Shown here one piece after another: positions 1 through 64,000 of a stretch of 64,000 nt of DNA (its first letter is position 1; the number at the start of each line of letters is the position of its first letter). The DNA is from Natrarchaeobaculum sulfurireducens (GTDB taxonomy: Archaea > Halobacteriota > Halobacteria > Halobacteriales > Natrialbaceae): contig NZ_CP024047.1 of NCBI RefSeq assembly GCF_003430825.1, positions 3,410,001 to 3,474,000 on the forward strand, given 5' to 3'. The notes under the pieces were generated by a model, which did not search any database, was not told the origin of the DNA, and was given only the letters and a program-made list of their open reading frames with translations. The position numbers and the translations under genes are program-made.

Positions 1-1
1 C

Positions 2-1042
<1,041 letters not shown>

Positions 1043-1146
1043 ACGCACTGGTTTCTCGAGGACGTTCACCTCGAGCACCGGATTCGGAACCTGGATCGGT
1101 TTTGAACACACGGCAGTTGTATCGTGGACATGTAGCTGCGCACGAT

Positions 1147-1329
1147 GTGCGCGGAACTCGAGATCGACGATCGGACGACGACGTACTCGAGTCCCTGCAG
1201 GCGGAAATTCGACGAGAAACTGGGCGATACGTGACGAAAGGAAAGCTTCTAGAACGGATCGTCGCCAACGCCTCCGAATCGGACGACGTAGCATCGCTGT
1301 TCGACGAGAGCCCGGCTACCGACGACTAA
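1147..1329 (+). CDS. Small conserved-looking protein, possibly frameshifted
   Basis: The frame ending at 1329 encodes about 60 residues with a helical, charged core (VLESLQAEIRRETGRYVTKG, then KLLERIVANA) of the kind seen in small haloarchaeal DNA-binding or antitoxin-like proteins. GTG at 1147 gives a full reading frame. However, an ATG at 1145 in the next frame gives MCAELEIDDR, a more natural acidic N-terminus. A TATA-like TTGTATCG at 1117-1124 lies about 25 bases before both starts. The gene may therefore be a one-base frameshift product. Function is unknown; a ribbon-helix-helix role is only a guess. Confidence 0.4.
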   Translation: MRGTRDRRSDDDVLESLQAEIRRETGRYVTKGKLLERIVANASESDDVASLFDESPATDD

Positions 1330-1394
1330 GTCGAGTACAGAACGAACGACCGGACTCGATTACCGGCAGAAAAGCTCGTTCGTAACCGAGGTGA

Positions 1395-3596
1395 TCAGTC
1401 CGCTGCGACTTCGAGGTTCGCCTCTTCTTCGGCGCCAATGGCCTCGACGATGAGTTCGGCGACGTCGACGATCTCGATCTCGTCCTCGTAGCCGCCCGTT
1501 TTGCGGCCGTCCTCGTACATCGTCATGCACATCGGACAGGCGACGACGAATTTTTCGATGTCTGCGCCAGCGTCGGTATCCTCGAGCGCCTCGCGGATGC
1601 GTTCTTCGCTGGGTTTTGGCTCTTCTTCGAAGTCCATCCAGAGGCCGCCACCGCCACCACCACAGCAGAAGGCGTTGGCACGGTTGCGTGGCATCTCGTC
1701 GAGCGTACAGCCCGTTGCCTTGATGAGTTCGCGCGGGGCCTCGTACTCGTCGTTGTACCGACCGAGGTGACACGGGTCGTGATACGTGACGGTGTAGTCG
1801 AGTTCGGTGCCGGAGAGCTCGAGTGTGCCTTCCGTGACGAGTTCTTCGACGGCCTGGGTCCAGTGGAGGACCTCGATTTCGCCGTCTTCGTTCCACTGCT
1901 CTTCGATTTCGAACGGCATCATCGGGTCGTCAGCGAACTCCTCGAAGTCGACCTCCGGATACTCGTTTTTGAACGTGTTGTACGAGTGGGGATCGGTACA
2001 GACGATCTTCTCGAACTCACAGTCCTCCCAGGTCTCGACGTGGTGGCCGGCGAGTTCGACGTAGAGGAACTCTTCGCCGACGCGGCGGATGTCGTTGCCG
2101 TCGTACTTTTCGTCGTCGAAGAGGATCCCGAAGCTGACGTCGGCTTCTTTCAGGATCGTCGCCAGCGAGCGAGCGACCTGCTTGTTGCGCTCGTCGTAGC
2201 TCGGGAAGTCGCCAACGTACCAGAGGTACTCGACGTCCTCCTCGCGAGCGTCGGAGACGTCGAACTCGAGGTCGTCGGCCCAGTCGCCCCGCGAGCGCGG
2301 CGAGTCGCCGAACGTGTTGCCGTTTTGCATGACGTTCTGGAAGACGTCTTGCATGCTGGGGGCGATGTCGCCCTGGTCGGTCATCTGGCGGTTGAGTCGC
2401 GTAAAGGACTGGAGGTGTTCGATCTCGACGGGACAGGCGTCCATACAGGCCATACAGGCCATACAGGACTCCATCGTCTCGGTGTTGATCACCGAGGTGC
2501 CGCCGTCGGCGACGATCGCCTTCTCGTCGCCGCCGTTGTCGAGTTCCTCACGGTACTTTTTCAGGTCGAGGATGACGTTGCGTGGGTCGAGCGGTCGGTC
2601 GGAAGCCTTCGCGGGGCAGACCGACGAACAGCGGCCACACTTGGTACAGGCATCCTGATCGAGCAGTTCGGACCAGGTGAAGTCGTCGATGGACTCGGCG
2701 TTGGTCGCATCCAGATCAGCCGGAACGTTGGGCAGGCGTTTGCCCGCTTTCTCGTCGCGAACGACGACGTTCGCGAACGACGAGAGCATGTGGAACGGCT
2801 TGGCGTAGGGAATCCACGCGATGAAGAACAACGCGACCAGCGAGTGCTTCCACCAGACGAGCCAGTGAATCGTCTCGGCGTTGAAACCGGCGTGGGCGAG
2901 TGCGACGTAGTCGCTCGGATTGCCCGCGGCGCCGGTCGTGGGCACGCCAATCGCCTGGAACACCAGCGCAATGGCGTAGCCGACGAAGCTGACGACCTCG
3001 TGTTCTGGCATGCCGGTTACGTAGATTCGAGCGCCCTCGAGCAGGAAGCCACCGACGCCGAGGACGAACAGTGTCCAGATGAAGATATCGTCCTCGAGAG
3101 AGGTGTGTCGCCCCCAGAGACGGTGGTTACGCACCCAGTAGCGACGATACATCGCCATCCCGATTCCGACGACGAACAGCAGTCCCATCGCGTCGACGAT
3201 GAACTGGTAGGCGAGATAGAAGTCGCCCTCCCAGAAGACGATGCCGAAGAGCAACTCGGTACCGTACTGCTCGACGGCGAGGATCGTCGTCGCGATCAGC
3301 AGCGTCAGGAAGCCCCAGAGGATAAACGAGTGCATCAGGCCGCCGTAGAGGTCGCGATTGAAGTTCTTCTCGTTCGAGAGGACGGTCTTGGTTGCGCTGA
3401 CGATCCGACTCGAGAGGTCGTTGAGTCTGTCGAAGGGGTCGTCGTCGCCCGCCGCGTACCGGCTGAATCGCTGGTACACGCCGAAGGCGAACACCGCAAT
3501 GGTGATAACGACCAGCAGGTAGAACAGCAGGTACTCGGTGTTGCTGATCCCCAAGTACGTCTCCCGTCCCACCTCCGATTGCGCTACAACGTTCAT
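1395..3596 (-). CDS. Membrane-bound (Fe-S) oxidoreductase, HdrD/GlpC-related
   Basis: A large respiratory-type electron carrier of 733 residues. The N-terminal third has several membrane helices resembling a cytochrome b/nitrate reductase gamma-type domain (it begins MNVVAQSEVGRETYLG). It is followed by two [4Fe-4S] motifs (CTKCGRCSSVCP and CMACMACMDACP) and a C-terminal heterodisulfide-reductase-type region with two cysteine-rich CCG motifs (CHLGRY...FCCGGGGGG and CPMC). The family moves electrons between a soluble donor, often electron-transfer flavoprotein or a dehydrogenase, and the quinone pool; the actual donor is unknown. The start at 3596 was chosen over 3635 because a TATA-like AGAATTAAGT lies at 3621-3630, the right spacing for a leaderless transcript. 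Confidence 0.9.
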   Translation of the reverse strand: MNVVAQSEVGRETYLGISNTEYLLFYLLVVITIAVFAFGVYQRFSRYAAGDDDPFDRLNDLSSRIVSATKTVLSNEKNFNRDLYGGLMHSFILWGFLTLLIATTILAVEQYGTELLFGIVFWEGDFYLAYQFIVDAMGLLFVVGIGMAMYRRYWVRNHRLWGRHTSLEDDIFIWTLFVLGVGGFLLEGARIYVTGMPEHEVVSFVGYAIALVFQAIGVPTTGAAGNPSDYVALAHAGFNAETIHWLVWWKHSLVALFFIAWIPYAKPFHMLSSFANVVVRDEKAGKRLPNVPADLDATNAESIDDFTWSELLDQDACTKCGRCSSVCPAKASDRPLDPRNVILDLKKYREELDNGGDEKAIVADGGTSVINTETMESCMACMACMDACPVEIEHLQSFTRLNRQMTDQGDIAPSMQDVFQNVMQNGNTFGDSPRSRGDWADDLEFDVSDAREEDVEYLWYVGDFPSYDERNKQVARSLATILKEADVSFGILFDDEKYDGNDIRRVGEEFLYVELAGHHVETWEDCEFEKIVCTDPHSYNTFKNEYPEVDFEEFADDPMMPFEIEEQWNEDGEIEVLHWTQAVEELVTEGTLELSGTELDYTVTYHDPCHLGRYNDEYEAPRELIKATGCTLDEMPRNRANAFCCGGGGGGLWMDFEEEPKPSEERIREALEDTDAGADIEKFVVACPMCMTMYEDGRKTGGYEDEIEIVDVAELIVEAIGAEEEANLEVAAD

Positions 3597-3620
3597 GTGT
3601 AAGGACGTGCGGGGACGAGA

Positions 3621-3630
3621 CTTAATTCTT
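3621..3630 (-). promoter_or_regulatory. TATA-like box of the (Fe-S) oxidoreductase gene
   Basis: AGAATTAAGT on the minus strand, centred about 29 bases before the ATG at 3596. The spacing fits an archaeal TATA box driving a leaderless transcript and decides the start codon of that gene. Confidence 0.6.
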
Positions 3631-3745
3631 GTCACACCTTCTCGAAGGGGTTCCCGATGCAGTCTTGCGTAAATTTACCATCTATTGTCAGTTTATAATT
3701 GTTGACGGTGTTCGATCTATCCGGCCGACGCAATCTGGCAACAGG

Positions 3746-3753
3746 CTTATATA
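3746..3753 (+). promoter_or_regulatory. TATA box of the CmI4-like gene
   Basis: CTTATATA, centred 28 bases before the ATG at 3778. It is one of the clearest archaeal TATA boxes in the window and implies a leaderless mRNA. Confidence 0.7.
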
Positions 3754-3777
3754 GGCGCCCGTCGGGAGTGTCCACTC

Positions 3778-4368
3778 ATGAACGAAAAGACGGAAGAACT
3801 CCGGGACATCTTCACCGACGTTACCGACGGCGAAGAGACGATTACCGAATCCCAGGAGGACACTCGCGGCTCGCTCCCGACCGACGATCGATCCGAACGA
3901 GAACGCCTCGAGAACGTCGTCACACAGATGCTCGAGCGCTACAGCTTCGAAACGTCACTATCGACCGACGACCTCATCGGGGTCGCCAGAGGGTTTTACG
4001 ATGATAAGAGCGACGGCGACGTCGCCGACGACCTCGAGACCGACGAGGGAACGGTGTTCGAGGCCCGCATGTCGTTGCACCTCATTGGGGAGGACGACGC
4101 CGACGAGGTCGACTTGGTCGCGATTCGCAGCCGCGACGAGAGTGACGCCACCCTCGCCGACGAGTACGACGTCACCAAGGCCCAGATCCAGCGCTACCGT
4201 CGCGTCGCTGAGGCTCAGGACGAATCCCGAGCAGCCAACGACCGGTACCGTGACGAGTTCGATAGCATTCTCGCCGACGCTGACCTTTCCTCGCACATGA
4301 CCACCGACGTCCGTGAAGACGGCCTCGAGGACGCGACCGAAGGGATGGAGACGGACGTAGAGTTCTGA
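3778..4368 (+). CDS. Conditioned-medium-induced protein 4 (CmI4)-like protein
   Basis: An acidic, soluble 196-residue protein. The N-terminus (MNEKTEELRDIFTDVTDGEE) and central segment resemble the haloarchaeal proteins annotated as conditioned-medium-induced protein 4, as far as I recall them. Two regions look like helix-turn-helix modules: about residues 60-95 (DDLIGVARGFYDDKSDGDVA) and 115-145 (DATLADEYDVTKAQIQRYRR), so a DNA-binding or regulatory role is plausible. No catalytic motif is visible. It has its own promoter and is not in an operon. The biochemical role is not known; the name rests on remembered similarity. Confidence 0.65.
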   Translation: MNEKTEELRDIFTDVTDGEETITESQEDTRGSLPTDDRSERERLENVVTQMLERYSFETSLSTDDLIGVARGFYDDKSDGDVADDLETDEGTVFEARMSLHLIGEDDADEVDLVAIRSRDESDATLADEYDVTKAQIQRYRRVAEAQDESRAANDRYRDEFDSILADADLSSHMTTDVREDGLEDATEGMETDVEF

Positions 4369-4599
4369 AATCCGAGAGGTCGTTTCTGGTACTGTTGAAA
4401 CCCGTTTACATAACAAACACTGGCCGCGACTGTCGCCTCGTCGAGAAACGACGGCCGGAACGCCAGCGATCTGTTCCAGCCCCACACTGTCCGCACAACC
4501 AGCCACAACCGCGTCTCCTCATCGATTGACGATCCAGACTGCAATTGTGCCATGTTACCAGCACACTACTTTATTGTGCATGGTCTATAATATCAGGAC

Positions 4600-4998
4600 A
4601 TGCCAGCGTACCGTCAGCAAGATCCCGAACTGGTCGTCAGACGATGGGACCGCGTGTTCGACGCCCTCTCAGCCGAACCGCGACGACAACTCGTCGATGC
4701 GCTAATGGACGTCCCCGACGACGGCTGGGTCCAGTTGCCGGATGCGGCCGTAACTCCCGCTATAGAAACGAGCCTCGAGACGCTCCACCTCGAGTTACAA
4801 CACCAGCACCTCCCGTTGCTCGCAGACGGCGGCTACGTCGAGTGGGAGCGAACGCCGTTTTCGGTCACCCGCGGGCCGCGGTTCGACGAGGTCCGAATCG
4901 TCCTCGACGGACTGTACGCAAACGCAACCGACATCCCCGTGCGTCTGGTCGCCGGCTGCCAGACGCTCGAGGAGAAAGTCGAGCAGACCGAGTTCTGA
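4600..4998 (+). CDS. Haloarchaeal winged-helix (DUF7344-like) protein
   Basis: A 132-residue protein with an ArsR/DUF7344-type winged helix in its first 90 residues: VFDALSAEPRRQLVDALMDV forms the first helices and HLELQHQHLPLLADGGYVEW the recognition region and wing. Such proteins are putative transcription regulators in haloarchaea. A TATA-like CTACTTTATTG lies at about 4566-4576. There is no sensor domain or metal motif, so neither ligand nor target can be predicted. The following HD hydrolase is on the same strand after 50 bases and may be cotranscribed. Confidence 0.7.
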   Translation: MPAYRQQDPELVVRRWDRVFDALSAEPRRQLVDALMDVPDDGWVQLPDAAVTPAIETSLETLHLELQHQHLPLLADGGYVEWERTPFSVTRGPRFDEVRIVLDGLYANATDIPVRLVAGCQTLEEKVEQTEF

Positions 4999-5048
4999 CT
5001 GAGGGCGGCGACGGTACGTTTACGACTGGCTCGTCGAAAGGCACGTGC

Positions 5049-5681
5049 ATGCTCGAGACGGTTCGCAGCCACGCCCGATCGTACTTCGAGGACGCGCCCG
5101 CAGCCCACGACTGGCACCACGTCGAGCGTGTCGAGACGATCGCCGAGACGCTCCTGGAACGCCATCCAGAGCGGGCAGACAACCACGTCGTGAAACTCGC
5201 CGTCTACCTCCACGACATCGGTCGGGAGCGAGAAGACCGCGGCGAGGTCGACTGCCACGCGGAGTGGGGCGCCGACGAGGCAGGACGGATTCTCGCGGAC
5301 GTCGGCGCTGCCGACGAAACGATCGAGTGCGTCCGCCACTGCGTGCGCGCTCACCGCTACTCGAACGACGTCGAACCGACAACGCTCGAGGCGGCGCTCG
5401 TCGCCGACGCGGACAACCTCGACGCGCTCGGTGCGGTCGGGATCGGGCGCGTGTTCGCCCACGGGGCGGTCGTCGGCTCACCCCTCTACGACCCCGCGGT
5501 CCCGCTCGAGGCCGACGAGTCGGCCGCGGGAACGACCCAGTACAATCACCTCCACAAGAAGATCCTCACGCTTCCCGAACGGATGTACACCGACGTCGGC
5601 CGCGAACTCGCCGACGACCGCGCCGCGTTCGTTCGGGCGTACGTCGACCGCTTCGAGCGGGAGATCGACGGCGAACGGTAA
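5049..5681 (+). CDS. HD-domain phosphohydrolase
   Basis: A 210-residue metal-dependent hydrolase of the HD superfamily, which acts on nucleotides or other phosphate esters. Metal ligands are visible as HDWHHVE near residue 20, HDIGRE near residue 57, a later HCVRAH and DADNLDALG. The C-terminal region with HLHKKILTLPERM matches the YpgQ/YedJ-like branch of the family. The start ATG at 5049 gives the natural N-terminus MLETVRSHARSYF; longer readings upstream overlap the winged-helix gene. Substrate unknown. Confidence 0.85.
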   Translation: MLETVRSHARSYFEDAPAAHDWHHVERVETIAETLLERHPERADNHVVKLAVYLHDIGREREDRGEVDCHAEWGADEAGRILADVGAADETIECVRHCVRAHRYSNDVEPTTLEAALVADADNLDALGAVGIGRVFAHGAVVGSPLYDPAVPLEADESAAGTTQYNHLHKKILTLPERMYTDVGRELADDRAAFVRAYVDRFEREIDGER

Positions 5682-5770
5682 GCCGTTTTCCACCCAGTCA
5701 CTGTCGGTGACCGAACCCGTCGACGCTGCGTAACCGATTTCGATATCGAGTCACGGTGAGCCCCGGAATC

Positions 5771-5778
5771 CTTTTACA
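5771..5778 (+). promoter_or_regulatory. TATA-like box of the Fe-S scaffold gene
   Basis: CTTTTACA, about 30 bases before the ATG at 5805; consistent with a leaderless transcript. Confidence 0.5.
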
Positions 5779-5804
5779 ACACAGCGGTCTATTCCGGGAT
5801 ACCG

Positions 5805-6224
5805 ATGGGACTGGGCTCAGACATGTACAGACAGCAGATCCTCGACCACTACAAGAACCCCCGGAACTACGGGGAACTCGAGGATCCGACGTTCTCCCAC
5901 GTCGGCGAGAACCCGATGTGTGGCGACGAGATTCGAATGGACGTCAATCTCGCCGACGACGGCGAGACGATCGAGCAGGTCGCGTTTACCGGCGACGGCT
6001 GTGCCATCAGCCAGGCATCGGCGAGTATGCTCTCGAGCGAACTCCAGGGCAAGACCGTCGAGGGACTGCTCGAGATGGACCGCGACGACGTCGTCGACAT
6101 GCTCGGCGTCGACATCTCCCCGATGCGCGTCAAGTGTGCCGTCCTGGCTGAAAAAGTCGCTCAGGACGGCGCGGAGATCTATCAGGGCGACCTCGAGAAA
6201 GACAGGACGACGACCGAAGACTAG
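5805..6224 (+). CDS. Iron-sulfur cluster assembly scaffold, SufU/IscU family
   Basis: A 139-residue scaffold-type protein of Fe-S cluster biogenesis. It starts MGLGSDMYRQQILDHYKNPR, the typical SufU N-terminus, and keeps the three cysteine ligands in the expected places: NPMCGD, GDGCAIS and VKCAVLAEK. SufU proteins accept sulfur from a cysteine desulfurase, through a zinc-bound cysteine, or hold a nascent cluster. No SufS, SufB or SufC gene lies nearby, so partners must be encoded elsewhere. Start chosen at the ATG behind a TATA-like box. Confidence 0.93.
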   Translation: MGLGSDMYRQQILDHYKNPRNYGELEDPTFSHVGENPMCGDEIRMDVNLADDGETIEQVAFTGDGCAISQASASMLSSELQGKTVEGLLEMDRDDVVDMLGVDISPMRVKCAVLAEKVAQDGAEIYQGDLEKDRTTTED

Positions 6225-6507
6225 CGGCTACCGGTTTCGGCTCGAGTCGATTGGGGTGGGTGTCCACCCGGTATGATGCGCCGATGAGCGCCTGCTGGGC
6301 CTCGGCTCCGGCGGATGCGCTGACGAACCGATCGCCGCCCGTGACCGACGACGCTTCAGCCGGTGGGCTCGGCTCGCTGGTCACCGCGTGCAGACATGCA
6401 CCCGACTCCGATGGTTCGAAGGTGGTGAAGGCGGGACTGACGCCGCCATCACGAACGAGAATCGGCCGCTCGAGGCGTCAGAAAACGAGGGTTGGGGCAG
6501 TGTAGCG

Positions 6508-7539
6508 TTACTCGGGCTTTAATCCGACGTCCTCGACGCGCATGACGGCCTCGCCGTCGGCGAGGTTCGGCGCGTCGACCAGGCGGACGATCCGCTTGTC
6601 GCCTTTGGACTTGCGCAGGTAGATGCGGAACGTCGACTTGTGGCCGAGGATGTTGCCACCGATGGGTTTCGTCGGGTCGCCGAAGAAGGCGTCGGGGTTC
6701 GAGGTGACCTGGTTGGTGACGATGACGGCGGCGTTGTAGAGATTGCCGACCTTGTCGATATCGTGGAGGTGTTTGTTGAGCTTCTGCTGGCGGTTCGCGA
6801 GTTCGCCACGGCCGACGTACTCCGCACGGAAGTGTGCCGTAAGCGAGTCGACACAGAGCAGGCGAACGGGATACTCGGAGTCTTCGTGCTCGCTCGCGAG
6901 TTCTTTGGCTTTCTCTGCGAGGAGCATCTGGTGGTTCGAGTTGAACGCCTTCGCGACGTGGATGTACTCGAGCATCGAGTCGACGAGTTCGTCGAGTGCC
7001 GCCTCGTCGTTCGCCGAGCCTTCGATCTCGCGGTCTTCCATCGCTGCCTCGATGGCCTCATCCGGAAGCCCGCGGACCATGTCGTCGATCCGCTCGGGGC
7101 GGAACGTGTCCTCACTGTCGACGAAGATACAGGAGCCGTGGAGCCCGCCGACTTCCTTGGGAAGTTGAACGTTGACCGCCATCTGGTGGGTGACCTGGGA
7201 TTTCCCCGAGCCGAACTCGCCGTACACTTCGGTGATCGACTGGGTTTCGATGCCGCCACCGAGTAAGTCGTCGACCTCGTCGATGTGCCAGCTCAGTTTA
7301 CCGATCTTGTTCCGTCGCTCGAGGACGGTCGAGCCGGTCTCGAAGCCGCCGACGTCGGCGGCGTCTCGGGCTGCGCGGACGATGTCGCCAGCCGTGGAGT
7401 CGCCGACGTCGGCCGTGTTCGACAGCTCTGCGGGAGCAGCGACGGCCAGGCTTTCGAACGAGTCGTAGCCTGCGTCTTTGAGTTTTTCTGCGGTCGCCGG
7501 TCCGACGCCAGGGAGTTCCTCGAGATCTGCTTCGGGCAT
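6508..7539 (-). CDS. radA: DNA repair and recombination protein RadA
   Basis: The archaeal RecA/Rad51 recombinase, 343 residues, which forms filaments on single-stranded DNA and catalyses strand exchange. It has an N-terminal helix-hairpin-helix domain ([20 protein letters not shown]), Walker A GEFGSGKS near residue 110, and Walker B with the following loop [20 protein letters not shown]. The DNA-binding loop region [16 protein letters not shown] and the [18 protein letters not shown] segment follow. Length is normal and no intein is present. A TATA-like GGGTTTATCAGG lies at 7561-7572 before the ATG at 7539. Confidence 0.97.
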
Positions 7540-7897
7540 ACTCCACCGTTGTGCGGGACCCCTGATAAACCCTCGTTAACAGGGGAGTGAAAGTGAAACT
7601 GGACGACGGCGTGGGGCCACTCGAGAGAGCTATTCGGAAACCGGACAGTAGTGGGGACGAGACCATCGAATAGCCGTGACAGTTGGACGAGCTAATCGAC
7701 GTCTCGATGGCCGTCGACGGTGCTCATATGTGTGTCGATGACAGCCACGTCCGAGTCCGGCGGCTCGGGTGGGGCGACTTCCTTCAGGACCGACTGTTAC
7801 GGCCGATCGTTCGCGACTGCCGACCCGTCGTCACAGCCGACTGTGGGTTCGATCGACGGACGAGCAAGGCGAGTATCGGGGCTTGACCCGAGGCGAT
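7540..7897. other. Intergenic region between radA and the PQQ-repeat protein gene
   Basis: It holds the radA promoter at its left end. A short frame at 7683-7886 has haloarchaeal base composition but no recognisable motif and no clear promoter, so I do not call it a gene. It also contains the downstream flank of the beta-propeller gene. Confidence 0.5.
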
Positions 7898-9061
7898 TTA
7901 TCTCGAGGGCTGGTCGGCGGGTGACCACTCGAGACAGTAGAGTCGCTCGTCCTCGCAAGGGACGAACAGACGGGTGGCACCGACTGCAGGGGTGTTCGTG
8001 ACCGGGCCGTCGGCGGCGAAGTACCACCAGTGATCGTACCGATGAGCGTCAATCCCGTAGACGGAGCCGGTCGTGTCGGCGGCGCAGACGACGTTGCCGA
8101 CGACGACGGGTGAGGCACGGATCTCGCCGTCCAGCGCCAGTCCCTTCTTCGAGAACAGCCAGCCGCGGACCTTCCGTCGGCCGAACGTCGTGTCAGTGAC
8201 GTGGACGTAGCCGTCGGCCGCACCGACGAACGTAGTTCCCTCCTCGAAGTCCACGTCGGTCGTCGGCACCTCGTCGACGGCGACCGTCTCCCCGGTGAGG
8301 ACCGTCACGGACGCGGTAAACGGATCACGGGTCTTGTAGGTGAACCACGACTGGCCGTCCGCGCCGTCGAGCGCGAGCAGTCGGCCAGCGTCGTCCGCGA
8401 CGTATACGCGACCGTCGGCGATCGTCGGACCACCGGCGACGACCCCGTCGGTCGGAACCTCCCACACCGACTCGCCGTCTTCGGCCTCGAGCGCCAGGAC
8501 GGTCTCCTCGTCGGTGGCGACGAAGACGCGGGGGCCGCTCCACTCGCGGTCGTCGGCGACTGCGGGCGAACCGGCGACCGCTCCCTCTGTCTCGTGTGTC
8601 CACAGCAGGTCGCCGGTTTCGGCCGTGAGCACCGAGAGCCCGTCGGCGTGGCCGACGAACAGCCGCCCGCCCTCGAGCGTCGGCGCTCCAGCGAGCGCAC
8701 CCGACACCTCGACGTCCCATCGAGGGTCACCCGTCGCAGGATCGACCGCGCGGACCGTTCCGTCCTCGGTAGCGAAGTACACGAACTCACGCGTGACGAC
8801 CGGCGCGGTCTCGGTCGACAGCGTCGTCTCGACGGTCCAGCGTCGGCGCCCCGTCTCGGCCTCGAGCGCGTACAGGTTTCCACGGGTCGTCCCGACGTAG
8901 ACGGTGTCGTGGTCACAGACCGGCGTTCCGACGGGGCCGGTCAGATCGACCGTCCACGCCTCCTCGATTCGGCGTGGCCCCTCGCGGTCGGCACTGACTC
9001 CCGAATGGGAGGCGTCTCCCTTATACTGGTTCCAGTCGTCGAACTGGTGCAACTCACTCAC
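7898..9061 (-). CDS. PQQ-repeat beta-propeller protein (BamB-like)
   Basis: A 387-residue protein made of repeated blades of about 40 residues. Each has the pattern AxDxxTGxxxW, for example ALEAETGRRRWTVETTLS, AVDPATGDPRWDVEVSG and ALEAEDGESVWEVPTDG. This is the PQQ/BamB beta-propeller repeat. There is no signal peptide or lipobox, so it looks cytoplasmic or peripheral. Such haloarchaeal proteins are usually binding or scaffold proteins rather than quinoprotein dehydrogenases, whose metal- and PQQ-binding residues I do not see. Role unknown. Confidence 0.85.
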   Translation of the reverse strand: MSELHQFDDWNQYKGDASHSGVSADREGPRRIEEAWTVDLTGPVGTPVCDHDTVYVGTTRGNLYALEAETGRRRWTVETTLSTETAPVVTREFVYFATEDGTVRAVDPATGDPRWDVEVSGALAGAPTLEGGRLFVGHADGLSVLTAETGDLLWTHETEGAVAGSPAVADDREWSGPRVFVATDEETVLALEAEDGESVWEVPTDGVVAGGPTIADGRVYVADDAGRLLALDGADGQSWFTYKTRDPFTASVTVLTGETVAVDEVPTTDVDFEEGTTFVGAADGYVHVTDTTFGRRKVRGWLFSKKGLALDGEIRASPVVVGNVVCAADTTGSVYGIDAHRYDHWWYFAADGPVTNTPAVGATRLFVPCEDERLYCLEWSPADQPSR

Positions 9062-9158
9062 TGCTCGAGGATACCGAGCGAACCCGTATAATGGAGGTGG
9101 GTTCAGGTCGACGGCTACTGGAGCGACTGGACGTCAACGAACACGCCGTCACGTCCCG

Positions 9159-9812
9159 TTACTCCCAGGGATGAGTCCCGCTCGAACTCGGCCACAGCGG
9201 ATACCAGTACTCCTTCTCGCGTTCGATCTCGAGTTCGCCGTCGAGGGCCGACTCGAGTTTGAACTCCGCGCTCGAGTCGCGCTCGCGGCCGGGGCGGGGA
9301 GCGAACGGGTAGTAAGCCCCGCGGCGGAACGAGTAGATCCAGTAGGCCGTCCCGCCCGCTCCGGCGGCGTCGCCGCCTCCGTCACGATGGCGCGCTGCGC
9401 TATCGCCGCTCTCGTAGCCGAACACGGCCGCCAGCAGTCGCGAGCCGTAGCCGTGCTCGATGAACGTGTCGGCAGCGAAGTGCATGCTCGTGATCAGGTC
9501 CTCCGGGTCTGCGTCCTCGAGGACGACCCAGTGGTAGCCGTGGTCGTCCTCGGTGACGCGAAAGTCGGTTCCGGTGTCGGCCCGTCCGGCCTCGAGGATC
9601 GCCTCGACTTCGCCGACGGTCTCGCGGAAGCTGTGGGAGTCGACCCCGGAGAAACAGAGCGCCCCCACACCGAGGGAGTCGTAGCCCAGTTCGGCCTCCA
9701 TCGTCAGGTAGGCGGTGCTCATCCCGAAGAGGTCCTCGGGGTCGGCGTCGCGTCTGGCGTCGGCTTCGGCGCGCAACCCGAGGGCAGCACGGAGTCCGTC
9801 CAGCAGTCCCAT
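9159..9812 (-). CDS. pspAB: PspA-associated protein PspAB
   Basis: A 217-residue haloarchaeal protein that matches, from memory of the family, the protein named PspAB. Characteristic stretches are MGLLDGLRAALGLRAEAD, DPEDLFGMSTAYLTMEAELG, RVTEDDHGYHWVVLEDADPE and YWIYSFRRGAYYPFAP. The name links it to the PspA/Vipp1 membrane-stress system, although no PspA gene is in this window. A glycine- and charge-rich linker at about residues 140-155 interrupts the conserved blocks. No transmembrane segment or catalytic motif is visible. Confidence 0.75.
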   Translation of the reverse strand: MGLLDGLRAALGLRAEADARRDADPEDLFGMSTAYLTMEAELGYDSLGVGALCFSGVDSHSFRETVGEVEAILEAGRADTGTDFRVTEDDHGYHWVVLEDADPEDLITSMHFAADTFIEHGYGSRLLAAVFGYESGDSAARHRDGGGDAAGAGGTAYWIYSFRRGAYYPFAPRPGRERDSSAEFKLESALDGELEIEREKEYWYPLWPSSSGTHPWE

Positions 9813-10052
9813 ACACCCAGGAACGCACGCGATCCCTTAGAAGCCTCGTGTCGCGGGCGGTCGTCACCGGGAGAGAGATTCGCCCCGCCGTCGCGGGCAT
9901 GGGAAGTTCCTCGAGTCGGCCCGTCGAGTTTCGGCCGTTTGTTCGGAGCCGGTGAATAACAGCCGCTTTGACGCCCAGCACGGCCGTTATACGCCTCGAG
10001 ACCCTACTCGACTCGAGTAGCTAGCCGACCAGTTGCGACCCCCGATGCACCC

Positions 10053-10724
10053 ATGAAAACGACAGCATCACCGAAAGCACCGCTGCCAGTACCGGCCTCC
10101 GACCACCTCGAGGAGCGGTCGCTCCGTGCGCGCACCGAACCGATGTCGGTGCTCCCGCTGGGCGACGGCCTCTACGAGGTCGAGTCCGCGAGCGACCACA
10201 GCTACCTCGTCGACCTCGAAGCGGGTCGCTGTACCTGTCCGGATCACGTCTTCCGCGGCGTTCGGTGCAAGCACGTTCGTCGCGTCGCAATCGAAATCAC
10301 CGAGGGACGAACGCCGCCACCCGGTCAGGTCGGCGTCGCCTGTCACGACTGTGGCGAGCCCGTCTTCGTGGACGAAGACGACGCGATCGAACCGTGCTAC
10401 TGCCACGGCCACGCCATTTGGCCCGGCAATACCGTTCGGGACCGCGAGACCGGCGATCTGCTCACCGTCGTCGACGTCTCCACCCTGCGGGCCGACGCCG
10501 TCGAGATCCGCGAGGCCGACTGTACCGTCGCCGAGTACGGTACTAACGAGCGCTACGAGCCGGACGTCCCCGTCGTCGGCGCGGTCTACCCCCACGCTCG
10601 AGTCAAACCCAACGGCGTCGTCCCGCGCTCGCTGAAGGTCTACACCTTCCCCCGGACGCGGCTCGAAAAACGGCCGGACGGATCGCGACGGGACGCCCGG
10701 CGGAGTCGTTCGTCAGCCCGGTAA
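10053..10724 (+). CDS. SWIM zinc-finger protein with extra zinc ribbon
   Basis: A 223-residue protein with a SWIM-type zinc finger at about residues 50-75 (CTCPDH...RCKHVRRV, pattern CxCx(n)CxH). A second cysteine cluster follows (CHDCGEP...CYCHGH) that probably binds another zinc. SWIM domains bind DNA or proteins and are common in archaeal regulators and recombination accessory factors. The C-terminal 100 residues lack a known fold and end in an arginine-rich tail. It stands alone, before the AidB-like gene. Target unknown. Confidence 0.8.
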   Translation: MKTTASPKAPLPVPASDHLEERSLRARTEPMSVLPLGDGLYEVESASDHSYLVDLEAGRCTCPDHVFRGVRCKHVRRVAIEITEGRTPPPGQVGVACHDCGEPVFVDEDDAIEPCYCHGHAIWPGNTVRDRETGDLLTVVDVSTLRADAVEIREADCTVAEYGTNERYEPDVPVVGAVYPHARVKPNGVVPRSLKVYTFPRTRLEKRPDGSRRDARRSRSSAR

Positions 10725-10803
10725 GGTCCGCCGACAACGTCGACGAACGCACGTCCCGTTGAAATCAGCCGTTTTCTTGTCCGTTGCTATCGAAGCCCAC
10801 AGT

Positions 10804-12663
10804 ATGACCGACGGGATCGATTACGACGACTTCGAGGCGGGACGGCACGTCAACTACTGGGAACTCGACCGGACGCTCCAGCGTGAACTCCGCCGGGTGT
10901 ACAAGGCGGACGAGTTCGCGTGGGCCGAACCGCGACTCTCCGAGTTCGGCGACCTCATTGGCCACACCGTCGCTGACAACGCGGATTACGTCGACGACCA
11001 CGGACCGGAACTCGAGACGTACGACGAGTACGGCGACGTACAGAACCGCGTGCGCTATCCGGCCGAACAGCTCGAAAACGAGCGGGCGGTCTACGAGGCG
11101 GGCATCGTCGCCGACTCGTTCGAGACGCCGCCGGGTCGGGACGAGCCGATGGCACTCAGCCACTACCTCGCGCAGTTACACCTGCTGTGTTACGCCGACG
11201 GCGGCTTCGGCTGCCCAGTGGCGATGACCGCCGGCGCGGCGCTCGTCTTGGAGAAGTTCGACGACGGCGACCTCGAGGGCTACTACGACGGACTCGTCAG
11301 TCGGGAGTACGACGACCTGCTCGAGGGTGCAATGTTCCTCACCGAAGAACAGGGTGGCAGCGACGTCGGCGCGAACGAGACGACCGCCGAGTACGACGAG
11401 GCGGCGGGCTGCTGGCGGCTCACCGGCGAGAAGTGGTTCTGTTCCAATATCGACGCTGAGGGGACGCTCGCACTCGCCCGGACGCGGGACGCCCCCGAGG
11501 GAACGGACGGCCTCTCGATGTTCCTCGTCCCACACGGCGACCCAGACGCGGGCGTCCTAACGAAAGGCGAGCGCCAGGAACACGCCGGCGCACTGCCGGG
11601 GAAGCGGCTCAACGACCAGCGATACCGACGGCTCAAGGACAAGCTCGGCACCATCGCGGTCCCGACGGGCGAAGTCGAGTTCGACGGCACGAAAGCCCTC
11701 CTCGTCGGCGAGGAAGAACAGGGGTTCAAGCAGATGGCGGAAATGCTCAACCTCGAGCGACTGTCGAACGCCGCCGCCTCCTGTGGGATCATGGGCCGGG
11801 CGCTGCTCGAGAGCAAGGTCCACGCCGCCAACCGCGAGGCGTTCGGGAACACGATCGACCAGTACCCACTCATGCGCGAGGACCTGGTCGACATGGCCGT
11901 CGACTACGAGGCGGCGACGGCGTACGTCTTCGAGACGGCGCGGCTGTTCTCGGAGCGCGAGCGAGCCGAACGCGCGGCCCGCGGCGACGAGTCGGTCGAC
12001 GTCGACGAGGGCGTCGCCGAGGACGCCTATCGGCTGATGCGGCTGTTGATCCCGATCGCCAAACTCCGGACCGGCCGGATGGCCGTCGATACGACCTCCT
12101 ACGCCATGGAAATCCAGGGTGGCAACGGCTACGTCAACGACTTCGTCACCCACCGACTGCTCCGGGACGCCCAGGTGTTACCCATCTGGGAGGGTACCGA
12201 GAACATCCTCTCGCTCGACGTCCTCCGGGCGCTCGAGGCCGAAGCCGCCCACGAGCCCCTGACCGAGGCGATCCAGGAACGGCTCGATGCGGTGACACAC
12301 CCCGCACTCGAGGAGTCGGCCGCAATCGTCGACGCCGAGTTCACCGACCTCGCGACCGCGCTGGCCGCACTCGCTGGCGAGGACGACGACTACGTCCAGC
12401 TCTCGGCGAAACGGCTCGCCCACTATATTTTCGAGGTGTTCACGGCGGCACTGTTGCTCGAGCAGGCCCAGGCGAAACTCGAGGAAGGTGACGGCCGCCT
12501 GGCGCTGGTCGCAACGCGGTTCGTCACGACCGAACTCGAGAACCGCGAGGCCCGCGGGATCACGAGCGGCGACCGCCTCCCGCTCGAGGCGTTCGACGCG
12601 ATCGTCCGGTACGCGCCGGTCGAACCCGGTGCCATCGAGACGCCGCTCGAGGCCGACGACTGA
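10804..12663 (+). CDS. Acyl-CoA dehydrogenase family protein, AidB-like
   Basis: A 619-residue FAD flavoprotein of the acyl-CoA dehydrogenase superfamily, longer than the usual 380-residue enzymes and closer to the AidB/ACAD-long branch. The N-terminal extension, the FLTEEQGGSDVGANETT and WFCSNIDAEG segments, and the C-terminal block MEIQGGNGYVNDFV, then LPIWEGTENILSLDVL, are typical of the fold. AidB-like enzymes are linked to alkylation response in bacteria, but substrate and role here cannot be read from sequence. The start at 10804 (MTDGIDYDDF) is preferred over an upstream start because a T-rich element (GTTTTCTTGT) lies about 30 bases before it. Confidence 0.9.
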   Translation: MTDGIDYDDFEAGRHVNYWELDRTLQRELRRVYKADEFAWAEPRLSEFGDLIGHTVADNADYVDDHGPELETYDEYGDVQNRVRYPAEQLENERAVYEAGIVADSFETPPGRDEPMALSHYLAQLHLLCYADGGFGCPVAMTAGAALVLEKFDDGDLEGYYDGLVSREYDDLLEGAMFLTEEQGGSDVGANETTAEYDEAAGCWRLTGEKWFCSNIDAEGTLALARTRDAPEGTDGLSMFLVPHGDPDAGVLTKGERQEHAGALPGKRLNDQRYRRLKDKLGTIAVPTGEVEFDGTKALLVGEEEQGFKQMAEMLNLERLSNAAASCGIMGRALLESKVHAANREAFGNTIDQYPLMREDLVDMAVDYEAATAYVFETARLFSERERAERAARGDESVDVDEGVAEDAYRLMRLLIPIAKLRTGRMAVDTTSYAMEIQGGNGYVNDFVTHRLLRDAQVLPIWEGTENILSLDVLRALEAEAAHEPLTEAIQERLDAVTHPALEESAAIVDAEFTDLATALAALAGEDDDYVQLSAKRLAHYIFEVFTAALLLEQAQAKLEEGDGRLALVATRFVTTELENREARGITSGDRLPLEAFDAIVRYAPVEPGAIETPLEADD

Positions 12664-13042
12664 CCGGGGCCGTTGCCCGACGTCGCCGCTCGCTTTGGGA
12701 CAGAAAATCAGGCATTCGACGATTCCCAGTTTCGGACGTCGTACCAGAACCGTTACTGAAGCCGCGTTCCAGGATTTAGGCGTGGGACACACCCACCACC
12801 CACACCCACCCAATCGCACCAATCCACCCAACGCTGTCGCTGGACTCACCTGACGGTCGCGCCGACGCCCACTTCATCGGCGCGGTTGCCGTTCAGTGAC
12901 CGTTCAATGTTGCCGTCGGAGACGTCCCTAAAAATCGGGCGATTACAGGCGAGAACGTCCGTCTCCAGCCGTCTTTCGCACCCGATCACAACTGTCCCGA
13001 CGAGCGACCGACGCTGGCGTCGATGTCGGTGCCGGCCGCCAC
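12664..13042. other. Intergenic region, CA-rich in part
   Basis: It lies between the converging AidB-like and hjc genes. A CCCACC/CACCC-rich patch at about 12786-12825 is the only obvious structure. No gene is supported; both flanking genes point into it, so it probably carries their terminators. Confidence 0.5.
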
Positions 13043-13564
13043 CTACTCGAGCAACTCCGCTGCTTCGTCGACGTCCATCACGTCCTGTTTGACGGCGTTC
13101 AGTATCCGGACGATCTCTTCGTCGGGGCCGTCGTTGCCGTCGGCGGCGACGTCTTCGAGCGTGACTTTCTCGCTCTCGCCGACGAACTCGGGGAAGTCGG
13201 TTCCCTCCGCAATCGCCGTTTCCTTTTTCACGCGGTAGTTTCCGCCGTCGGTAACGTAGAGGTCGCCGGGGTGAAAGAAATACCAGTCTTCGCGGTCGAA
13301 TCGGACGCCGATACGGGGTTTCGCGCCGAAGTTGTTCGCGAAGTAGATCAGGGCCTCGACCTCCTCGCCGGTGAGGTAGATCGGGTTTCCAGAACTCGAT
13401 TTCGCCTCGATCGCATAGAAGACCTCACCATCGCCGGCGAGCACGTCGGGAAGTTCGCGGTCCGTCGCCGAGCCGCTGGCGGGCGCACGCATCACCGCGA
13501 AGCCGGCATCGTCGAGTGCGTTGACGAGTTCCCGCTCGCGGCGGTCACCCTTCGCCTGGGACAT
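13043..13564 (-). CDS. hjc: Holliday junction resolvase Hjc
   Basis: A 173-residue archaeal resolvase that cleaves four-way DNA junctions during recombination. The N-terminus [20 protein letters not shown], the [10 protein letters not shown] metal-binding segment and the catalytic-core pattern [14 protein letters not shown] match Hjc. The C-terminal acidic extension is longer than in thermophile enzymes, as is common in haloarchaea. The start at 13564 is supported by a TATA-like CCTTTATTAC at 13587-13596. It sits next to an unrelated protease gene. Confidence 0.93.
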
Positions 13565-13586
13565 ACCCGCCTCTCTCATGCGGTCG

Positions 13587-13596
13587 GTAATAAAGG
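13587..13596 (-). promoter_or_regulatory. TATA-like box of hjc
   Basis: CCTTTATTAC on the minus strand, about 27 bases before the ATG at 13564; supports the short N-terminus of Hjc. Confidence 0.55.
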
Positions 13597-13636
13597 GACG
13601 GACCCCGACGCGGAGCCAGCCGCTGTCGGGTAGGGG

Positions 13637-14452
13637 TCAGAACGCGACGGCGACGACGGCCAGGGCGTCGAAGAGTATCGACGGCGTCTCGGCCCCTTCG
13701 AGGTCGAACTCGAGGGCAACGTAGAGCAGGCCGAACTGGACGGCGTTGAACACCGCGTGAGCGGCTGTCGGGACCAGAAGGTTGTCGGTTTTCGCATAGA
13801 GATATCCAAAGATGACTGAGCCGCCGAAGATGACCGAGAGTGAGACGGCGGTCGCCAGTGCCGACTCCGCGTAGATGACGTAGACGGGGAGGTGTACTGC
13901 GGCAAAGATCACGCTCGCGGCCACGACCGCCTGAATCCGGGAGAACGCGGCATAGAGGCGTTTTTGGATCACATTGCGAAAGAGGAACTCCTCGGCCGGT
14001 GCGTTGAACAGGAAGACGATGGCGATCATCACCAGGATCATCGTCTGGTCGTCGCCGACGAACTCGAGAACCTGACTCTCGGCGGCGGGCAACTGCAGTA
14101 ACTGGATGAGGACACTCACGACGACGAAAAAGAGGATGGCCACAAGCGAACCGCCGGCGAGGTATAGCCAGTCCCGTTCGGTCGGCCACCGGAGGTCGAC
14201 GAACGACCAGCCGCGGCCGGTCGTTTGGAGGTAGATCGCGCCTGCGAGGGCGAAGCCAAGGAAGTTCAGGACGAAGAAGGCCGTCCGCGTCGCGATTGGC
14301 GTCTCTGCCGGCGCGCCGGCGATGGCTGGCTCGAGGACCAGTACAGGGTAGGTCGTCACCTGCGTGGCGGCGATGCCGAAGACGGCCAGTCCGAACGCGA
14401 CGAGCATCGCCCGGAGCGGGCCGTCCTCGAGTCGCTGCGGAGACGAGTCCAT
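13637..14452 (-). CDS. CPBP family intramembrane metalloprotease
   Basis: A 271-residue membrane protein with about eight hydrophobic segments. It holds the CPBP (Abi/CAAX-protease-like) motifs: EEFLFR in the NAPAEEFLFRNVIQ segment (EExxxR), the HLPV histidine in FAAVHLPVYV, and HAVFN near the C-terminus (HxxxN/B). In this family the glutamates and histidines are the catalytic centre. Substrates of haloarchaeal members are unknown. It is close to the large PAS sensor gene on the same strand but 66 bases away, so cotranscription is possible. Confidence 0.85.
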   Translation of the reverse strand: MDSSPQRLEDGPLRAMLVAFGLAVFGIAATQVTTYPVLVLEPAIAGAPAETPIATRTAFFVLNFLGFALAGAIYLQTTGRGWSFVDLRWPTERDWLYLAGGSLVAILFFVVVSVLIQLLQLPAAESQVLEFVGDDQTMILVMIAIVFLFNAPAEEFLFRNVIQKRLYAAFSRIQAVVAASVIFAAVHLPVYVIYAESALATAVSLSVIFGGSVIFGYLYAKTDNLLVPTAAHAVFNAVQFGLLYVALEFDLEGAETPSILFDALAVVAVAF

Positions 14453-14518
14453 GACCCGATGTACGAACAGGAGGGCCTTTTTCGTTCCCCTCTCGGTCGA
14501 CGCGACGAGGGGCTCCGG

Positions 14519-17500
14519 TTAGCTGGCCTCCCTCTCGGCTGGCGTAGCCGTCTCCGGCTCGAACAGCTGGGTTAACAATCGTTGCTGGGCGATCCGCAGG
14601 TGTCGGTTGACCGTCGGCTGGGAGACGTCGAGCATCTCGGCGACGTCTTCGCCGGTGCTCTCGCGGGGCCACTCGAAAAAGCCCGCGAAGTACGCCGTCC
14701 GCAGGACCTCGAGCTGGCGGTCGGTCAGTTCGTCGAACAGCGCGGTGACGAGTTCGCGTCGGGTGTGCATGGTTCGTTCGACGTGCTGGCGACTGCGGAG
14801 GTCGACCTCGCCGTGATGGTCCGCGACCACCGCGACGAACTCCCGGACGTCGGTTCCGGTCGGGACGTCGACGGTCACGACGGTCTCGTCCCCGTCGGCG
14901 CGGATCGTTCGGGGGCTAGCACCGTGGCGAACCAGCCGGGAGGCGAGAGTGTCGCCCGCGACGAGTGCTTCGAAGCGACAGCGATCCTCGTCGTGGCTGA
15001 TCAGCTGGTGTTCGGAAACCGAGACGAGATCCGTCAGGACCTCGCTGACCGCGTCGGGTGACGAGCCGCGCGTCTCGAAGAACAACACGGTGTCCTCGCC
15101 GGTGTTCGTCCCCAGCCCGTCGAATGCGACGCGAGCGTTCGTCAGTGAGGCGATCCGCGAAAGGACGTCCGAGGAATCGGACAGCGAGAGCGTGAGTTCG
15201 ACGAGCGTCTCGGCGTGCAGTGCCTCTCTGGTCTTCGTCGCAGTGACCGCGTTCGCGATCGCCTCGCCGAGTTCGGTGAACACCGTTTGCTCGAGCGCCG
15301 TGAACGCGTCCGGTTCGGTCGCGTAGACGGTCAGGACGCCGTAAGAGTACTCCTCGAGTTCGAGCGGAACACTGATCGCCGACTGGAAACCGGCGTCCAG
15401 CGCCTGGCGTCGCCAGGATTCGTGCTGGAGGTCCTCGATCACGTTCTCGACGACCGACGGCTCGTCGCTGCGGGCCGTCTTACAGGACGGCTCGGTCGAG
15501 CCGGCGACGTCGAGTGAGATCCGGTCCAGATACTCCTCGTTCGAGCCGGCCCAGGCGACGGGCTCGAGAGAAGCATCAGCCGCATCGGGCCGGCCGATCC
15601 AGGCGAACGCGACGCCGTCGGCTTCGACGAGTCGTTCGGGGACCGTTCGTTCGATCTCCGCCCGACTCGTCGCGCCGATCAGCGACTGGTTGACCCGCCT
15701 GATCGTGTCGTTGATCGTTATCTGTCGGCGGAGCCGGCGGTTTCGCGCCTCGAGTTCGGCGTCGCGTTCGCGCAGGTTGGCCTCGCTCTCGAGGCGATCG
15801 AAGGCGGCTTCGATGGTCGCGACGAGCGTCTCGATCGACCGGCGTGACTGGGCGTCGATCGGCGCACCGTCGGAGGCGGCCGTGAGGACGCCGTGGTCGC
15901 CGACCGGCACGACGACGGCGCTCTCGACCACCGCGTCGAACACCTGTGAGCGATCGAACGCGGTCGGGTCATCGACGACCGTCTGTGCGCCCGTCACGAA
16001 CGCGTTCCAGAGCACCGAGTCGCCGTTACCGACCGTCGCCGACGGGTCGTCACTCGAGAGACGGTCGAACGCGTCGGTGTGTGCGATCGGAACGAGCCGG
16101 TTCACCTCGGCGTCGAGGCGGTAGAGCGCGACGCCGGTGGCCTCGAGAACGTCTTCTGCGGCGTCGATGACGATCTCGGCGACGTCGTCGGCCGTCTCCG
16201 CCCCGAGCAGGCCGCGGGCAGCCTCGTGGAGCGACTCGAGTGTGAGTTCGCGCTGTTTCAGGTCGGTGACGTCCTGGAGTGCGCCCTGGTATTTGATGAG
16301 GTCGCCGTCTTCGTAGACTGGCACTCCGAAGACGCGAACCCACCTGGTTTCCCCAGGGGTGGGCTGCATCCGAGCCTCGATGTCGTAGACCGTCTCGCTC
16401 GAGATGGCCGCCTCGAGTGTCTGGCGAACCCGGGCTCGATCCTCGGGATGGTACTGATCGATCGCCATCGAGAGGTCGGGCTCCGTGTCCTGCGGTAAGC
16501 CGTGTAACTGATACAGCTCCGTCGTCCAGGTCGGCACCGGCGGCTCGGTGCGCAAATCGAGTTCCCAACCGCCGATGCTCGCCAGATGCTCGACCCGCTC
16601 GAGCAGTGCCCGCGTTCGCTCGAGTTCTCGCTCACGTTCTTTCCGGTCGGTAATATCCTGGATCGTCCCCCTGACGGCGACGATCTCACCGTCCTCGACG
16701 ACCGGTTCTGCCAGCGATCGGACCCAGCGATGCTCACCCTGTTCCGTAATGAACCGTGCCTCGAGGTCGTAGGCCTCTCCGTCCCGAATCGCCTCGTCGA
16801 TCGCAGATCGTAGCCGGGGCCGGTGGTCCGGGTGGTAGTGATCGAGCCCCACACCGAGTTCGAGTTCGTCCGGCTCGACGCCGTGGATTCGGGCAGCCTC
16901 GCCGGTCGCTCGAGCCTCGTACGGCTCCTCGGCCACGTCGAGTTCCCAGCCGCCGACGTTCGCCATCTGCTGGGACTGCTCGAGCAGCGTCCGCATCCGC
17001 TCGAGTTCCCGCTCGCGTTCCTTTCGGTCGGTCACGTCGCGGAGGACGCCGACCGTCCCCTGGAACTCGCCATCTGTCAATGGCAACAGTGCCATGTGGT
17101 TTTCGACGTGGACCTCCTCGCCGTCTTTGGTACGAAGTGTAATCTCGAACGTCTGGGACGGGTCGTTCGCTCTGAGCAGTTCACGGATCCGTTCCTGGGC
17201 GGTCTCGACGTCCGACTCGGTCATCACCGTCGAGACGTGCTCGCCGAGCAGTTCCTCGGACTCGTAGCCGAGAATCGGTGTGATCGCATCGTTGAGGAAG
17301 GTGAAGCAGCCCTCGTCGTCGACTTCGTACACCAGTTCGTCGAGCACCTGGATGATCGTCTCCGAGCGCTCGAGTTCGCGCTCGCGTTCTTTCCGATCGG
17401 TGATATCCTGGATCGAGCCATGGATCGTGACGACCTCACCGTCCTCGCGGACAGGCTCACCCAGAATCCGAACCCACCGCTGGTTGCCACCGGCCGTGAG

Positions 17501-19450
17501 TAGTCGCACCTCGCATTCGTACGACTCCCCCTCGGAAATCGCACGATCGACAGCCGATTGGACCGTCGGCAGATCCTCAGGGTGATAAAACTCGATAGCC
17601 TCCTCGAGCGTCATCTCGACGTCGGGCTCCAGACCGTAGATGCGGCCGGTCTCGGCCGTCCATCGGAGATTGTACGGCTCCTCGGTCACGTCGAGTTCCC
17701 AGCCGCCGACGCTCGCCAGCTGTTTCGTCTGTTCGAGAAGCCGCTGTGTGCGCTCGAGTTCGTGTTTGTTCTCGACCTGTTCGGTGACGTCGATGATGAC
17801 TCCTTCGAGGTGCTCGAGCGAGCCGTCGTCGTCGAAGACACCCCCACCCTGCTCTTTGACCCACCGACGCTCGCCGTCGGCCGTCTGGATGGGGAACGTG
17901 GCCTGAAAGGTCTCGCGTTCGTCCACCGCCTGCTGGACCGTCTTCCGGAGTTCGTCGTGATCCTCGAGCATAACGTCCTCGGCCCAGTTGACGGTGCCGT
18001 CGACCAGTTTCTCGGGCTCGTAGCCGGTGAGTTCGAGCGCACCCTCGCTGACGAACTCGAACGGCCAGTCCGGCTCGTTCGCACACCGGTAAACCATTCC
18101 GGGAACGTTGCTCATCAGGGTCGACAGCTCCCGTTCGCGCTCGTGAAGTCGGCGCTCGGTCGTCTTACGCTCCGAGACGTCCTCGAGCACCCCCATCATC
18201 CCGACGATCTCGTCGTCTGTATCACGGATCGGCGCTTTCGAGAGACTGACGTCGACCGTCGAGCCATCCCTGGTCTGGCGCTCGAGTTCGACGCCGGTGA
18301 CGATTTCGCCGGCGCGAAGCCGCTCGAGGAATATGTCGAACTCCGACTTACAGTCGTCCGGAACCGTCGGCAACGGTTCACCGATGACCTCCGCTTCGCT
18401 CCAGCCGAAGATCCGTTCTGCCGCCGGGTTCCACAGGCGGACGGTGTCCTCGAGGTCGACCGCGACGAGCGCTGCCGGCGACGCCTCGACGATCGCGTTG
18501 AGCCACTCGGTTCGCTCCCGGAGGTCGCGTTCGTCGTCGCGGCGGGTACGGTTCGCCACCCAGCGCTCCAGAACGCGGCTCACCTCCCGACCCACGACCT
18601 CGAGAAATCGCCGCTCGTGGTCGACTACCGGCTGTTCACGAGCATCGTACTCGACGAAGCACAGGGTCCAGTACCGGTCGCCGTCGACCTCGAGCGGCCA
18701 CCCCAGACACCGACCATCCGTGTCCGCCCCAGCACTGGGGTCGGCTTTGACGAGGTCCTCATCGACGTCGGACATCGCCATCGACGTCTCGGACGCAAGC
18801 GTCCGTCGCCAGTGAGGTCGTGACAACGCCCGCTCGAGGGCGGCTCGACGGTCCTCGTCGACGCCGTTCCAGTGAGCGAACTCGACGGCAGCGTCGGCGT
18901 TCTCGTCGGACCGGACCACGACGCCGGCGTCGGCGTCGAGTCGGTTACAACCCAGTTCGAGCAGCCGTTCGACTGTCTCGCCGTCGTCGTCACTCTCTGC
19001 GGCGATCCGGTGGACCGCCTCCCGATGCCGCTCGCGTGCTGCGAGCCGGCGGGTCCGCTCGGCGACGGTGCTCGTCAGGTCGTCGATCGCCGCCGATAAC
19101 TCGCCGAGTTCGTCGTCGCGGTCCAGCCGGAACTCCCCCTCCGGGAGCGGCTGGTCTGCAACGTCACCATCGTCGAGACGGGCATCGAACGCGCGAACGT
19201 CGTCCGTGAGTCGCTCGAGCGGGCTCGAGCGGTCGGTGCTTCCCCCAGCTGCGAGTGCGAGAACGCCAGGCCCGACCGAGCCGACGGCGAGGTCGCTTAC
19301 GAACTCGACGAGGACGGCGAGTACCACCAGTGCGAGTAGCCCACCGAGCCACTCACGCCTCGCTAGCCCTGGATTGTGACGGAGTAACCGCGTCCTACGT
19401 CGACAGGAGGGGATAGTATCACGTGCAGACGAAACCGAACCGAGCCACAT
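14519..19450 (-). CDS. Membrane-anchored multi-PAS/GAF regulator with bat-type HTH
   Basis: A 1643-residue one-component regulator. Rough domain order: hydrophobic stretch with one or two membrane segments (residues 30-70), HAMP-like region (85-135), GAF (145-300), six PAS/PAC units (315-1065), two more GAF domains (1070-1400), bacterio-opsin-activator (Bat) domain (1400-1550) and a C-terminal HTH_10 (LTDRQLEVLRTAYFAGFFEW...STGEDVAEMLDVSQPTVNRH). No histidine kinase is present, so signals are read directly to DNA. PAS units 3, 5 and 6 share the opening GGWELD and are internal duplications, joined by near-identical linkers DITDRKERERELER. A TATA-like GTATAATTCC at 19471-19480 supports the start. 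Ligands and targets are unknown. Confidence 0.88.
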   Translation of the reverse strand: MWLGSVSSARDTIPSCRRRTRLLRHNPGLARREWLGGLLALVVLAVLVEFVSDLAVGSVGPGVLALAAGGSTDRSSPLERLTDDVRAFDARLDDGDVADQPLPEGEFRLDRDDELGELSAAIDDLTSTVAERTRRLAARERHREAVHRIAAESDDDGETVERLLELGCNRLDADAGVVVRSDENADAAVEFAHWNGVDEDRRAALERALSRPHWRRTLASETSMAMSDVDEDLVKADPSAGADTDGRCLGWPLEVDGDRYWTLCFVEYDAREQPVVDHERRFLEVVGREVSRVLERWVANRTRRDDERDLRERTEWLNAIVEASPAALVAVDLEDTVRLWNPAAERIFGWSEAEVIGEPLPTVPDDCKSEFDIFLERLRAGEIVTGVELERQTRDGSTVDVSLSKAPIRDTDDEIVGMMGVLEDVSERKTTERRLHERERELSTLMSNVPGMVYRCANEPDWPFEFVSEGALELTGYEPEKLVDGTVNWAEDVMLEDHDELRKTVQQAVDERETFQATFPIQTADGERRWVKEQGGGVFDDDGSLEHLEGVIIDVTEQVENKHELERTQRLLEQTKQLASVGGWELDVTEEPYNLRWTAETGRIYGLEPDVEMTLEEAIEFYHPEDLPTVQSAVDRAISEGESYECEVRLLTAGGNQRWVRILGEPVREDGEVVTIHGSIQDITDRKERERELERSETIIQVLDELVYEVDDEGCFTFLNDAITPILGYESEELLGEHVSTVMTESDVETAQERIRELLRANDPSQTFEITLRTKDGEEVHVENHMALLPLTDGEFQGTVGVLRDVTDRKERERELERMRTLLEQSQQMANVGGWELDVAEEPYEARATGEAARIHGVEPDELELGVGLDHYHPDHRPRLRSAIDEAIRDGEAYDLEARFITEQGEHRWVRSLAEPVVEDGEIVAVRGTIQDITDRKERERELERTRALLERVEHLASIGGWELDLRTEPPVPTWTTELYQLHGLPQDTEPDLSMAIDQYHPEDRARVRQTLEAAISSETVYDIEARMQPTPGETRWVRVFGVPVYEDGDLIKYQGALQDVTDLKQRELTLESLHEAARGLLGAETADDVAEIVIDAAEDVLEATGVALYRLDAEVNRLVPIAHTDAFDRLSSDDPSATVGNGDSVLWNAFVTGAQTVVDDPTAFDRSQVFDAVVESAVVVPVGDHGVLTAASDGAPIDAQSRRSIETLVATIEAAFDRLESEANLRERDAELEARNRRLRRQITINDTIRRVNQSLIGATSRAEIERTVPERLVEADGVAFAWIGRPDAADASLEPVAWAGSNEEYLDRISLDVAGSTEPSCKTARSDEPSVVENVIEDLQHESWRRQALDAGFQSAISVPLELEEYSYGVLTVYATEPDAFTALEQTVFTELGEAIANAVTATKTREALHAETLVELTLSLSDSSDVLSRIASLTNARVAFDGLGTNTGEDTVLFFETRGSSPDAVSEVLTDLVSVSEHQLISHDEDRCRFEALVAGDTLASRLVRHGASPRTIRADGDETVVTVDVPTGTDVREFVAVVADHHGEVDLRSRQHVERTMHTRRELVTALFDELTDRQLEVLRTAYFAGFFEWPRESTGEDVAEMLDVSQPTVNRHLRIAQQRLLTQLFEPETATPAEREAS

Positions 19451-19470
19451 ACGTTGCCTACACCACGACG

Positions 19471-19480
19471 GGAATTATAC
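19471..19480 (-). promoter_or_regulatory. TATA-like box of the multi-PAS regulator
   Basis: GTATAATTCC on the minus strand, centred about 26 bases before the ATG at 19450; supports a leaderless start there. Confidence 0.55.
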
Positions 19481-19634
19481 GTTGGGTCGATCGAAAACGG
19501 GCGGGGAACACAGCTCTGATCCGTGTCGGTTCGAGACGCGTCGATCACGGAGTAGTCACACCCTGTCGCAGCCTGCTGCTTTCATACCGGTGCTATACTC
19601 ATAGCGTCCATCCGGCAGCGATCAAACGAGTATA

Positions 19635-19934
19635 GTGGACAGGGAGATGCCGTCGGTTCCCATTCGTTCGAACGAAATGGCAAGCATCACCCTGGATTAT
19701 CACCGTGATTCGCCCAGTCTCCGTGTCGTCGAAGCCCTCGCAGACGCAACCGATACCGATCCGCTCGAGCTCGAACCGCTGTACAACGTCGTCGATCCGG
19801 AAGCGCTCGATCGACTGTTCCGCACTGACTCCCCCGTCTCCGCGTCCGTCCGCTTCGAGTACGAGGGCCACACGGTCGAAGTACGAAGCGATGGCGGCGT
19901 CAGCATCGACGGAACGCTCCATGGTGCCGACTGA
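19635..19934 (+). CDS. HalOD1 output-domain protein
   Basis: A 99-residue protein made of one HalOD1 domain, the haloarchaeal output domain. The core is SLRVVEALADATDTDPLELE, then LYNVVDPEALDRLF and a final beta region FEYEGHTVEVRSDGGVSI. It is divergent from the multi-PAS regulator, so it may belong to the same signalling circuit. The GTG at 19635 is an upper limit; ATG codons at 19647 and 19677 are also in frame, and 19677 (MASITLDYHRD) would give a compact domain. What HalOD1 binds is not known. Confidence 0.75.
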   Translation: MDREMPSVPIRSNEMASITLDYHRDSPSLRVVEALADATDTDPLELEPLYNVVDPEALDRLFRTDSPVSASVRFEYEGHTVEVRSDGGVSIDGTLHGAD

Positions 19935-20009
19935 CTCCCCGTCGAGGACGATCGCTGCAATCAGAACGCGTCGGGAACCGACCGCTCGGACGCTGCTAGC
20001 GAGTCAGCC

Positions 20010-20813
20010 ATGATCGTTCCGTCGATCGGCGACGCCAGCTCGAGCCTTCCGGCTGGCGAGTCGGGACTCACCGTTCTGGTACTCGCCGACCAGCCCCTCG
20101 AGAGTCTCGAGACGGCCGCAGACAGGGGGCAACTCGAGATTCATCGGCCTGCCAGCATCGCGAGAGCGCTCGAAGAACTCGACGATGTCGACTGTCTCGT
20201 CGTCAGCGCCTCGCACGCAGACGAAGCGCCCGTCGAGTTCGTCGACCGAGTCCGTACCCGACGGTGTGGGCTCCCGATCGTCTTCCTGACGAACAGTTCC
20301 GAACAGACCGCCTCCCTGCAGCGATCGGTCGCGGATACCCGATGGGTCGACGTTCTCGAGACTGAAGCGGACGACACACTCGCCGAGCGACTCCGCTACC
20401 GGATCCCTCGGCTCGTCGATCGACACCGACTGGCCGCGCTGTCGAACCGGTCGCTCGCCGGCGTGGAACTCGCCCGTGACGCGATCGCGATTTCCAGCCC
20501 CGGGGGCTGTCTCGAGTTCGCAAACCGATCGTTCGCGATGCAGTTCGGCTACGAACGCGACGCGCTCGTGGCCACCCCCTGGGAGACGCTGTTCGACGAC
20601 GATACCGTCGACCGACTCGAGGCGACGGCGATCCCGACCGTCGCCGACGGCTGGCGCTGGACCGGTACCTGCACCGGCCGCCGTCGAACCGGGGCGACGT
20701 TTCCCGCCCGGGTCCGTCTCGATGGCCTCGAGGATGGGAGCCTCGTCTTCGTCGTCGATCCCCTCGAGCCGTCGGCCGACACGCCCACCTCGAGCGACTC
20801 GACGTCAGCCTAG
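20010..20813 (+). CDS. Degenerate receiver plus PAS domain protein
   Basis: A 267-residue protein. Residues 15-125 have the alternating strand/helix layout of a response-regulator receiver (LTVLVLADQPLESLE, LPIVFLTNSS), but the phospho-acceptor aspartate is replaced (DCLVVSAS) and the conserved lysine is missing (DVLETEAD). It therefore probably cannot be phosphorylated. Residues 140-255 form a PAS domain (GCLEFANRSFAMQFGYERDA). No output domain is visible. The 3' end overlaps the converging membrane-anchored gene by nine bases. It lies 75 bases after the HalOD1 gene and may be cotranscribed. Confidence 0.65.
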   Translation: MIVPSIGDASSSLPAGESGLTVLVLADQPLESLETAADRGQLEIHRPASIARALEELDDVDCLVVSASHADEAPVEFVDRVRTRRCGLPIVFLTNSSEQTASLQRSVADTRWVDVLETEADDTLAERLRYRIPRLVDRHRLAALSNRSLAGVELARDAIAISSPGGCLEFANRSFAMQFGYERDALVATPWETLFDDDTVDRLEATAIPTVADGWRWTGTCTGRRRTGATFPARVRLDGLEDGSLVFVVDPLEPSADTPTSSDSTSA

Positions 20814-21521
20814 GGCGACGGAAGACGACCACGAGAGCGCGATCACCAGCCCGAACGCGACCACGACGGCGAGGCGAACCAGCCACGGCCGCCACCGCTC
20901 GCGTCGGCTTCGAATCCGAAGCCGGGGCAGCTGTTTCACCTGTTTGATCCCGTTTTCCGACCGATAGGTGAACACCACGGGAATCCGGACCTCCCCCGTC
21001 GAGACGTCCGAGGCCGTGTTGAGTTCGAGGATGTACGCCGGTTCCGCGCGGGCGCTCCCATCGAGCGGGACGCGCTCGAGACCGCGGTCGGTTCCCTCAC
21101 CGTCACGAAAGCTCGCTGACTGGACGTACTCCATCGAGTCGGGGCTCGAGCCCTCGCCGACGCTCGATGAGCCGGATGCCGACGTCCCAACCTGTCGGCC
21201 GGGAACCGTCCCCGCACTTCGTCGAACGATGCCGGGGTTCTCGAGGTCGAGCAGCGTCTCGTCGTCGTAGAAGACGGTGAGATCGGTCGTCTCGAGGTCA
21301 CCGACGCCGAAGACGAAGATCCCCAGTTCGATCCGGCCACCGGGATCGATGGTCGTCCGGGCGAGAAAAACGTCGAGTTCGTTCCCGTCGATCGGCTCCG
21401 TCCCGGACATCGAGACGCCGACCTCGATCGGCCCGCCCGAATCGACCGTCGATCGCTCGAGCAACGGTCCGACCGGATAGCCGTCTCTCGACACGTCCCC
21501 CGCTAGTGAGCCCCCACTCAT
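20805..21521 (-). CDS. C-terminally anchored membrane protein, unknown function
   Basis: A 238-residue protein with a predicted beta-rich domain (TTIDPGGRIELGIFVFGV, DLTVFYDDETLLDLE) and one C-terminal membrane helix (WLVRLAVVVAFGLVIALSW), so the bulk probably faces one side of the membrane. No signal peptide at the N-terminus is apparent. I do not recognise the family. It overlaps the converging receiver-PAS gene by nine bases at the 3' ends. Confidence 0.6.
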   Translation of the reverse strand: MSGGSLAGDVSRDGYPVGPLLERSTVDSGGPIEVGVSMSGTEPIDGNELDVFLARTTIDPGGRIELGIFVFGVGDLETTDLTVFYDDETLLDLENPGIVRRSAGTVPGRQVGTSASGSSSVGEGSSPDSMEYVQSASFRDGEGTDRGLERVPLDGSARAEPAYILELNTASDVSTGEVRIPVVFTYRSENGIKQVKQLPRLRIRSRRERWRPWLVRLAVVVAFGLVIALSWSSSVALG

Positions 21522-21594
21522 TGGTGAGCCGACAATAACACTCGGGCCAGTTCAGCGTGTCGGCCGACTCGAGCCATCGACCGGTTGGGCCGCG

Positions 21595-22590
21595 TTAGCG
21601 GGCCCCACCACGGAGTCGGGTGACCGTCACGTCCGCTCGCCACGTTCCCGTCGCCGTCACGCGGTCCCCATCGACGTCGACGGACGCCTCGTCCGCGGAG
21701 ATGCCGAGGAGGTCTTCGAGGGCGACCTCGTCTGGATCGTCGACGATCGCGGCGAACTCGCCGGTCGAGGTCTCTTCGTCGACGACCGTGAGCGAGGAGA
21801 CGATCCCCTCCGCGTCCTCGAGTTCCGCGTACGTCATGTCGACGAGCGCGTCCGCCGTGGCGACCCGATCACCGTACTGACCGACCACGACGTCTCCGTC
21901 GCCGGCCGTCTCGACGAGCCACTCGAGCGACTCGGACGCCTCGACCGCGCGGGTGTCGTCGCCCGCCGAGACCTCGATGGCTCGCTCGAGTCGTGCCGTC
22001 GGCTCGTCCACCTCGTCGACGACCACGAGCGCGTCGTCGCCGACCCCGATCGCCACGTCGTTCCCCTCGACTGGGGTGTAGACGTCGTCGTCGCCGACCT
22101 CGTCCGTTTGCTCGAGCTGCCTGACGAACTCGAGTTCCGGCTCGGCGGTGAGCCGGTCGTCGATCTCCTCACGTTGGATGTCCCCGGCCAGGACGACCAT
22201 CTCGGCCGTCTGGATCACGTCCTCGACCGTCGTATCGAAGGCGTCCTCGTCGAGGAGTCCGCCGAGTCCGTACTGGGCGAGGTCCAGCCCGACGACGAAG
22301 TACGCCGAGAGCATCCCCTCGGAGACGGGTGCGACCATCGGGTCCGCCTCGTACTCCGTCGGCACCGCCTCGCCCGGCTGTGCCGCCTCGAGTTCGTCGG
22401 TCACGTACTCCGCTACGGACGCCCAGTCGACGGCGACGAACTCGAGGCTGTCGTCGGTCTCGAGCCAGTCGGTGTACGTCAGGAGGTCGTCGTCCTGTGC
22501 GGAGACTGCGCTCGGACCTGCAAGCCCGAACGCCGCGACCGTCGCCGTCGCAGCAGCGAACTCGAGGACGTCACGTCGGCTTCGGTTCAT
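21595..22590 (-). CDS. Twin-arginine-exported protein, unknown function
   Basis: A 331-residue protein that begins MNRSRRDVLEFAAATATVAA, a twin-arginine signal with a hydrophobic core ending at AVSAQ, so it should be exported folded. The mature part is acidic, with repeated valine-rich strands and no recognisable catalytic motif. A TATA-like GGCTATATCGGC at about 22611-22622 precedes the ATG at 22590. It has its own promoter and is not part of the ABC transporter operon upstream. Longer readings upstream are out of register with this signal peptide and were rejected. Confidence 0.75.
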   Translation of the reverse strand: MNRSRRDVLEFAAATATVAAFGLAGPSAVSAQDDDLLTYTDWLETDDSLEFVAVDWASVAEYVTDELEAAQPGEAVPTEYEADPMVAPVSEGMLSAYFVVGLDLAQYGLGGLLDEDAFDTTVEDVIQTAEMVVLAGDIQREEIDDRLTAEPELEFVRQLEQTDEVGDDDVYTPVEGNDVAIGVGDDALVVVDEVDEPTARLERAIEVSAGDDTRAVEASESLEWLVETAGDGDVVVGQYGDRVATADALVDMTYAELEDAEGIVSSLTVVDEETSTGEFAAIVDDPDEVALEDLLGISADEASVDVDGDRVTATGTWRADVTVTRLRGGAR

Positions 22591-22678
22591 ACCGTTCGAT
22601 ACGCCGGTGGCGCCGATATAGCCCGCCCCAACCCTCGTCACTCGGTGACTGTCGGCGGTCCGTTGAAACGGCTCACCG

Positions 22679-23461
22679 TCAGATGTCTCGGCGGACGAAG
22701 ACGACGACGGCGAGACCCACCAGGAGGAAAAAGACCACCGATAAAAGCGCGGCGTCGGCGAACGCGTACTCCTCGTGGACGAGGACGTCGGTCTCCTCCC
22801 AGTACCGACTCGGGGTAAACGCGCCGATCCACTCGTACTCCGGGTCAACGCGGGAGACACCGTCGACCAGCCAGCAGACGAACACCAGGGTCAACGCCGT
22901 TGCCCTGGCGCGTCTCGCGTGGTCGACGACCACCGACAGCACGAGCCCGATCCCGGCACAGACCAGCAGATAGGGGATCGAGAGCAGGTGGACCATGGCG
23001 AGTGCAACGGGGTTGAACGACTCGCCGATGGTGAGCGCGCCGACGTAGACGATGATCGGGACCCCGACGTTCAGCGCGACCAGCGGGACCCAGAGGGCAG
23101 CGATCTTCTGGAGGACGATCGACTCGCGTGAGACCGGGTTCGAGAGCGTGAGATCCATCCGCCGGTCCTGGACGTCGCTCGCGATCAGCCCGGCACCGAC
23201 GTACGCGAAGTAGATCGCGACGAGGAGACTCCAGAAGAACGAGTAGATCTCTGCAGCGATGAACCCCTCGATCGTGTGGAGTTCTTCGATCCCGAACATA
23301 TCGAACATATACTCCGGGAACGCTGCCTCGAGTGCGTCCATCTCCGCCTGGATGCCGGGGAACATCGAGAAGTACAGCGCCGACAGGACGGCGAAGACGG
23401 CGACCAGGAGGAGCGAGCCCCGGAGACGCTTTCTGGACTCGAGTCGGAGAATCGCGGTCAT
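22679..23461 (-). CDS. ABC-2 type transporter permease (copy 2)
   Basis: A 260-residue integral membrane protein with six or so hydrophobic helices, the ABC-2 permease type found with stand-alone ATPases in export. Typical segments are RRMDLTLSNPVSRESIVLQK and SRVDPEYEWIGAFTPSRYW, the same as in its neighbour. It overlaps the preceding permease by four bases (ATGA) and is translationally coupled to it. The two permeases are paralogues of identical length. Substrate is not predictable; haloarchaeal members are variously linked to antimicrobial or multidrug export. Confidence 0.85.
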   Translation of the reverse strand: MTAILRLESRKRLRGSLLLVAVFAVLSALYFSMFPGIQAEMDALEAAFPEYMFDMFGIEELHTIEGFIAAEIYSFFWSLLVAIYFAYVGAGLIASDVQDRRMDLTLSNPVSRESIVLQKIAALWVPLVALNVGVPIIVYVGALTIGESFNPVALAMVHLLSIPYLLVCAGIGLVLSVVVDHARRARATALTLVFVCWLVDGVSRVDPEYEWIGAFTPSRYWEETDVLVHEEYAFADAALLSVVFFLLVGLAVVVFVRRDI

Positions 23462-24240
23462 ATATCCCTCCGGACGAAGATGCCGACGGCGAGGCCGACC
23501 AGGACGAGAAACGCCACGAGGAGGATCGCGGCGTCGAGGAGGGCGTACTCTTCGTGGACGAGGATCGCCGACGGATCGTAGTACCGACTCGGCGTGAGGT
23601 CGCCAACCCACTCGAAGTCGGGATTCATCTGCGAAAGGCCGTCGACCAGCCAGAGAACGAACACCAGCACCAGTGCCGTCGCCTGGGCCGTCTCGACGCG
23701 GTCGACGGCGACGGAGAAGACGATCCCCAACCCGGCACAGACCAGCAGGTACGGAATCCCGAGCAGGTGGACCATCGCCAGCGGGACGAGGTCGATCGAC
23801 TCCTCGAGGATGACCCCACCGACGAGCAAGACGGCCACCAGTCCGGCGTTCAACCCGACCAGCGGAACCCACAGGGCGGCGACGTTCTGGAGAACGACCG
23901 ACTCGCGCGAGACCGGGTTCGAGAGCGTGAGATCCATCCGCCGCGTGCGGACGTCTCGCGAGATCAGCCCCGCACTGACGTACGCGAAGTAGATCCCGGC
24001 CAACAGGATCCAGATAAACGGGAAGAGGTAGCCGCCGACGAATCCTTCGAGCGTGTGGAGCTCTTCGACCCCCAAGAGCGTGAGGAGATACGCCGGATAC
24101 ACCTCCTCGAGCAACGCCGCTTCGTCCTGGATGGCCGGAAACACGACGAGAAAGAACACCGAGAGCATGACGAGCAGTCCGGTGAGGGTGAGCGTCCCGC
24201 GAACCAGCTTCCGCGATTCGAAGCGCAGAATAGCCGTCAT
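23458..24240 (-). CDS. ABC-2 type transporter permease (copy 1)
   Basis: A 260-residue paralogue of the downstream permease with the same topology and the motifs RRMDLTLSNPVSRESVVLQN and DFEWVGDLTPSRYYD. It overlaps both neighbours by four bases, so ATPase, permease 1 and permease 2 form one operon. The DNA segment aligns with copy 2 at a constant offset of 779 bases, the mark of a tandem gene duplication. A heterodimeric pore is likely but not shown. Confidence 0.87.
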   Translation of the reverse strand: MTAILRFESRKLVRGTLTLTGLLVMLSVFFLVVFPAIQDEAALLEEVYPAYLLTLLGVEELHTLEGFVGGYLFPFIWILLAGIYFAYVSAGLISRDVRTRRMDLTLSNPVSRESVVLQNVAALWVPLVGLNAGLVAVLLVGGVILEESIDLVPLAMVHLLGIPYLLVCAGLGIVFSVAVDRVETAQATALVLVFVLWLVDGLSQMNPDFEWVGDLTPSRYYDPSAILVHEEYALLDAAILLVAFLVLVGLAVGIFVRRDI

Positions 24241-25130
24241 CCTGCCTCCACAGGCTCGTCTCCATAGTAGTGTTTGAAGATGTCGTCGAGTTGCGGATCA
24301 CCGATGTCGACGTCGTCGATCTCGTACCCGACGAGGTGCTCGAGCAGTGCGGCGGGCTCGCCGGTGTAGGTGAACCGCACCGTCGTGTCGACGGTCTCGA
24401 CGTCGATCATCTCTGGCGTGCGGAACGTCTCCTCGTCGACCGGCTCCGCCAGTTGCACCCTGACGTCCTTCCCGCCGCGTCCGAGCAGGTCGTCGATCTC
24501 CTCTAGGGCGACCAGTGTGCCCTCCCGGATGATCCCCACGCGATCGCAGACGCGCTGGACCTCACTCAGGATGTGCGAGGAGAAGAAGATCGTCGTCCCG
24601 GCGTCGCGTTCGCCCTCGAGAAAGGCGTACATCCGGTCTTGCTTGAGCGGGTCGAGTCCCGACGTCGGCTCGTCCATGATGACGAGATCCGGATCGTGCA
24701 TGAACGCCTGGACGATCCCGAGCATCCGTCTGTTGCCGTGTGAGTAGTTCTCGATTGGCTTCTCGAGCGGTGGGTGAAAGAGATCCAACAGTTCCGCCCG
24801 GCGCTCGCCCCCGCGCATCCGCGCGAAGTGATCGAGCACCTGCCGACCGGTGAGTCGCTCCTCGAACCCGAGATCGTCGGGGAGATAGCCGATGTTCGCT
24901 TTCGCCTCGGTGAGCGCACGTCGGTCACGGATGTCAGCTCCGAGAACGGTCGCGGTCCCCGAAGTCGGTTTGATGAGCCCGAGCAGCAGTCGAATCGTCG
25001 TCGTCTTCCCGGCTCCGTTCGGTCCGAGGTAGCCGAATATCTCCCCCGAACCGACGTCGAAGGTAACCTCGTCGTTCGCAGTGGTCTCCCCATACCGCTT
25101 GGTGAGATCGACGAGTTCGATGGCAGTCAC
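24237..25130 (-). CDS. ABC transporter ATP-binding protein
   Basis: A 297-residue ATPase subunit. Walker A is GPNGAGKTT near residue 38. The signature region is altered here: instead of LSGGQ it reads YSHGNRRMLGIVQAF. Walker B is LVIMDEP with the switch downstream. The C-terminal 80 residues are the extension seen in ABC-2 ATPases of the CcmA/DrrA type. A GTG start at 25130 was chosen because a TATA-like CTTGAAGTAG lies at about 25152-25161; longer readings run into upstream non-coding sequence. It drives the two downstream permeases. Confidence 0.88.
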   Translation of the reverse strand: MTAIELVDLTKRYGETTANDEVTFDVGSGEIFGYLGPNGAGKTTTIRLLLGLIKPTSGTATVLGADIRDRRALTEAKANIGYLPDDLGFEERLTGRQVLDHFARMRGGERRAELLDLFHPPLEKPIENYSHGNRRMLGIVQAFMHDPDLVIMDEPTSGLDPLKQDRMYAFLEGERDAGTTIFFSSHILSEVQRVCDRVGIIREGTLVALEEIDDLLGRGGKDVRVQLAEPVDEETFRTPEMIDVETVDTTVRFTYTGEPAALLEHLVGYEIDDVDIGDPQLDDIFKHYYGDEPVEAG

Positions 25131-25238
25131 AGGGTACGTACGTGTCAGAACTACTTCAAGCGATGGGGGCCAGTCACCGCGAGAGAACCGGAAGCTAGCG
25201 GGAACGCGACTGCTAGCGAAGCGGTGGTACACAACGAC

Positions 25239-25466
25239 GGCCGAAACGACTCGAGCCGACGGTAACCTACACCGACGGCCGAAACGACTCGAGCCGACGG
25301 TAACCTACACCGACGGCCGAAACGACTCGAGCCGACGGTAACCTACACCGACGGCCGAAACGACTCGAGCCGACGGTAACCTACACCGACGGCCGAAACG
25401 ACTCGAGCCGACGGTAACCTACACCGGCGGCCGAAACGACTCGAGCCAGCGGTAACCTACACCGGC
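25239..25466. repeat. Six tandem 38-bp repeats upstream of the ABC transporter
   Basis: Six head-to-tail copies of a 38-base unit start at 25239, 25277, 25315, 25353, 25391 and 25429. The first five are nearly identical; the last two show C/G drift in the ACCGAC and GCCGAC segments. Each unit begins GGCCGAAACG and has a near-palindrome CGACTCGAGCCG and a short inverted pair CGGT...ACCG. The length is not a multiple of three, so the array is not coding. It lies about 80-310 bases before the ABC promoter and just after the end of ahcY. There are no spacers, so it is not CRISPR. Confidence 0.9.
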
Positions 25467-25530
25467 GGGCGAGGCTGGGCGTAAACTGGCGGTGGTCGGC
25501 TGCCGACCGGACGAGCAGAGCGACGCCCGC

Positions 25531-26820
25531 CTACGTTCCGTGGTCCCACGAGCCCATGTACTCGCGCTGGGTGTCGGTCAGCGAGTCGAACGCGACGCCG
25601 TCGGCCTCGAGTTTGATCTCGGCGATCTCCGCGTCCAGTTCGTCGGGAACGTCGTGGACGCCCGCGTCGTAGGCGGCTCCGTTCTCGACCAGTTCACGCA
25701 CACAGGCAGCCTGGACGCCGAAGCTCTGGTCCATCACCTCGACGGGGTGGCCGAGCGCGATCGGCGCGGCGAGGTTGACCAGGCGACCCTCGGCGACGAC
25801 GTTCAGTCGGCGGCCGTCCTCGAGTTCGTACGCCTCGACGCCCTCGCGGGCCTCGTAGCGGTCGACGGCGAGGTCGTCGAGCGCCTCGAGGTCGATCTCG
25901 ATGTCGAAGTGCCCGGCGTTGGCGAGCAAGACGCCGTCTTGCATCCGCTCGAAGTGTTCGTCGACGATGATGTCGCGGTTACCGGTCGTGGTGAGGAAGA
26001 CGTCACCCACTTCGGCTGCCTCGGCCATCGGCATCACGTCGTAGCCCTCCATGTGGGCCTCGAGGGCGCGTCGTGGCTCGACTTCGGTGACGATCACGTT
26101 CGCGTTCTGGCCGGCGGCCTTGCGGGCGACGCCCTTGCCACAGTAGCCAAAGCCGGCGACGACGACGTCCTTGCCCGCCCACGAGAGGTTCGTGGTCATG
26201 GCGATCGACGCCAGCGAGGACTCGCCGGTGCCGTGGACGTTGTCGAACAGCCGCTTCATCGGCGTGTCGTTCACGGCGAAGACGGGGTACTCGAGTGCGC
26301 CGTCGTCGTCCATCGCACGCAGGCGATGGACGCCCGTGGTGGTCTCCTCTGCGCCACCGACGATGCCGTCGATCAGTTCGGGGTAGTCCTCGTGAATCGC
26401 GGCGACGAGGTCCATCCCGTCGTCGACGGTGATGGTGGGCTCGTGGGCGATGACGGCCTCGATGGCGTCGTAGTACTCCTCGTCGTCGACGCCGCGCTTT
26501 GCGTAGCAGGTGATCGACTCGTGGGCGTCGAGCGCGGCGCTCACGTCGTCGTGGGTCGACAGCGGGTTACAGCCCGTCACCGCAACTTCGGCCCCGCCCT
26601 CGGCGAGCGTCTCGACCAGGATTGCGGTCTTCGCTTCGACGTGCATCGCCATCGCGATCCGCTCGCCCGAAAGCGGCTGGTCGGCGACGAACTCCTCGCG
26701 GACGGCATCCATGATCGGCATGTGCTGGGCGGCCCAGTCCATCTTTCGGCGGCCTTCCTCGCGGGCCGTCTCCGTCTCGTCCAGCTGATCGCTGATCGGC
26801 GGATACGCGTTGTCGGTCAT
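25531..26820 (-). CDS. ahcY: Adenosylhomocysteinase family protein (SAH/SIH hydrolase)
   Basis: A 429-residue NAD-dependent hydrolase that splits S-adenosylhomocysteine (or S-inosylhomocysteine) into homocysteine and a nucleoside. NAD binding is seen as GFGYCGKGVARKAAG near residue 225. Other family blocks are GCNPLSTHDDVSAAL, CYAKRGVDDEEYYD, NDTPMKRLFDNVHGTGESS and NAGHFDIEIDLEAL. It lacks the C-terminal insert of eukaryotic enzymes. Start ATG at 26820. A nucleoside deaminase-like gene lies 1.5 kb upstream, hinting that the substrate could be the deaminated form; this is inference. Confidence 0.93.
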   Translation of the reverse strand: MTDNAYPPISDQLDETETAREEGRRKMDWAAQHMPIMDAVREEFVADQPLSGERIAMAMHVEAKTAILVETLAEGGAEVAVTGCNPLSTHDDVSAALDAHESITCYAKRGVDDEEYYDAIEAVIAHEPTITVDDGMDLVAAIHEDYPELIDGIVGGAEETTTGVHRLRAMDDDGALEYPVFAVNDTPMKRLFDNVHGTGESSLASIAMTTNLSWAGKDVVVAGFGYCGKGVARKAAGQNANVIVTEVEPRRALEAHMEGYDVMPMAEAAEVGDVFLTTTGNRDIIVDEHFERMQDGVLLANAGHFDIEIDLEALDDLAVDRYEAREGVEAYELEDGRRLNVVAEGRLVNLAAPIALGHPVEVMDQSFGVQAACVRELVENGAAYDAGVHDVPDELDAEIAEIKLEADGVAFDSLTDTQREYMGSWDHGT

Positions 26821-27147
26821 GGCTCGATAGAGTGGGACCGGAGCCAAAACGCTACCGAAGCCGTCCCACGACGGGAGCGGTGTGAAAACAGGGCAGTCAG
26901 CGGCAAGCACCGACGCAGACCGTCGCGAGGTCGGCGGCGGGCCAGTCGATCGGATCGGTACGGCGTCGTCGGTGGAGGGCCTATCGATCGGCATCAGCGG
27001 GGACGGCAGGCACGACCGCCTCAGGAGGGGGCTCGACCGTGAAGGCGGGATGGGGCAGGGCTTGTGCCGACGCCGGCGACGAGCCGTGCCTCTGACAGCG
27101 AACGGAGCGTGTCGTCGGTCGGCGTCGGCAGTGGACGGTGTCGGTCG
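26821..27147. other. Intergenic region between ahcY and the secreted repeat protein
   Basis: About 330 bases of GC-rich sequence. It should hold the ahcY promoter, but no clear TATA box is visible at the expected distance from 26820. Short frames exist but show no motif; no gene supported. Confidence 0.45.
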
Positions 27148-28122
27148 TTACGAGTTCGCCTGACCCGGTGGGCCGCCGCTATCGTCGTCATCGTCGGACG
27201 GGCCAGCGTGATCCGGCGGTCCGCCGCTATCGGCGTCGTTTCCGTCGTCGCTCTCGTTGGTGTCGGCCTCGTTATCGGCCGATGGGCCAGCGTGGTCCGG
27301 TGGTCCCTGCTGACTGTCGTCGCTCTCGTTGCCGTCGTCGGTCCCGCCGTCAGACGGTCCAGCGTGGTCCGGTGGGCCAGCGTGATCGGGTGCGTCACCT
27401 GGATTGTTCTCCGTAACGAACTCGGCGATCGAAATACCGGACGGGCCGTCGCTCTGGAGACTCTGGACGACCGCCGACACGAGCTGCCCGAAGTTCCGCG
27501 GCTCGTCGACCTCGTCGTCTTCGGCCGGCTCGAGCGTCTCGGTGGTCTCCGCGGAGACGGTCTCGAGCGTGGCGTTGAACGTCACGTCGACGGTTTCGTT
27601 GGGCGACGCGAGCGAGACGGTGCCCTTCTCGTCGGTCTCGTACTCGCCCTCGTCGACGGAGGAAACGTTTTCGACCGCGGTCACGTTCAGCGTCGCGTTC
27701 TCGACGGCGTCGCCGCCGTCGGTGACGTCGACAGTTACGTCGTCGTTCTGCGTGACGTTCACTTCGAGATCCTCAGGCACGTAGTCGGGCTCGAGGGTCG
27801 CCGTCGTTTCGACGTCGTCTTCGGTGGTCGAGGCGGTGATCGTCACATTGACCGGTTCGTCGGGTTCGGGGAGTTCGACCTCGCCGTCGGCGTCGGTCGT
27901 GTAGGTGCCCGTGTCCGCGTACGATTCGTCATCGTCGGTCGAGACGGTCACAGTCGCGTTTTCAACCGTGCTGTCGTTCGCCGTCACGTCGACGATGCGG
28001 TCGTCGACGACCAGCGACAGGTCGTCGTCGTCCGGCTCGGCCGCGGCCATGCCCAGTGGGGTGAGCACGGCGACGACCAAGGCGATGGAGAGCGCCACTG
28101 TGAGGGTTCTGAACTTATTCAT
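27148..28122 (-). CDS. Secreted acidic protein with NATV and PDHAGP repeats
   Basis: A 324-residue exported protein. The N-terminus MNKFRTLTVALSIALVVAVL is a signal peptide ending near AAAEPD. The middle has two or three Ig-like or carboxypeptidase-regulatory-like repeats (ENATVTVSTDDD, ENATLNVTAVEN) with many NxT/S sequons for N-glycosylation. The last 80 residues are low complexity, with about four copies of a GPPDHAGP(S) motif separated by acidic spacers. The start at 28122 is backed by a TATA-like GGTTTATTCTTCG at 28146-28158. It lies between ahcY and a deaminase but is probably unrelated to them. Function unknown. Confidence 0.75.
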   Translation of the reverse strand: MNKFRTLTVALSIALVVAVLTPLGMAAAEPDDDDLSLVVDDRIVDVTANDSTVENATVTVSTDDDESYADTGTYTTDADGEVELPEPDEPVNVTITASTTEDDVETTATLEPDYVPEDLEVNVTQNDDVTVDVTDGGDAVENATLNVTAVENVSSVDEGEYETDEKGTVSLASPNETVDVTFNATLETVSAETTETLEPAEDDEVDEPRNFGQLVSAVVQSLQSDGPSGISIAEFVTENNPGDAPDHAGPPDHAGPSDGGTDDGNESDDSQQGPPDHAGPSADNEADTNESDDGNDADSGGPPDHAGPSDDDDDSGGPPGQANS

Positions 28123-28273
28123 CTGGCCAGTACCTTCACGTATCGAAGAATAAACCCCGGCAGCAGTTTCCAATGGTTTTCGATGCTCGAAACCACTTGA
28201 ATTTCGTTCAGAGCGTTTATCCACCGTTCTGAGGGTTTACGTTCCGTTCACAGAGACGGGTTGGTTTCGCCGG

Positions 28274-29572
28274 TCAGCCGTCGACTCGAGCCGCGAGCGC
28301 CTCGGCCGCCTCGAGCGCGCGGTCCTGGACGGCCGCTTCCTCGACCGTGAGCACGTCTCGGTCACGCATGAGTAGCTGACCATCACAGACGGTGTGGCGG
28401 ACGTCCGCGGCCGCCGCGGCGTAGGCGAGGTGGCTCACCAGGTCGTGACGCGGCGTCAGGTGTGGGCTCTCGAGGTCGATCACGGCGAGGTCGGCCGGTG
28501 CACCGGCCTCGAGGCGGCCCGTCTCGAGGCCGAGCGCGTCGGCGCTGCCGGCAGTCAGCATCTCGGCGACCGCGTCCGCGGGGACGGCACTGGCGTCGGC
28601 GGCCGCGAGTTTCCCGAGCATGGCCGCGTCGCGGGCCTCATCGAGCATCGAGAGGTCGTTGTTCGACGCCGCACCGTCGGTGCCGAGTCCGACGGTGACG
28701 CCGGCCTCGAGCAGTCGCTGGACCGGAGCCATCCCGCTTGCGAGTTTCATGTTCGAGGCCGGACAGTGGATCACGCTCGTCCCCGCCTCGGCGAGCAACT
28801 CGATCTCCTCGTCGTCGACGTGGACGCCGTGAGCGAGGAAATCCTCGGACTCGAGCAGCCCCTTCTCGGCGGCGTACGCCAGTGGCCGGACGCCGTGGTC
28901 GTCGACGATCGGCGTGACCTCGCCCGCGGTCTCGTTGGCGTGGTAGTGGATCGGAACGCCGAGCTCACGAGCTTGCGGGACGTACTCATCGAGATACGAC
29001 TCGCCGACGGTCGTCAGCGAGTGGGGCATAAACGCCGTCGAGATTCGGCCGTCGGCTGCGCCGTCGTACTCGGCAGCGACCTCGAGACTCGCTTCGGCGT
29101 CCTCGTGGGCGGCGTCCTCGTCTTTGGCGACGGTGACGACGCCGCGGCCCAGTCGGGCCCGCACCCCGGCCTCTTCGACGACGGCGGCGATCTCGGGGAC
29201 GTGGAAGTACATATCCGCAAACGCCGTCGTCCCGGATTTGATCATCTCGAGGACGCCGAGTTCGGCCCCGATACGGACGTCTTCGGCCGTCAGTTCGCCC
29301 TCGGCGGGCCAGATGTCCTCCTGAAGCCAGTCCTCGAGCGGCTTGTCGTCGGCGTAGCCACGCAGCAACGTCATCGCGACGTGGCAGTGACCGTTGACGA
29401 AGCCGGGTGTCACCAGCCCGCCCGAGGCGTCGAGCGTCTCATCGCCCTCGCCCGCGAGGTCTGGACTGACCTCGAGAATCTCGCCAGTAGGTTGATCGAC
29501 CAGTACGTCCGCACGGGTCACCGTCAGGTCGGGCAACAGGACGTGTCCGCCGGTAACGGAAAGCGTCGTCAT
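28274..29572 (-). CDS. Amidohydrolase, MtaD/DadD-type S-adenosylhomocysteine or 5'-deoxyadenosine deaminase
   Basis: A 432-residue zinc amidohydrolase. Metal and catalytic motifs: NGHCHVAM near residue 60, HYHANE, HGVHVDDEE and GTDGAASNNDL. The protein is closest to the MtaD/TrzA group that deaminates S-adenosylhomocysteine, methylthioadenosine or 5'-deoxyadenosine. In methanogens the analogous DadD works upstream of an S-inosylhomocysteine hydrolase, and an AhcY-family gene lies nearby here. A TATA-like CGACAGTATAAGACT at about 29598-29611 supports the ATG at 29572. Exact substrate is not decided by sequence. Confidence 0.82.
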   Translation of the reverse strand: MTTLSVTGGHVLLPDLTVTRADVLVDQPTGEILEVSPDLAGEGDETLDASGGLVTPGFVNGHCHVAMTLLRGYADDKPLEDWLQEDIWPAEGELTAEDVRIGAELGVLEMIKSGTTAFADMYFHVPEIAAVVEEAGVRARLGRGVVTVAKDEDAAHEDAEASLEVAAEYDGAADGRISTAFMPHSLTTVGESYLDEYVPQARELGVPIHYHANETAGEVTPIVDDHGVRPLAYAAEKGLLESEDFLAHGVHVDDEEIELLAEAGTSVIHCPASNMKLASGMAPVQRLLEAGVTVGLGTDGAASNNDLSMLDEARDAAMLGKLAAADASAVPADAVAEMLTAGSADALGLETGRLEAGAPADLAVIDLESPHLTPRHDLVSHLAYAAAAADVRHTVCDGQLLMRDRDVLTVEEAAVQDRALEAAEALAARVDG

Positions 29573-29654
29573 GGACCGAGGGTTCTCGCCCGGCAGTCTT
29601 ATACTGTCGATTCCGGTCGGCTGGCCAGCAACGCGCCGACCCCGACGTCGGGGC

Positions 29655-30428
29655 TCACGTCGGATCACACCGCCAGTAATCCGCTCGCTCGAGCACGTCG
29701 TAGTCACACGTCTCGAGCAACCCCTTCGTTTCGCCTGGAACGTCGCCTGTGAGGCCGACGTCGTGGATCTCGATGAACAGTCTGGGCCGGTGGCGCTCGA
29801 GGGTCGCCCGAGCGCCGCGAAGCACCGATGGGGCGGCCCCCTCGACGTCGATCTTCAGGACGTCCGGGGCCGGAAGTCGGCCGCCGTCGGCTCCCGCTTG
29901 ACTCTCGTGGTCGCCGACGAGCGAGTCGAGGCAGTGCACTGGAACCGAACCTACCTCGGCGACGCTGGCTCCCCAACGCGTCGCCGCTTCCCGATCGAAG
30001 CCCGAAAGCTCGGGGTTCGTCGACCGGTAGAAGGAACGCTCGCCGTCATCGTCTCCGAGCGCGCAGGGTCGGACGTCGATCCGCCGCTCGAGCCCGTTCA
30101 GTCCGACGTTCGTCCGGAGGCGATCGACGACGGTCGACGAGGGCTCGAACGCCACGACGCGACGTCGAGGGTTTCCACTGGCAAGCGTGAGCGCGTAGAT
30201 ACCGACGTGTGCACCGACGTCGTAGACCACCGCGGCCGGACTACAGCAGGTCGAAAGCTCCTCGAGCATCGCGTCAGTCGCGTGGCGGTTGAGCGGTTCG
30301 TAACAGCGAACGCTCCCGGCGGGCGTTCGATTTCGCCTCGAGACCAGCTCACGATCGTAGTTCACCCGTGCCAGTCGGTGGTAGCAGCGGTAGAGAACCT
30401 GGCGAGTGTGGGCGTCGAGGCGTCTCAC
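29655..30428 (-). CDS. FkbM family SAM-dependent methyltransferase
   Basis: A 257-residue methyltransferase of the FkbM type. Motif I is VYDVGAHVGIYALTLA and post-I is RRVVAFEPSSTVVDRL. The later VLKIDVEGAAPSVLRGA matches the FkbM signature around KIDVEG. Such enzymes methylate sugar, polyketide or lipid hydroxyls; in haloarchaea they often sit with glycosylation genes, but none are seen here. The enzyme would use SAM and yield S-adenosylhomocysteine, the substrate of the nearby AhcY/deaminase pathway, though that is generic to all methyltransferases. Confidence 0.85.
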   Translation of the reverse strand: MRRLDAHTRQVLYRCYHRLARVNYDRELVSRRNRTPAGSVRCYEPLNRHATDAMLEELSTCCSPAAVVYDVGAHVGIYALTLASGNPRRRVVAFEPSSTVVDRLRTNVGLNGLERRIDVRPCALGDDDGERSFYRSTNPELSGFDREAATRWGASVAEVGSVPVHCLDSLVGDHESQAGADGGRLPAPDVLKIDVEGAAPSVLRGARATLERHRPRLFIEIHDVGLTGDVPGETKGLLETCDYDVLERADYWRCDPT

Positions 30429-30455
30429 GACATGGCAGTTCGTGACGGGTCGCCG

Positions 30456-30641
30456 TCACGTCGACGGTTCGATTGGGTCCACGGGATAACGGCTCTCGTA
30501 GGCGAAGGCAGCAAAGACGAACGTTAACAGCCCGCCAAACAGGACGAGCATGTACGATCCAGCACCGCCGAGAACGACGAACGTCAACACCGTTAGTGCG
30601 AGACACGCGGCAGCCAGCGCAGAGTACGTGATCGTGTTCAT
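30456..30641 (-). CDS. Small membrane protein, two TM helices
   Basis: A 61-residue protein with two hydrophobic segments (ALAAACLALTVLTFVVLGG and MLVLFGGLLTFVFAAFAY) and a short polar tail. It is of the size and type common in haloarchaea. Twenty-seven bases separate it from the methyltransferase gene on the same strand, so the two may share a transcript. No motif; function unknown. Confidence 0.65.
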   Translation of the reverse strand: MNTITYSALAAACLALTVLTFVVLGGAGSYMLVLFGGLLTFVFAAFAYESRYPVDPIEPST

Positions 30642-30959
30642 CGGCGCTCACCGTCCAACCACGAGTCACTCGAGGTCGTGTCGGGTCGACCCCCAGCATA
30701 TCGGGTGTTGTTTACAGCATCCATACTACGGTATAACACACCAAACTACTTAATCGTTCGTAGCGGTCTGGACCGGCATCCGAGGAGTTACTGTTCGCCA
30801 GCGGGCGTGATCGGAACCGAAGATGCGGCCGACTAGTCGGCCGTATCGTCGAGTCGGTTCGGGCGGATACCAGCGGCACAAACTGAATCGAGGCCCACAA
30901 CGGCTCGAATCACGATCGTAGTCGGCGGATTTATCCCCCACATCGTCTAACTGAGGGGT
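30642..30959. other. Divergent intergenic region
   Basis: It separates the small membrane protein gene and the SpoIIM-like gene. A TATA-like GATTTATC at about 30929-30936 precedes the latter by 28 bases. No gene supported. Confidence 0.5.
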
Positions 30960-32060
30960 ATGAACGGCGCCGACGACGGAGACCGCACGGACGACGACGG
31001 CTCCAGACCGCCGGGCGACCGTGACGGCTCCGACGACGCCGAAGGGGGCTTCGAGTTCGGGCCGGACCAACGGCCCGTCGAGGATGAACCACACGATCCA
31101 TCGCGTGAGCACGAATCAACCGGCAACCGACGGATCAAAGTCGACCTTGCGACCGACGAACCGGCGTCGGACGACGACCGTCCCGACGACTCGAGCCCTG
31201 ACCGAGATCCGGACCCCGGCCGTGATCCGTTCGGAACGGGTCCCGGCCCTGCGCCGAACGCCGACCGCAACTGGACCGCCCTCCTGATTGCGCTAGCAGT
31301 GGTGTCAATTGGCACAGGTGCGTTCACCTACGCGACCCACGACGACCCCGCTCCCGTCGCCGGTGTGATGGCACTCGGGCTCGGCTTTGGCGCCCTGGTC
31401 GTGATCGCCCGCGCGAGCGAGTCGACGATCCTCGGCGTTCTCTCCGCTGGCTGGGCCGAGCACCGCCGATACACCTGGTTCGCCGTCGGCCTCTTCGCGT
31501 TCGGGACCCTCCTAGGCATACTGCTTTTGCTCGCCGGCGTCAACTTACTCGAGCTGATCGCCGACCTGCTCGAAGAGGAACTGTTCCCCGAACTCGAGGA
31601 CGAAGAGTTCGAGCTCACGGCGACGTTTTTCATCACGAACAACACCCAACCGTTCGTGCTGTCGATCCTCGGGGCGCTCTCGCTCGGCCTGGTCACGGCG
31701 ATCATCATGATCTTCAACGGAATTATCGTCGGCAACGTCAGCGCTGCCGTTGGCAGCCTCATCGGCGTCGACTACATCGTCGTCGGGCTGGCACCCCACG
31801 GCATCTTCGAGCTGCCTGCGCTGTTCATCGCCGCCGGTGTCGGCTTTCGGATCATCTACCGATTCGGCGAACGGCTCTCGGGCGCTCGAGACGCATTCTT
31901 CACGAAACCGTACGTCACACGGACGGCCGCGCTCGTGCTCTTCGCCTGGCTCCTGCTCGTCCTCGCCGCGTTCGTCGAGGCCTACGTCACTCCCGAACTG
32001 CTCGAGATGCTGTTCGCCGACCGCCTCGAGGGAATAGCCGAGGAACCGCCGACGCCGTAG
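30960..32060 (+). CDS. Stage II sporulation protein M (SpoIIM)-like membrane protein
   Basis: A 366-residue membrane protein. The first 100 residues are disordered and very acidic, then about six hydrophobic segments follow. The region NNTQPFVLSILGALSLGLVT with IIMIFNGIIVG and PHGIFELPALFIAAGVGFRI is the signature of the SpoIIM/DUF95 fold. Archaea have this protein without sporulation; a role in membrane shape, secretion or cell wall remodelling is speculated. A TATA-like GATTTATC is 28 bases before the start. Confidence 0.85.
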   Translation: MNGADDGDRTDDDGSRPPGDRDGSDDAEGGFEFGPDQRPVEDEPHDPSREHESTGNRRIKVDLATDEPASDDDRPDDSSPDRDPDPGRDPFGTGPGPAPNADRNWTALLIALAVVSIGTGAFTYATHDDPAPVAGVMALGLGFGALVVIARASESTILGVLSAGWAEHRRYTWFAVGLFAFGTLLGILLLLAGVNLLELIADLLEEELFPELEDEEFELTATFFITNNTQPFVLSILGALSLGLVTAIIMIFNGIIVGNVSAAVGSLIGVDYIVVGLAPHGIFELPALFIAAGVGFRIIYRFGERLSGARDAFFTKPYVTRTAALVLFAWLLLVLAAFVEAYVTPELLEMLFADRLEGIAEEPPTP

Positions 32061-32124
32061 CTCGTTCGGCGGTCGGTGGTCGAAGTGGAGATCACGTCGC
32101 CGGACGAGTCGAGGATGATGGCCG

Positions 32125-34764
32125 CTACCGACGGAACCACGAGAGCGGCTTCGTCACCGCAAGCTGGTAGTCTTCGTGTGGGTCGTACTTCGCGAACGCG
32201 AGGCTGTTGGTCATCACGCTCACGCTCGAGGTGGCCATCGCCAATCCCGCAAGCGCAGGGTTGAGGAGGCCGAGCGAGGCGATCGGAATGAGCGTCGTGT
32301 TGTAGATAAACGCCCAGAAGAGGTTCTGGCGAACCTTCGAGATGGTCGCCTCGGAGATGCGGACGGCCTTGAGTACGTCTGCCGGATCGTCGCGCATCAG
32401 CGTGACGTCCGCACTCTCGATGGCGACGTCGGTACCCGAGCCGATCGCGACGCCGACCTGTGCCGTCGTGAGCGCCGGAGCGTCGTTGACCCCGTCGCCG
32501 ACCATCATAACGCGTGCCCCGCCGGCCTGAAGCTCCTCGACGTGATCGGCCTTGTCCTCCGGCAGTACCTCCGCGCGGACGTTGTCGGGGTCGATCCCGA
32601 CCTGCTCGGCGACCGCTCTCGCCGTACGCTCGTTGTCGCCGGTAAGCATCACGACCTCGGAACCTCGCTCGAGGAGGGCCGCGGCGGTCTCTCTGGCGCT
32701 TTCGCGGACCTCGTCGGCCACCGCGAGCACACCCTGTAACTCGCCGTCGATCGCGACCGGCATCGCCGTCTTCCCCTCGCGCTCGAGGCGGGTCAGAGGC
32801 CCTTCGGCGGGCCCGGTGTCGATCCCCGAATCCTCGAGCAACTTGCGGCGGCCGATCAGGACCGTACCGCGGTCGGTCTTCGCACGGACGCCCTGACCAG
32901 GGACGTTCTCGAACTCGCTGACGCCGCCGATCTCGACGCCGCGGTCGTCGGCACCCTCGACGATGGCGCGGGCGATGGGGTGTTCGGAGCCGGACTCGGC
33001 CGACGCCGCCGCACCGAGGACGAACGACTCGAGGGCGTCCTCACCCGAGGAGGGGGGCTCGAGGACGCCACCGTCGGGCGTGGCGTCGGTCCCGCCGTCT
33101 GTGGCCGCTCGCTCGCCGACGAGTTCGACGTCCGTCAGCACCATCTCGCCATGGGTCAGCGTTCCCGTCTTGTCGAAGACGATCGTATCGATGCCCCGAA
33201 CCTGCTCGAGGACGTCGCCGCCTTTGAAGAGAACGCCGTTGGTCGCCGAGAGCGTCGAGCCGACCATCGTCGCTGCGGGCGTCGCAAGCCCTAGCGCGCA
33301 GGGACAGGCGATCAACAGCGCCGAGGCGAGCACGACGACAGCGAACTCGAGGACGGGGACGCCGCCGGGTGCCGCGTCGACGGGGCCGCCGCCGACGGGC
33401 TCGAGGACGGGAATCCAGGAACCGAGCCACGAGGAGACGCCGAACAGCAGTTCCGGTGCGAGCAGCCAGACCGTTGCCCAGAAGACGGCGTTGACGATCA
33501 CCGCGGGGACGAAGTACGCACTCACGGTATCGACGAGCCGCTGGATCTCGGGCTGGCGCGACTGGGCTTCCTTGACGCGCTCGACGATCTGCTGGATCGC
33601 CGTCTCCGAGCCCACTTTCGTCGCCTCGACGAGCAAGACGCCGTTCTCGTTGATCGTCGCGCCGACGACTTCGTCGCCTTCTCCTTTCTCGACCGGGACC
33701 GACTCGCCGGTCAGCATCGACTCGTCGACCGCGCTCTGGCCCTCGCGGACGACGCCGTCGGTCGGGATCTTCTCGCCGGGACGGATCTTCAGTACGTCGC
33801 CGGGTTCGACCGCCTCGAGTGGCACCTGCAGTTCCTCCCCGTCGCGGACGACCGTGGCCTCGTCGGCCTCCATCTCGAGTAGCTGGCGAAGCGCGTTGCC
33901 CGCGCGAGCCTTCGAGCGCACCTCAAGCCAGTTGCCGAGCGTGATGAACCAGAGGATGAACGCGACGGCCTCGAAGTAGAGCCCGCCGACGAGCACCCCG
34001 CCGAGGACGGCCACGCTGTAGACGTATCCCGCACTCGTGCCGACCGCAACGAGCGTGTCCATGTTCGCCCGCCGATCGTGTGAGAACGCGCGGTAGGCCC
34101 CCTGGATGAACTCCTTGCCGAGCGTGGCCATCAGGATCGTCGCGAGGACGAACTCGAGCCAGCCCGGCGGGTGGGCGATGGCCATCGGGATCGGCGACGC
34201 GACACCCGCGAGTTCGAACAGCATCTCGAACATCATCGGGACGAACGGCAATGTGAGCAGGCCGCCACCGATCAACAGCCGACGCTGGCGTCGCAGTTCT
34301 TTCTCGACGGCGCGTTCGCGCTGACTCTCGTCTCCCTCCGTCTCCTCACTGACGGGCTCGAATCCTGCCCCCTCGATCGCTGCGTGGAGTTCGGCGAGTG
34401 AGACGTCGGCTGGATTGTACGTGACGCGGGCCTCGTCCGACGCGAAGTTCACGTCCGCCCGAATCACTCCCGACCGATCCTCGAGAGCATCGCCCACCGC
34501 CGTCGAACAGGTCGCACACGACATGCCCAGGACGGTGATCGTTCTCGTCTCGGCAGCGGCCTCGAAGCCGGCGTCCTCGATCGCGTCGTAGATATCCGCG
34601 AGCGAGACCTCGGCCGGATCGTACGCGACGGTTCCCTCGTCCGTCGCGAAGTTCGCACTCGCCTCCTCGACCCCCTCGAGTGCAGCCACTGCGTCCTCGA
34701 CCGATCCCGAGCACGTCGAACACGACATCCCCATGATCTCGAGGTGCGCTCGTCGCTGTTTCAT
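32125..34764 (-). CDS. copA: Copper-translocating P1B-type ATPase (CopA)
   Basis: An 879-residue copper ATPase that exports Cu(I) from the cytoplasm. There are two N-terminal heavy-metal-associated domains with GMSCSTCSG and GMSCATCS. Membrane segments follow from about residue 165. TGES is near residue 351, the metal-site [10 protein letters not shown] near 487, the phosphorylation motif DKTGTLTHG near 530 and the hinge [12 protein letters not shown] near 755. The last helices keep [19 protein letters not shown], the MxxSS pattern of Cu(I) pumps. No copper chaperone or regulator lies beside it. Length is normal for a two-HMA CopA. Confidence 0.95.
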
Positions 34765-35064
34765 AGCTGAACCTAGTCCCCGAGGTTCAAGCGGGTTTCC
34801 CCTCGAGATACGACGTCAGAGACGAATCCTCGGGCGACGGCCACGCTACCGAGAGTCGGACAAAACAGCACCGAATCGAGCGATCGATCCGACGCAGACT
34901 GTCGGACCCGGCAGCATGAACTCTCGAGTAGCCTGGCCGACGTCAACGAGCGGATTCGGCGTCCGACGAGACGGGGTGACACCGACCGACCTACCGAGAG
35001 AACACCACTTCCCCCTAACCTGTCTGGAACGAAATTTATCACCGAGAACGTGTGAGTTGCTGTC
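34765..35064. other. Divergent intergenic region of copA and antiporter genes
   Basis: Three hundred bases between two divergent starts. The antiporter has a good TATA box (AAATTTAT, 35032-35039). A copA promoter should lie near 34790-34795, but no strong box is visible. No gene. Confidence 0.5.
35032..35039 (+). promoter_or_regulatory. TATA-like box of the antiporter gene
   Basis: AAATTTAT, 29 bases before the GTG at 35065; supports the GTG start. Confidence 0.6.
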
Positions 35065-36918
35065 GTGGAGAACGTACTCCCCGTCGTCGTCGGCATCCTC
35101 GCACTCGGCGTCGGCGCACAGGTGCTCGCCAAGCGACTCCGGGTGCCGAGCGTTCTCTTTCTGATCGTCATCGGAGTGGGAGTCGGTCCCGAAGGACTCG
35201 GGTTCGTCTCGATCGAAACCTTTGGGGACGGGCTATCGACCGTCGTCGGCCTCAGCGTCGCGATCATCATCTTCGATGGCGCGTTCCACCTCCGCCGCGA
35301 GAAGCTCCGGGAAGCGCCTCGAGCAGTGTTCCGGATGACAACGGTCGGGGCTGCACTGGCGTTTTTCGGCACGACGCTCGCCGTCCGCGTCTTCCTCGGG
35401 ACGGGCTGGGACGTCGCCGCCCTGATCGGCGCGTTGTTGATCGCGACCGGGCCCACGGTGATTACACCACTGCTCGAGGTCGTGACGGTCCGTGACCACG
35501 TCGCAACGACGCTCGAGGCCGAAGGCATCTTCAACGACGTGAGCGCCGCGGTGCTGGCGATCGTCATCTTCGAGGCGTTCGTCGTCGGCGGAGCACCGGC
35601 CGAGATTCCGGTCGCGTTCCTCCAGCGGCTCGTCGCTGGCATCGGGGTGGGCATCGTCGTCGCGATCGCCGTCCGGTACCTGCTCGTCGACGTCGGCCTG
35701 CCGGCGGGTGACGCCACGCAGGTCGCGCGGCTCGTGACGCTCACCGGCGCGCTCGTTTCGTTCGGCCTCGCCGAATCGATCTTTCCCGAAACCGGCGTCG
35801 CCGCCGCTGCGGCCGCTGGCGTCGTCCTCGGTAACCTCGAGCTTCCCCACCGTGAGGAGATCCTCAGCTTCAACCGCGACCTCACCCTCGTGGTGCTCTC
35901 GTTCGTCTTCATCTCGCTCGCAGCGTTGATCGATTTCGACGCGCTGCTCGGCCTCGGAATCGGCGGCGTCGCCGTCGTCGTCGCGGTCACGCTGGTCGTC
36001 CGCCCGATCCTCGTCGCCATCTCGACGACCCACTGGCGGTTCAGCCGAAACGAGAAATACTTCCTCTCGCTGGTCGGCCCTCGCGGGATCATCCCCGCAT
36101 CGGTGGCGACGCTGTTCGCCATCGAACTCGAGGCAGCAGGCCAGTTCGAAGCCGCCCGGACGCTCGCCGGAACGGTCTTTCTGGTCATCTTCATTACCGT
36201 CGTCTTGCAGGCCGGGTTAGCCAGACAAATCGCAGAACGTCTACACGTCGTACCCATGAAAAGCATCATCGTCGGCGGCGGCCGGGTCGGCCGGGCGCTC
36301 GCCACACGGCTGGAGAAACGCGGCGAGAACGTTCACTTGATCGACCGCGACCCCAATACGGTCACGGCCCTTCGCGAAGACGGCTTTTCCGCCCACGAGG
36401 GAGACGGAACCGCCGCCGAGACCCTCCGGGCCGCTGGAATCGAGGATGCGAAACTCGTCGTCGCGACGACCGCCGACGACGACGTCAACCTGCTGGTCTC
36501 CCAGCTCGCCCGCACCACCTTCGACGTCGAGAACGTCGTTGCTCGGGTCAACACTCCCGGAAACGTCAGCGCGTTCGACGCCGTCGGCGTGCAAGCGATC
36601 GACGTCGCTAGCGCGACCGCCTGGTCGATCGACAACGAGATCGAACGGCCGGCACTGGCCCACTGGATGAACGAACTCGGCGAGGGCCACGACGCTCAGG
36701 AGATCGTCGTCACCGCCGAAGAGCTAGACGGCGCGACGATTCGCGAACTCAGCGCCGAGATTCCCGACGGCTGTATCGTCGCCGTCGTCGCTCGCGAAGG
36801 CGAAACCTACGTCCCCGACGCGGAGATGGCCCTCGAGGCGGGCGACCGCATCACGTTCATCGGCCGTGAGGAAGCCGTCAGCAGCGCCGTCAAGCGGTTC
36901 CACCCGCACGACGCCTGA
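35065..36918 (+). CDS. CPA1-type cation:proton antiporter with TrkA-N and TrkA-C domains
   Basis: A 617-residue antiporter that exchanges Na+ or K+ for protons across the cell membrane. Residues 1-390 form the transport domain with many helices and the family motif around EGIFNDVSAA (the ND pair binds cation in CPA1 proteins). From about residue 397 a Rossmann TrkA-N domain begins (MKSIIVGGGRVGRALATRLE), followed by a TrkA-C domain to the end, which together sense nucleotides and gate transport. The start is a GTG at 35065 behind a TATA box. Ion specificity cannot be read here. Confidence 0.88.
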   Translation: MENVLPVVVGILALGVGAQVLAKRLRVPSVLFLIVIGVGVGPEGLGFVSIETFGDGLSTVVGLSVAIIIFDGAFHLRREKLREAPRAVFRMTTVGAALAFFGTTLAVRVFLGTGWDVAALIGALLIATGPTVITPLLEVVTVRDHVATTLEAEGIFNDVSAAVLAIVIFEAFVVGGAPAEIPVAFLQRLVAGIGVGIVVAIAVRYLLVDVGLPAGDATQVARLVTLTGALVSFGLAESIFPETGVAAAAAAGVVLGNLELPHREEILSFNRDLTLVVLSFVFISLAALIDFDALLGLGIGGVAVVVAVTLVVRPILVAISTTHWRFSRNEKYFLSLVGPRGIIPASVATLFAIELEAAGQFEAARTLAGTVFLVIFITVVLQAGLARQIAERLHVVPMKSIIVGGGRVGRALATRLEKRGENVHLIDRDPNTVTALREDGFSAHEGDGTAAETLRAAGIEDAKLVVATTADDDVNLLVSQLARTTFDVENVVARVNTPGNVSAFDAVGVQAIDVASATAWSIDNEIERPALAHWMNELGEGHDAQEIVVTAEELDGATIRELSAEIPDGCIVAVVAREGETYVPDAEMALEAGDRITFIGREEAVSSAVKRFHPHDA

Positions 36919-37052
36919 ATCGACCGTCGTCCGTCAGTGTCGACACACCCGCGGACCGGCTCCAGACCGGGAACCGGTCCGACCGGCGGGACGACGATCA
37001 CGGCCCATCGCGACCGATGCGTTTGAAGGGGTTGCCCGTCCGACTCCCTTGT

Positions 37053-37610
37053 ATGCGCCTGTTCGTCAGCGTGGACCTTCCCGACGACCTCGCGGTGCCG
37101 ATCGCCGACCTCCAGGACGAGTTCGCGGGCACCGGTGGACTCAACTTCACCGATCCCGAGCAGGCACACCTCACGCTGAAGTTCCTCGGTGAGGTCGCCG
37201 CCGAGCGCGTTCCCGCCCTCGAAGACGAACTGGCAGCCGCCGTCGACGACGCCAACATCGACCCGTTCACGGTCCGTTACGGTGGACTCGGCGTCTTCCC
37301 GAGTCTCGAGTACATCAGTGTCGTCTGGCTCGGCGTCGAGGAGGGGTCCGATGAACTCACACGACTGCACGAAGCGATCGAGACACGAGCGACGGCGATG
37401 GGATTCGAAGCCGAAGATCACGAGTTTACCCCCCACGTCACGCTCGCGCGGATGGAACACGCTGGCGGCAAAGAGCACGTCCAGGAACTCGTCACCGAGC
37501 GCGATCCGACCATCGGTGAGGCGACAGTCGACGCGATTCGGCTCACCGAGAGTACGCTCACCGACGCGGGCCCGATCTACTCGACAGTCGAGTCGGTTTC
37601 ACTCGAGTGA
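37053..37610 (+). CDS. thpR: RNA 2',3'-cyclic phosphodiesterase ThpR
   Basis: A 185-residue member of the 2H phosphoesterase family that opens 2',3'-cyclic phosphates on RNA. Two HxT motifs are visible: HLTLKFLGEV and HVTLARMEHA. The start ATG at 37053 (MRLFVSVDLPDDL) matches the usual N-terminus; a longer reading from 37017 adds residues not in the family. It precedes the ribosomal protein genes, separated by about 180 bases. Confidence 0.92.
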   Translation: MRLFVSVDLPDDLAVPIADLQDEFAGTGGLNFTDPEQAHLTLKFLGEVAAERVPALEDELAAAVDDANIDPFTVRYGGLGVFPSLEYISVVWLGVEEGSDELTRLHEAIETRATAMGFEAEDHEFTPHVTLARMEHAGGKEHVQELVTERDPTIGEATVDAIRLTESTLTDAGPIYSTVESVSLE

Positions 37611-37753
37611 TGGTGTCGTCCCAATCGCTACCGCTCACAGACGGCGTCGAGCGCCGGCGGTGAGCGTCCGACGTTGGTCACGTCAGAATCGGTCGCTATG
37701 GGGCGTGAAAACCGGAATGTAGGGGCTCGAGGCGCTGTCGCCCAGATGGACAA

Positions 37754-37762
37754 GATTTTAAG
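37754..37762 (+). promoter_or_regulatory. TATA-like box of rpl39e operon
   Basis: GATTTTAAG, about 30 bases before the ATG at 37788; drives rpl39e, rpl31e and tif6. Confidence 0.6.
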
Positions 37763-37787
37763 CCACCGCGGGCTACGTTCGGCCACT

Positions 37788-37940
37788 ATGGGTAAGAAAT
37801 CGAAGGGCAAGAAGAAGCGTCTTGCCAAACTCGAGAAGCAGAACAGCCGCGTTCCGACGTGGGTCATGCTCCGAACCGACATGGAGACGACGCGGAACCC
37901 GAAGCGACGCAACTGGCGGCGCAGCGACACTGACGAGTAA
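37788..37940 (+). CDS. rpl39e: 50S ribosomal protein L39e
   Basis: A 50-residue basic protein of the large subunit near the peptide exit tunnel. The start [20 protein letters not shown] and the end block [16 protein letters not shown] are the full L39e sequence. It is the first gene of a three-gene operon with rpl31e and tif6. A TATA-like box lies 30 bases upstream. Family assignment is certain. Confidence 0.98.
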
Positions 37941-37942
37941 TC

Positions 37943-38221
37943 ATGAGTGCAAGCGATTTCGACGAACGCGTCGTGACGGTTCCGCTGCGCGACGTCAAGA
38001 AGGGAGCGAACCACGAGGCCGCGGATCTGGCAATGCGACTCGTCCGCGAACACCTCGCGAAACACTTCGCGGTCGACGAAGACGCGATTCGACTCGACCC
38101 CTCGATCAACGAAGCCGTCTGGGCTCGCGGCAAGTCCAACCCGCCGCGAAAGCTTCGCGTACGCGCTGCACGCTTCGACGAAGAGGGTGAGGCCGTCGTC
38201 GAGGCCGAGGTCGCCGAGTAA
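37943..38221 (+). CDS. rpl31e: 50S ribosomal protein L31e
   Basis: A 92-residue large-subunit protein; segments [20 protein letters not shown] and [20 protein letters not shown] are characteristic. It starts two bases after the L39e stop and ends two bases before the aIF6 start, a tight operon. The order rpl39e-rpl31e-tif6 is conserved in archaea. Confidence 0.98.
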
Positions 38222-38223
38222 AC

Positions 38224-38889
38224 TTGCTGCGTCTCGCCTTCGCCGGGTCGGCGTACGTCGGCGTCTTCGCCTGCGCGACCGACTCGTGCGTACTCGTCCG
38301 CCCCGACGTCGACGACGACCTCGTCGCCGACCTGAAAGCGGAACTCGAGGTGCCTGCCGTCCCGACGACCGTCGGTGGCTCATCGACGGTCGGCGCGTTA
38401 GCGACCGGTAACGAGAACGGCCTGCTCGTCAGCTCGCGGGTCCTCGGGTACGAACGCGAGCGCCTCGAGGACGAACTCGACGTCCCCGTCACGGAGCTAC
38501 CGGGGAACATCAACGCCGCGGGCAACGTCGTCCTCGCGAACGACTACGGGGCGTACGTCCACCCGGACCTGCCCCGAGAGACGATCCAGCTCGTCAAAGA
38601 GGCACTCGAGGTCCCCGTCGAACGCGGCGACCTCGCGGGCGTCCGTACGGTCGGGACCGCCGCCGTCGCAACCAACAGCGGCGTCCTCTGTCACCCGAAG
38701 GCGACCGACGCGGAACTCGACCACCTCGAGGAAGTGCTCGACGTCCGAGCCGACGTCGGGACGATCAACTACGGCGCACCACTCGTGGGCTCGGGGCTGC
38801 TCGCCAACGAGGGGGGCTACGTCGTCGGCGAGGACACGACCGGGCCTGAGCTCGGCCGCATCGAGGATGCGCTTGGATACCTCGACTGA
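38224..38889 (+). CDS. tif6: Translation initiation factor aIF6
   Basis: A 221-residue factor that binds the 50S subunit and keeps it from joining the 30S. Five repeated alpha/beta units make a pentein fold; repeats such as [17 protein letters not shown] and [15 protein letters not shown] can be seen. The start is a TTG (38224) two bases after the L31e stop. Third gene of the rpl39e operon. Confidence 0.96.
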
Positions 38890-38949
38890 TCGTCAACACA
38901 CCCGCTTTCTCTCTTCGAACCGTCAACTCACGCCCGAGCGCGAGCGCCG

Positions 38950-39261
38950 CTACCGTCGTTCGAACCGGTGGCGGACGACCTCACTCCCGTCGTCCCACTC
39001 GAAGTTTGGGTGGGCGCGGTCGAGCAGCTGCCGGTAGCCCTCGAGGTCGTCGACGCCTTCGGCTCGAGCGTCCTCGTCAGTCAGGTCGCCGAGCGTACGA
39101 TGGGTGACGTCGACGACCTCGAAGGTCTCGTCGCCGATAGTGAACGTATCGCCCTCGTCTGCGTACTGGTGGCCGCGGTGGATCTGAGTCACCTCGCCCT
39201 CGAGGGCCTGCTGTTCCATTCGGTCGTTCGGGAGTACCTCGCCTGCGTCGATCTCTGCCAT
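38950..39261 (-). CDS. ASCH-domain protein
   Basis: A 103-residue protein with the ASCH fold, a small RNA-binding beta barrel (segments VTQIHRGHQYADEGDTFTIG and FEVVDVTHRTLGDLTDEDAR). ASCH proteins act with RNA or nucleotides, some as amidohydrolases. The start at 39261 (MAEIDAGEVLPND) gives the natural N-terminus. It lies on the opposite strand between aIF6 and L18Ae and interrupts the translation cluster. Function unknown. Confidence 0.8.
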   Translation of the reverse strand: MAEIDAGEVLPNDRMEQQALEGEVTQIHRGHQYADEGDTFTIGDETFEVVDVTHRTLGDLTDEDARAEGVDDLEGYRQLLDRAHPNFEWDDGSEVVRHRFERR

Positions 39262-39511
39262 ACGCGGAGTCTTTGTCGCCGCGAACAAAACCGTTCGCCC
39301 TCCCTGCGTACCGTGGTGGCAACGATCGGCTGGCGTCCCGTCCGGGCTACTGGACGCCGGTTCCGGCGCATCCGCCGCGTGAATCGTGATTGTGCTGGTA
39401 TATCGGTACGGGAATTCGCCCCAGAATCGGCCGCCCGAAACGCCGATTCCGGGGCAGGTGACCGGATCGTGGAAGGGAAGATTCTTCCGACTGCCTGCCG
39501 GAGTGGGGGAC

Positions 39512-39679
39512 ATGAGCCAGTTCACGGTTACCGGTCGGTTCAACTCGCGTGACGGATACGCGGCGTTCGAGCCGGCCATCGACGCGGACACTGCGGACGT
39601 CGCCCGTGAACACGCCTACTCCCGACTCGGGAGCCAGCACGGGCTCACGCAAATCAAACTCGACGAGGGTACTCACTAA
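39512..39679 (+). CDS. rpl18a: 50S ribosomal protein L18Ae (LX)
   Basis: A 55-residue large-subunit protein (MSQFTVTGRFNSRDGYAAFE to LTQIKLDEGTH), the archaeal LX. The stop overlaps the prefoldin start by one base (TAATG), so they are translationally coupled. First gene of the rpl18a-pfdA-ftsY operon, a conserved archaeal order. Confidence 0.96.
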   Translation: MSQFTVTGRFNSRDGYAAFEPAIDADTADVAREHAYSRLGSQHGLTQIKLDEGTH

Positions 39680-40128
39680 TGAGTCAACAACAACTTCAGC
39701 AGCTGTCCCAGGAACTCCAGGAGATCGAACAGCAGGTCCAAACGCTCCAGGCCGAAGTCGAGGCCACCCAGGAAGAGAAATCGAGCGTCGACGAAGCGGT
39801 CGACGCCCTCGATTCCCTCGAGACGGACTCGACCGTCCAGGTGCCGATCGGCGGCGGAGCGTACCTTCGGGCGACGGTCGAGGACATCGACGAAGTAATC
39901 GTCGACCTCGGCGGCGACTACGCCGCCGAACTCGAGGAAGGCGACGCTGTCTCCGCCCTCGAGAGCAAGAAGGAGAACCTAGACGAGCAGATCAGCGATC
40001 TCAACGGGGAGATTTCGGAGCTCCAGACCGAACAGGAGCAACTCGAGCAACAGGCCCAGCAGATCCAACAGCAAGCGATGCAACAGCAGCTTCAGGGAAT
40101 GCAAGGCCAGGGACAACCCGACGAGTAA
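39679..40128 (+). CDS. pfdA: Prefoldin subunit alpha
   Basis: A 149-residue chaperone subunit. Two long coiled coils (about residues 3-45 and 100-145) flank a beta region with the motif TVQVPIGGGAYLRATVEDID. Together with beta subunits it forms the jellyfish-shaped holdase that delivers proteins to the thermosome. It is rich in glutamine at the C-terminus. Operon with rpl18a and ftsY. Confidence 0.96.
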   Translation: MSQQQLQQLSQELQEIEQQVQTLQAEVEATQEEKSSVDEAVDALDSLETDSTVQVPIGGGAYLRATVEDIDEVIVDLGGDYAAELEEGDAVSALESKKENLDEQISDLNGEISELQTEQEQLEQQAQQIQQQAMQQQLQGMQGQGQPDE

Positions 40129-40140
40129 GCCGGTCGTACC

Positions 40141-41430
40141 ATGTTCGACAACCTGAAGAAAAAACTCGGGAGCTTCCGCAAGGACGCCGAAGAGGCGGCC
40201 GAAGAGAACGTCGAAGACGTCGACGAGGACGAACTCGAGGAACTCGAGGACGAAGAAACCGGTGCAGTCGATGCGGAGCTCGAGTCCGACGCGGACGGCG
40301 AGCCGGACGCCGACGCCGGAGGGGCCGAACCTGACTCGCCTACCGAGGCCACCGGTGCAGACGTCGAACCCGCGGTCAACGACGAGCAGTCGGACGAGTC
40401 CGCTGACGGGTCCGAACTGCAAGAGGAGGCCAAGTCGCACTCCGAAGTCGACGCCGAAGCCGAGGCTGCCGTCGAGGACGACGAGGCTGACGCCGAAGCT
40501 GGCGAAACCGAGACTGACGAAACGACGTCCGAGAACAACTCGACTGGTTTCGGTGCCAAGGCTCGGTCGCTCGTACGCGGAAAGTTCGTCATCGAAGAAG
40601 AGGACCTCGAGGGACCACTGCACGAACTCGAGCTCGCGTTGCTCTCGAGCGACGTCGAGATGGGCGTTGCCCAGGAAATCCTCGACAACATCCGTGACGA
40701 GTTGGTCGGTGAGACGCGGACGTTCACGACCTCGACCGGCGAGGTCGTTGAGGAGGCGCTGCGCGATGCGATCTACGACGTGATCAGCGTCGGGCAGTTC
40801 GACTTCGACGAGCGCATCGCTGTCGAGGACAAACCCGTCACCATCGTCTTCACCGGCGTCAACGGCGTCGGCAAGACCACGTCGATCGCCAAGCTCAGTC
40901 GGTACTTCGAGGAGCGTGGCTACTCGACGGTGATGGCCAACGGCGACACCTACCGGGCTGGCGCGAACGAGCAGATTCAGGAGCACGCCGACGCCTTAGA
41001 GACGAAGCTCATCAGCCACGAACAGGGCGGTGACCCCGCTGCTGTCCTCTACGACGGCGTCGAGTACGCCCAGGCCAACGACATCGATATCGTGCTGGGC
41101 GACACTGCCGGTCGCCTGCATACCGACGAGGGCCTGATGGACCAACTCGAAAAGATCGACCGCGTGGTCGGCCCCGACCTGACGCTGTTCGTCGACGAAG
41201 CCGTCGCGGGCCAAGACGCCGTCAACCGCGCCCGCGAGTTCAACGAGGCCGCCGAAATCGACGGCGCAATCCTCACGAAGGCGGACGCCGACTCCAACGG
41301 CGGTGCCGCGATCTCGGTCGCCCACGTAACCGGTAAGCCGATCCTATTCCTCGGCGTCGGCCAGGGCTACGACGATATCGAGCCGTTCGACCCCGACGAG
41401 ATGGTCGACCGACTGCTCGCCGAGGAGTAG
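40141..41430 (+). CDS. ftsY: Signal recognition particle receptor FtsY
   Basis: A 429-residue GTPase at the membrane, the partner of SRP54 in co-translational targeting. Residues 1-145 form an extremely acidic, low-complexity N-terminal region. The NG domain starts at about residue 150. G1 is GVNGVGKTTSIAKL near residue 240; DTAGR (in VLGDTAGRLHTDEG) and TKADAD follow. It is 12 bases after pfdA. The SRP54 partner is encoded 3.4 kb downstream. Confidence 0.97.
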   Translation: MFDNLKKKLGSFRKDAEEAAEENVEDVDEDELEELEDEETGAVDAELESDADGEPDADAGGAEPDSPTEATGADVEPAVNDEQSDESADGSELQEEAKSHSEVDAEAEAAVEDDEADAEAGETETDETTSENNSTGFGAKARSLVRGKFVIEEEDLEGPLHELELALLSSDVEMGVAQEILDNIRDELVGETRTFTTSTGEVVEEALRDAIYDVISVGQFDFDERIAVEDKPVTIVFTGVNGVGKTTSIAKLSRYFEERGYSTVMANGDTYRAGANEQIQEHADALETKLISHEQGGDPAAVLYDGVEYAQANDIDIVLGDTAGRLHTDEGLMDQLEKIDRVVGPDLTLFVDEAVAGQDAVNRAREFNEAAEIDGAILTKADADSNGGAAISVAHVTGKPILFLGVGQGYDDIEPFDPDEMVDRLLAEE

Positions 41431-41479
41431 CCCCAGGTCGGTGTCGGCGATTCGGTACCATCGGACGGCGGTGACCGTT

Positions 41480-41522
41480 CTTCATTTAAGTGCTTCTGGT
41501 CACAAGGTAGAGCTATGACGGG
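41480..41522 (+). repeat. Copy A of a duplicated 42-bp element
   Basis: TTCATTTAAGTGCTTCTGGT and following bases to GACGGG. It matches copy B at 38 of about 42 positions. The TTTAAG core and the GGTCACAAGGTA middle look more like a promoter or operator than coding sequence. It starts about 50 bases after the ftsY stop. Confidence 0.7.
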
Positions 41523-41638
41523 AGATCGTCGTTCTACGCGTACTCGAGTTCGACAGTGCGAGCCGTATCTCTCGCCGTTCGCTGACCGATCGTTCGAGCG
41601 GCCGATCGAGAACCGATCGCAACGGTCGGTTCCCAGCG

Positions 41639-41680
41639 TTCACTTAAGTGCCTCTGGTCACAAGGTATAGCTACGACGGG
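41639..41680 (+). repeat. Copy B of a duplicated 42-bp element
   Basis: TTCACTTAAGTGCCTCTGGT and following bases to GACGGG, 159 bases after copy A. In copy B the ACTTAAGT palindrome is perfect. The element is not in frame with any gene and lies about 170 bases before the acetyltransferase start. Role unknown. Confidence 0.7.
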
Positions 41681-41847
41681 GAGTTGCGTTCTCTCGATTC
41701 TACGCCACTGAGTCCTGGCCAGCCAACGCTGTATCGAACGCTGGTCACACTGCGTGTCATCCACACCACCGGCCAGTAGGGACGTCTCGAGGTCGATTGC
41801 GCGATCCAGCGCACTTATTTCGTCGGCCTCGAACTGTCTGGCGAACC

Positions 41848-42456
41848 ATGGACGAGGAGTCGGAGATCAGTGTTCGCGTCGCGACGCGGTCGGATGCGGC
41901 CGCCGTTTGCGAGATCTATGCACCGTTTTGCGAATCGTCGGCAGTCACCTTCGAGGAGACGCCGCCGAGTATCGACGAGATGGCGGCTCGGATCGCGTCG
42001 ACGCTCGAGACCTACCCGTGGCTGGTCGCAGCGCGCGACGGGACGGTGATCGGCTACGCGTACGCAGGCAAGCTCCGCAAACGGCAGGCCTACCAGTGGG
42101 TCGTCGAACTCTCGGTGTACGTGGCCGAAGCGGCCCGCGGACTCGGCGTGGGGCGGACGCTGTATGAGTCGCTGTTCGCAATCCTCGAGCGCCAGGGCGT
42201 CCGTGACGCTTACGCAGTGACGACGCTGCCAAACCCCGCCACCGTCCGGTTCCACGAACGACTCGACTTCGAGCGGCTGGTCGAGTTCCCCGCGATGGGA
42301 TACACCGACGGCGACTGGCACGACGTCGCCTGGTGGCGGCGGCGACTCGGTGAGAAGGGCGACGAGCCGGCACCGATCATCCCCTTTCCGACGGTCCGGG
42401 ACGACCCCGAATTCCAATCACTGTTGGGGGTCGGCGAAGACACCATCCAGGGCTGA
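41848..42456 (+). CDS. GNAT N-acetyltransferase (phosphinothricin acetyltransferase type)
   Basis: A 202-residue acetyltransferase of the GNAT superfamily, transferring acetyl from acetyl-CoA. The SVYVAEAARGLGVGRTLYES segment is the CoA-binding Q/RxxGxG/A motif, and IYAPFCESSAVTFEETPPS is the substrate side of the PAT/bar family. Such enzymes acetylate amino-acid analogues such as methionine derivatives. The start at 41848 (MDEESE) is preceded by a TATA-like box at 41812-41820. Confidence 0.88.
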   Translation: MDEESEISVRVATRSDAAAVCEIYAPFCESSAVTFEETPPSIDEMAARIASTLETYPWLVAARDGTVIGYAYAGKLRKRQAYQWVVELSVYVAEAARGLGVGRTLYESLFAILERQGVRDAYAVTTLPNPATVRFHERLDFERLVEFPAMGYTDGDWHDVAWWRRRLGEKGDEPAPIIPFPTVRDDPEFQSLLGVGEDTIQG

Positions 42457-42494
42457 CCGAAGCCGCTTTGTGGCTCACCCCCGCCGTATCCGCC

Positions 42495-43160
42495 ATGGAA
42501 CCGTCGAACTACGGGACGTATCTCGTCACACAGGAGTCGCTGTCGGACGGCCGGTCGACGCTCGAGGTCGTCGAGGCGGCAGTCACAGGTGGCGTCGACG
42601 TCGTCCAGTTGCGCGAGAAGGGGACAGACACGCGCTGGCGGTACGACCTCGGACTCGAGGTGCGCGAGGTGACTGCTGCGGCCGACGTCGATCTGATCGT
42701 CAACGACCGGGTCGACGTCGCGACGGCCATCGACGCCGACGGCGTCCACGTAGGCCAGTCTGACCTGCCGGTGTCGGTGGCTCGTGAGCTCCTCGGTCCC
42801 GAGGCGGTCATCGGCTGTTCGGCGTCGACGGTCGCCGAAGCCGAAGCCGCCGAGGCCGACGGCGCGAACTACCTCGGCGTCGGAAGCATCTACGGGACGA
42901 CCTCGAAGGACGTTCCGGAACCCGAAGACGACGTCGGCCCAGACCGCGTCGCGGAGATCGCCGAAGCCGTCTCGATCCCTATCGTCGGCATCGGTGGCGT
43001 GACCGCCGAGAACGCGGGATCGGTCATCGAAGCGGGCGCAGTCGGCGTCGCCGTCATCTCCGAGATCACGGCGGCCGACGACCCAGCGGCAGCGACCGAC
43101 GCGCTCGCCTCGAGCGTCGAAAGGACGAAACGCCAGGCCAACGAACGGAGCCGACGATGA
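42495..43160 (+). CDS. thiE: Thiamine phosphate synthase ThiE
   Basis: A 221-residue TIM-barrel enzyme that joins hydroxymethylpyrimidine diphosphate and thiazole phosphate into thiamine phosphate. Typical blocks are VVQLREKGTDTR, LIVNDRVDVATAIDADGVHV, GQSDLP and the C-terminal VGIGGVTAENAGSVIEAGAV. The ATG at 42495 gives the natural start MEPSNYGTYLVT. It overlaps thiM by four bases. No thiamine riboswitch is visible in the 38-base gap before it. Confidence 0.95.
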   Translation: MEPSNYGTYLVTQESLSDGRSTLEVVEAAVTGGVDVVQLREKGTDTRWRYDLGLEVREVTAAADVDLIVNDRVDVATAIDADGVHVGQSDLPVSVARELLGPEAVIGCSASTVAEAEAAEADGANYLGVGSIYGTTSKDVPEPEDDVGPDRVAEIAEAVSIPIVGIGGVTAENAGSVIEAGAVGVAVISEITAADDPAAATDALASSVERTKRQANERSRR

Positions 43161-43996
43161 CAGCGCCATCGACAGCCGACGTAACCGGTGCCGACCTCGC
43201 GGCGTCGCTCGAGCGACTCGCCGACGCCGAGCCGCTCGTCCAGTCGTTGACCAACACAGTGACGATCAACGACGTTGCAAACGTCGTCCTCCACTGGAAC
43301 GCGCTGCCGGTGATGGCCGACACGCCCGGCGACGCTGGCGAGATGGCCGAACTCGCGAGTGCACTCGTGCTCAACATCGGCCAGGTTCCTGACCAGCGCG
43401 TCGAAGCGATGGTCGAGGCCGGACGAACCGCTAACGACCGCGGGATTCCAGTCGTCCTCGATCCCGTCGGGGTCGGATCGACGCCAACGCGCGAGTCGGT
43501 CGCCGAACGGCTGCTCTCCGAACTCGAGTTCGCCGTCGTAAAGGGCAACTACGGCGAGGTCAGCGCTCTCGCGGGCGTCGAAGCCGAGGTCAAAGGCGTC
43601 GAGTCCGTCGGCGAGTACGACGAGATCGAAGACGCAGCCCGCGTACTCGCAGACTCCACCGGCGCGACCGTCGTCGCCTCGGGCGTCGAAGACGTCGTTG
43701 CGGACACCGATGGCGTCGTCCGGATTTCTGCCGGCCACGAGATGCTCGGTGCAGTCGTCGGTACCGGCTGTATGCTCGGCGGAACGATCGGCGCCTTCTG
43801 CGGTGCGCTCGAGGACACTCACGTGGCCGCCCTTTATGCCACGCTGGCGTTCGGCATCGCCGGCGAGCACGCGGCCGACCTCGAGTACGAGGGGCCGGGC
43901 AGCTACCGGACGAACTTCCGCGACGCCGTCGCTGGACTTAGCCCCGAAGTCGCCGCAGGGCTGGCTCTCGAGGATCGAATCGTACCAATCGAGTAA
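43157..43996 (+). CDS. thiM: Hydroxyethylthiazole kinase ThiM
   Basis: A 279-residue kinase that phosphorylates hydroxyethylthiazole, feeding ThiE. Segments VQSLTNTVTINDVANVVLHW, PVVLDPVGVGSTPTR and GTGCMLGGTIGAFCGA (anion hole and catalytic region) match the family. The start ATGA overlaps the thiE stop, so the two are coupled and form a thiamine salvage operon. Confidence 0.95.
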   Translation: MTAPSTADVTGADLAASLERLADAEPLVQSLTNTVTINDVANVVLHWNALPVMADTPGDAGEMAELASALVLNIGQVPDQRVEAMVEAGRTANDRGIPVVLDPVGVGSTPTRESVAERLLSELEFAVVKGNYGEVSALAGVEAEVKGVESVGEYDEIEDAARVLADSTGATVVASGVEDVVADTDGVVRISAGHEMLGAVVGTGCMLGGTIGAFCGALEDTHVAALYATLAFGIAGEHAADLEYEGPGSYRTNFRDAVAGLSPEVAAGLALEDRIVPIE

Positions 43997-44003
43997 CCGC
44001 CGT

Positions 44004-44246
44004 TCAGAGCCAGTCGTCGCCGGGGTCGTCGTCCGTTGCCTCGAGGTAGGCGTCGACTGCCTGTGCGAGGTGTTCGATCGCCTCTTCGGGGTCCTGGCCC
44101 TGGCTCGAGACGCCCGTCTCGAGGTCGTCGGCGATGTGGAGACCGTGCTCGTTGACCCGAAGGCGGACGTCGGCGTCCGTCAGTTCGTCGTAGGCAGTCG
44201 GATCGACGTCGGCTTCCTCGAGATCGAGGACTTCGTCGGAGCTCAT
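44004..44246 (-). CDS. HicB-like antitoxin-type protein, no HicA partner
   Basis: An 80-residue acidic protein whose C-terminal half (LETGVSSQGQDPEEAIEHLA then QAVDAYLEA) resembles the partial RNase H-like fold of HicB proteins. A HicA toxin gene would be expected beside it, but none is seen within several hundred bases. It may be a solitary HicB-like regulator. The start at 44246 is ATG. It converges with thiM. Confidence 0.6.
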   Translation of the reverse strand: MSSDEVLDLEEADVDPTAYDELTDADVRLRVNEHGLHIADDLETGVSSQGQDPEEAIEHLAQAVDAYLEATDDDPGDDWL

Positions 44247-44318
44247 GGCCGTGAGTTGTCGGCGACGGGGGAAATACGCACCGACGCAGGCTGTACCGAT
44301 GACGACTGCCGGAAGGAG

Positions 44319-44591
44319 TCAGCGTTCGATAACCGTGAGTTCGGCGTCGTCGATCTCCACGTGGTACCCATTCACCGAAAACGAAACCACAACCTCGTCA
44401 GTTTCGGTGACCAGCACGTCGAGTGCGTCTGGGTGTACGTGCTCGATCAGTCGGCCGACGTGTGTCGTCGGTAGGTCGAGCGGGTCGACGCCCTCGAGGT
44501 CGGCGATGGCCCGAACGACGGCGACGCTCGGGAGCTCGCCGTCCCAGTTACAGTGACGTGTCGACACGTCGCTCACCCCATCCCCGCACAT
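44319..44591 (-). CDS. HalOD1 output-domain protein
   Basis: A protein of 90 residues with a single HalOD1 domain: VAVVRAIADLEGVDPLDLPT, then IEHVHPDALDVLVTE and the strand pair VVSFSVNGYHVEIDDAELTV. Start at 44591 (MCGDGVSDVS) gives the compact form; an upstream ATG at 44606 is also in frame. This is the second HalOD1 protein in the window. No sensor gene is adjacent. Confidence 0.7.
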   Translation of the reverse strand: MCGDGVSDVSTRHCNWDGELPSVAVVRAIADLEGVDPLDLPTTHVGRLIEHVHPDALDVLVTETDEVVVSFSVNGYHVEIDDAELTVIER

Positions 44592-44806
44592 ACGCAGCCT
44601 AGACAAGAGGTGTCATGCTAACGTTTGTGGTCCGATCCTCGAAACTCATCGTCGATCACGAACGACCGGCACGTACTGGCTCGGTGGGTGCTGAGCCGAT
44701 CGAGATCGGGCCAGCGGGTCGACTGTACGACGACCACCGACGAGTCCACTGTGCAACGCCCACCGACGACGAGCCTCGAGTGGCGACCTGTCGGTTGTAG
44801 AAAAAG

Positions 44807-44815
44807 CCTTTAACG
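44807..44815 (+). promoter_or_regulatory. TATA-like box of srp54
   Basis: CCTTTAACG, about 28 bases before the ATG at 44839. Confidence 0.55.
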
Positions 44816-44838
44816 CCGTCGCCACGTACATCGAGCAA

Positions 44839-46224
44839 ATGGTACTCGACGATCTCGGGAGTTCTCTGCGGGGCACCCTCGATACACTCCGTGGGAAATC
44901 ACGAATCAGCGAGGAGGACGTCGAGGAGATCGTCAAGGAGATTCAGCGGTCGCTGCTCTCCGCCGACGTCGACGTCTCGCTCGTGATGGAGCTATCGGAC
45001 AGCATCAAAGAACGCGCACTCGAGGAGGAGCCGCCAGCCGGCACGCCGGCACGTGACTTCGTTCTCCGAATCGTCTACGAGGAACTCGTGGGACTCATCG
45101 GGGAGTCGACGGAACTGCCCCTCGAAGAGCAGACGATCCTGCTCGCCGGATTGCAGGGGTCGGGAAAGACCACCTCCGCCGCGAAGATGGCCTGGTGGTT
45201 CTCGACGAAAGGGCTTCGCCCCGCCGTGATCCAGACCGACACCTTCCGGCCGGGTGCGTACGACCAGGCCAAACAGATGTGTTCGCGCGCGGAAGTCGAC
45301 TTCTACGGCAACCCCGACAACGACGACCCCGTCGAGATCGCCCGGACGGGCTTAGAGGAGACGAGCGAAGCAGACGTCCACATCGTGGACACGGCGGGTC
45401 GCCACGCGCTCGAGGACGACCTCATCGACGAGATCGAACAGATCGAAGGCGTCGTCGAGCCCGACACCTCGTTGCTCGTGTTGGACGCGGCGATCGGCCA
45501 GGGGGCAAAAGAACAGGCGAGCCAGTTCGACGAGTCGATCGGCATCGACGGCGTCGTCATCACGAAGTTAGACGGGACGGCGAAAGGTGGCGGTGCACTG
45601 ACCGCAGTCGATCAGACGGACTCGTCGATCGCCTTCCTCGGAACCGGTGAAGAGGTCCAGGACGTCGAACGCTTCGAGCCCAACGGTTTCATCTCCCGCC
45701 TGCTCGGGATGGGCGACCTCGGCCAGCTCGCCGAACGCGTCGAGCGCGCGATGGAGCAGACGGAGATCGAAGAAGAGGACTGGGACCCCGAGGACATGTT
45801 GCAGGGCAATTTCACCCTGAACGACATGCAAAAGCAGATGGAGGCGATGAACAACATGGGGCCGCTCGATCAGGTACTCGATATGATCCCCGGCTTCGGC
45901 GGCGGCATCAAAGACCAGTTGCCCGACGACGCGATGGACGTCACGCAGGATCGGATGCGACGGTTTCAGGTCATCATGGACTCGATGACCGACGCCGAAA
46001 AGGAGTACCCAAAGGCCGTCGGCGCGAACCAGGTCGAACGCATCGCCCGCGGCTCGGGCACCAGCGAGGACGACGTCCGCGAACTCCTCCAGCAGTATAA
46101 GATGATGGAACGGACCATCAAGCAGTTCCAGAATATGGGCTCCGAACAGGAGATGCAGCGCATGATGAAACAGATGGAACAGCAAGGCGGCGGTGGCGGT
46201 ATGGGTGGCATGGGACCGTTCTGA
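44839..46224 (+). CDS. srp54: Signal recognition particle protein SRP54
   Basis: A 461-residue GTPase, the core protein of the archaeal signal recognition particle. G1 is [14 protein letters not shown] near residue 106, [12 protein letters not shown] is G3, and [15 protein letters not shown] is G4. The last 160 residues are the methionine-rich M domain ([20 protein letters not shown]) that binds 7S RNA and signal sequences, ending with a glycine/methionine tail ([12 protein letters not shown]). It works with FtsY encoded upstream. Confidence 0.97.
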
Positions 46225-46265
46225 GGAGGCACGTCCGCTTCGTTCTCACCCGTTTTCACCGCAGA

Positions 46266-46440
46266 TCAGTCGTCCGCTTCGACCGGCAACGCGTCGACCA
46301 GTACCACCGCGTCACCGTCGAGCACGACCGTCCCCTCGCCGTCTTCGACGATCGTGTCGATCCGGTATCTCGGGTCTCCCAGTTTCTCGGAGACCTCACA
46401 CGCCGCGGTCACGCGGTCGTCGACCGAGACGGGGCGAGGA
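46266..46440 (-). pseudogene. Remnant of a MaoC-like hydratase gene
   Basis: Reading leftward from about 46440 to the stop at 46266, the minus strand encodes PRPVSVDDRVTAACEVSEKL then GDPRYRIDTIVEDGEGTVVL and DGDAVVLVDALPVEADD. This is the C-terminal half of a MaoC/hot-dog acyl-CoA hydratase. Upstream of this point the frame hits a TAG and the sequence becomes AT-rich. No start codon or N-terminal half exists. The gene appears cut at 46440 by the insertion or deletion that brought in the AT-rich DNA to its right. Confidence 0.7.
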
Positions 46441-46556
46441 AGCTACTCTCTCTGATTGTACTGAAGAAAATGCCATTCAGTATCTGGAAGAAGAGCACTA
46501 ATATAGAGTGAGAATTCAAGATAAAATTATAAATAATGTATTTGTCTAAACACAAT
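46441..46556. other. AT-rich flank of the acquired segment
   Basis: GC content drops sharply here compared with both sides. It contains the end of a frame reading LSDCTEENAIQYLEEEH* on the plus strand (to 46501), which could be the tail of a lost gene, and the promoter of the lipoprotein gene (ATAAAATTATAAATAATG, 46521-46538). Confidence 0.6.
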
Positions 46557-47105
46557 ATGGACGCTGAGAGTTGCCGTCGGAGAACACTTCTCGCTACTGG
46601 TTCGGTCCTTGCAGCTGTGCTCGCCGGTTGCTCTACAGAGACTGAAGAACAAACTGAATACGACTTTCCAATTTCGATCAGAAATACCCGAGACGACGAT
46701 CACGAAGTTGCGATCGTTCTCCACGATCTGGATCGCGATGAACGGCCCGTAAATGAAGTGATGAGGGTACCAGCCGACGAAAGAGATTCAATATCGGTAA
46801 CCATCGAACGCGACGGAGAAGATTGGCCGGGCGCTTGGTTTCTGGTCGGCGTCGATCTGTACGACGGGTTCGACGAACTGACAGATACTGATGTCCCGTC
46901 GGATCTGCTCGACCTAAACGAGTCACGAACTGACATCAGCGAAATAATCCGTGAGAACAACTCGATCGGGGTAGAAACAAGCGATAACGACCTGTCAGAC
47001 AGCCAATACGTCGAGACGACTATTGACTTGATCGGTCCTGGGCTTGGTTTCGCCCTAACAATCGACTCGGATGGGTCGGTTCAAATCTACAAAAACATGG
47101 TCTGA
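46557..47105 (+). CDS. Lipoprotein of atypical composition, unknown function
   Basis: A 182-residue protein. MDAESCRRRTLLATGSVLAA then VLAGCS is a twin-arginine-like signal with a lipobox cysteine, so the mature protein should be lipid-anchored outside the cell. The mature part is acidic with beta-strand character and no known domain. The codons are much more AT-rich than in neighbouring genes. A TATA-like run at 46521-46538 supports the ATG at 46557. It may be a recently acquired gene. Confidence 0.7.
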   Translation: MDAESCRRRTLLATGSVLAAVLAGCSTETEEQTEYDFPISIRNTRDDDHEVAIVLHDLDRDERPVNEVMRVPADERDSISVTIERDGEDWPGAWFLVGVDLYDGFDELTDTDVPSDLLDLNESRTDISEIIRENNSIGVETSDNDLSDSQYVETTIDLIGPGLGFALTIDSDGSVQIYKNMV

Positions 47106-47120
47106 GAAGACCCGGGTCGG

Positions 47121-47534
47121 TCACCCCTCGACCGGCCACCCGTCCTTCGTCGGCGGCGCGACCTGATCGACGTACGCCTCGAGCGTCGGCTCGTCGACAC
47201 GAACCCGGACGGCGATCTCGCCGAGTTCGTCCGGTTCGCCGACCGAGAAATTGACTCGCCCCTCGAAGGCCGCCTGCTTTTTCAGCGCAAACGAAAAGAC
47301 GTCTCCCTCGCGATTCGAGAAGAACTCCCCGCGTGCCGTATCGAGGATTTCCTGTCGGTGGAGCAACTCGGAAAAGTGCTCGAGCGAGTGGGCCTCCCCC
47401 CGGATTTCGCCGAAGCTCTCCTCGAGATCGGCGTTCGGGAAGATGCTCGTAATCGCGTCGGCGACCCGGCTCGTTACCTCGGTGTCGAAGACGGGTGCGG
47501 TGATCTCGACGTCGACCCGATAGACGTCGGTCAT
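47121..47534 (-). CDS. UPF0201 family RNA-binding-like protein
   Basis: A 137-residue archaeal protein (MTDVYRVDVEITAPVFDTEV to AYVDQVAPPTKDGWPVEG) of the UPF0201 family, whose fold resembles small RNA-binding domains. It overlaps the upstream UPF0200 gene by four bases; the pair is conserved in archaea. No direct function is established. Confidence 0.85.
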   Translation of the reverse strand: MTDVYRVDVEITAPVFDTEVTSRVADAITSIFPNADLEESFGEIRGEAHSLEHFSELLHRQEILDTARGEFFSNREGDVFSFALKKQAAFEGRVNFSVGEPDELGEIAVRVRVDEPTLEAYVDQVAPPTKDGWPVEG

Positions 47535-48142
47535 GGCTGGCGTGCCTCCGTGGGTTCGTCGTCACGCTCGAGCGCGTCGGCTTCCTCACACGCCCGGGTC
47601 CCCTCGCGGATGATCGCTCGAATCCGGTCGTGGAACGCCTCGAGCGTATCCGTGTTCTCGACGACGACGTCCGCACGAGCCATCGCGTCGTCCATTCCAA
47701 AGCCACGCTCGCGTTCGTCGCGCGTGGTGAGGTCCTCACCGCCGTCGTTGGCATCGGCGTCTCTGCCGCGGGCGTCGATCCGCTTGGCGCGTACCTCGAA
47801 CGGCGCTTCGATGCTTACCAGCGTGAAGTCTTCACCGAAACGCTTTTCGAAGGCGTCGAGTTCGACGGCGGATCGCAAGCCGTCGACCACGACCGCATCG
47901 TGATTCTCGAGGCGGTCTTCGATCATCGGGAGCGAGCGCTCGGCGATCGCCGCCGGGCCGTGTTCGTCGCGCAGTGCCTGTGCGACGCTCCCGTGATCCT
48001 TCGTCGGGTCGAGCCCCCGATCGGCCGTCTCCTGGCGGACGACGTCGCCCATCGTCACCACCGGAATTCCCTCCTCGCGTGCGACGGTGGCGGCTTCGCC
48101 CTTGCCGCTGCCGGGCAACCCCACCGTTCCGATGACGTGCAT
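47531..48142 (-). CDS. UPF0200 family P-loop nucleotide kinase-like protein
   Basis: A 203-residue P-loop protein. Walker A is GLPGSGKGEAAT at the N-terminus after MHVIGTV, and VVDGLRSAVELDAF is a Walker B-like region. It is related to dephospho-CoA and nucleoside monophosphate kinases, with substrate unknown. ATG at 48142 fits the family start. The downstream UPF0201 gene overlaps by four bases, implying a shared transcript and role. Confidence 0.88.
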   Translation of the reverse strand: MHVIGTVGLPGSGKGEAATVAREEGIPVVTMGDVVRQETADRGLDPTKDHGSVAQALRDEHGPAAIAERSLPMIEDRLENHDAVVVDGLRSAVELDAFEKRFGEDFTLVSIEAPFEVRAKRIDARGRDADANDGGEDLTTRDERERGFGMDDAMARADVVVENTDTLEAFHDRIRAIIREGTRACEEADALERDDEPTEARQP

Positions 48143-48359
48143 TACCCCCGGATAACGGCGACGAGCGCTTAAGGACTGTGCCTCGCCTCGAGAAACTGAT
48201 CGACTGACACGGTTTATACCATCAGACAGAGGGGACTGAAAGCGCATTCGCCGGAAGGGAGCGACCACTTCTCACACTCGTTCTGTCCGGCAGTCTCAGC
48301 TCGACCCAACCGAGCCGGACACCCCCCGGGACTTTGAGCCTCGGCGTGGACGACCGACC

Positions 48360-48500
48360 ATGCGACTGTCCACGAAGGTGCTCCTGGTCGGCGTCCTACT
48401 GATCGTACTCCCGATTCCCATCCTACCGCCGCTGGTCGGGGCGACGATCGGAGTCGTGCTGGTGGCGGCCGGGCTCTTCCTGCGCTTTATGGACCTGTAG
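48360..48500 (+). CDS. Small hydrophobic membrane protein
   Basis: A 46-residue protein (MRLSTKVLLVGVLLIVLPIP to GLFLRFMDL) with two closely spaced hydrophobic segments. Such small membrane proteins are widespread in haloarchaea and of unknown role. The ATG at 48360 starts it, and it is followed by a YccF-domain gene on the same strand after 77 bases. Confidence 0.7.
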   Translation: MRLSTKVLLVGVLLIVLPIPILPPLVGATIGVVLVAAGLFLRFMDL

Positions 48501-48577
48501 AGGCGCGTAGCCCGGCGGGATGGGGCGCTCGAGCGAGGGCGAAAGCCGTATCTCAGGCTCGGTGCCTCTACTTGAGT

Positions 48578-48955
48578 ATGACACAGCGGTCCCTGTTCGT
48601 GCGTGCGCTCTGGTTCCTCCTGATCGGCTGGTGGGTGACGCCCATTCTCGTCAATATCGCGTGGGCGTTGAACGTGACGGTGGTCCTCGCGCCGGTCGGG
48701 ATCAAGCTGGTGAATCTCGTGCCGACGGCGCTAACACTGCAGGAACCCCGGTCGCTCGCCGCTCCAGAATACGGGCGTGGCCAGCGCTCGCTGCTGATCC
48801 GGGCGATCTACTTCGTACTCGTGGGCTGGTGGCTGAGTTTCCTCTGGGCGAATCTCGCGGCCCTATTCGCGATCACGATTATCGGGCTTCCGGTGGCGAT
48901 CTGGATGGCGAATCGGTTGCCAGTCGTGACCTCGCTGTACCGGTTTCACGGCTGA
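48578..48955 (+). CDS. YccF-domain membrane protein
   Basis: A 125-residue membrane protein with two repeats of the YccF domain: SLFVRALWFLLIGWWVTPIL and SLLIRAIYFVLVGWWLSFLW, each with a RxxxFxxxGWW pattern. YccF proteins are inner-membrane proteins of unknown function. ATG at 48578 begins MTQRSLFV; an upstream TTG gives two more residues. Confidence 0.85.
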   Translation: MTQRSLFVRALWFLLIGWWVTPILVNIAWALNVTVVLAPVGIKLVNLVPTALTLQEPRSLAAPEYGRGQRSLLIRAIYFVLVGWWLSFLWANLAALFAITIIGLPVAIWMANRLPVVTSLYRFHG

Positions 48956-48974
48956 GCGGGGTGAGATCCGCACT

Positions 48975-48982
48975 GCTTATGT
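48975..48982 (+). promoter_or_regulatory. TATA-like box of tRNA-Arg
   Basis: GCTTATGT, about 28 bases before the tRNA 5' end at 49008; the spacing fits an archaeal promoter. Confidence 0.45.
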
Positions 48983-49007
48983 CGATTCGTCGGTGATGTG
49001 TGCTCGA

Positions 49008-49082
49008 GGGCACGTAGCTCAGTCTGGATAGAGCGTCGGACTTCTAATCCGACGGTCGTGGGTTCGAATCCCATCGTGCCCG
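49008..49082 (+). tRNA. tRNA-Arg (TCT)
   Basis: A complete cloverleaf of 75 bases. The acceptor stem GGGCACG pairs with CGTGCCC, then the discriminator base G. The D-arm is GCTC...GAGC. The anticodon stem TCGGA/TCCGA encloses the loop CTTCTAA with anticodon TCT, reading AGA. The T-arm is GTGGG TTCGAAT CCCAT. No intron is present. Confidence 0.97.
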
Positions 49083-50069
49083 TCCCGAAACGGTCGGTTT
49101 AGTGGTTCTCGCAGATGGCACGGTAGAGAAGCCACAGCAGCAGAAATCCGACGAATTCCGACCCGCGTTCCATCCTGAAAATTCGGTGCCCGTTCAGGAG
49201 CTTAACGCGCCCCTTTGCCGTCATGACATTTTCATTGTCGGCGAACAACCGCACACCGCTTTGGCGGTTCGGAGGTGGTCTGCGTGAAGTCCCTCGAGAA
49301 GCTCCTGGGGGAGATCGGTCGGGACGAACTCGACCGACGAGCGTGGTCGACGCCTGAGCCGCGGACTCCGCGCGGTTTCCAGGCCTCGTTTCCAGATCTG
49401 AACAGGCACTCAACGCGGAATTGAGACGAGTCAACCCGAGAATTCGGCCATCACGTTCAAACCATAGAGGGTGGTGAACAACGTAGCGGGGCAGCGGTCT
49501 GTCGTTGCCAAACTACCGTGTCGCTGCCTCGCATTCCGGTTCTCTCGTGGTGTACATATAACGACAGTCGAAACTCCAGCCGGTTGGGAACGCCACGGTG
49601 GCGCTCGAGCGGACCCCCTCAGTCACGTTCGGGCGCATCGGGGAGTCGAGAGACTACTGGCGTAACGCGCTGGTGGCTCGAGTCGAAGAAGTCGGTCGTG
49701 CGCGGTCTCGGGGCGAGCGACCGGTCAGGGAACGGGGCTGTCGTCCACTGGGCCGGAAACCGACGTCAGGCAGTCGACGAGCGCAACCCCCCTGCTTCGG
49801 GTGGAACTTGCTCACACAGGGTGATCAGACGGGGACTGGCGACTCGGGTGCTGGACGGTGGCTGACTCGAGCCCACTGAACTGCTTCGGAGCTCGAGCCT
49901 ACCGAGAGGTGGGACCTCGAGTCCTCGGCCGGTACATCGCCCTCTCGATGGCGGAAGACTCTCGAACCGACAAAAAGACCGGCGGTCCCACGATGGAGGC
50001 AGTCACACGTGTCGAACCCGAGCCCCCATCACCCATGACGTCCGACGACGGATCGATGGCGGAGCCGGG
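49083..50069. other. Nearly gene-free region next to tRNA-Arg
   Basis: Almost 1 kb between tRNA-Arg and the DoxX gene with no well-supported gene. Short frames lack motifs; a doubtful 41-residue membrane frame (49099-49224, minus strand) is listed separately. The 3' end of the tRNA is not repeated within the region, so I see no direct attachment-site duplicate. It could be remains of an integrated element, or only non-coding sequence. Confidence 0.5.
49099..49224 (-). CDS. Possible small membrane protein (doubtful)
   Basis: A 41-residue frame starting MTAKGRVKLLNGHRIFRMER with a hydrophobic segment EFVGFLLLWLLYRAI near the end. The stop sits just after the tRNA. It has no clear promoter and no close family I recognise. 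It may be a genuine small protein or an accident of sequence. Confidence 0.3.
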   Translation of the reverse strand: MTAKGRVKLLNGHRIFRMERGSEFVGFLLLWLLYRAICENH

Positions 50070-50657
50070 TTAGCCGAGTAAGTACCGCAGCCAGGGGTTC
50101 GATCGAACGACGTCGGACTGCTCGAGGATACCGTCGATACCGGCGAGTCGGCCGGCACCCCAGGCGGCGAGGCCGAACAGCAACAGCATATAGACGAACG
50201 AGCTGTCGATGAGGTAGCCGTTTTCGACCGGGAAGCCCTGGCTCAGTCCGGCCTGCCAGGCCGCAGTCCAGAAGAAAGCCATCTGAACCGCGCCCATCAT
50301 CGCGGCGAAACGGAAGAACACGCCGAAGAGCAACGCCAGCCCGATGAGGACCTGTCCGAAGATGACGAGTGGATCGATGAGCGCCGCGTAGTCGCCAAAC
50401 CAGAGAAATAGCCCGTAAAGCGGGTTCGCCTCGGCGACGGCGTTGTTCAGGAAGCCCGCCGAAGACCACGCGAGTGGGTCGCCCCAGCCCCCGTCGGCCC
50501 ACTTTTCGAGGCCAGCCTGGAGGAAGACCCAGGCCATCACGAGCCGGAGTCCAACGATGGAGTAGGCCACCCAGGTTTCGGAGTAGTTAAACGCGACAGT
50601 ACGGCCGAGTAACGACGATTCGATCGTCTGTTCAGACGGTTGGCGCTTCGTTGCCAT
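50070..50657 (-). CDS. DoxX family membrane protein
   Basis: A 195-residue protein with four membrane helices of the DoxX type: VGLRLVMAWVFLQAGLEKWA, LVIFGQVLIGLALLFGVFFR, MMGAVQMAFFWTAAWQAG and a last helix FVYMLLLFGLAAWGA. DoxX/DoxD proteins belong to thiosulfate:quinone oxidoreductases or redox-stress systems. The ATG at 50657 (MATKRQPSEQTI) is preceded by AGAGGGA, a usable Shine-Dalgarno. A CCCTC...GAGGG dyad overlaps it (50665-50679). Electron donor unknown. Confidence 0.85.
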   Translation of the reverse strand: MATKRQPSEQTIESSLLGRTVAFNYSETWVAYSIVGLRLVMAWVFLQAGLEKWADGGWGDPLAWSSAGFLNNAVAEANPLYGLFLWFGDYAALIDPLVIFGQVLIGLALLFGVFFRFAAMMGAVQMAFFWTAAWQAGLSQGFPVENGYLIDSSFVYMLLLFGLAAWGAGRLAGIDGILEQSDVVRSNPWLRYLLG

Positions 50658-50664
50658 TGTAAGT

Positions 50665-50679
50665 CCCTCTATTGGAGGG
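50665..50679. promoter_or_regulatory. Dyad CCCTC-TATTG-GAGGG before the DoxX start
   Basis: A five-base inverted pair with a five-base loop, eight bases upstream of the DoxX start codon (50657). It overlaps the Shine-Dalgarno-like AGAGGGA, so it could be an operator or an RNA hairpin that covers ribosome entry. Small size limits confidence. Confidence 0.35.
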
Positions 50680-50826
50680 GGTCGTGGCGACTGGTTAACT
50701 ATCAGGAGAATTCCAAAGAAGTGACAAATATCGAAAGATCGCCACCCGAACGAAACCAGAAACCGGTCACGAGTACCACCGGTGACCGACGGGCGACACG
50801 GCCTCGAGCGCAATCGGTGTGCCGTC

Positions 50827-50985
50827 TTACCAGTCGTACTCGCGAAATGCCGGCTGCTCGCACGGACAGTCGGCGTTCGTCCCGAACGGATGCGGGGGGC
50901 CGTCAGAGCGCGTCCGAGCGCCATATAGCCGTCCGCAGTTCGTACAGACGGTGATGGTCCACTCGAAATCGTACTCACTTGCCAT
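50827..50985 (-). CDS. Small zinc-ribbon protein
   Basis: A 52-residue protein with CTNC at residues 14-17 and CPC at 40-42, a CxxC...CxC set suited to one zinc ion. Start at 50985 (MASEYDFEWT). It is a haloarchaeal microprotein type; some act in stress or swarming regulation but this one is not characterised. It lies between DoxX and a membrane protein on the same strand. Confidence 0.7.
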   Translation of the reverse strand: MASEYDFEWTITVCTNCGRLYGARTRSDGPPHPFGTNADCPCEQPAFREYDW

Positions 50986-51130
50986 AGAACTACTCACAAT
51001 CCAGATCCGTATTGACATGCTACCTACCTGAGTAGGGTCTACAGGCGAGACCGCCAGCCGGCATGAATACGATCGTGTGAGGAGGTCGGTGGAGGAGGGA
51101 GTCGATCGTTCGAACACCCAGGCCAGAGGT

Positions 51131-51703
51131 CTACACCGATCGCATCGCCTGCTCGCCAGAACCAGATTGGGTACAGCGGATCGACTCCGAAGTGACCTCG
51201 AGCGTCGCGACCGGCGCGTCGGCATCTGTCTCGGTCGGGACTGGGGGCACGAATTCGGCGCGGGCGACCCCGCCGGTGGTGGGCACCGTGAGTTCGTACG
51301 GCTCGCTACGCTCGAACGGCGAGGCCACCACGGTCCGCTCACCGGGGGCGAGGTCGAGGTCGTAGACGACACGGTCCGTGCCGCCGTTTTGCGGTGCAAC
51401 TCGAAGCTGTGTACGAAGTTGTTCGTCGCCGGCGTTGACGACCGCCAGTTCGCGCTCGGACTCGCGGAACGCGTGGCCGGGAACCGAGAGCGCGAGGACG
51501 GCGACGCCGAGGATGCCCACCGCTGTGGCTGTCAGGAAGCCGTAGCCGCCGGACGCATAAACCGAAAGCGCCACGGCGATGAGCACCAGCCCCAGCATGA
51601 GCCCAGCCCCTCGAAGCTCGTCCGAAAGTCGGTTCCGGCCGGTCGTCGTCCATCGCGCGTCTCGAGTCGACGAGAGGCCGGCGTCGGACGGGTCGCGGCT
51701 CAT
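51131..51703 (-). CDS. Membrane protein with two N-terminal TM helices, unknown function
   Basis: A 190-residue protein. Two hydrophobic segments near residues 33-75 (GLMLGLVLIAVALSVYASGG and FLTATAVGILGVAVLALSV) are followed by a beta-rich soluble part (DRVVYDLDLAPGERTVVASP). No known family. It lies between the zinc ribbon and the glutamate-cysteine ligase-like gene on the same strand. Confidence 0.6.
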   Translation of the reverse strand: MSRDPSDAGLSSTRDARWTTTGRNRLSDELRGAGLMLGLVLIAVALSVYASGGYGFLTATAVGILGVAVLALSVPGHAFRESERELAVVNAGDEQLRTQLRVAPQNGGTDRVVYDLDLAPGERTVVASPFERSEPYELTVPTTGGVARAEFVPPVPTETDADAPVATLEVTSESIRCTQSGSGEQAMRSV

Positions 51704-51812
51704 CGTTCACTGTCGAAGTTCAGTCTATCAGGTGATAAGTGTTGGTCGAGCCCGTCCCGAGTCCCGGCGGAGCCGAACGGGACGGTCAACTGTGGCTGCA
51801 GGAGACACCGGC

Positions 51813-52922
51813 TCAGGCCCGTGCCCGATGTCGCTCGACCTCGAGTTCGAGTCTCGAGGCGGCTTGGAGTCGGTGGTTTCGGGCCTGTCGTTTCGTGAGC
51901 CGTGTGTCGGGATGGCGACGCGCAAGCGGCTGATAGGCCGACGGCGTGAGTCCGATGCGACGGAGGTAACGCCGAACGTCGGGATCCGCGAGCCCGTCAC
52001 GGATCGCGGCGTCGGTGACCGCCTCGACGATATCGAACGAAGGAAGCCTGACGGTATCGCCTTGCTCTCGGCCAACGCGTCGCCTGCCGCCGTCAGCCGC
52101 GAGCGAAGACGTCTCGACGACGGTGCCCCGGGTGTCCGCTCGCTCGACGACCGAATAGACTTCCTCGGCGAGCTGGAGCACCTGGCTCGGCATCGCCGTA
52201 TCGGGTGAGCGCCACTCGACGGTCGGCATGGCCTCGCGGAGCCGGACCGGCGTCCAGACGGCGTCGTAGGGGGCAAACTCGTCGTCGAAGACGTCAGAAT
52301 CGACACCGCGCTCGAGCGCGCGTTCCCGGAACCCCTCGTAGGCTGACTCGAGGCGGGCCTCCCACTCGTCGACGCTGTCGACGTAAGACCAGAGCTGGCC
52401 CTGTTCGGGACAAGCGCCGTAACACGAACGCCGATAGAGGTACGGTCGAGCACACGCGTGGATGGGCTCACCGCGGTAGTGTGAAGAGCTGGTGACGAGT
52501 GCGAAGGCGGGATCGATCGCCGTTAGCGCATTGAGCTGGTCGGGAACGTTCGACTGTTCGAAGTGAAGATGGGTTCCGGCACAGAACCTGGCATCGTCGA
52601 ACGGCGGCCCCACGATTCGACGCTGGAGGTCGGTACCGCATTTCTCCCGGAAAGGGAGATCGGCGGCGGAAGCATGCAGCGGCGTCGCCAGAGGGACAAG
52701 TTGCTTGTCCGCCTCGCGGGCCGCGTCAACGACGTCTGCGAGCAGCGCTCGAAACTCCGTACGGAGTTCGGCTGTCGTCGCACACGGGGTCGTTTTCAAC
52801 TCGAGCATCGGCTCGACGAACTCCGGATCGACCTGATCGGAGACGTCGAGCAGTGTGTCGGGGGCAACCAGGTCGCCGTCGTCGTCGACGACCCAGTACT
52901 CTACCTCGAGGCTGGTTTTCAT
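51813..52922 (-). CDS. gshA: Glutamate-cysteine ligase (GCS2) family protein
   Basis: A 369-residue ATP-dependent carboxylate-amine ligase of the GCS2 fold. The start MKTSLEVEYWVVDDDGDLVA, the metal/ATP regions FCAGTHLHFEQSNVPDQLNA and PTVEWRSPDTAMPSQVLQLA fit the family. In haloarchaea GshA makes gamma-glutamylcysteine, their main low-molecular-weight thiol, which suits this gene. The start at 52922 is ATG. Exact substrate specificity is not decided. A divergent short FAD protein gene lies 332 bases away. Confidence 0.8.
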   Translation of the reverse strand: MKTSLEVEYWVVDDDGDLVAPDTLLDVSDQVDPEFVEPMLELKTTPCATTAELRTEFRALLADVVDAAREADKQLVPLATPLHASAADLPFREKCGTDLQRRIVGPPFDDARFCAGTHLHFEQSNVPDQLNALTAIDPAFALVTSSSHYRGEPIHACARPYLYRRSCYGACPEQGQLWSYVDSVDEWEARLESAYEGFRERALERGVDSDVFDDEFAPYDAVWTPVRLREAMPTVEWRSPDTAMPSQVLQLAEEVYSVVERADTRGTVVETSSLAADGGRRRVGREQGDTVRLPSFDIVEAVTDAAIRDGLADPDVRRYLRRIGLTPSAYQPLARRHPDTRLTKRQARNHRLQAASRLELEVERHRARA

Positions 52923-53254
52923 GGATGGCTCCGTTGGACTGGGGTCAGCGATGGCCCTCGAAAGACTGTCACCGGACCACGAGTGTCGGACACTGTCGGA
53001 ACCGGCGTCGCGTCGGCGTCGACCGTGCCCGAATTCCGCTTCTGTCCTATGAACGCGGGGTACAGGCTATCCAAGTGAAGCCGTTGAGCCTGCAGATGCC
53101 AGCCACAAGATTGACCATGGCTGTCACTCGTGTTTGGCGGTGACACCGCCGAGAGGCGAACGACTCCCTCGCACAGCCGATAACTCTAGTGTTACGTGGT
53201 TGCATCAGGGTAGCTGGCGCATTCATACCGTTGCAGTAACAAAGTGAAACCACA
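52923..53254. other. Divergent intergenic region of ligase and FAD protein genes
   Basis: About 330 bases between the two divergent starts. The FAD protein has a TATA-like ATTCATAC at 53221-53228, about 30 bases before its ATG. No gene supported between them; no clear operator repeat. Confidence 0.5.
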
Positions 53255-53869
53255 ATGAGTACGACTGAAGACGAGACCGAGATGGATGCAACTGTGATCG
53301 TCGTCGGCGGCGGTCCTGCCGGACTGAGCGCAGCCCTCTTCGCACAGAAAAACGGCCTCGAGACGACGGTCTTCGATACGGACGAGACCTGGATGCACAA
53401 AGCACACCTGTTCAACTACCTCGGAATTGGCTCTGTTGGCGGCAGCGAGTTCATGGCGACCGCCCGTCAGCAGGTCGACGACTTCGGCACGGACCGCCGA
53501 CAGGGCGAGGAAGTAACGAGTGTCGAGGGCGACGGCGACGGATTCGTCGTCGAGACCGACGACGGCACGTACGAGGCCGACTACGTGATCCTCGCGACCG
53601 GCGCCAACCGCGACCTCGCGGCCGACCTCGAGTGTGCGTTCACCGACGAGGGCCTCGTCGACGTCGATGTCGACATGGAAACCAGCGTCGACGGCGTCTA
53701 CGCGACGGGTGCGATGGTTCGCCCTGAAGAGTGGCAAGCCGCCATCGCCGTCGGTGACGGGGCCGCTGCTGCGTTGAACATCCTCTCGAGCGAGAAAGGC
53801 GAGTACTACCACGACTTCGACGTTCCCGCCGACGCGGCACGCGTCTTTGGCGAGCACGTCGCCGAATAA
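53255..53869 (+). CDS. Short FAD-dependent oxidoreductase (thioredoxin-reductase-like)
   Basis: A 204-residue flavoprotein with one FAD Rossmann domain: VIVVGGGPAGLSAALFAQKN near the N-terminus, YVILATGAN in the middle and DGVYATGAMVRPEEWQAAIA near the end, where the second FAD contact lies. It is one third shorter than thioredoxin reductases (about 310 residues), since the NADPH domain and the CxxC active site are missing. It may use another electron source or act as a regulator. It lies divergent from the glutamate-cysteine ligase gene and may be part of a thiol network. Confidence 0.75.
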   Translation: MSTTEDETEMDATVIVVGGGPAGLSAALFAQKNGLETTVFDTDETWMHKAHLFNYLGIGSVGGSEFMATARQQVDDFGTDRRQGEEVTSVEGDGDGFVVETDDGTYEADYVILATGANRDLAADLECAFTDEGLVDVDVDMETSVDGVYATGAMVRPEEWQAAIAVGDGAAAALNILSSEKGEYYHDFDVPADAARVFGEHVAE

Positions 53870-53908
53870 GCTGCGACGACCGAACACCACAGCCGACGAC
53901 CCACCACA

Positions 53909-54523
53909 ATGTCAGACGATACCCTTCCAGTCACCCCCGACCTGCCCGACAGCCCCGTCCACACGACCGGAACCGACCACATCACTATCTGGGGGAGCAA
54001 TGCCGAGGAGACGATCGCGTTCTACCGCGACCTCCTCGGGATGCCCCTCGTGTTGCGCCAACCGAACCTCGACGATCCCTCCCAGACACATCTCTTTTTC
54101 GACACTGGCGACGGGCGCATCCTCACCTTTTTCGTCGGCGATCGACCCTCCGCGAAGGGCCAGCGTGGCGGCGTCGGCGCCGTCCACCACCTCTGTTTCA
54201 GCGTCGCTCCGGAGGAGTACGAAAGGACCATGCGAGCGCTCGAGGACGCTGGCCACCACTACAACGTCTTCGACCGTGGGATCTTCCACTCGATCTACAC
54301 CCGGGACAACAACGGGCTGGTGATCGAACTCTCGACGGACAAATACGAGATCCCCAACGACCGCCGCGGTGAGGTCCTGGCGAAAGCCCAGGAACTCCGG
54401 GAAGCCGACGGCGCTGAGTACGCCAAAGACGAGCACCTCCGAGGTGCCATCGAGGAACTCGGCCTCGAGGTCGTCGAACACGACCTCCCCGACGCCAGTG
54501 CAGGGGTCGGTGGTCTCAAGTGA
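53909..54523 (+). CDS. VOC (glyoxalase/bleomycin-resistance) family protein
   Basis: A 204-residue metalloenzyme-type protein of the vicinal-oxygen-chelate fold. Paired motifs are visible: TDHITIWGSNAEETIAFYRD and later VHHLCFSVAPEEYERTMRAL, with HSIYTRDNNGLVIELSTD as the second-half metal-binding block. Closest to ring-cleaving dioxygenase or glyoxalase-like members. It starts 40 bases after the FAD gene and could be cotranscribed. Substrate unknown. Confidence 0.85.
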   Translation: MSDDTLPVTPDLPDSPVHTTGTDHITIWGSNAEETIAFYRDLLGMPLVLRQPNLDDPSQTHLFFDTGDGRILTFFVGDRPSAKGQRGGVGAVHHLCFSVAPEEYERTMRALEDAGHHYNVFDRGIFHSIYTRDNNGLVIELSTDKYEIPNDRRGEVLAKAQELREADGAEYAKDEHLRGAIEELGLEVVEHDLPDASAGVGGLK

Positions 54524-54542
54524 TGCCCACGGAGCCAGTTCG

Positions 54543-55217
54543 ATGAGCGGAGTCGACATCGACGCCGTCGACGGCCCTCACCAGAGTCAGCCGCTCGAGG
54601 CCGCCGGAACGCCGCTCGAGACGGCCGAGGCTGCAGTCGTACTCGTCCACGGCCGTGGAGCAACCGCCCGGGGCATCCTCGGACTGGGAAACGAGATCCA
54701 CCGCGAGGGTGTCGCCCTGCTCGCACCGCAGGCGAACCGACACACCTGGTATCCGAACTCGTTTCTCGCCCCCGTCGAGACGAACGAGCCCGGTCGAACC
54801 TCAGGCCTGCGTGCCATTGCAGACGCCATCGAAACGGCGACCGAGGCCGGTATCCCGACCGACCGCGTCCTGCTGGTCGGCTTCTCGCAAGGCGGTTGTC
54901 TCGCCAGCGAGTTCGTCTCGCGAATCCCCCGGCGATACGGCGGATTGGCGGCCCTGAGCGGCGGGCTCATCGGCGAATCGATCGACAAAGCCGACTATCT
55001 CGACGTCGACGGCCGGCTCGAGGACACCCCCGTCTTCCTCGGCTGTAGCGACGTCGACCCCCACATTCCCGAAGAACGCGTTCACGAGACCGCCACCATC
55101 CTCGAGTCCCTCGATGCCGACGTCACCACGCGCATCTACGAGGGGATGGGCCACGGCATCAATCGGGACGAACTCGAGGCCGTCTCGGAGCTGGTCACGG
55201 CCCTCATTGCTAAGTGA
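54543..55217 (+). CDS. Alpha/beta hydrolase, carboxylesterase/phospholipase type
   Basis: A 224-residue serine hydrolase. The nucleophile elbow is GFSQGG (LLVGFSQGGCLASEF), with oxyanion region VVLVHGRGAT and the catalytic histidine near MGHGIN at the end. The size suits the short carboxylesterase family. The ATG at 54543 (MSGVDIDAVDG) is 20 bases after the VOC stop, so the two are probably one operon; both may act on the same compound. Confidence 0.88.
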   Translation: MSGVDIDAVDGPHQSQPLEAAGTPLETAEAAVVLVHGRGATARGILGLGNEIHREGVALLAPQANRHTWYPNSFLAPVETNEPGRTSGLRAIADAIETATEAGIPTDRVLLVGFSQGGCLASEFVSRIPRRYGGLAALSGGLIGESIDKADYLDVDGRLEDTPVFLGCSDVDPHIPEERVHETATILESLDADVTTRIYEGMGHGINRDELEAVSELVTALIAK

Positions 55218-55291
55218 GATCGGTCAGTAGCCGAGAGCGTTCGGTCCAGTTGACCCACTGCTTTTGGGGCTGTCAGCCGTAACAAGCGGCG

Positions 55292-55801
55292 ATGCACTCG
55301 AGCAGGATCGACAGGCGAACGCTCCTGGCTGGCGGTGCCACGCTCGCGACCATCGCTCTCGTTGGCTGTCTCGAGGACGACGACGAGGACGAACCCGAGC
55401 CCGTCGTCGACGCCGCAGAGTCGCTCGAGGAAGAGACCGATCCGGATGCCTGGCACGAGGTCGAGTCGATCCGTTTCGACGGCTGGGTCGGCGGTTGGGT
55501 CGGCGTCGAACCCGACGTCATCGACCGCGTCGAGAACCCGACGCTCGTCCTTGTCGAAGGTCGGGAGTACGAACTGACCTGGGAGAACATGGACGGCGTT
55601 CACCACAATTTCGCCTTCTGGGACGCCGACCGCGAGGGCGTCCGTGACTACGCGACCGACGGCAACGAAGAGAAGGGGGAAACCGAGACGCTCAGGTTCG
55701 AGGCAACACCCGAGATGGCGACCTACCGCTGTGAGTACCAGCAGGAGGGGCAGGTCGGCGACGTCGAGATTCTCGAGAATATCACTGATTCTGACGACTG
55801 A
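55292..55801 (+). CDS. Cupredoxin-fold lipoprotein lacking full copper ligands
   Basis: A 169-residue exported protein: RRTLLAGGATLATIALVGC is a twin-arginine lipoprotein signal. The mature part matches the halocyanin/plastocyanin fold, with ELTWENMDGVHHNFAFW holding the first histidine and MATYRCEYQQEGQVGDVEIL the cysteine. However, the second histidine and the methionine after the cysteine, needed for a type 1 copper site, are absent (QQEGQV in their place). It may bind no copper or bind it differently. It has its own short upstream region. Confidence 0.75.
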   Translation: MHSSRIDRRTLLAGGATLATIALVGCLEDDDEDEPEPVVDAAESLEEETDPDAWHEVESIRFDGWVGGWVGVEPDVIDRVENPTLVLVEGREYELTWENMDGVHHNFAFWDADREGVRDYATDGNEEKGETETLRFEATPEMATYRCEYQQEGQVGDVEILENITDSDD

Positions 55802-55864
55802 GCAACTGTGACGGGTGAACTCCCCGACGTACTTTTGCTTACAGACATCGTAGTAGTGTGTGCA

Positions 55865-56638
55865 ATGGAACCATTACTCACAGACCACGTCGCAGTCATC
55901 ACCGGTGCAGCGAGCGGCAACGGCCGGGCGATCGCCCGACGGTTCGCAGCCGAAGGAGCGGACGTCGTCGTCGCCGACCTCCAGAAAGAACCACGGGAGG
56001 GCGGCGAGCCAACCCACGAGGTACTCGAAGCGGAGACGGACGCCCGCGCGACGTTCGTCGAGTGTGACGTGACGTCGGTTTCGGACCTCGAGAACGCCGT
56101 CGAGGCGGCCGAGGAGTTCGGCGGCGTAACCGTGATGGTCAACAACGCCGGGATCTTCCACGGCGAGGAGTTCCTCGAGGTCGACGAGGAGGCGTTCGAT
56201 CGGATGATGGACATCAACGTCAAAGGCGTCTACTTCGGTGCGCAAGCGGCCGCGAAACGGATGGTCGAGGGCGACGGCGGATCGATCATCAACCTTGCGT
56301 CAGTCGCCGGCCTCGAGGGCTCCGGCGAGTTCGTCACCTACTGCGGAACGAAAGGCGCCGTGCGACTCCTGACGTACTCGATGGCCGGCCGGCTTGGCCC
56401 CGACGGCATCCGCGTCAACGCGATCCACCCGGGACTGATCGAGACGACGATGACCACCGACGATTACGCCATCATCGGCACTGATGCCGAAGCAGGATTC
56501 CTCGAGTCGATCCCCGCCCGCCGGGCTGGCCAACCCGACGACGTCGCCGATGCGGCGGTCTATCTCGCGAGCGATCTTGCGGACTACGTCAACGGCGAAT
56601 CGCTCGTCGTCGACGGCGGGATGTCGAACACCCAGTAA
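55865..56638 (+). CDS. Short-chain dehydrogenase/reductase
   Basis: A 257-residue NAD(P)-dependent oxidoreductase. TGAASGNGRAIARRF is the cofactor site, NNAGIF the structural motif, and SVAGLEGSGEFVTYCGTKGA holds catalytic Ser-Tyr-Lys (YxxxK). The C-terminal VNGESLVVDGGM is typical of the family. The start ATG at 55865 is preceded by a TATA-like ACTTTTGC at 55831-55838. Substrate unknown. Confidence 0.92.
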   Translation: MEPLLTDHVAVITGAASGNGRAIARRFAAEGADVVVADLQKEPREGGEPTHEVLEAETDARATFVECDVTSVSDLENAVEAAEEFGGVTVMVNNAGIFHGEEFLEVDEEAFDRMMDINVKGVYFGAQAAAKRMVEGDGGSIINLASVAGLEGSGEFVTYCGTKGAVRLLTYSMAGRLGPDGIRVNAIHPGLIETTMTTDDYAIIGTDAEAGFLESIPARRAGQPDDVADAAVYLASDLADYVNGESLVVDGGMSNTQ

Positions 56639-56704
56639 CGAGAGCGATCCGAGCGAGGGTCGGCACCCAGAAATGCGTGCCGGCTTGGAGAACCAGCGCC
56701 CAAT

Positions 56705-57118
56705 TCAGCGGACGACCGTCACCGGAACGGGCGCGCGACGGACGACGTTTTCGGCGACACTGCCGAGCAAGACGCGAGAAACGCCAGCACGGCCGTGGTT
56801 GCCGATGATGATATGCTCGACGTCGTTCTCCTCGGCGAACGCTGCGATCTCGCGGGCTGGATTCCCGACGGCGATCTCCGTTCGGTAGTCGACCTCCTCG
56901 GTCGCGAGGTCGTCGATCTCCTCCACCAGGGTCTGGGAGGCGTTCTCCCGGCGCTCCGCGAGGTACTCTTTGGCGAGTTCGATGCCTGCGCCCGTCGATC
57001 CGTCGGCGGCCTCAACGACGCGCAACAGGACGAGTTCCTCGTCCGGATACCGTTCGAACGCGTGTTTGGCTGCCTTCTGTGCCGGCTCCGAACCATCGTA
57101 GGCGACGAGTATTGCCAT
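56705..57118 (-). CDS. Universal stress protein UspA family
   Basis: A 137-residue stress protein of the UspA fold. It begins MAILVAYDGSEPAQKAAKHA and ends with the ATP-binding motif GNHGRAGVSRVLLGSVAENV followed by VRRAPVPVTVV. Such proteins help cells survive starvation and other stress. Stand-alone gene with its own start at 57118. Confidence 0.93.
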   Translation of the reverse strand: MAILVAYDGSEPAQKAAKHAFERYPDEELVLLRVVEAADGSTGAGIELAKEYLAERRENASQTLVEEIDDLATEEVDYRTEIAVGNPAREIAAFAEENDVEHIIIGNHGRAGVSRVLLGSVAENVVRRAPVPVTVVR

Positions 57119-57214
57119 ACTCGAGCGTTTTCGCGCGAACGGTTTAAATGCAGCCGAGACTGCAGACGAGCGGGAACCTCAACTCGTCTACACGGATCTC
57201 TTTGCTCTTTTGCT

Positions 57215-57380
57215 CACGGGTCGCTACGCTCCCCGTTCGCATTCCCGCGGTTCTCACTCGCTTTGCTCGCTCTAAACCGCGTTACCCACGGGTCGCTACG
57301 CTCCCCGTTCGCATTTTCGAGGCCTTCCCTTCGGTCAGTCCTCGCTCTCTCCACGGGTCGCTACGCTACCCGTTCCGACT
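57215..57380. repeat. Three copies of a GGGTCGCTACGCT element
   Basis: The 20-base core CACGGGTCGCTACGCTCCCC recurs at 57215, 57287 and (with one change) 57352, each followed by GTTCGCATT or GTTCCG. A CGGGT...ACCCG pairing makes the third copy a near-palindrome, and the surrounding sequence has more inverted runs such as GAGAGC...GCTCTC. It lies just after the end of the M29 peptidase gene and before the end of uspA, so both genes run away from it or into it. I read it as a haloarchaeal interspersed palindromic repeat, not a gene. Confidence 0.65.
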
Positions 57381-57397
57381 CGAGAGCTTCGCTTCGC

Positions 57398-58489
57398 TCA
57401 GCTCTCGCTCTCCTCAAACACAAACGTCCCATCTTCCTGGACTCGCTCGCCATCCACCTCGATGAACGAGTCCTCGCTCATGTCAACGATCATGTCGACG
57501 TGGACGGCCGAATCGTTCTGTTCGTTGCCCTCACCGACGGTATCGTCGTAGGCCCGGCCGACGGCCATGTGGACGGTGTCGCCCATCTTCTCGTCGAAGA
57601 GCATGTTGTAGGTGAACCGATCGATGTCGCGGTTCATCCCGATGCCGAGTTCGCCCAATCGGCGCGCGCCGTCGTCGGTGTTCAACACCTCGGTGAGGAG
57701 GGCCTCGTTCTTCGCCGCCGAATGGGAGACGACCTCGCCGCCTTCGAACTCGAGATAGACGTCCGTGATCTCTCTGCCCTGGTGGTACAGCGGCATGTCG
57801 AACAGCACCTCACCCTCGACGCTGTCGGGAACGGGCGCGGTGAAGACCTCGCCGCCGGGGAGGTTGTGCTCGCCGTAATCGTTGCGCGTTGGGTTGCCGT
57901 CGACGGACATCGTGACGTCGGTGGTATCACCGCTCACGATCCGTACCTCGTCGGCGGGATCGAGGATCTCGACCATGTGCTGCTGGTGGGCGCGCTGGTC
58001 GTCCCAGTCTTTGTTGACCGCGTCCCAGACGAAGTTCTCGTAGCCCTCCGTGCTCATCTCCGCGAGCTGGGCGTTCGCCGGTGCGGGAAACTGCGTGAGA
58101 CACCACCGCGTCGAGAGCCGCTCCTCGAGAATCGGTCGGTGGGCCTGCTGGTAGGCCGCGCTGATCTCGGGGTCGACGTCTGCGGTCTGGGTGACGTTGT
58201 CGCTCGCCCGGATCGCAATGTAGACGTCCGTCTCCTCGATGAGCGCGAGTTCGTGGGCGGGCGTCTCGAACTCGTCATCAGACGCCCGAAGGTAGGCCCG
58301 CTGGGCGCGCTTGCCCGTCCGCTGGCTCGTCGTCACGGGATTCGCGCCCGCGTCTCCGATCACTTCGTGGAGGGCGACCACGAGGTCCTCGGCGACCGGG
58401 TGGGCGTCGACGACGACGTTGTCGCCAGCCTGCAGGTCGACCGAGTGGTTCGCGATGATCTCGGCGTGTTCGCGAATGCGTGGATCCAT
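57398..58489 (-). CDS. Aminopeptidase, peptidase family M29
   Basis: A 363-residue metallopeptidase of the AmpS/PepT-like M29 family that removes N-terminal amino acids. Metal ligands are in GGEVFTAPVPDSVEGEVLF (first glutamate), GELGIGMN (Glu), DEKMGDTVHMAVG (histidine) and HVDMIVDM. The N-terminal half shows the family sequences VDLQAGDNVVVDA and DAGANPVTT. ATG at 58489. Stand-alone gene. Confidence 0.9.
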   Translation of the reverse strand: MDPRIREHAEIIANHSVDLQAGDNVVVDAHPVAEDLVVALHEVIGDAGANPVTTSQRTGKRAQRAYLRASDDEFETPAHELALIEETDVYIAIRASDNVTQTADVDPEISAAYQQAHRPILEERLSTRWCLTQFPAPANAQLAEMSTEGYENFVWDAVNKDWDDQRAHQQHMVEILDPADEVRIVSGDTTDVTMSVDGNPTRNDYGEHNLPGGEVFTAPVPDSVEGEVLFDMPLYHQGREITDVYLEFEGGEVVSHSAAKNEALLTEVLNTDDGARRLGELGIGMNRDIDRFTYNMLFDEKMGDTVHMAVGRAYDDTVGEGNEQNDSAVHVDMIVDMSEDSFIEVDGERVQEDGTFVFEESES

Positions 58490-58562
58490 ATGTCACTGGA
58501 CTGCAAGCGATCGGATACCGTTTTCGGATCGAAATCCCCCGCCAGCTCGGCCAGCCAGTCGG

Positions 58563-58763
58563 TCAGTCGCGGTTTGCAAGAAAGATTCCCAGATAGATCG
58601 AGGCCAGCGCACACGCGACGCCAAGGCCGAACGCGAGCGTGTACGGCGACTCGAGGACGGGCTCCCCACCGTGGTCGACGACCCAGCCAGTGAAGCCGAC
58701 GATCACGAGCGCGAGCGCCGCCAGCCGAAGCGTCGAGACGACGGCTCGCGCGCGGCCGGTCAC
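58563..58763 (-). CDS. Small membrane protein, two TM helices
   Basis: A 66-residue protein from a GTG start at 58763 (MTGRARAVVSTLRLAALALV) with two hydrophobic segments and a short tail. A longer reading from 58895 adds low-quality sequence and overlaps the next gene, so the short form is chosen. Unknown function. Confidence 0.55.
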   Translation of the reverse strand: MTGRARAVVSTLRLAALALVIVGFTGWVVDHGGEPVLESPYTLAFGLGVACALASIYLGIFLANRD

Positions 58764-58866
58764 GGGATCACCTCGAGCCGTCGATCCAGCGGCTGGCAGC
58801 GCACGAGTCCGGCGAGCGCTCGAGCAAGCGCGTAACACGACGGAGTGCCTCGAGGCCAGCGCTGAC

Positions 58867-59823
58867 TCACTGTCGAACCACCCTGCCAGCGTCACCTGTC
58901 CGGGCGAGTTCCTGGACGAACGAGACTGTCGCTGCGGTTACGAGGAGTGCAAACGCTGGGCCGACCACGAGGGCGAGTAACACTCCGACACCGGCACCAA
59001 CGGTGACGAGAAGTGAGAGCACGATCGAAGCGATGGCGCACACGAGCGCGTGGCCGATCGCGAACCAGAAGTACGCGCGCTCTTGGAGACCAAACTGAGC
59101 GGAGCGACGAAACGCATCGACCAGCGACACGTCAGCGACGACGATCAGGAATGGCACGGCGTAGAACAGGTAGCCGAGCACGAGCACGACCGGGATCGCG
59201 AGCAGTATCAGACCCGGGAGAGCGAGTGCGAACGGAAACATTGCCAGGAACGCACCGAAGACGAGGAGGTGGTACAGGACGAGCCGAGGGCCGTACTGGC
59301 TGAGACAGCGACCGATCGCCGCGGGCTCATCGCGGAGACGCCGGTCGATCCCGCCGAGATAGCCCGCCGTAACGAGTCCCGCCATGACCGCGTAGACGAG
59401 AATCGCGATCCCGATTACCGTGAGCAGAGACGACTCGAGCGCCGGAAAGAACGTCTCGAGAGGCATATCGATCGACACGTCGGTGCCGGTCGTAGTCGCA
59501 CCGGGCTGTCCGCCGTTCGACGCCCCAGGACCGACGTGCTGTGTGTCGGCACCCGACGGCTCGGGCGGATCGACCAGATCCCAGAGAGTCAACAGCGGCG
59601 ACGGGAGAGAGAACTCGAGGTTGATCGACGCCGTCGTCGGATCGAGCGCGCGCTCGATCTGCTCGACCTCGAGCACTGAGAGTGCGAACGGCACCGTAAC
59701 GAACGGGAGGATGTCGTCGACGCGATCGGTTACATGGCCGAGGTGGCGCGGGAACGCGGCCGATCGCGAGGGACGCTCGCCCGAGCCGTTGGCAGTCGGG
59801 CTCGAGTTGGGTTCGGGGACCAT
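58867..59823 (-). CDS. Multi-pass membrane protein, unknown function
   Basis: A 318-residue membrane protein from ATG 59823 (MVPEPNSSPTANG). About six hydrophobic segments, including LLTVIGIAILVYAVMAGLVT, FGAFLAMFPFALALPGLILL and ASIVLSLLVTVGAGVGVLLA. The loop after the third helix contains GGIDRRLRDEPAAIGRCLSQ. This pattern resembles haloarchaeal DUF7847-like proteins, but I cannot confirm the family. Confidence 0.65.
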   Translation of the reverse strand: MVPEPNSSPTANGSGERPSRSAAFPRHLGHVTDRVDDILPFVTVPFALSVLEVEQIERALDPTTASINLEFSLPSPLLTLWDLVDPPEPSGADTQHVGPGASNGGQPGATTTGTDVSIDMPLETFFPALESSLLTVIGIAILVYAVMAGLVTAGYLGGIDRRLRDEPAAIGRCLSQYGPRLVLYHLLVFGAFLAMFPFALALPGLILLAIPVVLVLGYLFYAVPFLIVVADVSLVDAFRRSAQFGLQERAYFWFAIGHALVCAIASIVLSLLVTVGAGVGVLLALVVGPAFALLVTAATVSFVQELARTGDAGRVVRQ

Positions 59824-59987
59824 ATCGACCAGCACACACGATAGGCGATTGAAACCTTCGGTCGGGAGGATCAAACTGCGCGTGGCGTCGGTCAGTTCGA
59901 TTCGCTGGCAGTAAGAGCATCGACGGTCTCCGATCTGCGGCGGAGCCTATCGGGAGTTTATATTTTCCGATGTGCATCCTCCAGCGG

Positions 59988-60334
59988 ATGAAATCCGTCC
60001 GCGTGTCGCTCGGCCACGACCCGGAGGCGCTCGCGCCGATTCACGAGGGAATCTGTGCGTCGCCGGACGTCGGCCGCGAGGTCAGCCTCGGCGGGCAGGC
60101 CGTCGACGGCGTCGAAACGATTCCGCGTTCGTCTACGGCGAACTCGAGACGTACGAGTCGATTCTGGCCGATCTCGAGGCCGTCCGTGAGTACGACGTGA
60201 CGCCGGCTGACGACAGGTTCTTGTGCTATCTCCGCCGACGAACTCGAGGTGCGGTCTCGACGACCTCGAAGCTCCTCCGTCGGGGAGAGGCGAACGTCGT
60301 CGGGTATTTCTTCCGTGGCCACACACCTCGAGGC
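59988..60334 (+). pseudogene. Frameshifted, truncated bat-type HTH regulator
   Basis: From ATG 59988 the first frame reads MKSVRVSLGHDPEALAPIHE and on to VDGVETI, the N-terminus of haloarchaeal bacterio-opsin-activator-type regulators. Near 60118-60125 the homology jumps to another frame (SAFVYGELETYESILADLEA and VREYDVTPADDRFLCYLRR), so one base has been lost or gained. The C-terminal half, including the HTH, is missing; after about 60330 the frame runs straight into threonine aldolase. A TATA-like GTTTATATTTTCC at 59956-59968 still lies before the start. Not functional as a full regulator. Confidence 0.75.
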
Positions 60335-61354
<1,020 letters not shown>

Positions 61355-61372
61355 GAGAATCCTGCCCGACTG

Positions 61373-61507
61373 CTATCGGCCGCCGCGCATCCCGTCGCGG
61401 AACTCGAGGATCGTCCGTCGGAGCAACAGGTAGGTGAAGAAGATCAACGAGAGCAAGATCAGGACGATAGCGATGATGACGGGGTCGTCAGGAAGGAACT
61501 CGAGCAT
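61373..61507 (-). CDS. Very small membrane protein
   Basis: A 44-residue protein (MLEFLPDDPVIIAIVLILLS then LIFFTYLLLRRTILEFRDGM) with one membrane helix and a basic cytoplasmic tail. It converges with ltaE. The composition and length match small conserved haloarchaeal proteins; role unknown. Confidence 0.65.
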   Translation of the reverse strand: MLEFLPDDPVIIAIVLILLSLIFFTYLLLRRTILEFRDGMRGGR

Positions 61508-61921
61508 ACGCAAGCGATACCCGACCAGCGTCCAAAACCGTTTCGACGTTGCAGACCTGCCACATCGGATGGACGCCGCCGACCGCCCACCGGCCACATC
61601 GGATGGACGCCGCCGACTGCCCACCGGTCGCCCACCGCTCGCTGACCGACGATTCCGGTAGGTGAAATCCGTGTTTCAGCTTCCGCTGTATATAATGCCC
61701 GACGACGTGTACCCGAAACTGCGTCTCGAACGCCGGCCTGGCAGGGTATCGACACCCGCCAGTTCGATTCCACCCCACCGGTCGCAAAGACGCGTCCCGA
61801 GCCCGTCACGACACCGCTCCCGTCGGTCGGGTTCGCCCCCATCATCGCCCATCTCCCGCTGACGTTCGGCCCACGTCGCCCTCCACCGACAGTCCGAACC
61901 CGACTCGAGCCGAGCTGTCCG
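61508..61921. other. Intergenic region with a 34-bp tandem pair
   Basis: About 414 bases between the small membrane protein and phosphoesterase genes, on the same strand. It contains two copies of a 34-base unit (61561-61628). No gene is supported. Confidence 0.5.
61561..61628. repeat. Two tandem copies of a 34-bp unit
   Basis: CACATCGGATGGACGCCGCC followed by GACCGCCCACCGGC at 61561 and again, with two base changes, at 61595. Length not a multiple of three; no gene overlaps. Possibly a minisatellite. Confidence 0.7.
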
Positions 61922-62434
61922 CTACGCCGTCGACACCGAAATAGACTCGACGAGCGTGCCGTCCGGGTCGCGAATCTCGCCCTCGAGTCCCGTCTCCGTC
62001 TCCTCGAGAACGGCGAATCCAGGACGGTTGCCGCGGGGTTGGGCGTGACTGCCGGGGTTGAGCAGGAGACAGTCCGCCGCGTCGATCACGGTCGGCCGGT
62101 GGCTGTGGCCGAAGACGACGACGTCGGCGTCGTGAGAACGGCCGAACAGGGCGAGGCCGGTTTCGCCGCTGTCGCTGCGGTGGGTGACCGCGAATCGGAC
62201 GCCGCCCGCCTCGACGACGCGCGTTGCGGGGAGACGGTCACGGACTGCCACACTGTCGGCGTTACCGTGAACGGCATAGAGCAGGTCACACTCCGCCTGA
62301 AAGGCCTCGAGTGCGGCGACGCTAGTGAAGTCACCGGCGTGGATCACCACGTCGGCCTCGCGGGCCGCCGCCAGCGCCTCAGCCTCGAGGGCGTGGCCAT
62401 GGCTGCTGTGCGTATCGGAGAAAATCGCGATCAT
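61922..62434 (-). CDS. YfcE-type metallophosphoesterase
   Basis: A 170-residue calcineurin-like phosphoesterase. Metal and active-site motifs in order: FSDTHSSHGH (residues 5-14), VIHAGDFTS, VHGNAD and FGHSHRP, the classic set for YfcE-like enzymes. ATG at 62434. Activity on phosphodiesters is typical; the biological substrate is unknown. Confidence 0.9.
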   Translation of the reverse strand: MIAIFSDTHSSHGHALEAEALAAAREADVVIHAGDFTSVAALEAFQAECDLLYAVHGNADSVAVRDRLPATRVVEAGGVRFAVTHRSDSGETGLALFGRSHDADVVVFGHSHRPTVIDAADCLLLNPGSHAQPRGNRPGFAVLEETETGLEGEIRDPDGTLVESISVSTA

Positions 62435-62496
62435 GTCGGCAACTTCGGCAGGGGACGTGACGTGCCTTTCGACCTCGAGTGCGGGCTCGGGGCCGC

Positions 62497-62913
62497 TCAC
62501 CCGACGGTGCCGCCCTCGCTGACGCCGCTGTCGTCGTAGCCCGCCACGAGCGTCGATCCGGGTGGCCGATCGTTCAAAACGGCTTCGACAGTCGTCGCCT
62601 CCAGATCGACCGTCGACTTGAGCGGAACCCACCCGTCGTCGTCGACGGCGACTGCCACGTCGGTCGGGCTCGCGCCGGGGGGTAGCTTCGATGGGTCGTA
62701 GGCCAGCGAGATTCGGACCGCTTCGACCGCCTTCAGGCCGTCGGTGTCGCGGATATCGACGGGGCGTGAGAGCGCGTCGACTGGCGGGTCGCGTGCGCTC
62801 TTCTCGAGCCCGAACGTCTCGGGGACGACGCCCGCGACGACGGCGACGCGAGCGCCGACGGACTCGAGGGCAAACTCGGCGACGTTACTGGAATCGTAAC
62901 CGGGGATGGCCAT
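62497..62913 (-). CDS. Hypothetical acidic protein with surface-adhesin-like module
   Basis: A 138-residue protein from ATG 62913 (MAIPGYDSSNVAEFALESVG). The C-terminal half (ISLAYDPSKLPPGASPTDVA, VPLKSTVDLEATTVEAVLN) resembles the beta-rich modules placed before the PGF-CTERM end of haloarchaeal surface proteins. It has no signal peptide and no sorting motif, so it may be a fragment of a larger lost gene or a short soluble relative. Function unknown. Confidence 0.5.
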   Translation of the reverse strand: MAIPGYDSSNVAEFALESVGARVAVVAGVVPETFGLEKSARDPPVDALSRPVDIRDTDGLKAVEAVRISLAYDPSKLPPGASPTDVAVAVDDDGWVPLKSTVDLEATTVEAVLNDRPPGSTLVAGYDDSGVSEGGTVG

Positions 62914-63023
62914 GCTCGAGGCGAGGGACTCGACCCCTATGGCCGTACACCCCGCGATAGCCGGTCGTGTTTTACCAGAACAGGTCACTCGGTTTTCGCC
63001 GTCGGCGTTCGCTGGGACGAACG

Positions 63024-63030
63024 CTTTTAT
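63024..63030 (+). promoter_or_regulatory. TATA-like box of the helicase gene
   Basis: CTTTTAT, 28 bases before the GTG at 63055; supports the GTG start. Confidence 0.55.
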
Positions 63031-63054
63031 TCGAGGAAGAACCAATCACCTACC

Positions 63055-64000
63055 GTGTCCGAGACGAGCGGCTACATGCGGTTTTTCCCGTACGAACAGC
63101 CGTACGCGAACCAGCACGAGGCGATGGATCGCATCTACAACGCGTTGACCCGCGGCCAGGACGTCCTCTTCGAGGGGGCCTGTGGGACGGGAAAGACGCT
63201 CTCGTCGCTCGTCCCCGCTCTCGAGGTCGCCCGGAAACAGGGCAAGACCGTCGTCATCACCACGAGCGTCCACCAGCAGATGCGCCAGTTCGTCGCCGAA
63301 GCCCGCGCGATCACCCGCGAAGAGCCCATCCGAACGGTCGTCTTCAAAGGGAAAGGGGAGATGTGTCACATCGACGTCGGCTACGAGGAGTGTCAGACCC
63401 TCCGTGACAACACCCGCGCAGTCGTCGACACCGAACGCGACAAACGACAGCTCGAGCGTCGTCAACGCGAACTCCTCGCCGAAAGCCAGAGTGGCGACGG
63501 GAGCGCGACCGACGCCCGCTCTGCGGTGATGGACGAACTCGAGTCGATCGACGACCGCCTCGAAGACCTCGAGGAGAAGAACGTCTGTGAGTACTACCGG
63601 ACCAACCTGACCGGGGACACCGACGACTTCTTCGCGTGGCTGTTCGACGATGTGCGCACACCGGAGGACGTCTACGAGTACGCCGAGCGCGAGGGTTTTT
63701 GTGGCTACGAACTGTTGAAAGAGGGTATCGAGGGCGTCGATCTGGTCGTCTGTAACTACCACCACGTACTCGACGGCGGCATTCGCGAGCAGTTCTTCCG
63801 CTGGCTCGGTCGCGACCCCGAGGACGTCATCGCCGTCTTCGACGAGGCACACAACGTCGAGGACGCCGCCCGCGAGCACGCGAGTCGAAGTTGCTCCGAA
63901 CGGACGTTCGAGTCCGCACTCGACGAACTCGGCGACACCGACGACCCCCGAACCGAGGACGCCGCCAACGTCCTCTCGGCCTTTCACCGCGCACTCGTCG
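63055..64000 (+). CDS. XPD/Rad3-type Fe-S DNA helicase, N-terminal part (3' end outside window)
   Basis: The first 315 residues of a superfamily 2 helicase. Walker A is EGACGTGKTLSSLVP near residue 40. Four cysteines that can bind the Fe-S cluster are in KGKGEMC, GYEEC, KNVCEYY and EGFCGYE, and the Walker B DEAH box is in FDEAHNVEDAARE near residue 260. These are the hallmarks of XPD/DinG helicases, which unwind DNA 5' to 3' in repair. GTG start at 63055 after a TATA box. The frame runs past base 64000. Confidence 0.92.
   Translation, partial: MSETSGYMRFFPYEQPYANQHEAMDRIYNALTRGQDVLFEGACGTGKTLSSLVPALEVARKQGKTVVITTSVHQQMRQFVAEARAITREEPIRTVVFKGKGEMCHIDVGYEECQTLRDNTRAVVDTERDKRQLERRQRELLAESQSGDGSATDARSAVMDELESIDDRLEDLEEKNVCEYYRTNLTGDTDDFFAWLFDDVRTPEDVYEYAEREGFCGYELLKEGIEGVDLVVCNYHHVLDGGIREQFFRWLGRDPEDVIAVFDEAHNVEDAAREHASRSCSERTFESALDELGDTDDPRTEDAANVLSAFHRALV

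Follow-up and report, generated by a model that had tools for sequence, protein, structure and literature searches.

The closest described counterparts of the array analyzed here are prokaryotic minisatellites or satellites (VNTR when polymorphic), which it resembles in its head-to-tail, near-identical intergenic units, its restriction to a single locus and its diverged ends. A survey of 142 archaeal genomes reported few satellites in most species, and in Halobacteria periods that are multiples of three and lie within genes predominate (PMC6749651). With its non-triplet period of 38 bp and its non-coding location, the array differs from these and falls into the class that is less common there. 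A second point of comparison is provided by archaeal intrinsic terminators. In Haloferax volcanii, a T-stretch plus TC motif was common to 748 of the 807 termination sites that are intergenic; 503 sites were preceded by hairpins, and one structure that was assayed ended transcription, albeit with lower efficiency (PMC7237163). The array resembles these 3′-end motifs in its position 3′ of a gene (ahcY), its predicted hairpins and its short T stretches followed by C, but differs from them in having T-runs of at most three nucleotides and six regular copies and in being unconserved.

TRF analysis of the 64-kb window (the whole stretch of DNA that was analyzed) gave as its top-scoring tandem repeat an array at 25231-25472 with a period of 38 bp, 6.4 copies as assembled and 97% matches (score 442, consensus ACACCGACGGCCGAAACGACTCGAGCCGACGGTAACCT). 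The near-perfect six-copy array placed by the initial annotation at 25239-25466 is therefore real and represents the same repeat trimmed at both ends. Unit-by-unit comparison revealed that copies 2 to 5 are identical, whereas copy 1 carries one change and copy 6 carries three; together with a seventh copy that fades past approximately 14 bp, copy 6 forms a degenerate ahcY-side end (25421-25472). The 22-bp core of the unit was matched six times in the window with up to three mismatches, against 0.01 matches expected in shuffled sequence. Each unit contains TTTC, and the unit has an internal direct repeat, CCGACGG, present twice.

The array lies in a non-coding gap of 400 bp between ahcY and the gene of an ABC transporter ATPase, both of which are on the minus strand, and no gene predicted by a simple codon-based gene finder overlaps this gap. 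The upstream same-strand neighbor ahcY (25531-26820, minus strand) encodes an adenosylhomocysteinase (TIGR00936, 537 bits at a cut-off of 497.6) and ends 59 bp from the array. On the other side, the ATP-binding protein gene (24237-25130, minus strand, GTG start; Pfam ABC_tran, E 1.7e-25) starts 101 bp away, separated by a non-repeated leader of 100 bp (25131-25230, minus strand) that, judged from sequence and gene prediction, would hold the ABC promoter. Given the strand of both genes, the array is located 3′ of ahcY and, on the upstream side of the ABC gene, approximately 100-342 bp from its start; the earlier description as directly upstream of the promoter needs correction, since the array does not lie immediately at the promoter. 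The ATPase gene is followed by genes for a first (23458-24240) and a second (22679-23461) ABC-2 type permease, both on the minus strand and matching Pfam ABC2_membrane_2, and by a last cassette gene without family match (21595-22590, minus strand) that goes with the transporter in relatives. At the DNA level, the permease genes are 71-79% identical to each other along stretches of 237 and 300 bp (22673-23217 versus 23452-23996) at a spacing of 779 bp; they represent a tandem gene duplication that relatives also have.

The four-gene ABC-2 cassette (21595-25130) is absent at this site in five relatives (G021, G016, G007, G011 and G020), in which ahcY lies beside the genes that flank the cassette on its left in the window. 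Within the flanks examined, the ABC gene was next to ahcY in none of 103 related loci. These sequence comparisons are most simply read as an arrival of the cassette at the ahcY site, or its transfer to it, in this lineage. Since the five relatives lack it here, the array would mark the ahcY-side junction created when the cassette was inserted or relocated in this lineage.

The genome is that of a haloarchaeon of the Natrialbaceae; one of its plasmids matches a plasmid of Natrarchaeobaculum sulfurireducens AArc-Mg at 99.6% identity across 92% of a 20-kb query, which makes this the probable species. Within its own genome the array occurs at one locus only, with no solitary unit elsewhere; the unit is thus not scattered over many loci, which the initial annotation had named as an outcome that would speak against its proposals. 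BLAST searches detected no homologue of the array among 125 genomes from the family or among 392 from the order, the weak hits being single matches of 28-31 bp, gene-internal triplet repeats or different arrays. BLAST of the array region against plasmids and a comparison with Rfam gave no match, and an exact scan for the 22-bp unit core found none in species genomes and viral contigs, a set that may leave out records very near to the own genome. In contrast, orthologues of the ABC gene are 75-86% identical across the family. Among the upstream regions of 103 related ABC genes, in which some genomes are represented twice, only that of G023, a member of another genus, contained a comparable array. 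This array (L243 9045-9197, also L156) has a period of 38 bp composed of two 19-bp halves and is located at the 5′ edge of the orthologous ABC cassette; homology with the array studied here was rejected, as the alignment showed unrelated sequence. A perfect 19-bp array of 6.7 copies in G143 (L217 8809-8936, CAGAAACGACTCGAGAAGG) has GAAACGACTCGAG in common with it, but this kinship was likewise discarded as probably due to chance in CTCGAG-rich genomes, the locus being unrelated.

How ordinary such arrays are was estimated from approximately 2.68 Mb sampled from the own and related genomes, which contained 21 non-triplet arrays of at least 2.8 copies. Seven of them were strong (96-100% matches, score >150; L141, L248 with two, L189, L272, L274 and L194), counted after setting aside those that had led to their loci. 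The resulting density of strong out-of-frame arrays, approximate because it derives from sampled stretches of which some were picked for synteny, is about one per 300-400 kb or some ten per genome, with units of 19-59 bp. In agreement with the few satellites per prokaryotic genome that have been published (PMC6749651), few loci carry a near-perfect out-of-frame array, yet for a genome to have some is ordinary. Unrelated units form arrays in the own genome (L194, 59 bp × 5.4; L189, 34 bp × 3.8) as well as in G003 (L272 and L274), G097 (L248, twice) and Haloferax (L141), mostly outside predicted genes. The L194 array (16434-16750; C3 at approximately 2,636,434 of the own genome) is intergenic, 99% matched and longer than the one studied here, and in G097 two unrelated intergenic arrays (L248 3827-3980 and 15601-15782; 22 bp × 7 and 23 bp × 7.9) lie within 12 kb. 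A further non-triplet repeat of the window itself, at 61555-61627, comprises 2.1 copies of a 34-bp unit with 94% matches.

We consider it probable that the array represents a young intergenic minisatellite, confined to a single locus, that arose by slippage or unequal recombination and most likely has no conserved function. The minisatellite reading, already among those offered by the initial annotation, agrees with the single, undispersed locus, the near-perfect head-to-tail units (38 bp × 6.4 at 97%, within the range of about 10-100 bp), the non-triplet period, the intergenic location and the degenerate ends. Between ahcY and the cassette, which itself would have come here by lineage-specific insertion or relocation, a short seed sequence may have been expanded by slippage during replication or by unequal recombination; the direct repeats within the unit (two copies of CCGACGG) may have provided this seed. 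The same processes would also keep the inner copies identical; identical inner and diverged outer copies are as expected under them, and an array of this kind would be unstable. Any effect would then be incidental to its being a structured spacer that separates two same-strand genes. Two findings speak against a neutral minisatellite. One is a hairpin potential above that of tandem arrays of shuffled units, unlike most of 12 comparison arrays, which were not outstanding against this null. The other is the period-38 array that borders the orthologous cassette of G023 on its 5′ side; such a coincidence would not be expected under neutrality, although as a single after-the-fact case it weighs little.

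The main rival to this reading, which we regard as unlikely on balance, is that the array acts at the transcript level as a spacer or terminator: in RNA read from ahcY, a series of hairpins with a UUUC close to each of them would stop or trim the ahcY RNA and insulate the transporter genes. For two units, predicted RNA folds reached -41.8 kcal/mol on the sense and -34.0 kcal/mol on the antisense strand, with z-scores of -3.2 and -3.6 against a tandem-aware null in which one unit was shuffled and then duplicated; the null was exceeded in about 199 of 200 cases. The sense-strand fold of the whole gap gave -157 kcal/mol and a z-score of -5.6 against plain shuffles, which ignore the tandem repetition and therefore overstate the effect. 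The position 3′ of the same-strand ahcY, the TTTC in all units and the hairpins that accompany part of the termination sites in Haloferax (PMC7237163) fit such a role, as does the lack of any run of four or more T in the 400 nt between the two genes, so that no ordinary T-tract terminator is present there. However, among 30 ahcY loci, comprising the own gene and those of 29 relatives, 20 had no such run within 200 nt; with only 10 loci having one, its lack is not special. Measured against its own null, the plus strand folds just as well, which shows the fold to lack strand specificity, and the array is not conserved. A T-rich tract at the 3′ end, as in archaeal intrinsic terminators, is missing, the TTTC of each unit, with T-runs of three at most, being a partial resemblance, and a pattern scan for bacterial promoters and terminators, which is not apt for archaea, found neither a promoter nor a terminator-like site. 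As regards the earlier suggestion of termination hairpins, the units fold above the tandem null and a longer T-run is lacking between the genes, but no canonical terminator was found. On these modeled folds, a role of the array in limiting readthrough is possible.

An operator with multiple sites for a regulator of the exporter, as also suggested in the initial annotation, is improbable. Tandem near-dyad units upstream of an ABC gene, and the period-38 array upstream of the G023 orthologue, could be taken in its favor. An array of operators would be conserved upstream of orthologues or recur at members of a regulon; 102 of the 103 related upstream regions lack a comparable array, the one in G023 is unrelated, and no solitary unit occurs elsewhere in the genome. 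The operator reading thus fails its main test because the array is not conserved upstream of orthologues; the array also ends about 100 bp from the ABC start codon. The near-palindrome noted earlier in each unit is weak evidence as well: its core, CTCGAG, has 314 occurrences in the 64-kb window and is therefore not distinctive of the units, and the ungapped self-complementarity of the unit (18 of 38 positions) is ordinary, being reached by 8852 of 20,000 shuffles. Each unit can, according to the fold predictions, form a stem-loop, yet it is not a simple operator-like dyad. A conserved operator is not supported by these sequence comparisons.

Very improbable, in our view, is that the array is a scar left when the cassette was brought beside ahcY, such as a junction repeat or the end of a mobile element. 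It does sit at the junction of cassette and ahcY, where five relatives have no cassette, and the other cassette edge (21565-21579) matches part of the unit over 15 bp. Against this, the shared CGACTCGAGCC is common, with 26 occurrences in a 664-kb sample of the own genome, six of which fall in the array; the ends of the cassette showed no convincing long terminal repeats, and the 38-bp unit was not found at other loci. There is an equally slim chance that arrays of hairpin units arise repeatedly at the 5′ edge of the ABC-2 cassette in different lineages, here and in G023 with different sequence and the same 38-bp spacing, and act as a length-variable insulator against the adjoining gene. A CRISPR array, which the regular repeats and the 38 bp seen in CRISPR repeats bring to mind, was rejected because the units abut without spacers, and a coding array because of the period of 38 and the lack of an open frame across it.

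As a probable minisatellite, the array is mostly unremarkable, as a genome of this family has perhaps ten loci of the kind, and it could serve for strain typing. If it is true that its series of hairpins limits readthrough, the array would represent a natural case in which tandem duplication at the junction of an insertion has produced a terminator-like element.
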